Positions 1-64,000 of a stretch of DNA of 64,000 bases are shown in pieces. The translations under genes and the position numbers were made by a program. Source of the DNA: Daphnia pulex (lineage: Eukaryota; Arthropoda; Branchiopoda; Diplostraca; Daphniidae); the NCBI RefSeq assembly GCF_021134715.1, contig NC_060020.1, positions 1,736,001 through 1,800,000 of the forward strand. The letters run 5' to 3'. The notes under the pieces are model-generated. The model was not told the DNA's origin and did no database searches. It saw nothing but the letters and a program-made list of their open reading frames with translations. Every line of letters begins with the position of its first letter. The stretch's first letter is position 1.

Positions 1-1506
1 AGCAGGTGGTTCAACAATCGGAAGGTATTTAGTAATGAACCTTTATTGCACCAATATGTTCCGAATAGATCAAAAGCTGCCTATTAACACGATTGACGAA
101 AACTACTTTCTTTGTTGATGTATCCTTGTTAATACTTAACATGATTGACACGTTGGTATGTTAGCAAAACAAATATAACAAATCATAATGCTGCTTAAAC
201 AGGTTCTTTTAAAAATGCTAGTACGTTTCTTCCTGAAGAATAATTGTTCCTCTAACCAAAATGTACCGTTGAAAAGCTCTTTCGCTTTTTGGCTTTTTTG
301 CCTTTTCAAGTAAAAAGAAAAGTTTGAGAACAATAACCTCCCGCATTTCGGTGGAGCAGAAAACTATATATCAATTGGCCACTTGCGACTTGCGATCGAG
401 TAATTCTAGAGTATGAAGGTATTAGGTATACTATGATTTTAAGAACACGATATACCATCCTGCGAAATATATCCCGTGATGTACAATGTTCCTTTCGTTT
501 CACCAGAGCGCACTCGCCTTTGAATGTACTAATGACAGCAATTTCAAAAATTCGATTTTAGCCATACATTGCCTAGTCCTTGTTATTTACACTAGCCTGT
601 ATTAAACGCTTCGGTTAACTTCTCTGGCAATGATTACAGATTCCTCACTATCTCTTTAACTTTGGTAATACGGTGTTGGCATGTGAAATGATATTTCAGA
701 CAAATTTAGTATTTACTTGACCAAAATATTTGACTTGTCGTAAGTTCATTGTGCTGACGATAAACATTTGTCTCTAATATTTAATGTGATAATCCCTAAT
801 CTACTCGACAGTAATATTTCAATTTGCGGAATTGTTGTGGGGACTACAGCACAATAAACTTAAATAAGTCTTCTCTGTATAAATAAAATTGCGCAAAATT
901 AAAAGTTCTACAACGTATACGTAGAATGCGTCATTACCGAAAGACCGCGCGGGAGCGGGACGCAGCACGATTTAGAACTTGTTCAAGCCTAAAATGCATT
1001 TATAGAGATATTACATAGAGACAATATTTAACGATGCGTTCCAAAAGTGTGGCTAGGCAAATTCAACGGATTGTGTCGCTTCATTCATGGCTACCTAAGT
1101 TATCTGTTTCTCCCGCGTGAACTTGCTATCTCGTCCCTGCGGTTGCGAACACGGAATCATCCGCTCCCGATTTGAATTGGAGGTCTGACATGAGCTCTCA
1201 TTTTAATTTCTAATTCCATGAAAGAAGATTTTCTACGGTCGCAAACTACGGATACCGTTAGATTGTTACATTGTACTTTGAAGAAAAACAATTGAACTCC
1301 GGCCTTTGCCTGCTGGGCCAGACGGTTTGGGGATGGACGAAGGCGGAGCTCCTACAACACTGTCCAGTCTTAACTTCTAACCTGTACACCTAGCTGTGTG
1401 AAAGTGAAGAGTAAAATAGAAAAGGGGAGTTCAAAAATGGATGGGGAAAAAAGTGAATGTAGCCGTAAACATTTTATGGTAATGAATCTTTCACAGACAC
1501 ACAATG
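1..1506. other. AT-rich intergenic DNA upstream of the tandem array
   Basis: I see no convincing gene here. Open frames are under 70 codons and show no domain or splice pattern. The stretch at about 1306-1345 contains a T-G-C-T-G-G-G-C-C-like motif followed by GGATGGACGAAG, and similar pieces recur ahead of the fourth unit of the array at about 7504-7580, so this part may be promoter-proximal DNA for the gene starting at 1682. Confidence 0.5.
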
Positions 1507-1516
1507 TCAGTCAGTT
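1507..1516 (+). promoter_or_regulatory. Candidate initiator (TCAGTCAGTT) of array unit 1
   Basis: Two overlapping arthropod-type initiators (TCAGT) lie about 170 bp before the start codon at 1682. No TATA box is obvious. The assignment rests on the motif and its distance only. Confidence 0.35.
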
Positions 1517-1681
1517 TCTTGCCATCCGGCGGCAAACGCAGTGTGTCTGTTTTCATTCCTGTTTCGACTGAATCAAAGCCAATATTATAAACACGGTATG
1601 ATTTTATAAATGTTGCTTTGATCTAAGTTGTATAATTTTTAGCTATTTTCTGGTTGCCCATACTTTTAGTCGAGAATAAGA

Positions 1682-3133
1682 ATGAAGTTTGTTGCTGCTT
1701 ACACTGCGTCCAGTCTATTAGTGATTCTCATCGCTGCTGGTCAAACAGCCGACCAATTGCCGGAGAATGGACACGAATCATCAGCGGCTGACCGAAATGT
1801 GGCAGCGTCTAATACTCGCAGTGATTATTCGGGCAATGGTGCGGTCGAAGAAGTAGAAGAGCAACTCGAATCTGAACTCGATTTGAAAAGAATGCTACTC
1901 TACGTCACACCGTTAATGGGTATCTTCCAGAGGAAAAAGTCGGGACGACAGCTGAGTAAGCGATCGGCCAAAGAGCTGTTTTACCAAGGCCGGAAGCGGG
2001 GTGCAGGCCGGCGCCCTCCTCCGATGATGTACAATAAATATTCGGAAGAGATGCAGCAGCCGGATCGGAGCGGGAGTTACGGGGGCTACTCTTCTTCGTC
2101 GAGTTACGGCGGAGGCAGCAGTTACGGCGGCGGCAGCAGTTATGGCTGTTGCGATAAAAAAGACGATCTGCTGCCGATATTAGCTCTCTTAGCACTCTCT
2201 CTACTTCTTCTGTATTTGATTGCAATTGCAACGACGACTGTCGCCGGTCGGCGTCGACGTCGTCTGGCGACAGATCCCAATAACAACGATCTACTTGATG
2301 AAGATATTCAGTCCGATATAGGTATATACATCATCATTGTCTATTTAAGAATTATGCCTTCACATGATGCGGATTGATTGCCTGGTTATTTGTATGAATA
2401 ATTCATTTTCTTTTGGCATCACATCGCATTCTAAAATGATCCTAAAAGGCATTGTTTTCTTGTTTAAAAAAATATCATTAATCAAGTTTGTAAATAGCCT
2501 GTAGGAAATGATTGACGTGCGCTCTTGTTATGCAATGTTCCCGTTAGCGTGAATAACGTGACCTTAAGTATGCTCTCAAATCAAGATATGTGCTTATTTA
2601 TATATACAACAACTAGCTACTAGGCATACGTTCGTAATTTAAAGGGATGGAAAATTAAAGCGCAGACCCTACAGGGCCCGGCGCAGAGCACTGACCTTCG
2701 TAATTAAATGTTCGTGATATGCTTTTTCACCTTGAGACGGTGTTTGTATGGAAGCAATGAGGAAAATTGTACGGGGAAATAGCCGAAAGTCACCGGACTC
2801 GGAGATCTGAAAAATTGAAACTTTTCTGAATTTCTCTTTGCAGAACTGATGGACGCTCCAACCTGGATTTCGATGGTAGATGAACTATGGAACTCTGGCG
2901 AGGATGAATCTAGCGACGCTTGCACTCTCAAGGCCCTTTGCCGCATGAATCGACTGGCCCTGGACTCGCCGGGCACGACGGGCTTAGCAGTTTCGCTGTC
3001 CAGCGTGCCACTCAGCTACCTGCTTCATCATAGACACCAGAAAGGCTTCCTGAGTTACCTGGACGCTTCTTTGATGGGTCGCTATGGAGAGAATTGTACT
3101 ACCATCTTCAGTAGCTGCACTCGCCTCAATTAA
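1682..3133 (+). CDS. Array unit 1: secreted/membrane Gly-Tyr-rich protein with Cys C-domain (unrecognised family)
   Basis: Two coding exons are supported, 1682-2321 and 2844-3133, joined in phase 1 (donor ATAG|GTATAT, acceptor TTTGCAG|AA), giving about 309 residues. In order: a signal peptide (residues 1 to about 23), an acidic stretch, the block L-D-L-K-R-M-L-L-Y-V-T-P-L-M-G (about 70-84), dibasic sites (K-R-S, G-R-K-R-G), a Ser/Gly/Tyr-rich segment with repeated S-S-Y-G-G-G, Cys-Cys-Asp-Lys-Lys, a Leu-rich membrane helix of about 21 residues (L-L-P-I-L-A-L-L ... A-I-A), then T-T-T-V-A-G-R-R-R-R-R. The second exon carries A-P-T-W-I-S-M-V-D-E-L-W, four Cys and an N-C-T sequon. Unlike the middle units it has its own terminal exon. 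I do not recognise the family and assign no function. The ATG was chosen because it opens a clear signal peptide. Confidence 0.85.
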
Positions 3134-3550
3134 TAGGAGTTCAATTATTTTATTTATCTCTGATGTTATACTACCTTTTGCATAACTAAAATGCTCTACA
3201 AATGTCCAAGTATGTTTTGTCGTAATTGTGTTGATGGCATAATGCAGACCTGATTAAAAAACACACAAAATCCTAGAAGCGCTAAGTTACTATGAATAGC
3301 AAATTGATATTACTCTGTCGTTTTCAAATATTTAAAGTTGCGGGTTTTGTTGGCGTGGGACTGAAATGTGTGTGTTCTTGTGTAGGAAATATTAGTATCA
3401 CGGATGTGTGGATTTATAAAAGAGAAATACATACTGATGCGTTGGGTCAAAATTCGTTGAAATGTTTTCCTTGCAGTATAATAAGCCAATAAGCTATCAA
3501 AAACGAGGAGGTGCCGGTGTGGTGGCAGGTCCCTCTTGGTCAAAGAATTG

Positions 3551-4750
3551 CACTTTGCTTCAAGTGTTTAATGTTCAACATTTTCAAATGTGATCGCTTA
3601 CCCACAGAAAATGTTATGAGGGGGAAATAAAAACAAGCCTGATAATCTGGAGTCGTTTGACAAATGAGATTTTTAGTGAATCATTACTGAGAAAACGAAA
3701 ACGGAGAGAGAAAACAGTTGCAGTCAACCGCCTAGCTTGGGAATAAACGTATTCCGTAACGATTTATAATCAACGCCACCAAAAGTTGTCCAAAAGGAAG
3801 AATATGGTGATCTATTTTGTCCTACCTTTATATGCCTGGGAAATACAGCCAGGCATCTACAGTTGCTCCATCCATCCGCTGAAAAATGACACCAGACGGG
3901 ATAGGGACAAAGGTTGTCCTCGTGAATACACCCACATTCACATGGGCGTACACGAGGAAATTTAAAGAAAAGGGGAAGAAGAGAGATCCATAACTCGATT
4001 GACATTGTATTCCAAAGCAATGGGATGCTTATTATCTAAATAAAAATAGAAAATGGGTTACGAAAAAATGTTGACAGAAACAACAAGTCAGGAAAAGTTG
4101 AAAACGAAACACTAGGTAAACCCTAATTGTTAATAAATGAGAGAATGGAAGGTTTACATGTACAGGTTTACACTGCACTGATGCAGGTAATGCAACATTA
4201 AAATATCTAGTAGGTCAGAGGTCAATAAAAGTAAAGGAAATCATTACCCAAAACGATGATCCTGAGATTGTTGCTGGTGACAGGTTAACACCTGCACAAG
4301 AAAAACTTGCACATTGTGTGGGTACGATGGATGGCTCTGGCCTCAAATCTGCAAAAAATAAAGGGTTAGTACATAGTACAAACAAACTATACCATGCAAC
4401 GACAGGGGCACAGGGAAATCACAATCATCGATGCTAGTCAACTAACATTTCACAAATTTGGAACAGGTTTAACTCTTCTATAGCTCCCACAATCATTCTA
4501 TTTCGATTCCTAGTTTTATTTACCCGCTAAAAAGCATGCAGTATAACGGATCGAAGACAAATAAATCTATAGCAATATAATTCTTGTTCTCTGACTGAGT
4601 TTTTCGAAATTTTAAACTAAACGATGGCAGACGACACTTGTCGAATTCTATTCTAATCGATGATACGATATCGATATCGATAGAAATAAAAATGATAAAA
4701 AATCAAACTCCCCCCCTCAAAATCCAAACCGCTAAAAACGATAAGGGAAT
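3551..4750 (+). repeat. Dispersed repeat, copy 1 (about 1.2 kb)
   Basis: This stretch aligns by eye, with few differences, to 24799-26010 in the same orientation. Landmarks shared by both copies are CACTTTGCTTCAAGTGTTT at the left end, GCAGTCAACCGCCTAGCTTG, the hairpin-forming TGCCTGG...CCAGGCA, and CCAAACCGC...AAAACGATAA at the right. I see no clear terminal inverted repeats or target-site duplication. Weaker similarity may extend left of 3551 (AACGAGG-AGGTG against GAACGAGGTG-TTGG). It may be a degenerate transposable element or a duplicated gene fragment; the coding frame at 4141-4437 favours a former protein-coding part. The right end is rearranged between copies, so the limit is approximate. 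Confidence 0.75.
4141..4437 (+). pseudogene. Open frame without ATG inside the repeat
   Basis: A 98-codon frame begins after a stop at 4138-4140 and ends at TAG 4435-4437. It has no ATG near its start, so it would have to be an internal exon or a remnant. It reads R-F-T-C-T-G-L-H-C-T-D-A-G-N-A-T-L-K, then a charged part (K-V-K-E-I-I-T-Q-N-D-D-P-E-I-V-A-G-D-R-L-T-P-A). The same frame in copy 2 is broken by a 2-bp insertion near 25441, while most of the peptide on both sides of the break is retained. The composition looks like real coding sequence. I do not recognise the protein. Confidence 0.4.
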
Positions 4751-4883
4751 AAGTTTTAGTTGAAATGTAATCCATTTCTGTTTGGTATATAATTCCCCGG
4801 TAAGAATGGTAAGAACAAATTTACACAAAACCCGCCCTAATAACACCCCCCCCCCCCTCTTGGAAGCCAAGAGGAAATTTTAG

Positions 4884-5086
4884 TTACGGTGGACTATGAT
4901 GGTCTGTACCATTATTGCCCAAAATATACAAAGTACAAAGTTGAAAAACAATTCAGCCTGAAGATAATAAGAGAGGACGATACGTATATTCCCCAAAAAG
5001 TGTACGTAATTCGTAAATTGCGCTCGACAAATGGCAGTTATTCAAAACTTTATTACACATCTAATGTGAGAATACCTAAGAATTAA
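4884..5086 (+). CDS. Possible terminal exon of an unknown gene (66 codons)
   Basis: The frame follows an acceptor-like AAATTTTAG (ending at 4883) and reads T-V-D-Y-D-G-L-Y-H-Y-C-P-K-Y-T-K-Y-K-V-E-K ... N-V-R-I-P-K-N to a TAA at 5084-5086. It has no ATG. The composition (Tyr, Lys, Arg, Asp; few runs) is more protein-like than the neighbouring noise frames. It lies just right of repeat copy 1 and is absent from copy 2. It could belong to the same former element as the frame at 4141. No function can be given. Confidence 0.25.
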
Positions 5087-5846
5087 AAAACAAAAAAAAA
5101 ATAAAAATCAATGTCGAAATAACTGAAGTCTATGTCCACCTTTGCATATACAACCGTTCCAAGTTTCAGCAGGATTTTTTTGCATCTCAGATTTTCCATT
5201 TCACTGTTATATACGTACTACGACCTCTGAATGGCGGATGTAACAGTAGTATCAACCAAAAAATCACTCAGCACGAATTAATAATTATTAGTGGTACAAT
5301 GATTGATGGATGATGAAGAAAGCAACATGAACGATGAGAATCTTTGGGCTGTGGCGAGCGACGAGTCATCAAAACACGCCCGATGGCTCGTTTACAGGCC
5401 GACACTCCAGGCATACAATTGTTAGGCAGTATCCTAGTATACAACATTTCGTATTTTCTGCTTTATTTTACGAACGAGAAGCGAATCGCCTTTAACTCTC
5501 TTGTAATGCATCTCTACATCAAAAATTCGAAACGAGATAGAAATAAGGCGGGAGAAAAGTTGTTGCGCATCTAATGCCTAAAATATAGCGGTTCTTTTTT
5601 TTTATGAATTTAAATTGTAGTAAAAAAGAAAAAAATGTATTATTTTTGGGCGGGTACGAGCTGTTCGTGCAGGCCAACACTGAAAGATGGAAACATCCCG
5701 CCAGTCTCTACTGGAACGAGGCCCGGTGCACTGAAACATGCGCTCTCTCGCGACCAGTTGATTTTACCGTTTCTCTCATTTTCTCTTATTTTTTTGCGTT
5801 TTTTTAATTGCAAAGGCAGTCGGGGCCAAGTTTCGAATTGTTGACG

Positions 5847-5852
5847 TCAGTC
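5847..5852 (+). promoter_or_regulatory. Candidate initiator (TCAGTC) of array unit 2
   Basis: A TCAGTC initiator lies 60 bp before the ATG at 5912, in the context GACGTCAGTCATAG. The short 5' leader fits an independent promoter for this unit. Confidence 0.4.
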
Positions 5853-5911
5853 ATAGTGACAACTGTTTTCCATCTGAACACTTAACGGCCAAGTAACTCG
5901 CCAAAGAAAAG

Positions 5912-6443
5912 ATGAATTTCAACAGTGGTCGTAGAAACGTGCTGATTTGGTGGTTTTTGACGGTTATTGTCATCGACGGACAAGGCCAGGCAGGACCCGA
6001 CATGGATGAATTCGAGCAATACAATGGCAACGAGTTTATCCTAAGGTAAAATTGTGGAGGGATTAAATCTTATGTCAGAAATAGTTTTTAAAAAAGTTTG
6101 TATGATAATGGAATCAGGCCAGGTTTAGGTCCAAGACCTCAGCGACAGCCCTCCGCAATGGATCCATTCAGCCGGATGGGAGAGGAAATCATGCTCGGCA
6201 TTCAAAATTTGCGATCCATGATCGACAGTGACTACACCCGAAGTTCTTACGGCGGAGGGGGCGACTATTCTTCGTCGGGAGGTTACGAAGAAGGTGGATG
6301 TTGCAGCAAATTGGACTTTCACACTTTCGTGCCTGGATTCGTCCTGCTGGCCGTCTCGTACTTCCTGTTTTTCCTGCTCAACGCCACCGTCACAAGCGGT
6401 CGACGCCGACGGATGGTCACATCGTCCAACGAAGAAGAAGAAA
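5912..6443 (+). CDS. Array unit 2: divergent Gly-Tyr-rich membrane protein, no terminal exon of its own
   Basis: Proposed exons are 5912-6045 and 6118-6443. The first encodes a hydrophobic leader (V-L-I-W-W-F-L-T-V-I-V-I) and an acidic stretch. The donor is CTAAG|GTAAAA and the acceptor ATCAG|GCC, which lacks a good pyrimidine tract but restores the frame. The second exon has S-S-Y-G-G-G-G-D-Y, G-C-C-S-K-L, a membrane helix (F-V-L-L-A-V-S-Y-F-L-F-F-L-L) and T-V-T-S-G-R-R-R-R, then acidic residues. It ends with a strong donor GAAA|GTAAGT in phase 1. The L-K-x-M-L-x-Y-V block of the sister units is missing. Unspliced, the frame would close at about 6470. No P-T-W-type exon follows before unit 3. 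Splicing to 10513 would give Met at the joint and about 250 residues. Confidence 0.65.
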
Positions 6444-6781
6444 GTAAGTCAATATTTCGCCAAAAGTTTTAAATCTTACAAAAAAAAATGTCCGGTGTTA
6501 TATTAAAACAATGACCGTTGGTATAAGATAATTCGAGGTGAAGCGATGGAACCATTCCTAGGAGGAAAAGGCGGAGTCAAGGAATAGAATTGGCGTCAGA
6601 AAAACCGTTACAGTGTCCGATCCTATAATTGATGTAGGGCGTGTAGAAAGGCTGGCCGGGGTTGGAAATGGTTCTGGTCTTCACTCGCTAGTGGGACGAT
6701 TGCGGCGTCGGTTCTCAGAATCTCTGTCAAAATAAGATCAAAGTTTATAGATCGTGTTCGCTTATAGTTTCCAATTACATA

Positions 6782-7337
6782 ATGAGGAAATTAGTTGTTG
6801 TTTTAACTGCGTTGATTTGTTCGGTGGCCATCATTTCTCATTCGAGCCCCCAGAATGGAATGGTCGGGGCTGCCGAGGCCGGTGCCCAGCCGGAAGAGAA
6901 ATCAACAGTTGACATTGGGCTTGAATCGGAACGTGAACTCAAGTGGATGTTGAATTACGTCACACCGTTGATGGCGATCCTGAGGAGGAGCAATGCAACA
7001 AGATCATCTGGCCGCTCTGCTCGATCCTACAAAAGAAATTATTACGATCTCTCGTTCGGCGATTTCAATCGCAATAACAGATTCAATCGCAATGACTACG
7101 TCGATCGTGATAGTTACGGCTACGGCGGAAGTAGTTACGGGGGCGGTTACGGCGGCGGATGTTGCGATAAGAAAGACGATCTTCTTCCATTGTTGGCTCT
7201 TCTTGGTCTTGCGGGGTTGTTACTCTATTTGATCGCGATCGCCAGCACCACGGTCGCGGGTCGTCGAAGCAACAAACGATCGGTTGGAAACAGCCTAGAC
7301 GAAAACAACTGGATCTTAACCGACGATTACAATATTG
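6782..7337 (+). CDS. Array unit 3: secreted/membrane Gly-Tyr-rich protein, no terminal exon of its own
   Basis: One coding exon of 185 codons plus one base, with a signal peptide (V-V-V-L-T-A-L-I-C-S-V-A-I-I), then E-L-K-W-M-L-N-Y-V-T-P-L-M-A-I-L-R-R (about residues 57-74), basic and Asn/Arg/Asp-rich sequence, Y-G-G-S-S-Y-G-G-G-Y-G-G-G, C-C-D-K-K-D-D-L-L-P, a membrane helix and S-T-T-V-A-G-R-R-S-N-K-R-S. It is the closest relative of unit 1. The donor ATTG|GTAAGG at 7338 is phase 1; without splicing the frame stops at 7394-7396. I find neither an own C-terminal exon nor AATAAA before unit 4. Joined to 10513 it would make about 282 residues. A TCAG at 6714 is a weak candidate initiator. Confidence 0.75.
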
Positions 7338-7773
7338 GTAAGGTCATTTATGCATATCAAATCCGAAAAAAAATTGTCTTGTCTATTAAGAACTAAAACT
7401 TTACCTGTATAACTCGTTTGGCACTAAGCTTCGGTCGCGTTCAATTGTAATTCGCCTGCCATAAATTGCAAACTCCCGAATTCAAATTTGCGCAGCTAAA
7501 TTGCTGTTTGCTGGTGGGCCTGCTCCATCGTTGGGTTGGGCCCATGGTGTTTTCAACTAACGGGACGGACGAAAGTGGATGAATTACCTTTGAGGGTCAA
7601 CTTATTAACACAGGCTCACTATAGGGGAGGAGCAAAGTCTTGAATGCGATTAAGGAGGAGCTTCCCTTTTGCATTTTGCCTCTGAACGTCTTTGAAGCAA
7701 CTGGTTTCAAACGTGCAGTCGTTCGAAGAGATTCCCTTTCACGCTCCGTCTGCATTGTCCGTAGTGCCAGTGT

Positions 7774-7779
7774 TCAGTC
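7774..7779 (+). promoter_or_regulatory. Candidate initiator (TCAGTC) of array unit 4
   Basis: A TCAGTC lies 86 bp before the ATG at 7860. If transcription starts here, the in-frame ATG at 7692 is outside the transcript, which favours 7860 as start codon. Confidence 0.45.
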
Positions 7780-7859
7780 TAAGATCTAACACTCTGTACC
7801 CATTCACCTCAGTCGAGTTTTCGCTTACGTACATTCTGTGCGATTTTGTTTTTAAAACA

Positions 7860-8388
7860 ATGACAAAATTGAGTACCTTTTTGGGGTTCGGCACTTGTGT
7901 CTTGTTCGTGTTGGGACCGTTGGGCCATCAGGCCGATGCCGACGACCAAGAGAGTCTGATGGACTCTGAGTACGAGTTGAAGCGGATGTTGACATTTGTC
8001 CGGCCACTGATGGGAATCTTGCGAAGCGATCCGGTCGTCAAACGCTCGACCGATGTGATGGAAACTGGATGGATGTCATCATCTCGCGCCATTGCGGGAA
8101 GACCACGAGATGACTACGGCTATGGTGGAGGTGGAGATTACGGAGGTTACGGCGGCGGAGGAGGATACGGCGGCGGAGGAGGATACTCCAATTACGGCTA
8201 CGACACTTGCTGTGGACATCAAAAGGATTACTTGTCCATCATCTCCCTCATCGCACTAGGCCTCCTGTTTCTCTTCTTGGTCAAAATGCTCAGCACCACA
8301 ATAGCAGGACGTCGTAAAAAGAGATCGGATGATGACAACGACGACGATCTTCTCTCTCTCGAAGAGCTTCTCTCCGAGCAGGACGTAG
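7860..8388 (+). CDS. Array unit 4: secreted/membrane Gly-Tyr-rich protein, no terminal exon of its own
   Basis: The ATG at 7860 opens a signal peptide (L-S-T-F-L-G-F-G-T-C-V-L-F-V-L-G). It is followed by Y-E-L-K-R-M-L-T-F-V-R-P-L-M-G-I-L-R, a dibasic K-R-S, a Gly/Tyr-rich tract (Y-G-G-G-G-D-Y-G-G-Y), T-C-C-G-H-Q-K-D-Y-L, a membrane helix (I-I-S-L-I-A-L-G-L-L-F-L-F-L-V) and S-T-T-I-A-G-R-R-K-K-R-S, a furin-like site, then a run of Asp. The donor GTAG|GTAATG at 8389 is phase 1 and read-through stops at 8412-8414. The frame is open back to 7692, but the candidate initiator and the signal peptide point to 7860. No C-terminal exon or AATAAA/ATTAAA is seen before unit 5. Spliced to 10513 it would be about 273 residues. 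Confidence 0.75.
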
Positions 8389-8892
8389 GTAATGCGGAAA
8401 AATGTTTTTCGTGATCGGATTATGGCCTCCAGCGGATGGTGTAAACGTTTACATTTGCGCACTAATGGAAACTGTTCCTTGAAAAGAACGGATTCTCAAG
8501 CTTGAAGTCAATCTCCCGAAATAGTTACATTGAGCTATACGGAACGCCTTTTCTACACCCATTTAATGATTAGCATGCAATTTTGTCTTTAAAAAAATTG
8601 GAACATGAAACGGTCATCTGAGTTGGGATATGATCGTTCATATGTTTTTGTAGTCTCGCATAGCTCAATGTCAATGACTTGGATCAAATTAACTTTTTTG
8701 TACCTGACGAGATGGTCGTAGATGTGGTCTGTATTTTTTTACCAATTACTGGATGATAAGTTCATGCGTGAATAGTGGTCATCGACCTCTTCCGGAGGGC
8801 TGGCGAGAACAGGCTAGACTCCTCCTCTATGTCATAGAGTTTAAAGGTAACGCCTCTCAGACACTAGGAGGCAAATTCATTCAAAATTAGCT

Positions 8893-10872
8893 ATGCCCAC
8901 AGCATCTTTTAAGTGTTTGAACATATACCTGTGTTTGTTTTTCAATCACAAGGATCGTCAGTTTGCATTGAGCTGTCCGGTTGATCGGTCGATGTCCAGC
9001 CCGTCTTCCAATCAATTTCAACAGTGCGCTTCTATATTTTTAAAAGGGGTTTGTTTGATTGTAATATCTTTCAGTCTTCATTATTTGATAGAATTCGCTG
9101 GTGCAATCGATCAGATTGTGATGCATCGACCATTGACAGTGCCGTCGAAACAACGAAGAAAGAGCCGCCATCGGTGGGTGGCTACAGTATTTATAGTCAT
9201 GCTTTCAGCTCGGATGCTGATCATGGCTGACAGTCTAACGGCCACTTCTCGGCCGACATTCAACAGTGATCATCCTGCAGAGAACCAACCTGAAAGTGGC
9301 GATTTCCTCGCCATGTCTGATACAGGGACCGGCAAAGAACCCAACAGCCGACATTTCAGAGTAGCGCGTAGCGAATTCTCTGATTTTTGTTTGAATGGCG
9401 ATTGCATTAACGGCGATGTCCTCAAAGTTGTCAGCAAATTAGCCAAGCGCATTCTAAGCGATCCACGGATCCTTGGTCTTCGGACGGCCAGTGAACCAGA
9501 TGACTTCCAAGCTGGCCGCAAAATCAGTTCGTCTAAAAAACGTCGAATCAGTAACACTCGTCGAAGTGATGAGGAAAACGGCGAAAACAACGATCAAAAG
9601 ATGAAAGATGAAGATAAAAAAGCTTCCGATGATACTTCTTCTGAGGAAAGAGCGTCGGTGGTGAAGGTGGACACGACGGTGAATTGTTACGGAGCATCGG
9701 ACGGTTGGGATTCACCTGGCATCTACTGGGAAGATGACGGTTATAACGTTGAAGCTTACGTAAGCGAGGACGAATCCATTCTGGATTACGGCGATACCGA
9801 ACACGCCAGCACTAATGTTGGTGGCGAAGGCGAAAAAGTCTCGGCGGCCCGCGCCATTGACGATTCAAGCTTGTTTGATATTCATTCGTTAACTAGTCGC
9901 GACGATTACTTCGACAACAACGAGCAGATTACTCAAAGGCACGATAAAAATCGGCTCAACGTTCGGTACAATGATCCCGACTCTTATCACGCGTCGACCA
10001 GTTCAGATTCAAACGGCATTCTTAAAGAGAAGAAGTATGGAGTTCCGGGCGGAGTAAAGTATGGCGAAGATGATGGATATCCGGATACTCGGGGAAAGAC
10101 TAAATTATACAATAATTACGGAAGGGATGATGATGATGATAGCAGTAGTGGAGGGGGACAGAAGGGTGGTGGCTACGGGGGAGGCGGAAGCAGTTATGGA
10201 GGAGGTGGGGGCTATGGAGGCGGAAGCAGTTACGGCGGAGGCAGCAGCTATGGGTATGGAGGAGGAGGGGGTTATGGCGGATATGACGATTCTTGTTGCA
10301 AGAATAAATTATTACCGATTCTGTTGGTGGGATTGTTGGGTTTGTTGGCCTTTTTCCTCTACATCCGATCGACCACAGTTGCGGGTCGGCGTAGCATGGA
10401 TGAAAACGATCTCTCTGATGGTAAATCTTTAAGGGTTAGCACCAAGTTATTCGGCAGTAAATTACCCTCTTATGTGAAACATTTAAATAGCTTCTATATT
10501 GCTCCTTTACAGTGCTGCTAGATGGTCCAACTTGGTTGAGCATGGTCCATGAATTGTGGGAGCAAGACGCTGCACTTGGAAACACCGCCTGCACTCAAGA
10601 AACTTTATGCCGGATGAATCGCTTAGCTATGGCCGCACCCGGACAAGCAGGATGGGCAGTTTCACTTTCAAGGTTGTATATTGTGTGCATTTTTTTTTTT
10701 TATTTTTTTTTTTTTTGTTCTAATATTAATTTGATTTAGTTTGCCTTTGAGCTACCTGTTGCACACTCGCCATTCTGGTGGATTCAGTTCGTATGTCGAT
10801 GCATCACTGATGGGCCGATCTGGTGCGAATTGCACTGAACTTTACTTAAGCTGCCCTCGTCTGACATATTAA
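8893..10872 (+). CDS. Array unit 5 plus the conserved C-terminal exons (unrecognised family)
   Basis: Coding exons are up to 10420, 10513-10672 and 10740-10872 (phases 1 and 2), with 606 residues if translation starts at 8893. Starts at 8992 and 9121 (530 residues) are also possible, because candidate initiators (TCAGTT 8958, TCAGTC 9071) lie downstream of 8893. It has a much longer ectodomain than its sisters, with acidic and Lys-rich stretches, then a long Gly/Tyr/Ser tract (about residues 420-470 of the long form), D-D-S-C-C-K-N-K-L-L-P, a membrane helix and R-S-T-T-V-A-G-R-R-S. The last two exons give P-T-W-L-S-M-V-H-E-L-W, A-C-T-Q-E-T-L-C-R-M-N-R, P-L-S-Y-L-L-H, A-S-L-M-G-R and A-N-C-T-E-L-Y-L-S-C, closely matching unit 1. 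The poly-T-rich 67-bp intron after S-L-S is absent from unit 1. These terminal exons may also serve units 2-4. Confidence 0.8.
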
Positions 10873-10937
10873 ACAAAAAAAAATATTGAATTACCAACAA
10901 CACAATTTTTAATCGAACAATGAATTGGGTGTGTGTT

Positions 10938-10943
10938 AATAAA
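10938..10943 (+). terminator. Poly(A) signal AATAAA of the array
   Basis: AATAAA lies 66 bp after the stop codon at 10870-10872. It is the first exact AATAAA downstream of the stops of units 2-5; an ATTAAA variant is present at 6502. Confidence 0.55.
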
Positions 10944-11317
10944 CATAGGTATTTGAACGGTGAAGATTTTAAAATACACAAATTAAATTATTTCTACAAT
11001 CTAATACAATATTTATGGGTCTGACAACAGACGGAATGATAAAATATAATCTAATAATATTCAAATTAACAACTCACCTCCCGATCCTAGTCGTCCTATT
11101 GGTACAAATGACGTCTGTCTAAACGTCTATAATAGTCGTGCGATTAACCCCCTAGGACAAAACAGCTTTTGGTAGCAAACACACTCATGTATTTATCATC
11201 GAAAGTCGATGTAGTTTGCAAATCCGTCAAAAGTTCAAAAAACCATTTTCAAATTCAATTTCCTTCATTACATTAGTCGTCCAAGCGTGGTTTTTTTTTC
11301 TCTGATTGTCGATCCGT

Positions 11318-11323
11318 TTTATT
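11318..11323 (-). terminator. Poly(A) signal of TRMT1 (TTTATT on + strand)
   Basis: AATAAA on the minus strand lies about 66 bp beyond the TRMT1 stop codon (11389-11391), at the usual distance. The array's signal converges on it from the other side, so the two 3' ends are only about 0.5 kb apart. Confidence 0.55.
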
Positions 11324-11388
11324 CTGCCTAACACTGGAATATTAAAAATTAGGAATTAGAAACCAACGAGATTGAAAAATGTGTAGAT

Positions 11389-13486
11389 TTACTTGGCTTT
11401 CGCTCGACATTTCGGTCCCCAATTTTTTTCAGGGTTCTCTTGAAACCGAACAAGTTTCTGCATCCTCGACGACGGATTTCCTTTTGGGTGAGTCGTAAAA
11501 TCGGCTTGAATTGTAACAGGTCGGCTCAAAATATAGTCAGCAGGGGTTGGTTTATCTGACAGCGGTCGTGGCCATGTCTTATCTGGATACTGTTTTTTGG
11601 CAAAGCCTGAGAGTAAAAGAAGCTTGTATAAAGTTAATTGTTTGACTCAAATGAAAAGATATTTACCTTGAAATAAATCCCAAATGACCGACATAGGAGC
11701 ATCCGTTTTAATGGAGAGCGGGTAACAATGAGAGAGGGACACGCAGTATCCAGCATTGAGAATTGCTGATCGGAACATGACTAACGAAGGAACACTTAGC
11801 TTCAACAAGGATGCTGTCGCGTCGAGGCTTAAATACAAAGGATAATTTGGCAGTTCTTCAGATATCACGCTTAAAATGCCACGGATCCGTTTCTCAGTTT
11901 TTAGTTCTCCGAGTTCAGGATTATCCAAACTTGTAAGCAGTGACTGAACAAAATCCAAGTCATGAATTGGTTGCGAATAAAGAGGGCCACCAAAATTTAA
12001 GCGAGAGTGACAAAATTCACATTTTGCATCTGTAGGTGGTCCAGAAGCCCTTGAAAATATCTTTCCCAGTGTTTTTGGTGGTGATCCACCAGCTCCTTTT
12101 GGACATTTCCTATCCTCTGTTTTCATCAAAGGTTGCCAGGATATGTTGTGACATCCAACACATTGATAAACCTGACAATAGTAAAAGTAGAATAAAGTTT
12201 GAATATCAGTAGCCATCTTAATGATTAATAGACCCACCATAGAAAGTTTACTTGCTGATGCTTTGCACTGATTTTTTCCAGTGTGCACAATCACGAAAAT
12301 ACGCACGTAGAAATCAACAGAAACAGAAAGAAGTGGTTGAATGTATCGTCCATATCTTGCAGCAGAGGTCTGAAGAAACTGAAGAATAATCCGCAATGCC
12401 TAATCAAAGAAACACAGCACTATCAATCTGAATCCGATTAAACTTCAAAGGTTTTTACCATTTCGTGACAAGCTTTGGTTTTGATCGAAACGCTTGCGTA
12501 CTTTGCGTAGCATGTTTCTGGGACATTGCCACAGAGTATAGCCTAAAATTTGTTTTCCTTTATTACTAAGAAACTTTTACTAACTAAAACTTGTGTTGTA
12601 AGTAATGATAATACCATGTCGGTGGCAGTAACCATTAGAAGACCTCCATCAGCCACACACTGAACTGCAGCATCAACAAATGGCGAAGGTGACCCATAAG
12701 GATCAATATCAACACAGTGAAATTGTTTTTTGTATCCGTGTTGATACATCAGGATCCTTTAAAAAATGGAGAGAAAAATAAGATGTTTTAAGAAAGTATG
12801 ATGTATACTGTACAAGTTCAAATTACGATGCATCTCCCTCATTAGGAGTAATCAAATGGGAAACATCATTCATTTGGCTGTTTGATGTTATGCTTTCAAC
12901 AGCGGAAGATGACAAGTCATTGGCAATAATGTTTTTGAGTCCTCCAACTTCTTTGGCATATCTGATTGATCTCAACCCAGAGGCAGATAAGGCTTCCAGT
13001 ACAGTCAAGCCATTCTGTTACAAACAATTAGTTTGAAATGTTTTTTTGCCATTAATACATTTTGAATAAAAACTGGTCTAAATTGGTAGATAGTAAAATA
13101 CCTCATAAACTTCCCCTGGTTTAAGGAATGTTTCACCAACAAAACTTTTGTCAGTTTTTTTCATTTGGTCTAAGGAATACTGTCTCAAAACAGCAATGCT
13201 GTAATAAAGAATCTGTCAATTAATACATAATGAAAAAAAGACTGATATCTTAAAAATATCACCTGAGGTCCCGGTTAAATTCTTGAACAGGATTATAGAA
13301 AACATTGTCCTCAGATCCAGGAAAGCAAACTTGTGCTTTTCCTTCAGTTATCAGGGTTCCTTGGATTGTGGGTTCTTTTTTTACTTTACTGTGATCTTCT
13401 TGAGAATTACTCATAACTTCTAAATTAGCATCAGTAGATGAAGGTTGATTATTCTCACTTCCACTTTCATCAACACAATCAGCCAT
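11389..13486 (-). CDS. TRMT1: tRNA (guanine(26)-N2)-dimethyltransferase, TRMT1
   Basis: Eight exons join in frame: 13263-13486, 13102-13198, 12827-13014, 12615-12756, 12459-12542, 12238-12399, 11667-12171 and 11389-11606, giving 539 residues. The enzyme methylates G26 of tRNAs with S-adenosylmethionine. Diagnostic parts are [11 protein letters not shown] near the N-terminus (written here with Y for F-N in places: [13 protein letters not shown]), the SAM-site region [13 protein letters not shown], the catalytic-type [21 protein letters not shown], and a C-terminal zinc-type set C-V-G-C ... C-E-F-C-H. The length fits the family. The frame is open upstream of the ATG back to about 13540 but has no earlier ATG. 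The gene is head-to-head with DPP3. Confidence 0.95.
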
Positions 13487-13877
13487 CGTACTTTTGTAAT
13501 GGATTGCACGTGGAAAGTAAAAAGAAAGATTGATGTTCAAAAGAAAAAGAGGCAGACGAATTTCAAAAACAACGTTGTCGGCCCTTTGTTTTGATGTTAG
13601 TTATGAAAAGCTTTCGGTGAATTAAATTTTGATTTGCATCAACTAAAGTTTTACCATTCTCTGTTAAATAATTATATTTTTAAATATCACTATTCATATC
13701 CTTCTACGCACACATGATTCATCGTACCTCAAATCAGCTGTCAAGTGTCGACAACTTTGTGCTCCGGCCCGGCTCATTCAGTATTGCAGTTGTCATCGTC
13801 GGCTGTACAACCAGCTCAACTTTTTCGTAACTTTGGTTTGTTCTTGATTTTATATTCAAATTCAAAATCTTTACCTC
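13487..13877. promoter_or_regulatory. Probable bidirectional promoter of TRMT1 and DPP3
   Basis: TRMT1 starts leftward at 13486 and DPP3 transcription probably starts rightward near the TCAGTA initiator at 13778-13783. The gap of about 0.3 kb between divergent housekeeping genes suggests a shared promoter. No TATA box is apparent for either. This is inferred from layout and motif only. Confidence 0.5.
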
Positions 13878-14151
13878 ATGTTCAATATTTCGAGGAATAC
13901 ACTTCGCTTTCGCCCCTTATCTCGTCATGCTTTTCGATTGATACATGAATCTAATAAGGGGTGTGAAAGCAATGCTCGTGGAACCATAAAGTTTTTCAAC
14001 ACACTTTTGAAAAATCCTTCGGGTTTATTTGGCGGGTTAATTATATTGTTTTGGCCTGCTTTTACACGCTATTGTTTGTTTGTATTAAAATCTAATGTAA
14101 ATTCCATTTGTTTACAGATATTCCCAATTTGCTAACCAATTTTCCGTCAAA

Positions 14152-17022
14152 ATGTCTGAAGTTGCTGTGAAGGATTTTGTTCTCCCGAATGAACAGCCTG
14201 TGGTTCCCTTGGAATGTGTTACTGCATTTGAAAATTTAACTGCTAATGAAAAAGCTTACGCACATCACCTCAGTAAGGCTTCATGGTATGGTGGATTGAT
14301 TGTTTTGATTCAGGTTAGTAAAGTCTAATATACAGCAACAGTTGTTCAGATGTTAACAATTAAAAGTCTGTTATGTATAGACATCAGTTGAATCAGGGTC
14401 ACTCTTCTCCATTCTTCACCAAGTTTTTAGCCAGGAAAGTGTCGATGACCTGAAGAAACAAGCCTTAGAGAATGGATTGTCAGAAGATGAATTCCAGGTA
14501 TAGTATACATTTTCATGTGTAGTAAGGTCCTGTCTTTATTTAAAATGTTGAATGTTAATTCCAGGCTGTTCTTGTATTTACCTGTGGTGTCTATGCAAAT
14601 ATGGGCAATTACAAAGGCTTTGGAGACTCTAAAATAATTCCAAACATTACAGCTGATAAACTTGAAAATTTTTTGATTGCGTCGAAAGCTTTCCAAAGCA
14701 ATGCCGACCTAGTAAAAGTGTGGAACCGAATCAAGAACTTAATATATGACTTGAGCCCCAAAAAGTGCCACCTTGGTCTTGGTGACAAAGGAACCACAAC
14801 ATACTTCTCATCAAACTGTACCAGTGAAGATGCCGATATTGTTAACCGGTATTTCAAGTCCATTCAAATGGAGGGTTACAATAATCGTGTAATAAAAACC
14901 GAAGCCAATGGCGTTGCACACTATGAGGTAAATTTCGGTTTTATTTTTTAAATATTCGTGAATTGATTTTGATTTTATTTTTCTTAGATCCGTTTGGCTT
15001 CTGTTGAAACCGGTCCTATGGCTGGAATTACTCGCGATCCGGAGTCATTTGAGGGACATCAGTTTAGTGTAACTCGTGGAGATTACTCTCCGCTTTTGAA
15101 GTTAGTTGTTGAAGAACTGCAGAAAGCTAAGGTGAAATTAGAACCCAGCACATATCTTTATTACTTGCTATCTCAATTTTATGATTTTAGAAATTCGCCG
15201 CTAACGACATTGAAGCGGCCATGCTAACCGAGTACATCAACTCATTTACTACGGGATCGCTAAATGATCATAAAAATGGGTCGCGTCATTGGGTCAAGAA
15301 CAAGGGACCCGTCATTGAAACGTAAATTTTTGCACTTTATACTTCCCAATTTAAGTTTCTTACTCAATAGCTTTTTTATCCAGATACATTGGCTTTATTG
15401 AAACATATCGTGATCCGGCCGGCATGCGTGGCGAGTTCGAAGGTTTTGTCGCCGTTGTTAATAAAGTCATGTCAGCTAAATTCGGAGTATTAGTGGCTGG
15501 TGCCGAAAACTTTTTGCCGCTGCTTCCGTGGGCCTCAACATTTGAGACGGACAAATACCTGAAACCAGATTTCACTTCCTTGGATGTATTGACTTTCAGT
15601 GGTAGTGGAATACCCGCTGGGATCAATATCCCCAATTGTAAGGATAACTGAAAATAGTATTTTGTTTTCTTTCGTTTACTCCAGAGTTTTGCCATTTTAG
15701 ATGGTGAAATCCGACAGGACGAAGGTTTCAAGAACGTATCGTTGGGCAACGTCATTCCTGCTTCCTACAAGGACCCAAATATTTTCTTCATCTCTGAAGC
15801 AGACAAGCAACTTTTGATTCGTCACAACACCGAGTCGTTTGAATTGCAAGTCGGTCTGCACGAATTGCTGGGCCATGGTAGCGGTAAATTGTTCCGTAAA
15901 AATCCCGATGGTAGTTACAACTTCGACATGGATAGCGTAAAGGCATCACTGGACTCTGGTGAAGAGGTTTGTTGCAAAATTTCTTGATTAGAGCTTTATA
16001 ATATCTTAATTACGTTTGTGTGTAGCTGTCGTGGTACGAAGAAGGTGAAACCTACGACTCGAAGTTTTCTACAATTTCATCTTCATACGAAGAGTGCCGA
16101 GCAGAATGTGTTGGCCTTTATTTGTCTCTCAATGATGACGTTTTAAAGTAATAAGCTTTTAACATTTATTTTCTTCTTATTGATTTTATGACACGATCGT
16201 TTTTTGTGTGATTAAGGATTTTCGGTCACGAAGGTGAAAAGGCACAGGATATTATTTACGTTAACTGGCTCAGTCTGCTTCTAAATGGTTCGACGAGAGC
16301 CATGGAGTTTTACAACCCGAAAACGCAGTCGTGGATGCAGGTCTGTAAAACGTTCGGCAGAGTATTTAGGTAGAGCTGCTTCTGTAATGTTTCTTTGAAT
16401 TATAGGCTCATTCGCAAGCCCGATACGTTATCCTTCAAGTGCTTTTGGAGGCTGGCCAGGGTTTGGTAAATGTTGCCAAGGTAATCGGAAGTGACGGCAA
16501 AGATGATTTGTTGCTTTCGCTCGACAGATCCAAAATCAGCACCGTGGGAAAAGAAGCCCTTGGCATTTTCCTTCGTAAACTTCAAGTAATTTATTCGTCC
16601 TTTTTTCGCTTAATGATGGTCTTTTTGCATAATTTTGATTTTTCGCTAATAAATCTAAGGTTTACAAGTCGACCGGCAATGTAGAAGCTGCTCGGGCCAT
16701 GTATGCTAAATATTCTGAAGTCTCTTCAACTGGCCCATATCCATTTGCTGAGTGGCGAGCTATGATTCTTGAAAAGAAGCAGCCCAGGAAGATTTTTGTC
16801 CAGTCCAACACCCGACTTGAAGGTATGAAGTAAATCCCGTTTCTCAAGAAAATCCGTTTTAAAAAAAATATTTACGATATAGGGGAGACGGTGAAGCTAG
16901 TGGAGTATGGATCCAGTGTTTCGGGAATGATCCAATCTTGGAATGAACGCTACGAAACGAGTTCCCTTGTTCACCAAGCACTAGAAGAGTTGTGGGTTAA
17001 AGATGAACCATTCTTTGTCTAA
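14152..17022 (+). CDS. DPP3: Dipeptidyl peptidase III (zinc metallopeptidase M49)
   Basis: Twelve coding exons join in frame: 14152-14313, 14381-14497, 14565-14927, 14988-15131, 15191-15321, 15384-15637, 15701-15966, 16026-16147, 16217-16340, 16406-16585, 16660-16822 and 16883-17022, giving 721 residues, close to the human length. The enzyme removes dipeptides from the N-termini of short peptides in the cytosol. The M49 zinc site H-E-L-L-G-H is at residues 444-449 and the second motif E-E-C-R-A-E at 501-506, so both zinc-ligand motifs are present. Other family landmarks include G-V-Y-A-N-M-G-N-Y and [19 protein letters not shown] is the start of the cytosolic form. The frame stays open 5' to an acceptor at 14117, allowing an N-terminal extension from 13878 (see findings). 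Confidence 0.96.
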
Positions 17023-17066
17023 TCATATACATTTTTTTATTACAAGTTTACGATACAAAGTTATTG

Positions 17067-17072
17067 AATAAA
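17067..17072 (+). terminator. Poly(A) signal AATAAA of DPP3
   Basis: AATAAA lies 45 bp after the DPP3 stop codon, in a short AT-rich 3' region. Confidence 0.6.
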
Positions 17073-20000
17073 CTTAAACTGTCGCAGTGAAATGGCATTT
17101 CTCTTTCAATATTATTCAGAAAATTTTACGTTTCGATATTAACGAGAGGTAGAATTGCTTTGATCATGACAAGGGATTGATGATTCTTTACAAAAAGACT
17201 TTGATCGTTTTCATAAAATCTCGAGTGCCCAAATGCTCGCGAGTAAGGAGACTAAAATAAATAAGTGTTGATGGTTCAACGTTTCGTCCTTTGATAGTAT
17301 AAATTTTGAGAGCTATAAAGTTCAAACTTCTCTAAAACATAACAGCGTTTACGCTGCTTGATTCAAGCGCACATAATTCATAAAGCAAAATCATTTAAAA
17401 AAAACATTCTTCAGTCTGTGAATTTGATCTGCATGAGGGAAAAGGCTAGGTACTAATTAATCATAATTCATAATTGCTCACACTTGGTTGTGTCGCGAAG
17501 CAATATTGATTGAATCGCCAGATTCAGTGCATCCATTCATCGCCCGCCTTTTGTAAAAGTTTCAACGACGAATGACGTTTTCGCGGTGGAATAAACTTGA
17601 TGATTGATGTTACTCCTTCGGTACACACAGCGGCAACTTTTAGCCCGTGAATGTTGTATGCGTAGACGACCGTACGTGTCCGCTGACGAAGATCAACTTG
17701 CCAACAGAGTTCTTGAAAAGTTTAGAATGAATCTTAAGAGTGCCAAGTATTCGCCATGCAAGCCAAGTGCCTTATATTAGTACACAGCACGCAACAACTC
17801 TTTCCTAGAATATAGCCCGACATCTTAGAATCCAAGATAGCTCTGCCAGAAAACGAGGCATCAAAACTTTAGTCTCTTAAATTACCAAATTCCCCTGGCC
17901 CGTAATTGGTTGGGCGTCGATTGTTAAAAAATGAGAAATGCTCTGCGGATATCACAAGGCAGAGAAAAGATGGTTCTTTAACAGAGCAGTTTGTTGTGCT
18001 TTACAGCCCAGGGAGGAAAAGTCTTGAAAAGTTTTGAAATGGTTTAAATGAACGCTATATTACATCGTATCGTATTATATAGAGGCAATTTTAGCCTTGA
18101 AACGGCAATAGTTTTGAACTGAACGGCACACTGCAGCCCCTGCTGCATAGGACTTTTATGCTGTACAGAATGGGAGATATAAACATTGTCCCTGACAAGA
18201 TTGGAATTATTTACGAGCGACATTAAAGAGCTCAGCAGAGGCGAGGAAAATTCCTTTCATCCGCTTGAAATCCTCCGTATATATATACATCCGACAATGT
18301 ATACAGCTGCACTACTGTATTACAGTTGCATTATTATCACGACGACGACGCTCTCCATTTTTATTTTATTTTATCCCCCTTTAGCGCAGAGTATACAGTA
18401 GCTGACTGGATATGATCCATTTTGTGTCTCTCGAAACTATTGTTTCCAATCCTTTGTCTGTTTTTTATCATTTGATTCCGGCGTGCTGGCGCTGGAGTAG
18501 GAAAAAGTCCTTGACTTCCAAGAATATCGGCTTCCTTTCACAGTTAACTCCATACGTGTATAGTCTAGTCTAACATGGGCCGGAAGCGCGTCAGCTTCAG
18601 AGAACATCTATCTATTTGATGATTTTATTCGAAACGCTGCACTTATTTCTTATTCTACTTCCGGCGTGCCCAGCATCCAACAGAGTCTAGTCGTTCATCT
18701 ATTCGTCCGCTGCTGCTCCGTGGTGAAAAAGATTGCGCATAATGCCGCGAATTCTTATTCTCCATTGTTCACAGATAATTAAATCTAGGGCGGGTTTTGT
18801 TCCCGACAATGGCAGAGCGACATCATCTCTCCTCCATTCCGTGACGCATGTTTGCGTGGCGGATTCCTTTGCACTCCAGTTCTAAATCCTCCGGGAAATA
18901 TTTGCGCACGGCATCTGCTGTGCTGCTGCTGGTCCTTCATCTCTTCATAATCATTTAGAGGGTTCGACGTACCGTACGGTATACGTAGCTAGTCGCAGTT
19001 ATTTCGGAACCCCGGACTATTATGCGCCAACCAGCCAGGATATGTCTGATTCTCGCTTGACGTTATTCTATTCGTTTTTGTCTTTTTCGGGCGTTCGTTC
19101 CTGGATTTCCTCATTAGTAACTTATTTCTACACGGCAAACGGTATTGTATACGTCTTTGTGTCGCACGTCATCATCGTGCAGATCTATATATTTCTTCTC
19201 CCGTCGCCATGGCAACATTTCCCCCCTCTCTCTTCATTTTCTCCTTGTTTTCAAAGCTAAATAGCCCGCGTCCTTTTCGTCGCAACATTTGATTTGACAA
19301 AGTTCATCTCTTCTTCGTCTACTCTCTAGCTGCTGCTGCAGCCCGGACAATGTTGCCGAGTAACTGTCACTGTCGTCCCGCCGGCGTTGTCTTTCTGTTT
19401 TGCCCAATTTCTAATTCGAATAGCTTCTCCGTCCCATCAGCACATGTTATTTCATCTCTTAATGGCAATAATATTCCCGGTATCTTGTGTCAACCGGGCC
19501 GCAGACGATAGAAAAATAAGGCGGGACTCCATTATATGAGTCGCATCTAGAGACGCCGCCGCCGAATGACGTTGGAAACGTATCCAGCGACGTCATATCA
19601 ACATATTTGCCTGTCTTCATCATCATCAAATGAGATGGAAATTAAAACAGAAAAAAAAGAAACGAAATAGATATTGTGGGAGGGAAAAGAAACACACACA
19701 ACTAATTTGGGCCCTCGTCTTTCGCATGTGAATATCTCTGCTCGATAATATCTCCGCGACGGACGAGAGCGCGGCGGTGATGACAAGCCAAACTCGACGC
19801 CGCCAAGAGAGATAATTACATTAGAAACCGCAGCAGCAGTAAGGGAATGGGAGACGCCGGAAGCAAGCGGCTGGATGACGTCAATGCCTTCGCTTAGAGA
19901 GATATATTCGCCGGAGAAGTTAGACATGTCATAATCACGCCCTCTCCTGGCGGCTCTATAAAGGCGCTCATAGATATCGGCGCGATGACGCTCGAGCTCC

Positions 20001-23000
20001 CCCAACAGATGCGATTCCCAAGACAACACTCGGCGTCGACGTTGTCTGCATTTGACGCGCGCGGTCTTAGTGCTACTGGCCGTGGTTGTTATTGTTGTTG
20101 CTAGACGGATGATGTGACGGCACATCGACGGTTGAATATTAGCGGAGGATTACGGCGAGGTCAAAGTCCTGCGATAGACATTTTTTCGGCCACGAGACTT
20201 TGAGACGATGAATGCGATCGCCTTGATGAACGACACGTGACGCATTCCATTCGGTGCTCGAGTTACAATCAAAGATCATCTGGTCGTCTCTCTCCTGTTA
20301 ACCAGCGGGAAGAGGATCTACTACACTTCCGCCGAGAAGATAAGAGCGAAGGGCGAATGTTTCCGATATCTCTCATCTCATCCAACATCTTTCTCGCTAA
20401 CGAGTTGTGCAGTTGACACGTCTGTGACGACATCAAATGCGTAACGAGGTCCCGAGGATTAATCCTCGAGACGGCCGCCTCCGCAATGTCGCGTATAAAA
20501 AGCGAAAACCTTATTCCTCTCGAAAAAGCAGCCAGTCGTATTATATAGCGCTGCTGCCGCCGCAGCTAGATCATCTGACACCCTCCCTGGGCTCTCGGAG
20601 GAAAACACTAGACGTCATTTTCACTGTTGGATAGATGTACTACACTTAATGGGCTTTCCTGCCACAATCTTGAGTAATTGACGGTTCAGTTATCGGGGAT
20701 TTATTTTGAAGAAATCCTCCTTAAAAGCAGCGCAAAATTGACGGTTAATGGCCCATTGTGGGAAAGCTTTTTTATAAGTGAGAGAGCCAGTTCTTGTTGG
20801 CTTATCTCTATATAGGAACAGGGAGTGCAAGAGATAAATATGGACACAGAGTCTATGCCGTTGGAGATAGAAAGTGAAACTCGAGTTTCTGCAAATATGG
20901 ACAGGAATACAAATCGACTGCGATGGGATTTCTGGCCCGCCGTTGCAAATGTTGGCCAAGCCCATTTGCGGATACCTACATTAGATATTATGCGGGTGAA
21001 TAGTAGTATTGGGAATCGATTTACGAAAGACTGGCGAGTTATTCGACAAACAATAGTGCAGCAGAGTAGAGCTATTGTGAAGAGATAAAGGATCCGTCGC
21101 GATTGAATGTTTCACGTCAATCTTCTCCTATTTCCTTGCAAGAGTTCCCATTCGTCTGTTTCCACTTTTCTCTTTCTCGCTTTTTTCTCTCTCGTCATGT
21201 TTGCTCGATGCATGATTGCCAAAGTGTTTGTCTCGTGCACAACGACGATTCTCCTATCTAGCCAGATCTATAGAAACGGCCGGTCTATATCTATTTGTCA
21301 TATACGATATCATCGGCTATATAGTATACTCATCTCCTACTCAAATAATATGGAGGATGTCCTTCGATTTGCAATCTCTATTATCCAGTCACATCTCTTA
21401 TCTACTTCCTTTTCTATTTATCCAGCAGACAAAAAGAGTCGCCCTTTCGTTTTGTCCTCTGCTGCCCGATATTATTACATTTACATCGAGATTGTAATAC
21501 ACGAAGATGAGCCGCGGAGCAGCAAACAGGGTGAGACGCGCCAACAAACCCCATCCCAGTTCTTAATCAGAACGTGGGATGTGATACAACTTGAAAGTAA
21601 TCGCTATATTAAGTCAAGAGCTTGATCTCCGTTATATATTACTCGCAGAAAAATGAAGTCGTCTATCAAAGTTGAAGGAAAGAACAATTGTCGCGTGTAT
21701 TGTGTTTTCTGTCGGTTGAAGATGAGCTTTGCATTTTCATGGCGTCTGTCGTCCCTTTTATCGAGTCCCCATTGAATATAAAAAATCCCCTCGACTATTT
21801 TTGTCCTGTTTGTCGTCCGTGTTATGTCGCCCTCATCCATTGCGGCTCGAGTTTTCCACAAGAGGTCGGTCGAGATGGAAGCGAACAAAAGGCCCCATGA
21901 CTCAAGCATTTCAGTCACGGATCAACTTTGTCCCCTTTTAAACATTTCAAAAGTAGATTCGACATATTCTGACGGAACGTTTGTTTGATTTAAATAGACA
22001 TTTCAGATTTTCCCCTCGCACAGAACTCAGCAGAAAATGACCTCCCGATAGTGTCGCCGCCCAACACAGCAGTACGCAGTCATGAAAAGGTTAACAATGG
22101 ATATCAGATCGTACGCAGCTTGTAATTGAACTAGCAAACGATGCAGTATTCAAGTCTAAATCAATAATATAATCATGTTGTTTCCGATGAAATCTGGAAA
22201 TAATGGCCGGAAAGGAATTATACGTATCTTTTCCTTTGTATATCAGAAATCGGCTTTGCGTTCACTATACGCTGGGCTGCCGGGTTCAAAACAAATCGGT
22301 GAATAGTACACATAATCCTAACTGAGTTTATAGACGCTGTTTCGGATTAAATAATCTATTAAGGACATCAATTTTTGGAAACACGGGGGAACGGCCCGGT
22401 TTTGACATTCAATCTCGTCTAACAGTATTATTCCCATCCACACATAAATAGTTAAGTATTTAGTCTCATTAGATTACAGGCCAAAGATGCATGCAGCACG
22501 TTTGCACGTGGGCATTCGATTTTCGAGTGCGGGGGGTTATAGTTTCATTATCGCTTCATCATCGTCTCCAAAGTTGCACCTCTCCCTGTGGAGAAGAGGG
22601 GCCCGTGCCTGATTCAGTCCAATTAACGTCAAGTGCCTCCTCGTCTATGTCTGCTGCTGCTGTATTATATCACGAAAATCTGTGTGTGTGTGTGTGTGTC
22701 CTATATTCTCGGTGGATATGAAGCCATCAGCGTAAGAGAGTAAGACGAGCGTCGGTCACGTTCTTCCGCGCCATAGTTTCCCATATCAACAACTCCCTCC
22801 CTCTGCTGGCCGCGCGTATACATCTCCCCATCTCTTCGATATCTACTTTACTTTCTCCATGGCTGGGCTCTGCTTCTCTCTAATGGATCGTCGTGTTTGC
22901 TCGACTTGGTCCCTCCACTTTGTTGGGAGGCGCATGTCATCAACAGCAGTCGCGGGGCTTTGCGCCCGATTACCGATGCCCTATAGTATATTATGTATAG

Positions 23001-24798
23001 CGAATAACGGCACATATGTGCCGGGTTATTGGGGAGTGAGTCAAAAAAGGATTGAAAAGATTTGGAAGACAAGAAGTGCCAAAGAAAAGTAAATAAAGCT
23101 ACATCATAATGCAGCACTGCGCCATCTCTCTTATTGGTCGTCCTCATTTCGGAGGATCGAAATCAGCTCGGGGATTTGGAATCATCTTCTTCCCATTGGG
23201 TGTTATGCTAGCAATCTAAAAGAGACGCCCGAATGTTAGTTCCATGCGCCCAACCAGCAAGAAAATGTATTACATCATCTAAAGGAGAGTGAGAAGAGGA
23301 TGGTGATTCGATTCTGGGAATAATAATAACGACTGCTGGCGGCCATGCAGTCCGCAAAACTCGTGAGCGCGCTCCAACTCACGCCCAAATTCGTACTATA
23401 TAGACTCACGCTGATGGGAATGTGTATACTGTCGAGACAGCTCAATTGGATCATCTTCAAACCTAGAAGAGCTTCTCGGCGTTTCGTTCATCCCCCCTTT
23501 TCTGTCATTTCCGCCTTAAATTTCTATGGCTTTTTTTTTTTACTTTCTGATTTTCAAATTTAGTTTTTTTTTTGTTAGAAAACTGTTTGGAGACAAAGGC
23601 GAGTCTCGTTCCGTCGTCGACTAATTGAGTGGCGCACGCTGTAATAGATGATGTCTAATAAACTGTAACGTAATAACGCCAGCAAGTCGCTTGATGTCAT
23701 TAGGCGACGACGGCGGCGACGACCCTGGCACGTCTGTCTATCGCCTGACGCTATTTTGATGTGAGCCTTCGTCGTGAAATACGAATTAAAGTGGGCCGTG
23801 AAAACCAAAACAAATATAGCAGCGAATATTAGACGAGTCGGTGTGTCCCTATACATATCCGGCGCAAAGTCAACAACAGTGGACGATTTTAACCGCTAAA
23901 GTTCTCACCTTATGATGCATTCAATTCATGTTGTCCCGCCGGTTGTGTGTGTTAGTCACACCATCTCGGTACTCGTTGTATCGTGAATGATGTGAGCGAG
24001 TGCTGTGCGCTGGCAATGCATATTATAACGAGGCCATCGACCGAGACGCGTAACAAACATCAACACCCGGACGGAATAGCATAACAGCGGCACAGCAGCG
24101 GCGGCGGTGGAGATTTGAAAATAGCCCCCACGGGACGGTACTGCCAGTCGGAATAGAAGGCAGCAAGAGAAGAAGAGCGTCAACTTTCTTATGCAAAACT
24201 TGTCCATCACTTTCCCTCCCGCGCAGCACACAACCACGTACTGCTGTCCTCCTGCCCATCAGACAAATAAGCCCGCCGTGTTCTGTACAGCAAGCGCTTC
24301 TTTCTCATTTATAAACGACATGGCGCAAGAGTGCTTTCCTCGTTCACAAGTTCACACAAGTGTGTGTCTAAGCCACACAATCACGAGCGTTCTAGGAAAA
24401 GCTATAATAACGCTTGTCATCATATATAAATTTAGAAACAAGGAAAAGTTGGGCTGTTCGTCTCTGATAGGTATATGAGTAGTTGTTAAGAGTCATCGCC
24501 AGCGAGAATAGATCTGTCGAGTTCGTGATTGGACTCTTTGAGATTGAGTAACATGATGTCGGAAACACCAGCGAATTTTCAATCAGGCATTTATAACACA
24601 TTTGACGGCGGAATATCGCATCATGTTTTTCTAACGGACGTTACAATCGGTATAACGGATCGAAAATGATTTAAACAATATTGGGGATTTTCTCATTGTT
24701 CAAGTAGGTATCTATAAAGTGATAAAAACTGGCAACAACATAATTTGGAACGAGGTGTTGGCAGTTAATTCTTGGTAAAAAAAAAATGGTCTTGATGC
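17073..24798. other. Gene-poor intergenic DNA
   Basis: I find no exon with domain, splice and frame support in this stretch. It contains short simple repeats, for example (GT)n at about 22680-22699, many CG-containing words and scattered frames of up to 175 codons (19598-20125, minus) without recognisable protein character. It may hold distal regulatory DNA or non-coding RNA genes, which cannot be recognised from sequence alone. Confidence 0.4.
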
Positions 24799-26010
24799 AC
24801 TTTGCTTCAAGTGTTTCAAATTCAAATATTTTCAAATGTGATGGTTTACCCACAGTAAAAGTTGTGAAAGACAAAACAAGCCTAATCTGCACAGTAGTTT
24901 GACAAATAATTTTAGTGAATCATTACTGAGAAAAAACAAAAACAAAGAGAGAAAACAGTTGCAGTCAACCGCCTAGCTTGGGAATAAACGTATTCCGTAA
25001 CTATTTATAATCAACGCCACCAAAAGTTGTCAAAAAGGAAGAATAGAGATCAATTTTGTCCTACCATTATGCCTGGGAAATACAGCCAGGCATCCGAAGT
25101 TGCTCCATCCATCCGCTGAAGATTAGAGTTACACCAGACGGGATAGGGACAAAGGGTGTCCTCGTGAATACTCGAATACTCGTGAAAAGGGGAAGAAGAG
25201 AGATCCATAACTCGATTGACATTGTATTCCAAAGCAATGGGATGCTTATTATCTAAATAAAAATAGAAATGGGTTCCGAAAAATTATTGACAGAAACAAC
25301 AAGTCAGGAAAAGTTGAAAACGAAACACTGGGTAAACCCTAATTGTTAATAAATGAGAGAATGAAAGGTTTACATGTACAGGTTTACACTGCACTGATGC
25401 AGGTAATGCAACATTAAAATATTTAGTAGGTCACAGGTCAATATAAAAGTAAAGGAAATCATTACCCCAGACGATGATCCTGAGATTGTTGCTGGTGACA
25501 GGTTAACACCTGCACAAGAAAAACTTGCACATTGTGTGGGTATGATGGATGGCTCTGGACTCAAATCTGCAAAAAAGAAAAAGGTTATATAGTACAAACA
25601 AATTATACCATGCTTTGACAGGGCAATCACATGATAAATGCTAGTCAACTAACATTTCACTAATTTGAAACAGGTTTAACTCTTTATAGCTCCCAAAATC
25701 ATTCTATTTCTATTCTTAATTTTATTTACCCGCTAAACAGCATGGAGCATGACGGTTATCAAAAGAAAATAAATAAATAACAATATAAATCTTAAACTTT
25801 TGTCACTGACTTTTTCGAAATTTTTGGAATAAAGAAAGCAGACGACACTTGTTCAAATTTCTTCTAATAATCAGCATGCTTTGTGGCTTTGTGGCTACGA
25901 TATCGATATAAATGATAAAAGGGAATAAGTTGAGCGGAAAAGTTTTTGTTGAAATCTTCCAAAAAATCGATACTTCTTTCAATAAATCCAAACCGCAAAA
26001 AAACGATAAA
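24799..26010 (+). repeat. Dispersed repeat, copy 2 (about 1.2 kb)
   Basis: This copy has the same orientation and order of blocks as 3551-4750, with small indels. The part around 25195-25260 (AGAGAGATCCATAACTCGAT onwards) is almost unchanged between copies. The coding-like frame seen in copy 1 is interrupted here by a 2-bp insertion (GTCAATATAAAAG against GTCAATAAAAG). The right end carries an extra or rearranged segment at about 25880-25980. Confidence 0.75.
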
Positions 26011-28706
26011 AGCAGTTTAATCGGTTAATCACTCGCCGCTGAACAGATCGGAATTATCTTTACATCAAATTGCTCGTCTCAACAAGTTTGATTACGACCA
26101 TCCTTGGAACAGACATCAGCACCAAAGACCGTCTTGGATGGAATTAATAACTATGGAATGCCTATAAAGTTAATGTCTATAGTTGAGAATTTGCTTATCT
26201 AGGAGCCCCACCGCCGTGTTGATATATTGTCTGCCGAATAGGAACGACGGAGCTGCTCTTATGTAACCGATTCTAGAGTCGTTGTAACTAATTGCCTAGA
26301 CGAGCGGAGCTGCCTGCATAGTGCATATCACCCCTTTTTGAATTGCATGGCTGGTCACGTAATAAAACGGCCCGTCGTATCAAATGTGTCGTAAATATTA
26401 AAATAAATCAGAAATAATAGCTAATATAAGAAAATAAGAAGAATTCTCTTCAGTCTAGACGTGTATTTCCTTTTTTTTTTAAATTTTTTCTGTATTTATT
26501 ATCATCGTTATATTCACGTGACGCACGCGCCAAAAAAGAAAAAGAGAAAAGAAAAATACAACTCAATCTCCATAGCGCTCTCATCGTTCTCTTTTGGGAA
26601 AAAGAAAATAATGAAATCAACTAAAAAAATTCAAATAGAGCGCGCACATCAAAAAGAAATGACGCCACAGTATAACGATATGATACAGAGACATATCATC
26701 ATATACGCGGTGGCAGCGGAACCAAATAATCGATGTTTTCCGGGTCGAACAACAAAACACAAAAGGGAGAGATATGATGATCGACAAATAAAAGACACGG
26801 GAGTAATAACGATAATGAGCCATAATAGTAATACAGGTATATATGTAATATGTGGTGTATAATATGTATAATATAATATGCTGAGACACACAGGAGACAC
26901 GCAATCGCACAAACTCATTTCATATAGGACGCATACATTTGGAAGAATAAAAACAACAAGAGGCTGAAAAGAAAAACCCAAAAAGAATTTTTGGCGTCAA
27001 GTTCTAAAGAAAAACCAAATTCAAAGCAGATTTTTTGAAATTATTTGATGGGCATATAATACAACACACACACACGCAGAGGCATTCACGCATCAAATGA
27101 CATACACACGCACATATAATATTGTGATATAGTGTAATAATCAGGACCCACGTTTGATTTGTTGAATTTGGTTTTCTCTTGTTTTGAAATGTTTTATACT
27201 GATGCCGATGTTATAACAACTCGATCGATGGACAACCGACTCCATTAAAGTCTATGGCGAATGGTCGTTACATTGTCTAACTATTCTACTGTATTGCTGC
27301 TGATCCTGCCTGATTGAATCAAATCCACTGGTGCACGTATACCTACGCATCTATAAGAATAGAGACGCGTAGAGCGCAAAGGCCAGATGAAGACTTGGTA
27401 TTCATTACACGGAAACTTATTAGTATAGATATGATGACCTAAAACGGAGGAGAATGGAGGGGGGGGGGCAGTCCGGTGGTGCGCTATGTATAGTGAGTAG
27501 GTATAATAATAATTTGGTTTGCGGGCGCGGGCATGTGGGGGATATATAATAATAAGAATGGTGGTAACACAGTCCGAACTCTCTATATTCCGTTACATAT
27601 GTCTGTGTTGTGTATACGCGCAAATAGAATTAGACGTTTTTACTTTTTTTTTCTCAGTTATAATCGATATAATAATAATTGGTATATAGTGGTCTCTGAA
27701 TGTTAATGTTTTTGTTTTCCCAGTCGTCGTTTTAGTCGTCGTCAAAACTAACCTACACAGCAAGGCACACATTATATATATCGATGGTTATATATATATA
27801 ACACGCATTTTGATGTAGCTACTTAAACCGGTATGAATTCCATGATACCATTTGTGTCATTCACTCGACGTACATACTATGCAAGCGCGTGTATCTCTCT
27901 TTTTCAATAAGCATTGTCTTTTTTCACTCTGTCCTGTGGTTCAATTCTTATTTTCCCTTGCGTCACAAACTGAATTATATTGGAAGGGGCGTCTCTCATA
28001 CACACTTATTATATTCGCAGTTGGCAATCATAAAAATTCTTTTCGGTCGCCTCAACATATGACTTTTTATCAATTCATTCCAGACAGTCAAATCACCAAA
28101 GAAAAAGTGATGAAAGTCACGCAACGATGACTGTATGATACAGCATGATGCGCGGTCCCAGTTCGGTGAACAACGAACGAAAAAATAAAATAAAAAATAG
28201 AACGCAATGGTGTGAAAGAAAACAAAGTTTCGAATCGACCGCCAATTTTTTTCTTTTCTTTTCAAAATGAAATTTTCAAAACGAAACGAGGAGAAGCGAC
28301 GACGAAATGCTGACACACCCAACTCTACTTCTTCTTTTCTTTTTGGAAATTCTTCCACTTTTTCAATATTTTTCGCATGGATTATTCGTCTCCCGACTGT
28401 GTGATAAAAAGAATTCACGGCGGATAAATAGAGTTCCGCATTTTCATCTTTCTCTCGTCCTACTTATTCCAGCTCTTGTTTTTATTCTTTTCTTCAAATA
28501 ATCTGATTTCAGTTTCAGAAATTCCTGACGGAGTTTTTTTGGTATTTTCCCGCTTTGACTTTGCTTTGAAAGTGTTTCGTCGGCGGATGAGTCGTGTTGT
28601 TGAATAAAACATGGGCGATGACTTTGCAGAAAAATAATAAAAAAAGAGCTATGTTGGTTGGGTTTTTTTTTGTTTTTGTCTTATTTTTTTGTTCTTCCTT
28701 CCCGAT
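26011..28706. other. AT-rich DNA, probably 3' flank of the coiled-coil gene
   Basis: Dense microsatellite-like sequence (CA/GT and TATA runs at about 27060-27120 and 27770-27810) with no supported exon. Part may be the 3' untranslated region of the minus-strand gene ending at 28707. Confidence 0.4.
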
Positions 28707-31700
28707 TCACTCTTCCTGTTTGAGTCCGAGAGATGGGGCCTCTTCGGTCCGTCCGCTGGATGACGTCTCGACGAGCGAGTGGAGTTCGCCGGAGCTTTCG
28801 ATGCGTCTCAATTCGCGAACGACTTGTTCGTGTTCGTCGAGAAGCCGAGCAAATTCATCCCGTCGGTGGCGGACTTCATCCTATTAAAATATATCAACAA
28901 ACGCCGTAAGGTTATTACGCGAACGCCCGGGAAGAAACAAAAGAAAAATGCACAAACAAGAAATTCGCGTTCGCAACAAGAACATTCGCGACGAGAGTTG
29001 CATGCTGTTGCCATTGCTCAATATTTCCAAGAATTTTCCCGAAATAGATGGGTGGATCCCTTTTTTTTCTTTTTGTGTGTGTGCTTTTCTTTTTCACCTT
29101 TTATATTTACAGTAGAAATAAAAGCGAGTCGCGGATCGAACAAGGATCCGCTGCTGCTGCAGGAGCAATTGGGTCAGCAGAACATTTTTGGGAGCAGCAG
29201 ACCGTGACCGTCTCTCAATAATATCCCCTTTCCCCTCATCCAAACGCTATCCAGTTCAATGCCATTCTCAGGTTTACCACCAGACAGACAGAAACTTTGG
29301 GGCGCGGGATTCGTGCGAAAAGAGATTTGCCAGACGGAGTAGTATCATCACGCCGTGTCGTGCTGTTTATAGTCAACATTCTATCTGCTGCTGCTGGCCG
29401 GAATGGTTGCCCAGCAGGACCTCGGACAACCAATAACAATCGACTGTAAAATAAGGTGTCGGGAGGACTTGCCTTGATCTGTTGAAGCCTCGTCTCACTT
29501 TCCTCCCTGGACGTGGATCCGCGGCTGCCGCGGGAGCACTGGCTGATGTCGGAGCGGGCGTCTGCGTTGTCGTCAAACACCTCGTTATTACTACTCTCCT
29601 GCTGCTGGCCCTCGGCCGACGTCTGGTGTTGGATGTAGAACTGGTGGTGGTGATGCGAGTCCGAGTAATAATGCTGCCCTCCTCCGCTGTTGTTGTCACA
29701 GTCGCCGTCCACGTCGTCCACCACGATGCTGTTGACGCGTTATCGACCGTGTTAACGATCCGCCATTACCACAGCCATTCCAAGACATTTCCCCACCAAA
29801 AAAAAATTAGAAAAGAAGATCAGATTTTGTTGGCTGCATTGAAAACATTCGACCACCCACAGAGAGTGTGTTGCCAACAATAAACAAACGGTCGTGAGTT
29901 TTTAGCGAACGGCGTACTATCGGGAGAAACAAGTCAGATGTTGTTGTCTGTGGTTTAGTAGGTCACCATGAAAGAAAAACGGACAGAATAAGGTGCATCC
30001 GTTGCAACCCAAAAATGATATTGGGCTGCTGTGACGCACCAAAGGAATAATCTATCGGCTCCTGTATATAGTCCCCATCAATAAAGATCCTGCCGGATTC
30101 TATTCCGCTTTTTTTTGGTTATACGTCTCAGCATCGGCTGCTGGGCCAAAAAAGAAAAAGAAGTGCAATTTCCCGCCGCTATAGAGATGTGCATAGCGGC
30201 GTTAGCGAACCGTATCGGAGATTTGATCGTCGATCCATCAGATCCCGCTTTCCTGCGCCACTCACCTCCCCTTCATACTTTTTTTTTCCAGCCTGTCGTT
30301 CGTTGCTCGCGTTCGTTCTCCACCGCCTTTGGCCTTGGGGGGTTCGTGAGCATTTCATTTTCTTTTTTTCTCTCTCCTCGCTCCATCTTATTATTATGCT
30401 ATTCAACACTCACCAGCAACTGTGTGTGCGTGTGTGTGCTGTGCGGGATCTTTCGGCTTTCACGTCATGCAGACTTATTCGTTTGCGGGCGACGTCGGGA
30501 GTTTTTGCGGCTATTTTTGAACCAGGAAAATAACAAAATAAGAAGAAAATACGTTCGGAATGGAGGAGAAGGAGAGAGAGTAGCTCATAGGAGCGAAACT
30601 CATCCGTGCCGCATTCCCATTTCAAACTGAAAAATTGCGTCATTTGTCAGTTGCGGGATTTTATTGGCCCATCCTTGCCTATTTCAAAAATGGCGGGACA
30701 TTTGTTTCTCCACCTCGAGCGTATAATGCCTTATCGCACAATGGCCCGTGTTTATTGTTATACTCTTCAGACACAAAATGTCTAATGTAACGGTTATGAC
30801 GCAACATACCTGACGCACGATTGCAGTTTGGGTCGGTCGCCGTTGGTCCCGGCAGCTCCGTTCATCCCGCACATGGACAATTCCGATCCTGCATCAAATC
30901 CAACATAAATCGTTATTATACATGTATGCAACCCATTTTGGAGAGAAAAATAAGAAACAAACTAGACATAGAGTCATCGATTCGGCGAAATTTCGGGTTG
31001 GTTTTTTACATAATAAGGACCTTGGCACAGCGATGGCATTGATTTTGGCGATGAGATAACATGCAATGACCCACTCTCCCGATTTAGCATCGGTCCAAAA
31101 GACTCATCAGCAAATCTGTCCACGCGTCTGACAGTATGTAGACTGACGTTGTTTTTGCCATAATAATGGAGGGGACCGAAACTTAAAATTCTGATATAAT
31201 AATATAAAATAAATTTAGAAAGATGGGGGGGTCGGTAGTTGACTCTTTCATCGTTTGCCAATCTCTCTCTCGAGATACTTTTTTTCGTTGTTTATATGTG
31301 TAACTGTAAAATAAAATGAAAAAACAAGTCCTGCAAGGAGTGCAGCATACTAAAAATATTTACAGGAGATGATGGAAAACCGACTCGCGATGTTTGTACA
31401 CAGAGAAAATATTAAAATAAAAAAGACGCGCACACACACACAAACAGAATGCAAACGCGGCGACTGTGACGTCAATGAGGGTATAATGAATGCGTGTTGT
31501 TGTTGTTGTTGTTGTTGCCCTCAACCGATGGCAACTATCCGTCTCTGACTCTGTCCGCATCTGTCGTGTCAGCGTTTACAGCCCAACAGCAGACCTCCCC
31601 CCTACAAAAGACAAGCCGATTGACGTCGGCTAAAATGTCCACAGACAACGATACATATAAATCAACCACCAGGATATGCGTGTTTTTTTTCCCTGTTTGT

Positions 31701-34700
31701 TACAGATGTGTACAAGTGCTGGATATTTAAGTACTGGTGGTGCGAGAGCAAGGAACCCAAATATAAAAAGGCGGATGCGCTAAAGATAGTGTGTGATGTG
31801 CACACACGCAATCGATTTCCGATTGTTTCTCAAACAATTACAACAGCTCAAAGGAGAGAGAGATATAAAAGGGAGCTGGGGGAAACCCACGTCGATTTGT
31901 TATCACGAAAAGACCAAAGGAAACAGTGGAAAAAAAAGATCGATTTCCAAACGAGAATTATAAAATGATGTTGTTGATTTTTCGGTTTTATTTTTTACGT
32001 AATGTTTGCTGTTGGGAATTGCTTCGGCCGGTCTTTATAGATTATATTTCTCGATGGGGAGAGGGTTATGGGTGATCGAGTCCGAACACGACGGACTTTG
32101 GGTCCGAGCGTGTTTCTTATTGTTCCGTTTTTGTGGGGGTGTTGTTGTGCAGGCGGCGGGATCGAATTCTGCGATGACGCAAATCAGCGAAAGCCCAGTA
32201 CTTGCCAAAGGAGAGCAAATAGCGTGTGCCAGTAAATAGAGCCAATGGTGAGACCAAGATAGAAGAAGAAGAAGTAGAGAACTTTAAACTTCCGCCAAAG
32301 ATGACGTCAGCGCGCCAAATGAGACCGCACGCCAGCAACTCTCGGGCGGATATTGGCTCCTCCGCGTCCATCGCATTAAGACAATCAGCAACAGAAGAGA
32401 AGAAAAACTATAACGTCGAGACGGAGAAATGATGGCAGCAATATAAGAGGCAAGCCAATCCAATATACGTCTTATGTATAGGCATGTATAAGGCAGGTGA
32501 GAGCTACACCTACGTGCTCAAAAATGCGTCATCACTACACTGTTTTTTGTTGCCCCCTCCCGCTTCTGTTGACTTTAAATTATTATTATTATTATTATTA
32601 GCTTGTGTCTAATACACCTGACGTTTGTTGTCCCCCCGCCCATCTGCGTGACTATACTGCACACTGCTGGTATAGCTATATAATCAATCAGTTGGCCGAT
32701 TGGATTTCAAATTTTCTTTGGGCTCCCGGAGGAAATGAGATGTACATAACGAAAACTTAAAACTGAGAGGAAGTAAAAAATAAATAATAATAAATACACG
32801 AAAGAACGCGGGACTGGGCTGCTGACGTTCGTTCATTATTTATTGACCGAGTGGAATATATAAGGACCCGTTCCGGACCCGTCACTTAGCAGCCAGCCAG
32901 ACCCCCAGCACCATTCACGTTTGCATGTAACGCCGTTATTATTATTATTTAGCGTTATAGTTTGCCGCACAAGTCCAGCAGTTCACCTCGTAATTGTTTC
33001 TGGGAGCCAATCAATTATATAACACTAACGCCCCGCGCAATTATTATGTTATTTTTACGCCCGCCAGATTCCACCAGTCTTTTGTTTTTTATTATTATTA
33101 TTCCACATCAGACGTTAACTCAATTAGAAGCCGGCAAAGTTTTTTGGGAAAAAAAAGAACTGTGCATGACGTTATTTTTGTTTTCCCCCAGCTCCTTGAT
33201 GGTTTTCTTGTCTAACTTGTTTGTCATTCACGTTGGAATGGAATGCGGCCCGGCCCGTCGTTGGGAGATGAAGAAGAAACATACTACTACCCCTAGGACG
33301 CGGTGGCCCCGGTTGGGCTGTAAGGAACGAACGGGGGTAGTAACCGACCCCCCAAAAAAAACACAAAATCCATTCGGGAACTGTTGTGGGAGGGAGTTTC
33401 GATCTCCTTTACCCCCGTTGGGTCTAGAAATAGAATCGCTAATGGATCGAGTGTGGGGAGAGCCAGCAGCCACGTCAAGGACCTTCTTTTTTCTCTCTCT
33501 ATCCCACGTTGTGACGTCATAGTAAAAAACTGGCCGGCCAGAAAAAAACAAAAAAGTTTTGACTGCTCCTGGATTCCAGCCAGACAGACTCAAGTTTCGC
33601 CACTGGGCCTATAGATGATGTCCGCTCACGGCGACACAACAGCGCATTGATCTCGCAACATAATCGCACTCGGCCGTACACTCTGCGATTTCCCCCCTCG
33701 ATCTTGTATAACGACTTGAAAAAACGGCAAGTGCACAAGATCCTTGTTCAACTTACATATCAGTCGAATATATGGAAACAACGCCCCGTCGAATGGCACA
33801 CAAAACATTACTGGGTGAAAGGGAAAAGTTTTATTCCTATTCCCGATCCTGATTCTATACGGGGAATCACTTGAACGTGTAGATAAATGCAGCCGAGATA
33901 TATAGTCGATATATAGCTGGCAATCCTGTCTCTCTCCAGCTACATGAATCCCCGCACTCTGCCCTCTAGACACGTTTGCGAAATGATCGATAAACGCGAT
34001 GACAAGGAGACCAAAAAAATATGGAAATTTTCTTTTTTTTTCTCCTCCCCTTCTCCGTGATGAAATCGGTGCGCAGTCAGTCGCATTGGAAAAAACAAAA
34101 CAAGACGCGCTCACAAATCTTTTTTTTTCTAAGAAAATCTGACAGATTTTTGGAATCTATCCGTCATCAAATCGCAGCATTTAATCTCCCTGAGATGTGC
34201 GCAGCAGACGCCAAAAGGTTTGATTCGTGTATGCCTATATAGCTCCGTCACACGCCGTTGCCTAGTTTATAATTACTCCAGCTTGATTGAATTCATTAGA
34301 AACGGCAGCCATATATAACGGGGAGAAGCGTTATTTCTACATCGTGAATATTGAAATAAAAATGTCCGCTATTACGGTGCGGAATAAAAGGGATTGGAGA
34401 GTACTTGCGCGCATTTCTCCTGGGCTTTCTGTTTGATTCAATCAATTTCACGAACGAAAATGCCGGATACTTTGGCGTCTCGTACTCTCGAGCGTCGCTA
34501 ATGCGATTAGAATAAATGAGAACCAACTGTACGCAAAGGAGTGTATGACAGTTGCACACACTGGTCGTGAGCGCTTTTCCCCCCGATGATTATCCGCAGC
34601 CGGGCCTATATTATCCTGTATAGTTATAGGAAATGAGGGTTGGAATCAAAAGATAAATACCAGGAGCCTGTGGCAATTGTCACGGTCGACTCGACGGCAA

Positions 34701-35476
34701 CAAAAGGAAACGACGAACAAATCAAATAACAAATAACAACAGATGAAGCGCAAAGAAGAAAATGTAGTATCTAGTGTTACGGGCCCCGAACAACATGGAA
34801 AGAAAACGAAAGAAATTGGATTGCAAACGACGACGAAAATATTCGCGCATTATATGTCTACTACCTATTTTCTATAACAGGGAAAAAGAAAACGACACGG
34901 GGGCCATTGTGAACGCACGAAATCTGACTGGAGAATCAAAGCTGTTGGGGAGCAACGGCGCGGAGGTTGGCGCGATGGCGTCGGGGAGAAATTTTGTTTT
35001 CATAAGGATAGGAATGAAAAAATATAAAATATTCTCTTTTGTCGGTCTTCTCTCGCCCTCCCTTTTTCTTCCGCCCACATTAACAACGTGAAGCCCCTTG
35101 GCGACAAGTCACTCACAATTTTCGATGTCAATGTCAAAAAAAAGGGGCGACAAATGAAATGGAATGACGTCAAAGGCGAAACTAAAACAACACAAAATAT
35201 AAGAACCCAATCATTTCTTTTTTTTTCTTTTTCTTACAAATTAAGTGTCAAACGCAACTACGACACTTATTAAAAAGAGGGGGGCCACCAGAGCGCGAGA
35301 TGAAAATACGCAATCAAGTAGGGGGAGAAATGACATCCGGGCGTCTCACATCCGGTGTCTTTTATGATGCCCCCACTGCAAAACCCAACGTCACAACAAC
35401 AACAACAACAAAACAGCCGTGAAAAAGTGAAGAGAGCTGGACTGGACTTACCGGTAGTCAAGTAAATGGTCGTCAT
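28707..35476 (-). CDS. Small acidic coiled-coil protein (unrecognised), four coding exons, one GC-AG intron
   Basis: Proposed exons are 35452-35476, 30810-30888, 29473-29728 and 28707-28880, which agree in phase (1, 2, 0) and give 177 residues. The N-terminus reads M-T-T-I-Y-L-T-T-G-S-E-L-S-M-C-G-M-N-G. The third exon is acidic with D-S-H-H-H-H-Q-F and a Ser/Arg block (S-R-G-S-R-G-S-T-S-R-E-E). The last exon completes a predicted coiled coil: T-R-L-Q-Q-I-K joined to D-E-V-R-H-R-R-D-E-F-A-R-L-L-D-E, about 35 residues. The donor of the last intron is ATCAAG|GCAAGT, a non-canonical GC donor with otherwise perfect consensus; the first intron (35451-30889) is about 4.6 kb with a strong CCG|GTAAGT donor. 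The acceptor at 29729 has a weak pyrimidine tract. Frame continuity over three joints supports the model. I cannot name the family and infer no function beyond coiled-coil association. Confidence 0.65.
30889..35451 (-). other. Large first coding intron of the coiled-coil gene
   Basis: About 4.6 kb of low-complexity DNA with simple repeats and no supported exon on either strand. It could carry alternative first exons or regulatory sites, but I see none that I can defend. Confidence 0.4.
31495..31517. repeat. (TTG)n microsatellite
   Basis: About eight uninterrupted TTG units within the large intron of the coiled-coil gene. Comparable arrays are (TTA)n at 32580-32600, (AAAAG)n at 40591-40625 and (TTA)n/(GTA)n at 50955-50988. 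Confidence 0.8.
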
Positions 35477-38400
35477 GATGAGAAATAGCCCGCGAGAAAG
35501 TTGTGTTCAAAACTTGGAACGAGAAATGATGATTGTCAGTGACGTGGGTAAAGAGTTTGGCCAAGACCGGCGGCACTGATGTCTGTCGTTTTTCTCTGAT
35601 ATGTCCAGACTCCTCCTTGTCTTTTGATGATGGCTGCTGTTGGCGGCGGTCAAGTGTTTTTGATGTTTGGAAAAACTCGTCGTACGAATCGATTGAAATC
35701 AGTTGGATTCAACAATAGAAATAAACTCGTTGCAAGTCGACAGTTGACAAGGAAATGGCAACCAAGAGAAAAAGGTTTCCAAAATCAGCGAATGACAGAA
35801 TAAGTGAGAGAGAGAAAAGAGATCCTGACTCGGTCGAGTCTAGTGAACGATTGACAAAGAAAGCCGAGGGAGTAGCACACTTGTATAGAGCTTAGACGTT
35901 GCGTGAGCTCTACTCTACACTGTTGGGTCGAGGTGGGACTATAGCAGACGATAGGATAGGTGGGAGGTGGCATGACGGTGGTGGCAGCACGGTCGGTACG
36001 ATGAGAGTCCTCCTCCAAAGATTCACCGCCGCTACTACGACTGCTACTGCATTTCCCTTGATATGACGAGGCTACACATCTGAAAAACCCTCTTGTTGTT
36101 GCGTGTGAGCACTGTGCCACTCGACAAGAGTCGGGAGGAAAAAGGATCAACGACTTTGGGTCTCTCTCATCCAGGTCTTTGGGTGCACAAAGGGTAGGGC
36201 GAATAGGAAAGGATTTCTACACAACATTGTGTATTAATGGTCACACACATCATCATCATCGTCTTATTCCTTCAACCATGCGTTGCCAATGATGGAGGAA
36301 ACTGATCCACTCGCTCGCGGTGAGCTGCTACCTCAGTTTCTTGTCAACTTGATCCGCCGGATTTGGCAGTCTATATGGATTGCTATTTCGTGTGTGCTGG
36401 CGAAACGGATCTACTTCTTCTTCTCCCTCGCGTGAAATTTATTTCAATGTGAACGAGATACGACCCGAGAAAAAAATATGGGATGTGGCTTCGCATCTAT
36501 GGGTGTGGGCGCAGGTGCCGTTTCCTTATATCCATCTATATTTCTCTCTTCGGCTTGAATTATATATTAAAAAGTAGTCTATACTCCGGTACAGCTGCCG
36601 CTGCTGCTGGACTGGGGTTTTGTATTTTTATTATGCATATAATATACGAATAGAGAAGATATGGGGCCTTTTTCCTTATTCTTGCCCTCCCCCATTGTCT
36701 GTGCCCCGTGAAACTCGAAACCCTGTGAATATACGACGAGGCTTATTACCAGTGAAGACTGTCGGCCCGCATCTAATATTGCTGTCGAGTGGCACCGCCC
36801 TCTCTCCCATTTACGTCATCGTATCGTCACACTACATATGCTATCCGGCCCTTTCCTCTTAACTTGACTACATAATACTTTAGAGCGGACGACAACACAG
36901 CAGCAGCAGCCAAAGAAAGAGGCGAATATAACATATAAGAGACGCCAAAGCGTATGTGCTCTTATGGTGTATATCTTATAGAGGAAAAAAGACAACTATA
37001 TAGTGACGTCGATTCCATGGCGTCGAGGGGTGGCAGGAGAGAGAAAGTGAAAATAGAAAGAAAAGAAAAAGGGGGAGGTGGTGGTGAGACACCCAATTCC
37101 ATCCAACTCGGCTGTGTGTGTGTACACCATATATATATATATGTCTAAAAGCGCTTTTGGGTCCTTGGAGAAACTTTGGAGCGTCGTCGACGTCGTCACG
37201 CCTTTGACGTCAGCAAAAAGACGTTCCCGTCTATACTCTCTCTCTCTGCTGATTCCCCCCCACCAGTTTTTCTTTCTCACACTTTTCTTCTTTTACACAG
37301 AGTGTTGTTCACGGTTGTTCACTTGTGTCTCCTTATCAAAACTCCTTGGCTCCTGATATATATATAACAACCGAAAAGTTTCCTTTCTTATATAGAGAGA
37401 GTCTACGATGGTGCTGCTCGCATTTCAAACTCATTATCGAATATCGATAATGGGATAAAATATTCCAGCCGGGGTCCCGCGTGCTCCTGCTGCTCGTTTC
37501 TGTATACACCATATACATAACCACAAGAGACACGCGTCACCTTTGGCTCCTGCTACCTTTGGTTTTTGGGGGGGTTATGTGTACTATCGAGACGACGACG
37601 ACATGTCGAAACACGAGACACAATGTAGAAAAGAGACCCACCGCAAGACAACAAATTTTGTCAATAATAAAACTCAAACAAGCCTAGCAAAGGCGACGTG
37701 TATAGGGTAACCACAGGAATCATTACTATTGCAGTTGTTGTTGTTGTTTGTTTGTTTCAAAACAAAATGAAAAGAGACGCGGGGGGAAAGGCGTCTTTTC
37801 CCTCCCACTCAAAAATTTCCATTCACTTTCTTCTTTTGTTCTTTTTTCTTTTTTTTTTACATCCCGGGAAGTGAATAATAAAACTAGACAGCAACACACG
37901 TGAATAAAAACTACTACAGTGAAATATATTTCCGAGTGACCAATCGAATGAAAACCACACGCCCAGCAAACCCAAATTTATAAACAGAAAACTGTTGAAA
38001 TAATAGCATTTAAAAACAAGATGTATATTTGGTGTTGTAAGAATGCCTGTACTATAGTCAAACGACCTCCGCAAAATGTGTTTTCGGGTCAAATTTGATG
38101 GCGCGATCGTTGTTGCTGTGTGCGCAATTCGCGTCATGTAACAGCAAAGGAGATATCCGGTACCGAGTATTGCCAATCTGGAATAAGAGAATGGATCCGG
38201 TGCGCGTTTCCCGGATGGTAAATTTGGGTGACGTCGCGGAGATGGTCCTCAAGGTTGAAGGACATCACTGCGTTATGAGAATCTTCTCTTTTATATGTTA
38301 CGGGAAGAAGAAGAGGCGATATGTCATGGCGCAGAGCTTTTCGGGGGAGGTTGGCACACACAATAGCCGACAATGATGACACAACCCTCCGTCGCCATGG

Positions 38401-41047
38401 AGAAACAAAAACGAGAGTCTATAGCCATAAGAGAGAGGATAGTAACAGAGCCCGTTGCTAAGACGTCGAGTGAATAGATACTATACTGGACAAGAGATGA
38501 TAATAAGACGCGCCCGGCTGCCGCGCGGAGGCAAAGAAAATCATTGGCCGCGTCTGAAATCGATTGAAACGGGAATCCAATATTACTCCGACCTTTTTCT
38601 TGTTTGATTATGTGAACCACATCACACAGCACAACAGCGATGACATTGCTGCGTGCCCCCCGTTGTTCACAAAAGTGTTGCCGGGCCACACATACACGTC
38701 TAGATACGACAACAACACCACCACCAGTTCTATACATTTGCTGTGAGTGCCAGAGTCACCTCGGTTGACAAAGATTTCCTTAGACACGGAAACCACGTCC
38801 CAGGGTGTGTTACGCGACATATCCACAGTGGCGGGCGGGACCGGCTCATGAATGGAACGATATATAGAACGAAGAATAATCGACACTTCGATTCACCCGA
38901 GGTCTACCACACACGCCACCGGGCTGGCTATATAGCCAGCGGAGGAGAGAGATATATGTCTATTCTGCACACGATTTTTTTTTTCTTTTTTTTTCTTTTT
39001 CCTCGTTCACTCCCGCGGGAATTTAGGGGTGGCGTATTACACACACACCGAGAAAGATGGACGATCGCGAGCAAATGCAACCCAAAAAAGGATTGAGTGA
39101 AGAGGAGGTGGACAAGTCCATTTCAATCGCGAGCCAAAGAGATCTACTAAAAAAGAAAGAGAGAAATATAAAGTATCTTTTGTCCATGTATATAAGGAAC
39201 TTCCGTTCCAGGACTCTGTGTTGTGTGTGTGTATCTAAGCTCCCCGGTCTCTATTATGCCGCGCCCCTCCCTTTTTTTTTCTTCTTCTCCCGACGGTTGT
39301 GACGCTGATCGATAAACACCGGACCATTTGATGCGATTGAAGCGCAGCATATTATAGTCTCTCTCTCTCGTTCTCTATAGCTCCTTATCCAGGAGCGAGG
39401 AGAGATAAAAGACTCGACAGCGCAACACACAAAGAGGCGACCAGATTCTATTTCCCCCCCCCCTTTGAGTGTATAGTGGAACCAACTGGCGTCTCTCTTC
39501 GTATTATTAGCAGCAGCAGTGCCCGGTTATCATACATATGGCGAAAATTGTCGCTAGTGAGGAGATGATCATCTCTCAAAAGCGCTACTACACACGAGCC
39601 ACACTCAACTCTGCTGGAAGGTGTGTAGCTTTATTAGTAGGATCCAGTAGAGAACACGAACAGTCAAAAGAAAAAAAAGGGCGTTGCCCTTATTGGCGGC
39701 CTTGTGGACGAGCTATATGGAGCGTGAAAATTTGGTTTTTCTGCCAGGCCGAACAGACACCTTATTTTTTTTTTGCATATCTACTACGAAAAAAAGAAAA
39801 AAAGGGAAATTCAATTTTCTTATTCGCACGAATATAAAATAAAATATAGCGACCTTCCTTCGCCAGTCTAATAATAAAAGAGCGCAAAAGGGGGGAGAAG
39901 AAAAAAAGGGGAAATCTACGACGTCTATGACGTCTTTGGCATTCCGCCTACTCCCGCCCATCCACCGATCTCTCTCGACACTATTATACTATCTCTCCTG
40001 CTGACTGTATATATCGTCTGGCGACTTCTTATTTCCTCTTTTTGTCTTTTATTTCTTTTGGCTATTTTGATTAATAGTCGCTCCTCCTGCCGTACCATCT
40101 CTTCGTTGTAAATAATCGCGCGAGAAATGCAGAAAGTTTCGCTTATCCCTCCCTTTTTCGGTTGTTTGTTTTTATTTCCTCGCCAACTGTTTTATTGTCT
40201 TTTTCACCGAGACATCAAATAAAAGGTGAACACACAGACACATTTATCGATGAGATTCGGCTTTCCCCTGTTCCAGCTGCCCCCCTCTTACGCACGGACC
40301 AGAACCGACCGACACTGGAACGTAGAGCAACTCGCACGGAGCCACCAGATCGTGCAAAAGCTAATCTCCTTTTTTCTTCATTTCCCTTTTCGTCGCTGGC
40401 TGACGATGGTGGTGTTTCTCGCGTAGTCATCGAGAAGGAAAAAACAACAAAAAATAACGCAAAGAAATAAAAATAAAAAGTGATGTAGAGGCGGGAACAC
40501 GAACACGGTCATATTATGTGCTGGAAAACCAGAGATGAGATAAGGCAATAAAAGGCAACGACTTGAAGAAACAAATACAGAGGCAGAGAGAGAAAGAAAG
40601 AAAAGAAAAGAAAAGAAAAGAAAAAGGAGAGAATACATTATAAGAACCCACATGTAATATTGAAGGTGTGTGTGTGGAGGTCCAGGTTGCGTGCAGCGCG
40701 TGAAAGTGAATGTATGTGCGTCTGCTGCCAAAACAACAAAACAGAATATTAATGATTGTTACACACTGGTCGCCTAGCGCCTCGAGTAACGCATCAATAG
40801 AAATACTCACACGCCCGATTCAGAAAAAAAAAATAAAAAGGAAAACCAAACGAGAAAATAAAACATTCACAATTTCGGCATAATAATATTAATAAGATTT
40901 TTTTTTGGGGGGGGGTTGTTTTGTTTTGTTGGAAGTCAAAAGAATATGTAAGTGAGAAACGTGTGATGAAAATAATATTGCCAATTGCAGTATCTGGCCG
41001 ATAAAGGCTGAACTCAATTATTACTACTCGGCCAGGTCTTTTTGCAA
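35477..41047. other. Intergenic DNA with purine/pyrimidine-rich tracts
   Basis: This lies between the 5' end of the coiled-coil gene and the 3' end of the acidic muscle-type gene. It contains long T/C or A/G tracts and homopolymers and no supported exon. The first few hundred bases probably include the 5' leader and promoter of the coiled-coil gene. A frame at 35785-36150 (minus) shows no domain and is probably leader sequence. Confidence 0.4.
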
Positions 41048-41566
41048 TTATTCTTCTTCTTCTTCCTCCTCTTCTTCTTCTTCCTCTTCTTCTTCTTCAT
41101 CTTCTTCGTGAGTTTGAGCAACGCTGGTAGTTACTTCTTCTTCTTCTTCGTTGGTTACTTCATCAGCTGGCGATATGGTATCGACAGGATTTTCTGGCGT
41201 CGGCTGTTCGTCGTCGATGGACTCTTCCACTGGGGCGGATTCAGTTTTCCTCCGGATGGGCTCCTCCTCATCACCCCAGGTGAATTCCGCCACCGGTTCG
41301 GGTTCGATCGCTTCCGGTTCTGGCACTGGTGGCTCTTCTTCCACGACTGCTTCTTCTGTCGCCACAACTTCTTCCTCGACGATTTCTTCGACTACGTCTG
41401 TCACTTCCGCTTCCGGTTGTTCTTCCACCGCCACCACCTCCTCCTCAACCGCTGCAGCAGCTTCAACTTCTGGATTATTGCTTCGTTTAAAGGTGAATTC
41501 CTCCTCACCGCCCCAAATGTCCTCCGAAGCCTTGACGATTCCAAACACAAATCGATCAAAAGAAAT
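41048..41566 (-). CDS. Alternative terminal exon: Glu-rich C-terminus of the 41-54 kb gene
   Basis: A phase-0 exon behind the acceptor TGTTCAG at 41567 reads I-S-F-D-R-F-V-F-G-I-V-K-A-S-E-D-I-W-G-G-E-E-E-F-T-F-K, then about 120 residues rich in Glu, Val and Pro, and ends in an almost pure poly-Glu tail with TAA at 41048-41050. It can replace the terminal exon at 42624-42767, as both follow a phase-0 donor at 42837. The full protein with this exon would be 539 residues. The repeated F-T-[FW] context after acidic stretches (E-E-F-T-F-K; A-E-F-T-W-G-D-E-E-E) suggests short linear motifs. The large plus-strand frames here are antisense artefacts of the GAA/GAG repeats. Use in the same transcript unit is inferred from phase and order. 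Confidence 0.6.
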   Translation of the reverse strand: MSFDRFVFGIVKASEDIWGGEEEFTFKRSNNPEVEAAAAVEEEVVAVEEQPEAEVTDVVEEIVEEEVVATEEAVVEEEPPVPEPEAIEPEPVAEFTWGDEEEPIRRKTESAPVEESIDDEQPTPENPVDTISPADEVTNEEEEEVTTSVAQTHEEDEEEEEEEEEEEEEEEE

Positions 41567-42623
41567 CTGAACAGTCCGTTGTTGTTGTTGTTGTTGTTGG
41601 TTTGGTGTTGGATGGCGTCAACGTCTCGCAGAATTAGGAAGGAAAAGAAAAAGCCATTCGGGGTTATGAATATTTCCTAGAGAGTTAAATAAATGATGTG
41701 TCCAATCCAAGCGAAAAATTTCACGAGTGGGAAAAATAAAACAGTGTGTAGGAGAGGAGAGTGAAAGTTGAAAGAATTATATTTCCAAGGAAGAATATGA
41801 TAGTAAAACGAAGGCGCTTTGTTATATAAACTTTTGTGATTGTGATCATTAGAGAGGATAGTGGGGGTGATGCACTACCAGGGGATAGAAATCATATCGT
41901 CACTAAAAAAAACAAAATCTACCGCTGGGAAACATGGTGAAATAGTTAAAATTATTTCAAATAGCGATCAAAATACAACCGATCCTGATGTTGTTCATTT
42001 TTTTCTCTTGAAGCGATCCCGTTGAATGTGGATTATATTAATGAAGGGGGAAAAAGGAGCATGAAATAATATTATACTATATAATAGAGAGAAGCCACAA
42101 CAACGAAACAAAAAAAAAAGAGAAATTAAATAAAAATGAATTGCAACACGCGCGCATTGTCTTCGTGTGAACGATTCGGCACTCATCAATCAGTGAGGAA
42201 ATAACAAGTGTTTGTGTAATGGATGTGTGTGTGTTGGTTTGTGTGTGCCAATAATTAAGTAAATTTCAAAGCAGCTCGCGCGGTTATTTGTTTGAATGAA
42301 ATTGTGCGACAGACCGCCCCGGTGAGTGGAGGGAGGAACACATCAGAGCAAGACACTTGTTTTGATTGTAATTTTGTTTCCCTCTCTAATGGACGACTGA
42401 TGCCCAGTCAAATTAAGGAAATAAAAAAGAGAAAAAAAAAAAAAAAATAAAACTCGTCCGTTGGGTTATTCAGCATATGTCATATGTGTGTCAGTTTTGA
42501 ATTTGAAAAATTTGGTTTGTAATGTGATGTTTTGTTAATTAAAAGATGTTTTAATTAAACGAAACCAGTTATTATTATTATTATTAATATTAATATTATT
42601 TAGTGTTGATTGTTTTTGTTTTA

Positions 42624-45600
42624 TTATTCGGTGCTTACTGCGACTTCCTCGGGAACGGCGTCGGATGATTCTTCGACTGGAGCTGCAGGTTCCGGTTCCG
42701 GTTCGGCCACTTCGGGCTCAGGTTCCGGCTCGGGAGCGGCGACTTCCTCATCAGCTACCACCGGCTCCTGAAATTTTAAAAAAGTTAAATGACCTTAATG
42801 GACTGAAATCGAATTGAATTGATGTGAAATAGCCTACGGCTTCGGGCTCGGGTTCGGGTTCCGGCTGTGCCTCTTCAACTGGGGCACTTTCCTCCTCTTC
42901 GACAACAGGTTCCGGCTCTGGCTCCGGCTCGGGCTCTGGTTCCGGCTCGGGGGTTGGCTCTTTGACCTTTGACTTCTTCTTCTTCTTCTTGACTTCTTTG
43001 ACTTCCTCTACAGGCTCAGCTTCCGGCTCTGGCTCGGCTTCCGCTGCGTAGTAATTATCTTCCGGCTGGACTTCGTCATCGGCGAATGCAACAGTCGAAG
43101 ATTTCGTTTCTTCCGCCGGCAAATCCCACGGGTCCTCCGGCTCATCTTCGTATTTGGTGATCATCTGGGCCTTGCGATCCTCCGCCGCAATTCTGGCCAA
43201 CTCCTCGTTGGCTTGGGCCACTTTCTTATTCACGCGATCCTGTTGTTGGAAAACAAAACAAAAAAAGGACGCGCGCATTCCGCATTTATAAACGGTGAAC
43301 GATTGTTGCGTCCATCCATCTTGGATGGAATAAATTGTCTGTCTAGTCTGGCATGTCATAGGGTGGGGCTGGGTGGAGTTTTGGGAGCCTGGAGAATATA
43401 GGCAAAGCATTTTCGGTATGCCAATAGAGAGACAGGTTGAAGAATGCCGGTGCGTCAATCATGAAGGAGCGCCGCCGTCATTAATAAACGAACAGACGAG
43501 TCGAGGAAGGAAGAAGAAGCCGTCGCCAGCGGGATCGATGAGTGCTGGGTGGGTGGGGATCCGTTGCTTGGCAATGGCCGCCAAGCAAGCCAGGAGGTAA
43601 ATAATAAGGACGAGGTGCAGGAGCCATAGCCATTGAAACATTGATAAGGGTCTGTACAATATCTATAGCTTAGGCTCATTTAAGTGTATCGACGGGGGGG
43701 ACTTACGACGATGCGTTCGGGATCCCTCTTCTCGTTGATGCGGTTCCTGGCATCCACTCGCCGAGCCATTCGCTGATCCTTGGTCGTGTAGACGACTGAA
43801 AACAGCAAAACAAAACACAGGCAAATAAATGGAACTGAAATGGAGACACGTGCGGAATTTAGTCGACACGCGCAGTCAATTTCTCCGGCACTACGAGAAG
43901 ATTAGCATCGGGGGCAAGGATGGGATTACGGATGAGGGGAGACACCATCCGAGCGCGATCCGCTTCTCTCTCTCCCGACAGTGAAATCCCTCGGGGCAAA
44001 ATGCGGGTGGCCTTTTGTCATTAGCGCATAACATTTCCCGAATTTCATTCGCATGCTCGTGCGGATTGCCTCAGACTTGTTCTAATTAAACGAATCAATT
44101 TGGGCCAATTGAAATTTTCCCGCTTTGGGGGGGTAAGACGCTTCGCATCCTTGCCTTGAATGCAAGAGACGAGGTTTATTGGGTATGAAAGTGAAGGAAA
44201 TGAAAAGGTTATGTGGAAGACGAGCAGAGGAATTGGGAATGTCTCATTATCAAACGAGAAAGTTTTCCTTCGCTCATAAATCAGGACAGGCGGAAGAGAC
44301 GTTAACACACCTGGTCCGGAACTGTGGGCCCGTCGCGAACTCCGGATGTAAGTGGACAGGAAAGAGATTCCGCATTTGATTTTGCTGTCGTCCTCGGAGA
44401 ACTTTGGAACGCTGCGCTTCGACTGCGGGTAATGCCCTGCGTAGGAGATGCAGGCCAAATGACCTTTACCTTGTTAATAATTCGCATGTTACGTGATTAA
44501 TGAGTTAAAAATAAGCGACACGCAAAGGAAAAAAGAAACAAAACAAAAAAGGAGAGAACAAAAACAACAATTAGGATGACGTTTGCAACAGTGAGACAAC
44601 AAACAAGAGCTAGGGAATACAATGACGTCTTTTCACATCGATTTCGGGACAGATCAATAATTTTACACGTGAGGGGCAATAGCACCTGCACGTGCTCCAC
44701 AAACATCCGACGACACCTGAAATTTGGAAAGGTGTTGTAAGACTGAACAAAAGAGTCCCTTCAGTTCCCCCATAATGTCGACCGGAAGCCAACCCGGACA
44801 TGAACGATGGTGTCAAGCTTGGACTTAACAAACAAGGCCATTAAAGAAACACATTTTCTCTAGTCTTTTAAAAACGTGTACAGAATTAAGTTGACTCTTT
44901 TCCGACTGTAACTAAACTATTTTCGATTATATAAAGAAAGAATTCGTAACGTTCATTGAAATTGAAAGCAAAGCCAAACCACTAACCGATCGTTCCCTTG
45001 TGCGAATCCGAATCCCTGCTGGAACGGCTGGACAAGTACATTGAGTGACGGGAGTCGTAACTGGGGGACTCGAACGACGACGACTCGTACGGCCTTAACG
45101 ACGATGGCCGGAAGTACGAGCTAGAGCTGGCTCTGTCGTAGTCACTACTGCCACTCAGGTACCTGAAGACAAACAAAGAAAAGAAACAAATGATGGATGA
45201 TATTAGTTTTCACGTCGAGATTTGCTCATTTTGCTTCATTACCGAGCCGAGTTGCGGCTGGCCAATTGAGACGGTTCCATGTGGTAATTGTTAATCGGAG
45301 TGTAGCGGTTGAGCACGGACGAGGCCGCGTAACGCCAATTGCGCATATCTTCTTGGATATCCTAGTGACGAGAATAAAACAGGAGCACGTGAATCGTATC
45401 AAAATTCGATTAGGAAATCTGGGAAGAAGAATAGACAAAAAAGTTCCTGCAATAGGGAATTTGTTTGAGTAGATGTCAATTGAAAGACACAATAATTCAC
45501 CAGAAATCCGGCAGACGAGAATGGGAAAATGGAGAAGATGTATCCAAGTAACTCTATATATAGAGAGTTCTCCTCTTCTCTGATCTTTTTGAGTGCCGGA

Positions 45601-48600
45601 CAAAGTCCGCCGCAGACGTTGGGCCCGCTGCGATAAACAGCTCTCCATTCCAATAGACAAGTTGAATAGCCGCCGCTAAATCCTCTCGCTTCCCAGGAAA
45701 GTTGATTGTCTTGTCCGCATTTTGCGAAACGGCGGCCGCCTTTACTCCATTGAATGCGTCCTCCTCCTCCATATTCTTTGAACAAAACGTTGAATTGGAC
45801 GGACGACGGCGAAAACGTGACCTTACTATTGATTCGTTCGTGAATGGATAGACCTGCCAAAACTGTCCGTCATTCAGCATCATGCGGATCCCGCGTCCCA
45901 TATCGACCGCCAACCCAATTCCCGGTTTATTCTTGATAAAAATTGCACCAGCCCGGCCTTAGCTGCTCCCGCTTTTTTCTCGTCCCTTACTTCACCATTT
46001 TTCCCATAACATTTTAGATGGATTACATTATCGAACGGTTAGTTGCCTCCATTTTTTCGTGACTATTCCCAACGACCTTACAGATCTAGTAGACTCATAC
46101 AGCCTGACAATACATCATCATCATCATCAGTCCTATCTTTTTTTGTCCTCCTTTTCCCTCTAAGGGTAAATGGCGGAAAACGACATCGTTCAACAAGGAT
46201 TTTTTTCTTCTTCTTATTTCCTCCAAGTTTCTAAATTCCCCCAATGTTGGAGCCATTAAACCCGGCACAGAGATTTAAAAGCGATAAACGACTTACTTGC
46301 ATAGAAGAAGCAAAAGTATCCTCCAAGTAGGAAGCGGGATTGTATTTCGGCACGACCTGGATCATGATGGGCTCCATGGCGTCGGTATAGAGAGCGCTCA
46401 TCCGGTGGGCAGACATCGGCACCGAGTACATGGGCGGTGGGGCCGAGGGCGTCAAGCGTTGGTGGGCGATCCTGGGGATGGATCCGTGATAGGTTTGCGC
46501 CTAGAAAAAAAGCCGATTAGAGCGACGACGACGACGAACAATTAAACATTCATGATCTGATTAGCGAAAAGCATTTGGCATTTCAGCGGCAAGAAGGAGT
46601 TGGTTATCATTTTGAGTTGAGCCATTGTTAATTTTCGTGTTAAATTATGTATAGTATGCGCATCAAAAGCATTTGTATTATTGACATTCCTTTCTTTTTA
46701 GGCGGTACAGTTTCGTTTCCACTCAAGGTTTCCCTCCCGCCCAGCGGAGCAACAAATTACGACCGAACGGGCCCATTCAAAGCTAAGAGAAACACACAGC
46801 AAAGAGGACAACAAAGTTTTTCGTGGGAAGAGAAAAAAGGAAACAGCACTCGAGAAAAAAACTTGTAACGAATAAGATTGGATTTTTTTTCCTCTTTCGG
46901 GAAAGAGAATAATAGCACAAATAAAACAAAGAGAAAACAACCATGCGCGCATGTTATTATAAAAAAAAGGGCGATTTCTCTTTCTCGCCATTGATACTGC
47001 CAATCGTTTTGCGATTTGAACGAGCCGCGCCTGTTATTATTTCGACTCACCATTTTGAGTAATGGAAACAAGAAATTTGTTTGGGGGATTATATATTGTT
47101 TGGCGATGAATAAAATTTCAAAATAGAAGGTTGTGCATAATCATTACCAAAAGAGCTCTATGTGAAATGTACAAAAGAACTTTTGGTTAGCCTCAATATA
47201 GCGTTTTGTGTAAAGAAGAATAGAAGAAGAAATGAGTTGGCATATCAGTTTCGTCCATAAACCCCGTGATTCGATTGCCCTTCTTTCCTCCCAAATCATT
47301 TTCGCTTGATTGCGCCAATCGATTCGAGGTCATGCCAGACAACCCTTGCCCACAGGAATTGAGGATGTGTTGAAAGGAAAAAAGAGAGTAGAGAAAGAGA
47401 GTGAAATGGAACCTTCACGTATATTATGACGTCAATGGGATCGTGCGCCAGCACATTTTTTTGGCATTTTTCAAAAATGAATGAAGGTTGTGTGTCGTTT
47501 GCCGAACAAAGGCTTCCTCCCATAACAATAGGAAAAAAGTGGCGAAACCGGTATAGAGTTATTATACAGCTTCACCCAACAGTCGATCAGGTGGTTAAAA
47601 AAAAGCCATTTAATGCGCGCTTTATATTTGCACACAGGCCATAAAAGAGTCAGGACTAAAACGGGCTAGGTTCAGGTAAATTTAGATAAGCCAGCAGTGT
47701 TCGGTCGTTTCTGCTTCCTTATCGTTGGTTATGTAACTGCACAATTTTTTCCTCCCCGAGGTGGTAACAGAGCGAGTTAATTGAAAGTCGAGGTTATCGG
47801 AATAGACTGTCGCTCATTACCTGGCAACCAATAAATATGAAACCGAGTACAGAATACTTTTCGGGGAATGCAGTAAATAGCGTTTGAGAATAGCGGATCT
47901 GGTTTCGGTTTGATTTTCGTTAACGGTTGGCACGGCGGTTAGTCGTCAAGCGATCGGTTTAGATTCACCACCCAATTCGATAGAAAGCTTTCCAACAGAA
48001 ATACGAGTACGTAGAGTAAGTGTATGTACCTTGCCTAGTCCTGGTAGATGGTGGAAGGACATCTTTGTCACTAAGTGCTGCTCGATTTATGTGCGTGTTC
48101 CAAAACGTAAAGAAATACACACAAAAAAAACGCGTGACCTTTCGCACGAAATTAAAAGGACATATGCGATCAATAGGTGATCAATTTTCGGTCTTGTTGC
48201 AATGAAGACAGCTCCATAATTAAAACTATTTCCTAAAGCAAACGAAACTATATTTTCTAAATAGAATTCCAATTGGCTAATTAATTAAAATGTTCGTTTA
48301 ATTGAAAAATAATGACGATGAAGACCGACATGTTGATGGAAGACCAAATCAATATTCCATCATCGGTGTCGATTGCAATTGGACTCTATTTACTGCTAAA
48401 TTAACGGAGCAATTTATTGATTTTAGCATAAATTTATAAAAACCAACTTCAAACGTTGGCTGGTGGAAATCATTTATTCACAAAAATCTATCGAATATCA
48501 ACGAATCAGTATCTCTCAATAAGCTTAAGGTCTAAATTAGAACTTTTTTTAGTGTGCAAGAGTAATTAGTAATTGACGAGATCTGGTAAATTAAGCCATA

Positions 48601-51600
48601 GCCGATTTGAAAGCCTTGTAACTACCAAATAGATACAGCGTCCTTGAGGACAGAAATTCTACACACAGCAATCATATGCAGGTCACGCTGTGAATGGGAG
48701 AAAGCGAAACGATTTGAAATAGAAACTTTTGGGACAGCGTTGGATTTAGGTTTGATGGATGGCGTTACAAAAAAAAACCCGTAGCAAGGCGGATACAAGT
48801 GCAAAATTCCAACTCAAAGAAGATGTTGAGGCGAAACCAAAGAAAAACAAAAAAGAAATTGCCTAAAGGTCTCGCAGGATTAACCTGAGACGGCACGTGC
48901 TGACTTCTTCTTCTTCACTTTTTATGACCGCAATTCTATTTGCCTTTCCCTTACAACAGCAAAGACAAGCTGGCGATGTAGCTACAAGGCTAGTAAAAAC
49001 AGAAAGGATGTGTGCGGGATGAGGATTTTCGTCGTATCCACCCCCTCCCTCTTCTACAATATCCATTCCTACATCATAAACGAAGCTGGTGAAAGCTTTG
49101 TCGACGTCGGTGCGTGTTCGCGGACTATACAAAGTGCACAGCGGGTCTGTGTAACTATCGTGTCTGTAGACTGTCGGAGTCTTCTTTTAATAGTTTAAGA
49201 AGAAGTTGAGGAGGTGCATATAGAAACAAAAGGATGTACGCGATTCCCCAGCACGACACGTTTCTCTGTGTACAGATGTGACCGACGTGACCGTGGACTT
49301 GGTGGTCGTGGACGTGCCAAGTTGGGGGCAACGGCGCGTTATGTGTACACGCCCAGGCCTTCTGCTAGACATTCACAATATATTGCGACGGCGGCGACGG
49401 TGGTCTAAAACACGCCCTTCGAGGGTGGTCGCATCCGGCGAAACGGTAGAGCGCAGGATTTGAAAGGATCATTTCGCCCGCCCCGGGAGTTCAAAGTAAA
49501 AGTTGATGACGCGCGAAGAGAAACAAATCAGATAAGAAACGGGGAAAAAACGTCGTGAAACATAAACTAACTTGTGTCTCACGGTCACGTGAACAATGAG
49601 GGTGGACGGGGGCATCCCTCACGTGAGCGACAGACGCACGTTTATACCACCACGCAGTAATTAGCTTTCGCAGCGAGTGATGCCATCACGAAACAATTAA
49701 TTAGACAAAACTCCACTTCGTTATTCCGGTATTCGTTATCAGGGGCTCTTATCAAAACTACTGTTCAGCAAATCCCACTTTTTCTTTTGCCAATTTCGGT
49801 GGGTCATTGGCATGGCTTTCCTACTGGTAGTTGCTGGCAATCGATAAAGCTTAGTTTAGTGATACATAAGATGCGGTTCCAATCATCCAAAGTTGGGATT
49901 ATAATTAAGGCTAAGAATAAAATAAAAACGACAAAAGATGAAAAACCAATCAAATTACAAAATTCAATCATCTTTAACCCAAGCTCAATAAGAAAAAATG
50001 GGATTTCAATTCTAACCTCCAATAGTCCAGGTCGGCCAAATGGCGAAGCCACTCGGGAGTAAATTATCACTACGTCAAGTAATTATTCAAAACAATCGGT
50101 CATGAATAATTGAATGAATAAGGAAACGACAACAAAAATCAATAAAATGACTGGCTAATAAATACTCAAACTCTAAATGGACGAAAATTTCAAATATGTA
50201 GTTGCAATCAAATCGATCATCGAAATCTGGATTAACCGACGTCCGTGTCTATCGTTAATTATTATCACGCCGTTGTGCAGAACCTTCTCCTCCACTAGAT
50301 CCGTCTCTTGCTGGCCAATCGCCAATCCGCCGCCACCGACAGACTCCCCTATTCACGACCCAATCCCATCACATATCCAATTTTTGATTTTATTTGTGGG
50401 TCCTTAATTAACTCGTTCCGCATTCCCAGGCATTAGCTGGATTGAATTGCTCGAGTACGTTGCTCCTCGGCTATCTTTGCTTTAGAACAAAGGCAATCCT
50501 GGGACATTGTAATGACAGGATCTACGCTCGTTGTGCTCCACACAAACGACATGAACATGTTTCTGTAAAATTCCACAGAAGAAAGAAAGAAAAATGGTGG
50601 GGGAGGAAACAAAAAGAAACCGAGGCAGAAAGATAATAAACAGTGTGATCATTTTACGAGTGCAAAAAAAATGCCTCTCAATGATGTAAATCATCAGAGT
50701 TGTTACAGTCTAATGCAATCGGATAAATTTCGAAAGATGCCCAAATGGGATGTCAAGACTTTCTTACAAGTAGTAGCCGAAAAAGAAGACCGAGTGGATT
50801 TTATTAATAGCCTCCAGTCCATAAAGGAGTTGGCTGGAGGATTGTGGGATCGTTTTTGTTTTATTCGACCAACGTTACATTACTTTCCCTTCCACCCCAC
50901 TTTTTCAATCCCGATCGAGAGGGACGATGTATTGTCGTGAGTAAGATTAGTCGATTATTATTATTATTATTAGTAGTAGTAGTAGTACTAGCTCCTGAAT
51001 TTATTTTGATTCTTTTTTTTTTTATGGAAGGCGACAATGGATATTTCGGCATATCACCAAGGGATTTGGCTGTTGTTGATATTTACGAGCATAGGCGAGG
51101 CATTTGTCAGCGGTATTAAAGAAAACGAAAAAGCGGAAAGACGATAAATCTGCACACTCACATCCGGTCTACATGTCCGGAACTATCCGGGGTTTTTAGC
51201 GAAGCCAGAAAGCCGTTAGCGAAAATGACCGGCGGACGAGGTTTAGATAGAGAGAGAGTGAAAGAAATAAGTAATGAGTGAAACAAAACAAAAAAAGCCG
51301 AGATGGAAAGAGCCAAGCGAAAACGAGATAAAAGTATAGCCAGTAGTATAGCTTGTGTGTGAGTGGTGGCGCAAGAACCTATTTTCGGTTACTGCCGTCA
51401 ACGGGCAGGCAAAAAAAAAGCGGACGGGCGGGCGCGAACGGACGGCCAACTTACCCGAGGAGTCGACGACACTGAATAGATTGAGGCGCGCGGATACGCC
51501 GATGAATAAGACGAATAAGGCGAATACGATGACGAATACATTTGCGGATGATAATCGCTCCAGTACGACGCCTATAATCAAACACAAGACAAATTCCACA

Positions 51601-54344
51601 CAACAGTTTTCTTCTGTTCATTAAAACTGTTTCCAAAGAAGCTGACGGTATTCATTAGTTTGTTGTCGTCGCTTTTCACGGACAAGTTTCACGCAATTGT
51701 TAAATCACGATCAAATCGACGGAAGAAAAAAAAGAAGAGGAGAATGTTGAATTACACGAAAGCGTCCATAAACAAGGCTAACAATTCCAGGCATCTCCTT
51801 CCTGTCTTGTTCGCATACGTTTTCCAGTTGGCTATTTCTTTTCGAGATCCAAGACTCTCCCTTCCCACACCTACCTACCTCCTCTTGCATGAGCTTATTT
51901 TAGTCCGGATCTTTTCGTTTCTTTTTGTTTGGTCCTGCAAAAGCCAGTGGCCGTGCAGAACACCCTTTTGTTGTGTTGTTGTTTTTACCAATGCGCTGCC
52001 GACGCCGCTACCGTCCGGTTCTCCTACGGTGCGCGGCGTCCGTTTCTATTCCCGTCCGCACGGGGCCGAAAAGAACTCAAAACTCTTTACAAAAGCGTCG
52101 GGCGCGTGATTTTTTTTGTTGTTGTTATCCCACCTTTTTTCTTTTTGGGAAAGAGGAGAATTTTGAACGCCATTTTTTTTTTTTACCGGCCCACAATCTC
52201 GCGTGTATTGCCTGGCAAACGGGTCACGGAGACGGAGCCTCTCTTCCAATATCCAGGCCCGACCGACTCTGCCGTGTCCGTCATCAAGCGTTTGCAAGGG
52301 AGAAAATGAGGAGAAATAAGATAAGACGTCGGTTCAACGTCATTAACCACACGGGATAGGCGGCCACTACCCAAATAAACTCCATGTCGCAAAGCTCGTG
52401 AGTAAGTGAGAAAGCTCGCTCGAGTGAAAATATCTTCAAACTCGTCATTTCGCTTCTCTCTTTTTTCTTTCGCTTCCGCCTTCATCTGGTTCGCTCGTCC
52501 CTTCTTCTTCTTCCATCACTCGTCGACTTCCTAACTCTGTCGAGACACTACATGTGGCAATAGACACCAGTAATAGTCTGGAGCTGGGCTCTGAAAGCCT
52601 ATTAAGGCCAGTGAAAATCCGCAAAAGGACGTCAACGTGAATGACGGCGTGCGATTGCGGCTAGCGAAAAGGGCGGACATTGGAAGTGAAGGATAACAAT
52701 TGGTAGGCGCGAACGCGAAGCATAACGCCTGCTTTCTTGGCCATTGCTTGGCGACACCGAAAAAGCAATCATTTTGACACGCCCGACCGTTTCTCTCCGT
52801 GTCTCCCTTCCGCTATCGCACCAGCCATCGTTGTTCTCTCTATCCCCCCCCTCCTTCCATTCAAACCACTCGTATTATTCTTTGTGCGAGAAGGCATTCA
52901 ATTACAAAGGAAATGTGTGCAGTCAAAGAAGCCGCTGTTTCTCACTTGACAGGCTTGATGGACTCTATGATTCGTTCTGTTATTCTTAGACTCCCGGTCG
53001 CCGAGACTCGACACCATTCCCCAAATCATTTCCGCACATTCAACCCACCAGCCTCTATATCCAGCCGTAGTCTCCTAACTCGTGCATTGTTGACCAGAAT
53101 CGACTTCTGGCAAAATATAAGAAAAGAAACAAAAGAACTTGACGAGAGAAAGTGTGTTACATATTCTTGGCTGAACTTGGCGTGACGTACTCGATCTGAT
53201 TGCCAAGAAACGGTTACCAAAAGGATCGAATCCAAGAAGGAAGTCTCTGGCGTTCCGACGTACCCAACTCGCATTCTCTTCCAAGTCCTAGCCCAAGACC
53301 CTAGTATCACCGTACGTGCTGAAGAAGACATTGACTCGAATAAACAAACTCCCCAAAAGCAAAACATAAGGTAAACAAGATCAACGACCAAGTTCTACGT
53401 ACGGCAAGGGATCCAAATAAGACAGCGACGGGACTTTTTGGCCGATATGAGTTGGCACAAACAACACGAGACTTTTAAACTGGACGCGAAAAAAAAAATC
53501 AGAAAAATCAACTCACACAAAAAAGTTCGGGATAAGATCACGTGGTGTTGGTCCATCCAAAATTAGACCCCGGAGGTGCTGGGAGCGCAGGATTACTAGG
53601 ATCTATTAGGAAGGAAGTTGGCGTAAACACCGCCCACGCTCATCCTTCCCTCGTTTTGCGATCGCGATTTACAGTACATCGCGGGATATGTGCTTGTGAC
53701 ATTTAGCAATCAACCCATCACTCTTCTCTCCCTCGTGCCAACGTGAATCTTACTGATAGCTTGCCCACCCATTTCGCAAAATGTCAGCTGTGAATGCTAT
53801 GAAAACACGAAAAACACAAAAATAAAAGGAGGAATGAAGCTGTGTTCCTTTTTTTCTTTTTTGGCTGTGATTTGCGATGCCAGAGACTCAACCGAGATCC
53901 ACTTCCTTCTTCTTCTTTTGTCTTCGCGTCAGGAGCACTCACGTATACACACACACACACAATCACATTAAAACGCATCTTCTATTGTTCCCATTACGAG
54001 ATATCCTCCTATCTTTTGCATTTTCTAATAACTTGGCTCCTAAAACTTGACGCTGCACGAAAGACGGCCTAATATCTTCACTCGTTTTTAGTTGGCGACG
54101 TTCTAGTTTTGTCATCACAGCAAAAAACAAAAATTTTTTTTTGTTGTTTTTGGTTTGGCTGTGAAGCAAAAAATGAACGAAGAAAAGAAAACAGTTGAGG
54201 GGATTTCAACCGCCCCAATAATGGGAGACTTACCGGCATATAGTTGCTACGCAGGGATGACGTGTAGGCCGACGATGATGAACCGCCATAGGAGCTACCG
54301 TAGGAGCCACCATATCCTCGTTGACTGGAGTAGTAGCCTGCCAT
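42624..54344 (-). CDS. Tyr/Gly/Ser-rich protein with acidic E-P repeat tail; probable muscle gene (unrecognised)
   Basis: Exons 54234-54344, 46297-46500, 45243-45361, 44987-45162, 43707-43795, 42838-43239 and 42624-42767 join in frame to 414 residues. The start M-A-G-Y-Y-S-S-Q-R-G-Y-G-G-S-Y-G is Gly/Ser/Tyr-rich; then A-Q-T-Y-H-G-S-I-P-R-I-A-H, D-I-Q-E-D-M-R-N-W-R-Y-A-A-S-S-V-L-N-R, a Ser/Tyr segment with S-M-Y-L-S-S-R-S, a basic helix (K-D-Q-R-M-A-R-R-V-D-A-R-N-R-I-N-E-K-R-D), a predicted helix (V-N-K-K-V-A-Q-A-N-E-E-L-A-R-I-A-A-E-D-R), E-D-P-W-D, six or seven Lys in a row, and E-P repeats. The first four exons match the paralogue at 57.5-59.6 kb. The first intron is 7.7 kb. MEF2-type and other shared upstream blocks suggest muscle expression. 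An upstream coding or splice continuation of exon 1 is possible (frame open 5' of the ATG). Confidence 0.7.
46501..54233 (-). other. Large first intron of the probable muscle gene
   Basis: About 7.7 kb without a supported exon on either strand. It has homopolymers and a (TTA)n/(GTA)n array at about 50955-50988. Frames such as 51929-52309 or 45554-45913 (just outside) lack domains and splice support. Muscle genes often keep enhancers in first introns, but I see no specific site cluster to report. Confidence 0.4.
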
Positions 54345-54564
54345 TGCGTAATCGTCTTCTCCGGATCCGAAGAATGAAAATAGGAAACGATAGGGGTTCA
54401 AAACCGAAATAAAAATGAATAGACAATCATAGGCATAAATTTATATGAGGCATTCTCTTACCCAATTTCTGTTGTCCAGCCAAGTCCAAATGAGAAAAAA
54501 GATCTCCCTAATTAACAACTTCACGATCGGCCCAGATGGGGGAAAGGGGTCTTTTGATTGAGGG

Positions 54565-54725
54565 AGACGGTTTTTCTTTCGTCCGGCCACCAAGCAGAGT
54601 GCGTCGTCGACTGTACTTGTAGTGAACGTGGAGATGGAAAGCGACCCGAGTGCTCTACGTCCGAAACAAAACTCTTCCACAAGCTCGCAAGCTTCCACAA
54701 GCTTCCACGAGCACTAAATTTAGAT
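54565..54725 (-). promoter_or_regulatory. Conserved promoter module of the probable muscle gene, with MEF2-type site
   Basis: Blocks shared with 59797-59946 are GGTTTTTCTTTCGTCCGG followed by C/T-A-C-C (54569-54591), CCCGAGT, GAAACAAAAC...CTCCACAA-like sequence at about 54662-54683, and the palindrome CTAAATTTAG at 54714-54723. The palindrome fits the MEF2 consensus YTAWWWWTAR. The module is about 220 bp upstream of the start codon. Binding is not shown; the support is conservation between paralogues. Confidence 0.6.
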
Positions 54726-55389
54726 GCCACGGTCAATGAGAAATAGACTTAAGAGAAAGAGAGAAAAGAAAATAGGAAGAAGAAGAAGGGAAAGAGAAAG
54801 GGAGAGGAGATAAAAAACAAAACAGAATACACTTCTTGTTCTTCTTCCCATTTCCTTCATCTCATCTGCCTAGACTTTCTTGGCACCACCTACGCATATT
54901 CCACAATGGGCTAAAACGAATTGGCGGTGTAAACAAAATGTGAGAAGGAAGGAAGAAGAACATTAGAAGGAGGAACATCTCGGTTCACATCCAAAACAAT
55001 CAAAACCTTAGGATCCAAGGTCAATAAGAGGCTACTACAGCTTATCTAGCAAGTCTAGCGCCAACGTTTCGTAAAACCAGTAGCGAAACAAACAGAAGCC
55101 ATTGTTGCAGAAGGCAAATAAAAATAGCGATGGAAAGGAACATATGAAAAAGGATAGGTATCCTTCCGTAAAACCAGGAAGAATTAGTTGCTCGCCTCCA
55201 CCCCTCAAATTTTTTAAATAAGTCTTCCCTTCCTTCCGTTTGAAAAGCTCCGGTTTCGGTTTCTAAATGCAGTTCTGGGTCACTCGGCTGGAATCCTGGG
55301 TGATAACTATATCAACGGCACAAACGCCTCCAGGTGAACTAATAATGCGTAATCGTCATGAATCAACGCGTCTATTTAGGATACCATTC

Positions 55390-56940
55390 CTACAGTCCAT
55401 TCTTCAATTCATCCAAAAATACACGGCATTTTTGTGACAGGATCTTGGCGGCTTCAGTGAAGAGGACCTCCGGCGCCAGTGCTCCAGTAGACTCGATGTA
55501 AACTAAACACATTTTCAAATGCATCGCTAAAGTAAGGAATAAGCAAAAATCCAATAACAATACTTACAGATGAAATGGTCGCGTGCTCGGGTCAGCTTTA
55601 CAGTGTCCTCTTTTAGATCTTCGTGACGGAATACGTTGCGGCTGCAGATGTCATATCGGGCATCGTTGACTTTGGCAACCTTCTTTTCACCTGAAATAGA
55701 ATAAAAAGGTAGTGCTTCACACTAATTAAGCTAGAAGAAAAAATATAGTATGTAGCAAACCTGAGTCGACCAAATCAATAACCCCAGGGGAAAAGCACTT
55801 TTGTAATCTTTGGGCAGCTTCACCTTCCACTTCCTTAAGAAGTTTCACTTGTGGTAGGAGACGGTAAAATGCGGTAGCTTGAGAAAATAGAAAAATAGTT
55901 TTTGTTTAAATCTCGGTCCAAAAATTCTTAATCATAAAAAAAAACAATAAAACTAACCAACGGGTGAGAATTTTGCATGTTCTCGTCCGGTCCCTTTCAT
56001 TGCGTGCAATTTGATGTCAAGTTCGTGACCAGGTCTCATTTTTGCGATTAGAATGTTATCGTCAACTGGTCCAACTGCATCAGGGGTAAAGATATCTTTT
56101 TGGCCACCCAGTGGAATCCATTTCAAATGAGATGTCAAAACTGAAAAAAGTAGGTCAGCATTCTGTCGAAAAAAAAAGGTTTGAGTTTCCCTTCTTACCT
56201 CTGAAATCCCTGTACAAGTGTTCAGGATTTGTATGATCTTTAGTCCTTTGAGGATTCCACGAACATTTCACTTTTAACTCAAATTCAAGTGTATCTTCAG
56301 GAGTCCCAGTATCATCATCTAAAATGAGAGATGGGGTAACAAAGATTCAGTTATATGAAGTAAGGTGACAAAGAAAAGAATGGGTGTTTGGAGTATACCT
56401 TCAGCTCTGAATTCAAACAATCTTGGGTCAGCTTTCAATGGTATCAGTCCCAGTCTGTGGGCCAAGACTTCATCTTGGATGATTGAGGTATTGTTGAACA
56501 TGAAGACTTTGTCGAAGGCCATGGTGGGAATATCAGACAGCAAAATACGACGAAAAGCATTTGGTATGGCTGGATCAACACCAATCAAATCAAACTCCAT
56601 TTCCATATTTTCCATGCGGACAATGTTAATTTTGAGCCTCTACAAAATCAGAAAAAATGGTAATGCTCTCTTTTTATCTACTTATAGTGTAGAACTTTTC
56701 TTAGAAGAACCTTTTTGAACTTTTCAAAACTCCAACTGTCGTCAAACCCATGATGATTTCCTGGGAAGTCTGTGGCTTCAGCCTAAATAGTTATTTTTAT
56801 TATTAAATTTGGTTGAACTTAGGAAGATTTCTGTTATGTAGTATTACATTAAGAACTTCGAATTCTGTCAGCACGAGTTCATTCCTACTTTCATCAATGT
56901 ATTCCTTGCTTGATGAATATTTAACTTTACTTTTACTCAT
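55390..56940 (-). CDS. POLR1C: RNA polymerases I and III subunit RPAC1 (AC40)
   Basis: Eight exons join in frame: 56848-56940, 56711-56782, 56399-56639, 56199-56318, 55958-56140, 55761-55877, 55568-55690 and 55390-55502, giving 353 residues, about the family length. This is the alpha-like subunit that pairs with RPAC2 in the assembly core of RNA polymerases I and III. Diagnostic sequence includes [57 protein letters not shown] and a C-terminal F-Y-I-E-S-T-G. It lies between the two Tyr/Gly-rich paralogues on the same strand. The ATG chosen is the first in frame. No anomalies seen. Confidence 0.95.
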
Positions 56941-57529
56941 TTTTCCGTTGAGCTTTAACACGTGTCTGGACGAGGGAAAAATTGGCAAATAATGACTATT
57001 GTGAAAAGTGTCGTCTGCTTTTATTTATTTTTAAAATTTACTGCAAGATGTCGCCACCGTCTCGCCACCGTCTCTCAGTTTAATTCAGTTCAAATCGAAA
57101 CCGCTTTTCTAGAAAACAAACGGACATATATTATAGGGTAAAGGTAAATAATAAGAAATTAAATATTATTTTGATAGCCAATAAACACCCTCCTCTCAAA
57201 AAAAGAAAATCCTATTTCCAATAGTATTTCAAGGAATTTGTTGAGTTTTTATATTTCTATTTTTTCTGAGGCAAATAACACATACACGTTAGACACAGTA
57301 ACTGTACACGATATAAACAGTTAGCTTGGATGTTAGCGCGATACTTACGGTATAAGCTGAAGTATATTCGGCGTATCAAACAGTCCGAACTAAACTAATA
57401 CGTCAGCATTTTACAGACATGTAATGTATGGGTAAATTATTTCTTTCGGAGGAGAGAGAATAAATGGGGCATTTATCCTGAGACTGAACCATCTATGAAA
57501 AAAAAAATGTATTCGTCTTTGTCATTTAT
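56941..57529. other. Short intergenic spacer
   Basis: AT-rich spacer between the POLR1C start and the stop of the small paralogue; it must contain the POLR1C promoter. A minus-strand AATAAA overlaps the end of the paralogue frame at 57525-57530. No gene is seen. Confidence 0.45.
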
Positions 57530-59648
57530 TTAATTTTTTGTCTTATTCTTTGAAAGAATGTATTTGGACATGACAGCAATTCGTGAATTGATTTTGCTGT
57601 TATCGTCGCTTGAAGCTGAAGCCCTTGGTGTTCTACGTCTCGAATACGACTCCGGTTCTGCTGTTGCCTGCGGGATCGGTCCTCGATCAGATTTTCCTGT
57701 AATTAAGAAGTTCATTTGCAGGTAACAAAAAAAATTACAATTGGTAGAGGATGTGGTTTACCTGCTGCGTCTTTTTCCAAATCCGAATCCTTGTTAGTGG
57801 AACGGCTAGACAAGTACATTGAGTAGCGCTTATCGTAGACGGGCGGATCGTAAGATGAAGAGTCGACCGGCTTTATCGACGACGGCCTGGCATACGAGCT
57901 GCTGTAGCTAGGACTGTAGCTATCAGAGCTGTAACTTGAGCTTCTCTTCTCGTAATCCTTATCATCGTTCAGATAGCTCGAAAAGAAACGAGACAAACTA
58001 TTGATATTCATTAAATACCATCTGGTTCATTTGCGTGAAAATTTGATTTGTTCGTTACCGAGTAGAGGGTTGGGTGTTGGTCTTCGTGGCGAAGCGATTG
58101 AGCACTGACGAAGTCGCCTCACGCAATTTGCGTAAATCTTCTTCGATATCCTGAAAGTGAGCTAATGGTTTGTTAATTGATCAAACAAAAATGTAGTCAA
58201 CTTATAGAATCAAAACTTAGAACCCAACGGTAATTTCTAATAATTTGAGCTTATTCTATCAGCTATAGAATAAAACTATTTTTAAGATATGCTACGCTAT
58301 GCAAAATACGTGGGTGGTTCACAAAGCGCTCAAATAAATTTACCTCTAGTTTCATGACGGGTTCTCCGTTAGCATCATCATCCAAACACGAAGCGGCACT
58401 GTAGCGCGCCCTGGTCGTGGTACCGGTAGTCTTGACGGGTGCAATGTCGTCATCACTATCCAAGTACGACGCACGAGTGTGGCGCGAACGAACCGGGATT
58501 TTGACAGGTTCAAATTCTTCGTCGTCATCATCCAATTTCGAAGCTCGATTACGACGGGGTCTGTCTTTCTGAGTATTGACAGGTTCAATGTCTTCATCAT
58601 CGTCTTCATCACATTCAAGTCTATCTCGTAGATATCCGTCTCTCTCTCGAGCAAACATCGATTGCGGAAAATGATTCGCAACTCTCGGGACGGCTCCTCG
58701 GCAACCCGGTGCCTGAAATACAAACAAGAAGAAGTAATTGAAATTTTTTTTTTAATTTGATCATAAAAACGTTATGAATTTTGCTTAAGGAATTTTTATT
58801 AAAATAACTAACTAGGCTTTAGGCGTGTATAATATCAGCAAACTGGTTGGGAAATAAATCGCGCATACAGCCTAAACACATTCTATTTTCCACCAGCCGC
58901 GCTAGCACTTGGCCAGTCGCCACTATACCAGCATTTCCTTCTTTCCATATGCACCCCCTATCTCTATTTTTTTATTTTTGGTTCTTTAATTTACCTGTTC
59001 CGCATTCTCATCCAAGTTTTACACGCCCAAGTTCCGAAAAGAAGGGATCTGAACAAGATACGATGAGAGGTTTTGACCGATAGGAGCTAACACAAAAATG
59101 AGCGTTCAAAATTAGACTGGCTGGATAGGAGGGGGTATGAGAGAAGGAGACGACGCCAACAGGAAATTAAAGTAAACATAGCTGATGTTCCTTTTTTTTG
59201 CGACTGAGTTGAATAATAAACATTCCGTATTAAATTTGTCGACACATTTCTCTCTATGCTCATCGGTCATCTCCTTATACTAATCTCTTACCAAATCCAT
59301 TAGGCCTGTACGCAGAACCGTCACCTGATTTTTCGGCAATCGCTTTACATATTCGCACAACAAATTGTCGCTAATTGTGTGAGTGGTATTCAAAAAACGT
59401 ACATCGGAATCGAAAAACGGCCTTCTTATCTCAATATGTTAAGGTTGGCAGTTTTGTCATTTTCCAATATTCGTTTAATTAAAAGCAGAGCGTACCTGCA
59501 TGTAATTGCCCTGCATGGAATTGGTGTAGGGCATCGGCGGAGGAGGACCGTAGATGTTTCCATTGAGACCGCCGTAGTTAGCGACATTTCCTCGTGGAAC
59601 TGGTAGTTCGTAATAGTAGCCTGAGCCCTCCATCGTAATAATCTTCAT
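57530..59648 (-). CDS. Small paralogue of the Tyr/Gly/Ser-rich probable muscle protein (unrecognised)
   Basis: Exons 59496-59648, 58344-58712, 58059-58150, 57762-57976 and 57530-57696 join in frame to 331 residues. The order parallels the 42-54 kb gene: a Tyr/Gly/Pro-rich start (G-S-G-Y-Y-Y-E-L-P, G-N-Y-M-Q), A-P-G-C-R-G-A-V-P-R-V-A-N, D-I-E-E-D-L-R-K-L-R-E-A-T-S-S-V-L-N-R, and Y-L-N-D-D-K-D-Y ... S-M-Y-L-S-S-R-S, with matching intron phases. The second exon is longer and holds three imperfect repeats of the type R-A-S-x-L-D-x-D-D-D followed by P-V-K/N. The basic helix and E-P tail of the larger gene are missing; a short basic exon ends the protein. An in-frame ATG at 59633 is an alternative start. 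A TATAAA-like sequence lies upstream (TTTATA on the + strand near 59849). Function unknown. Confidence 0.7.
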
Positions 59649-59796
59649 CGCGTCCAATAGAGAAGGTAATCGAATGGTTAGGCGATTATAGCAATAGTAT
59701 CTCTATATGTCACTTACCAGCAGGTTCCCTTTGTGTAGTCGAGTTCGAATAGAAATGAAAACGGCACTCGTTTCAGGTGGAGAAACAAATGGACTG

Positions 59797-59946
59797 GGAA
59801 GGTTTTTCTTTCGTCCGGCTACCGTGGAGAGTTCGTTGCCTACTGGTTTATAGAGAACTTTGGAACGGAAACCAACCCGAGTCGTTCACTGCTGAAACAA
59901 AACGTCTCCACAAACTTCACAGTGCAAGCGAGCGCTAAATTTAGAT
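59797..59946 (-). promoter_or_regulatory. Conserved promoter module of the small paralogue, with MEF2-type site
   Basis: It carries the same blocks, in the same order, as 54565-54725: GGTTTTTCTTTCGTCCGG (from 59801), CCCGAGT, GAAACAAAAC (about 59893), CTCCACAA and CTAAATTTAG at 59935-59944. On the minus strand a TATAAA-like box lies between them near 59849. The MEF2 role is inferred from the consensus. Confidence 0.6.
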
Positions 59947-60312
59947 TACAAGGCCGTTGCTTTCAGCAGTGGGTATACTGGATATATGTATAACGTTGAA
60001 GGCATGCCGAGCAACACGTATACTACTATACTCACTATACTCAAACGCAATGGAAGGCTGGTGTCGTCTTTGAATTATCCCAGTTGTAATTAAGCACAAG
60101 CACGATTTCCTTTTCTTTGATGAAGTATACCCATAAACATTCACATCCTAGATTAATGATTTAGCATTCAATTACACAGGTAATCGTCTAATCGACCGTA
60201 GAAAAAGAGATTCTGAGAAAAAAGCACGTCCATGGTCCAAATTTGATAACATTTATTACTTTCAACTGACATTGACTCTGTTTGTCGATAAATATTATCG
60301 AAAAAAAATATT

Positions 60313-60384
60313 TGCCCCCTGTGAGAATTGAACTCACGGCCCCTAGTTTACAAGACTAGTGCTCTGCCCCTGAGCTAAGGAGGC
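60313..60384 (-). tRNA. tRNA-Thr (anticodon UGU)
   Basis: The minus strand folds as a complete tRNA. The acceptor stem GCCTCCT pairs with AGGGGGC (one G-U pair), the D stem is GCTC/GAGC, the anticodon stem CTAGT/ACTAG encloses the loop CTTGTAA with anticodon TGT, and the T stem GTGAG/CTCAC encloses TTCAATT. The discriminator base is A. There is no intron, and a run of eight T (A8 on the + strand, 60301-60308) follows as an RNA polymerase III terminator. A-box (TAGCTCAGGGG) and B-box (GAGTTCAATTCTC) regions are intact. Confidence 0.95.
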
Positions 60385-63141
60385 GTTGGACATTGCTGTT
60401 GCAAACTGGTTTATATCCATTTTAGCGAAAAATCTAATTAGAAATAAATTTGATAAATGGTGACGTAATTCTGTTGGAACTCTTGATATTACAATTCAGT
60501 TCAGATTCCTTCATCCTTCAATTCAATTTATAATTTTTCTTTTACTTTGCTACAACTTCCATTAACACAACGTTCAGATTTTTATTGGTAGATGTCTCTA
60601 TTTGGTTCGTCTGCTATTATTTGTGTTTTGACTTTGGGACTTGGGTTACATAATGACGATAATGACATTGTTTTCTTGGTCTGTCGGTTGGGGGAAAATC
60701 AATTCTTAATTGTTGAACACTCATGTCACTCATGTCCCATGAACTTTTGCTTCTATGTTGAAGTAAGCAATGATAAAATTGAAATAGAAAAATTAGTATA
60801 GCTTTACAAGAACAATTTTGTTCAATAATGCAGTTTCTTTTTCTATTTCAGGTAGCCTGTTCAAAGATTTTTAACTAATAGGCTTCTAACTACCTTCATA
60901 GTTGGATCTGTAGGAGGGATGCATGTTAAATTCCTGCTGAGAGCCTGAGAGTGAGGGTGTAGTACAAAAAAATCATTTGCATGAGAGGCTTCTAAAAAAT
61001 TTATTCAACAACTATGAGTGTAAGTCATTATGTTCTTAAAATTGGTCGTGATTTCACCTCCTTTAAAGATTGATTGTATTCCTAGGGTTAGGGTACACGA
61101 GGATGCTTGAATGTTGAACTTATTTGTTTTTGCGATTACTATTCCTCTGTTGTTTCTAATTCAAGCCACTCTTTACCCCAAATTCATATTAATTGAGGAA
61201 ATTATCGTCTATAATCAAAACTATGCAATTAATTAGTATCCAATGTCACCCAGTTTGAGGGTAACATTGTTTGTATGCATCGACAATTTGACATCCGGAA
61301 TCATTGGCGTCGTTTCCGTAAAAGACTTTCACGCCTTTAAAATGGTAGCCTATTCATGATGCTATGCAGCTGTACTACTCTTAAGCTAATCAAACTGCCT
61401 TGTAAGTAAATTTTTTGTATTATGGAAATTTGATTTACAAGTTCCATCGAGGGATTTCTGAAAGTTTAAGAGGTAATGTTTCGAAATCCGGTGTCTTCAG
61501 CGTCGACACGGACGCACTATATTTTTAAAAGCGATGTATACTATTCTATAACTAAATAGATACTATAACCTAAATCAATGTATTATAGCAGAGTGTTTTG
61601 CGAGTTTTACCTTGGCTGTCACCGGCAATCTAGCTACTGATTCGAAATCCCCCCAGTTCCCGGGGAGAGGCTGAACTATTCTAAGAGCGACGATCCTTTT
61701 ACTATTTCGAGTTCCCTGTCGCTCTCAATTCTGTGATACTCACAGACAAGTTATAAAGTAAAATGAGACGACAATGGTTCCATTTCCATTACTGTGCTTT
61801 ATACCTTCGATCCGATCTTTAGTCTCAGTGAATTCACACACACGCCGGATCCCGACATGTGCATAACTATGTACAAAAGAAAAGGACAGAAAAATCCTTC
61901 CGTCTTGGCTGTCTCTGGAGAATTCCGGAGATTGTGCATCGTCTACTAGGGGGAGGGGGGGTAGGTGGGTGGGTATTCCCTCACGTCTTCCTTCCATTTT
62001 ATTTGTTTTTGATGTTAGCCTTCACGGTTTGCCATCATCCCTTTGTGTATTTAACTTCTCCAATTAAAATAATTATCAAAGGTTTGCTGCGTGTTTCTTG
62101 TTCTTGGTTGTCGTAGCCCCTGGGCGTCTACTTCTTCTCGATCGCCGTCGGCCGGAGTAGGTATTAGCTCGGCGGAATTTTCCCGGAATCAAAGTTTGAC
62201 AAAAGCACGAAGTACACTAGGCCCCGCGGAAGAAATATAATAAACGGGAACACGAGTTGCGCACTTTCTTTTTTTTATTCTTTGATTCCAGTCCAGCAGC
62301 GTTTTTTAAAAAATATTTTGTTTTCGTTATAACAAACAAACCCAAAAAATTGAAAACAAGAAGAAATCAAATACGATGTATGTATATATGCATGTATAGG
62401 AAACGAATTGTTAAGAGTTGTACGCCCAACGTGATGAAAACATTCAGAATTATGATAAAAGAAGAAATCAAATTTCGAAAAGAAATGGGATCAAATTTCA
62501 CGTGACCCAATATGTAATTCAACTTTTCTGATGTCTTTTGTCGAGTCTCACTCCGGATCAACCGTTGCGTGTGGAAACTGGACACAATTCGTGATGAGAA
62601 AGTGACGATCCAATGCGTCCGCTGGAAAATATAGAATGATGATCGAACAAGAAAAAGAGGGTATTCAGCAGAAACAATTCAGCAGCCGTTGATCAAAGTT
62701 CAAAAATTCTATGCACAAGATATACAGCAGGAGGATTGTTATATAATAGCGTAGCACGTTTTTTCTTGATTCCACACGTAAACATTGATATTTTTAAATA
62801 TTTATGACATCTATATTTATATTTTTTTATGTATAGAATAATAGTATATGTAATATGCATTACGTACTATTGTACCAGAATTGGATTTTGAGTAGGATGG
62901 GATTTATCCGTAGGAATAAAATCGAGGAAAGCATTGGATCAAAACGGGACAAAACGTAACGCGAAAAAGAGGTCGCTCATCATCGTCGCTCCATTAATCC
63001 CAAACTTCCTCCAATTTGTCGCCCTGATTGTTGCGTTTCATCTCCACGACGACGGCGGACATATTTTTTTATTTTTCGCGGACTGCGCCAATTTTTATTT
63101 TTCTCCAATTTTCGCTTTGGAGTTTGCAAAAGCGAAATGTC
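60385..63141. other. Intergenic DNA and probable 3' flank of the receptor gene
   Basis: No supported gene. A real ATG at 60592 opens a 69-codon frame to 60801 (hydrophobic start, several Cys), but it has no splice, homology or promoter support. A G-rich run lies near 61950. The right part may be the 3' untranslated region of the receptor ending at 63142. Confidence 0.4.
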
Positions 63142-63694
63142 TCAGTAGTGAGCGATGGTGCAGCGGAAGAGGATGCGACGAAACGCTCGCCGGAAGTCTT
63201 TGTTGAAAATGGTGTAAATGACCTGAAATCATCGGGAAAAAGAAAGATCGGTGAAAAACCCTGGTACGTCAATTCGATCAATACTACTCTTAAAGCCAAC
63301 TGCAAGTTATTCGTCGAATTCACGAGAGCAATGAATTTGCCCTTTTCTTTTTCTCCTTTATCGATTTGGCTGCTACACACGCGTCTGTCAGTTAGCAGAG
63401 AGAGAGGCATGTGACTGTTGGGCCCTTATTTCATCATGAATGGCTTACGGGATTGAGGGCCGAATTGATGTAGCCGAGCCAAAAAGCGAAGGCGAAGCCC
63501 CAGGGTTGAATGTTGCACGACGGGCAGACAGGAGCCAGCAAGTAGAGGAAAAAGAAGGGCAACCAACAGGCGATGAAGGCTCCCATGATCAGTCCAAGGA
63601 TGAGAGTCGCTCTTTTCTCCCGCTGACGGCTGATCCTCCTCCGCTCACGGGCCGGGTCTTTCTCTCGAACAACCACTCTCCCAGTGTCGATCAC
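63142..63694 (-). CDS. Biogenic-amine G-protein-coupled receptor, last two exons (partial)
   Basis: Two phase-0 exons, 63449-63694 and 63142-63222, encode the end of a class A GPCR; the 5' part lies beyond the right edge. Visible parts are a basic end of intracellular loop 3 (R-E-R-R-R-I-S-R-Q-R-E-K-R-A-T-L), TM6 with the aminergic C-W-L-P-F-F motif, a short loop with C-P-S-C, TM7 with W-L-G-Y-I-N-S-A-L-N-P-V-I-Y, and helix 8 I-F-N-K-D-F-R-R-A-F-R-R-I-L-F-R-C. N-P-V-I-Y is rebuilt exactly across the intron. The tail is very short (R-C-T-I-A-H-Y then stop) with a Cys that could be palmitoylated. E-K-R-A-T-L-I-L-G-L-I-M-G-A-F at TM6 resembles octopamine/tyramine or alpha-adrenergic-like receptors, but the ligand class needs the missing part. 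Confidence 0.9.
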
Positions 63695-64000
63695 CTGTCG
63701 GTGGCATTATTTAAAAAATATACAAGAAAAGGAAATGTCAGTTAACATTTAAACTGTTTTTTTTTTTACGCTTTGTTTATTAAAGTTAATGGAACTATAA
63801 TAAGAAAGAAAAGAAATATGCTTGATGTAGCATAATGTGTCACTGCGTAAAATAAACTGCAGGTGTTGCTACAACAACCTGGTCGTAAAGACAAACTTCC
63901 CGGCCATAAAGTTCACGTAAACGTATTAAGAATTTTTTTTTTTTACTTTTTTAAGTCTACCGAAGTCTACCGTCTAAACGTATATACGAAGACCGGAAAG
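63695..64000 (-). other. Intron of the biogenic-amine receptor gene (partial)
   Basis: This stretch lies beyond the acceptor (GACAG) of the TM6-TM7 exon and contains no further exon; T- and A-runs only. Confidence 0.6.

Follow-up and report, generated by a model that had tools for sequence, protein, structure and literature searches.

Tandem units and C-terminal tails of the array

The window analysed in this study, a stretch of 64,000 nucleotides from Daphnia pulex, contains a tandem array of related coding units on the plus strand (array A, Table 1). As described in the initial annotation, units 1–4 all encode a leader, a Gly/Tyr/Ser tract (Gly/Tyr in that annotation), a Cys-Cys pair, a membrane-type helix and a basic motif, with the tract less regular in the 5912 unit than in the others. 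Each of these units closes at a GT donor in phase 1, and all four donors lie where they were first placed. The two C-terminal exons follow directly after unit 4 alone and not after units 1–3, again in agreement with the earlier description. When read without splicing, the units at 5912, 6782 and 7860 reach a stop after 9, 19 and 8 codons, an early closure that had been noted for the middle units. The proposed phase compatibility with the acceptor before 10513 was also found: the 5912 unit would form the joint codon ATG, the remaining three would form GTG, and a common open tail of 96 residues follows. Unit 1 has a 5' intron (6046–6117) that is absent from its partner in a second array. A fifth unit upstream in the window, unit 0, is followed by its own tail, and one more unit is present just outside the window (C4:1734818–1735063). 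One membrane-type helix per unit and no strong helix in the tails are predicted from sequence, and the membrane topology of the products is likewise a predicted one. Two starts had been given for the last unit. Of these, 9121 is favoured: it is precisely where the translated match to the second array starts, and a conserved initiator-like site (~8960) lies downstream of 8893.

Table 1. Coordinates of the features of array A, and of unit 3 in the second array
Feature	Position	Strand	Remarks
First coding exon of unit 0, with leader, Gly/Tyr/Ser tract, CC, helix and basic motif	1682..2321	+	ORF; donor G|GTATAT, phase 1
Tail 0, C-terminal exon of DM4/DM12 type 3' of unit 0, without inner intron	2844..3133	+	acceptor CAG|AACTG
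Conserved non-coding block 5' of unit 1, probable promoter	5659..5745	+	79.5% identity with the corresponding position of the second array
Unit 1, exons 5912–6045 and 6118–6443	5912..6443	+	donor A|GTAAGT, phase 1; own tail not found
Probable core promoter of unit 2: TCACTC (A+1 ~6683), GGTTC at +28	6681..6714	+	motif match, not proof
Unit 2 exon	6782..7337	+	donor G|GTAAGG, phase 1; tail not found
Probable initiator of unit 3: TCAGTC	7774..7779	+	kept in the second array within AGTGTTCAGTCT
Unit 3 exon	7860..8388	+	donor G|GTAATG, phase 1; tail not found
Probable core promoter of unit 4: TCAGTT (A+1 ~8960), GGTCG at +28	8958..8991	+	motif and spacing same in the second array
Unit 4 exon	9121..10420	+	donor G|GTAAAT, phase 1
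Shared tail, exon a	10513..10672	+	acceptor CAG|TGCTG
Shared tail, exon b, including stop codon	10740..10872	+	
AATAAA 3' of the shared tail	10938..10943	+	
Unit 3, second array	963862		

Four conserved cysteines are the hallmark of DM4/DM12 proteins. Tail 0 matched the Pfam family DM4_12 (PF07841) with 26.3 bits at a cut-off of 22, and the shared tail reached 19.7 bits (E 0.0014), just below that cut-off. The shared tail is 61% identical to tail 0, including identical cysteines at 27, 33, 85 and 92, and on these sequence features it appears to be of the DM4/DM12 type. Searches with two of the units gave clear relatives only in the two arrays and directly beside array A, the remaining match being a weak one on C6 (E 1.75). 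Seven regions with other DM4_12 matches contained no second array of this kind among their listed open frames, inspected by eye; at C7 (~4261 kb) a single helix exon adjoins DM4_12-type exons. No cadherin or glycosyltransferase domain was detected in the six proteins scanned (the two tails and units 0, 2, 3 and 4). Units 0, 2, 3 and 4 showed no cadherin repeats up to E 1, and neither they nor the two tails matched a receptor family. Unit 0 also matched DUF4766 (E 0.031) and unit 4 matched DUF6805 (E 0.045), each below the cut-off of the family concerned. No match was obtained in NCBIfam for tail 0 or unit 2, or among PDB sequences for tail 0. Scans of viral_contigs and genome_contigs gave 37 and 36 pattern matches, respectively, and no relative, as expected for an animal gene. 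The one paper listed for DM4/DM12 concerns Osiris genes, and nothing on the locus was present among the matches listed for Daphnia alternative or shared first exons, initiators, and chemoreceptor shared exons.

A second, inverted array in the same genome

A second array (array B) is located on the same chromosome, ~0.76 Mb from the first and inverted, with tandem homologous coding first exons 1', 2', X, 3' and 4'. The unit order common to both arrays is unit 0 with its own tail, units 1, 2, (X) and 3, and unit 4 with a tail; units 1–3 are tailless in both. The extra unit X ends at a phase-1 donor, G|GTAGTT. The layout is more than chance because it recurs in the second array. At least 12 units compared with at least four close tails were found in or directly beside the two arrays, both counts being lower bounds from searches. 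In trees of the unit cores, the A and B copies were paired for units 1, 3 and 4 with IQ-TREE support of 99, 99 and 93, respectively; the copies of unit 2 were paired weakly (56) and unit 0 was unresolved. Retention of the single terminal exon, which the initial annotation had proposed to check in related species, was examined by this comparison of two paralogous arrays in one genome, and units 1–3 were tailless, intact and constrained.

Between the array copies, Ks is ~1.0–1.4 for units 1–3, and pn/ps is 0.49 (0.36–0.64) for unit 1, 0.41 (0.32–0.55) for unit 2, 0.37 (0.27–0.47) for unit 3 and 0.41 (0.35–0.51) for unit 4. The bootstrap intervals for units 1–3 are all below 0.65. Unit 0 and its second-array partner gave a pn/ps of 0.42, and tail 0 gave 0.12. 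Neither copy of units 1–3 contains a stop, compared with means of 5.4, 7.2 and 6.3 stops per copy (minimum 0, 1 and 1) in a crude neutral simulation of 500 runs. These comparisons indicate that units 1–3 are under purifying selection. Conservation in these three units extends to the donors. Identity between the arrays is 33/45 (73%) over the last 15 exon bases and 16/18 over donor positions +1 to +6, and then declines to the chance level, with 17/45 at +7 to +21 and 16/90 at +22 to +51. The unit 3 donor of the second array, GTATTA, is weak. In exon a of the shared tail, 31 of 53 codons are identical between the arrays, 21 have changed synonymously and one non-synonymously.

Promoter-like blocks and the probable joining of units to the tail

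Comparison of units 1–4, without unit X, revealed initiator/DPE-like elements 5' of unit 2 and of unit 4, and a probable initiator 5' of unit 3, all conserved in both arrays. The block before unit 1 has no clear initiator common to the two arrays. The counterpart of the candidate unit 2 element, a looser motif, is TCATTC with GGTTC at equal spacing. The background count covered TCAGTY with RGWYV at +28: one of the 42 sites on the plus strand of the window (the unit 4 site) and none of the 25 on the minus strand were positive. The arrangement may reflect separate promoters of the units.

The explanation of this locus is very probably the use of alternative promoters, whose long first exons are all joined to a single constant tail. 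Units 1–4 would constitute a single compact transcription cluster encoding arthropod membrane proteins of the DM4/DM12 type. Each unit would have a promoter to itself and a long first coding region made up of a leader, an ectodomain rich in Gly/Tyr/Ser, Cys-Cys, a single membrane-type helix and a basic motif. Splicing would connect the phase-1 donor of each unit, over whatever units lie downstream, with one common pair of C-terminal exons. At least four proteins would thus be produced that differ in nearly everything but the constant 96-residue cysteine-containing tail. Three of the splices would be long, with putative introns of 4069, 3175 and 2124 bases. The initial annotation had put forward this interpretation, and the second array supports it, the splice junctions of the units with the tail being predicted ones. 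Within the array, the acceptor of the shared tail is the only conserved downstream acceptor found to be followed by coding sequence under constraint. Its pyrimidine score (15/20) is not separated from those of the best local acceptors (14–15), and this failure to single out the shared acceptor was counted against the shared-tail reading.

Poly(A) motifs were also considered. The earlier claim that no exact AATAAA lies between 6444 and 10937 was incorrect, as one is present at 10303 within the unit-4 coding exon; ATTAAA also occurs at 10868, overlapping the stop codon of the shared tail. The three inter-unit gaps of array A contain one motif compared with ~1.55 expected from base shuffling, and the four corresponding gaps of the second array contain 0, 0, 3 and 10 compared with 0.66, 3.29, 0.68 and 6.17, the motifs being frequent in the last gap. 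Scarcity of such motifs was therefore rejected as evidence, being at chance level in array A and absent from the second array.

Units 1–3 could instead be independent working genes, in which the conserved donor is joined to a local last exon that is short and poorly kept between the arrays, and the proteins lack the DM4/DM12 tail. The donors would look real in this case too. Local last exons were searched for by translated comparison of array A with array B (plus-strand stop-to-stop segments of at least 15 residues, E up to 0.05). This comparison detected the exons already known, including the short first exon of unit 1 (E 2e-4), and no convincing conserved local last exon after units 1–3. Weak gap matches before unit 2 (6598–6714, E 9e-4) and before unit 4 (8723–8800, E 0.009) fit local exons, and two out-of-register matches of 9–11 residues occur after the unit-2 donor (E 0.03–0.04); the weak inter-unit matches lie mostly at promoter-like blocks. 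Three conserved CAG/TAG sites at these blocks, chosen by eye, are readable as acceptors of short local exons. They comprise a TAG at 6691, with which unit 1 would end in 14 residues (MGRLRRRFSESLSK), partly similar to those of the second array, and CAG sites before units 3 and 4. However, the candidate acceptors coincide with or adjoin initiator-like motifs, and array A has no AATAAA or ATTAAA between the candidate sites and the next unit. The candidate ends are disfavoured as local last exons and change mostly non-synonymously between the arrays: their 22 comparable codons comprise 9 identical, 1 synonymous and 12 non-synonymous, compared with the 53 codons of exon a given above. Independent genes with local ends are accordingly considered unlikely.

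The rival view in the initial annotation takes units 1–3 as truncated copies or pseudogenes whose last exon has been lost, and agrees with the failure to find a tail exon locally after them. Given purifying selection between copies at Ks ~1.0–1.4, conserved donors, and units that are free of stops and tailless in both arrays, this view is strongly disfavoured and extremely unlikely. The tail could also be added by trans-splicing of separate transcripts rather than within one long pre-mRNA. Separate promoter-like blocks before the units would suit such a process, and cis and trans joining are indistinguishable by sequence. In both arrays, nevertheless, the units and tail lie close together on the same strand and keep their order, so that ordinary cis splicing would be enough; trans-splicing is very unlikely.

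Extending alternative promoters and a constant tail to both arrays together would give a system of promoter choice: each cell or tissue would pick one of ~10 ectodomain/membrane modules for a few constant DM4/DM12 tails. The locus would then diversify surface or matrix proteins of an arthropod in the manner of the clustered protocadherins, from an unrelated family origin. This proposal is considered unlikely.

Comparison with known shared-exon systems

Standard gene prediction may well call units 1–3 truncated genes or split the units wrongly. If the shared-tail organisation is true, a poorly studied arthropod family independently uses the first-exon-choice organisation of chemoreceptors, and two paralogous arrays in one genome provide a natural replicate for studying how the choice of promoter and the long-range splicing to a common tail are maintained. 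Clustered protocadherins and UGT1A have several large variable first exons with their own promoters and constant 3' exons. The likeness to these systems drawn in the initial annotation holds for organisation only. Insect odorant and gustatory receptors, which are seven-helix chemoreceptors, are the closer precedent; a shared-tail organisation is already known from them. In their loci, long first exons stand in tandem and have their C-terminal exons in common, the layout proposed for the Daphnia units, and in the Daphnia arrays, too, constraint is strongest on the tail. Beetle receptors are reported to have unique N-terminal exons and to share their C-terminal exons (PMC6720082). Unlike the insect receptors, the Daphnia units have a leader, one membrane-type helix and a DM4/DM12-type tail in place of a seven-helix domain.

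Layout of the array and its tails

The genome searched consists of 13 contigs (133,188,837 bases), and the window lies on contig C4, bases 1736001-1800000. Exons, donors, phases and tail of the first array (array A) were checked against the sequence, and the four phase-1 donors (units 1-4) and two tail exons of the initial annotation stood as described. Any of the four donors joined to 10513 gives an identical open tail of 96 residues past the joint codon, followed by a stop. The annotation's claim that no exact AATAAA lies between 6444 and 10937 is incorrect, as one occurs at 10303 within the unit-4 exon, and the scarcity of poly(A) motifs between units lends no support, their count being not below chance. 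The leader region of unit 1 is split by a 72-base intron (6046-6117), and its partner in the second array is without this intron.

Features of the window and its upstream flank
Feature	Position	Strand	Remark
Further unit	C4:1734818-1735063		just upstream of window; CC-helix-SGRRRKR, without leader in same exon
Unit 0	1682-2321		upstream of units 1-4, with own tail
Tail 0	2844-3133		own tail of unit 0
Donors of units 1, 2, 3, 4	6443, 7337, 8388, 10420		phase 1, GT
Shared tail exons	10513-10672, 10740-10872
TRM tRNA methyltransferase	11647-12399	-	Pfam
M49 peptidase	14559-14951	+	Pfam
Long open frame	41048-41617	-	very Glu- and Val-rich, simple repeat in part
RNA polymerase Rpb3/Rpb11-type domain	56319-56639	-	Pfam
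Rhodopsin-type receptor	63434-63706	-	Pfam

The complete form of the family is shown by unit 0 and tail 0. Tail 0 matches Pfam DM4_12 with 26.3 bits, above the cut-off of 22, and the shared tail, 61% identical to tail 0, falls under it (19.7 bits, E 0.0014). The same profile gave 19 matches in the whole genome, 15 of them above the cut-off (one with its neighbours). Hydropathy analysis predicted in each unit a leader and one strong helix (peak 2.2-2.8 in array A), then basic residues, and found no strong helix in the tails. The basic motifs of some units (e.g., RRRR, RKKR) match a proprotein-convertase pattern; those of units 2 and 4 in array A lie outside it. By eye, a single membrane-helix exon was also seen near DM4_12-type exons at C7:4257001-4267000, and the combination of helix and DM4/DM12 may thus occur outside the arrays. 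Globin-like open frames in two C7 DM4_12 regions are presumably Daphnia-type haemoglobin.

A second array and the apparent maintenance of tailless units

Genome searches, one using the tail as query and one the unit-2 core, located an inverted array (array B) on the minus strand of C4, about 975.7 to 959.0 kb. Six of the eight tail matches are exons of four tails, all within the two arrays, and the other two are weak (E 0.007 with stops; E 0.22). All 10 unit-2 core matches lie within the two arrays or directly upstream of the window. The order in array B, obtained by blastn and open frames, is 0', tail 0', 1', 2', X, 3', 4', tail 4', with primes marking partners. Unit X likewise terminates at a phase-1 donor, and the genome search found no partner for it, giving besides X only a weak match interrupted by stops (E 0.47). 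The further unit upstream of the window ends at a possible phase-1 donor (A|GTAATT), and in principle the next unit's tail 0 might serve it; its genome search also found no partner (itself, five weak array-unit matches and one on C6 at E 1.75). In total, at least 12 units stand against at least four close tails, the searches giving lower bounds. Separately, window 3519-4805 is ~73-78% identical to C4:963615-962151, between units 3' and 4'; it is perhaps a dispersed repeat, and the one frame tested had no Pfam match.

Divergence between array copies (codon alignments, gapped codons dropped; bootstrap 95% intervals; NG86 Ks, rough where high)
Region	pn/ps	Ks	Codons compared	Lengths A/B
Unit 0	0.42 (0.33-0.52)	1.61	200	213/226
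Unit 1	0.49 (0.36-0.64)	1.10	149	153/176
Unit 2	0.41 (0.32-0.55)	1.37	175	185/185
Unit 3	0.37 (0.27-0.47)	0.98	154	176/156
Unit 4	0.41 (0.35-0.51)	1.08	322	433/349
Tail 0	0.12 (0.06-0.20)	1.33
Shared tail	0.08 (0.04-0.16)	0.73

No stops were present in any copy of either array. A crude neutral simulation (500 runs each) gave mean stops per copy of 5.4, 7.2 and 6.3 for units 1, 2 and 3, with minima of 0, 1 and 1. Because of these pn/ps values and the absence of stops against the neutral simulation, the tailless units (1-3) look like coding sequence maintained in both arrays. In the core tree, the A and B copies paired for units 1, 3 and 4 (IQ-TREE 99, 99, 93; FastTree 1.0, 0.997, 0.88) and weakly for unit 2 (56; 0.90), and unit 0 copies were without resolved pairing. 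The array, tailless units included, therefore probably predates the duplication.

Probable splicing to the shared tail

Ungapped comparison of the arrays around five donors showed identity at 57/75 of the last 15 exon bases, 10/10 at GT and 15/20 at +3 to +6, then 26/75 at +7 to +21, 36/150 at +22 to +51 and 70/245 at +52 to +100. Restricted to units 1-3, the counts were 33/45 in the last 15 exon bases, 16/18 at +1 to +6, 17/45 at +7 to +21 and 16/90 at +22 to +51. Conservation stopping just past the site is as would be expected if the units are spliced, not if they read through to local stops.

Splicing of units 1-3 to a short, unconserved local last exon is a possible alternative to the shared tail, and acceptor pyrimidine content does not decide between shared and local acceptors. 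When translated array A was searched against array B, the known exons were recovered, with only weak matches between units, at 6598-6714 (E 9e-4) upstream of unit 2 and 8723-8800 (E 0.009) upstream of unit 4, plus two after the unit-2 donor (9-11 residues, out of register, E 0.03-0.04). Three conserved CAG/TAG sites before units 2, 3 and 4, chosen by eye, were taken as acceptors; 12 of the 22 codons compared were non-synonymous, 9 identical and 1 synonymous, against 1 non-synonymous, 31 identical and 21 synonymous among 53 in shared-tail exon a. Since the inter-unit matches are weak and the site codons mostly non-synonymous, the shared tail is, on sequence comparison, the only conserved target found downstream within the array that shows coding constraint. 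The nearest gene identified beyond it is the TRM family gene, on the opposite strand.

As candidate promoters, the 300-base stretches upstream of the units were aligned between arrays and contain conserved blocks (46-59% identity overall). The motifs considered were the arthropod initiator and the DPE, defined as RGWYV at +28. In both arrays, unit 4 is preceded by TCAGTT and, at +28, GGTCG; across the 64 kb window, 1/42 plus-strand and 0/25 minus-strand TCAGTY sites carry RGWYV at +28. Unit 2 is preceded by a looser motif outside this count, TCACTC/TCATTC and GGTTC at +28. TCAGTC is conserved at unit 3 and TCAGT at unit 0, and unit 1 has a conserved upstream block without a clear shared initiator.

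Literature searches on DM4/DM12 and on shared or alternative first exons in Daphnia found nothing on this locus. The same organisation is described for insect odorant and gustatory receptors (PMC6175461, PMC6720082), to which the present family is unrelated. Overall, the sequence evidence gives good support to the arrays being another case of this known gene organisation, in an unrelated family.
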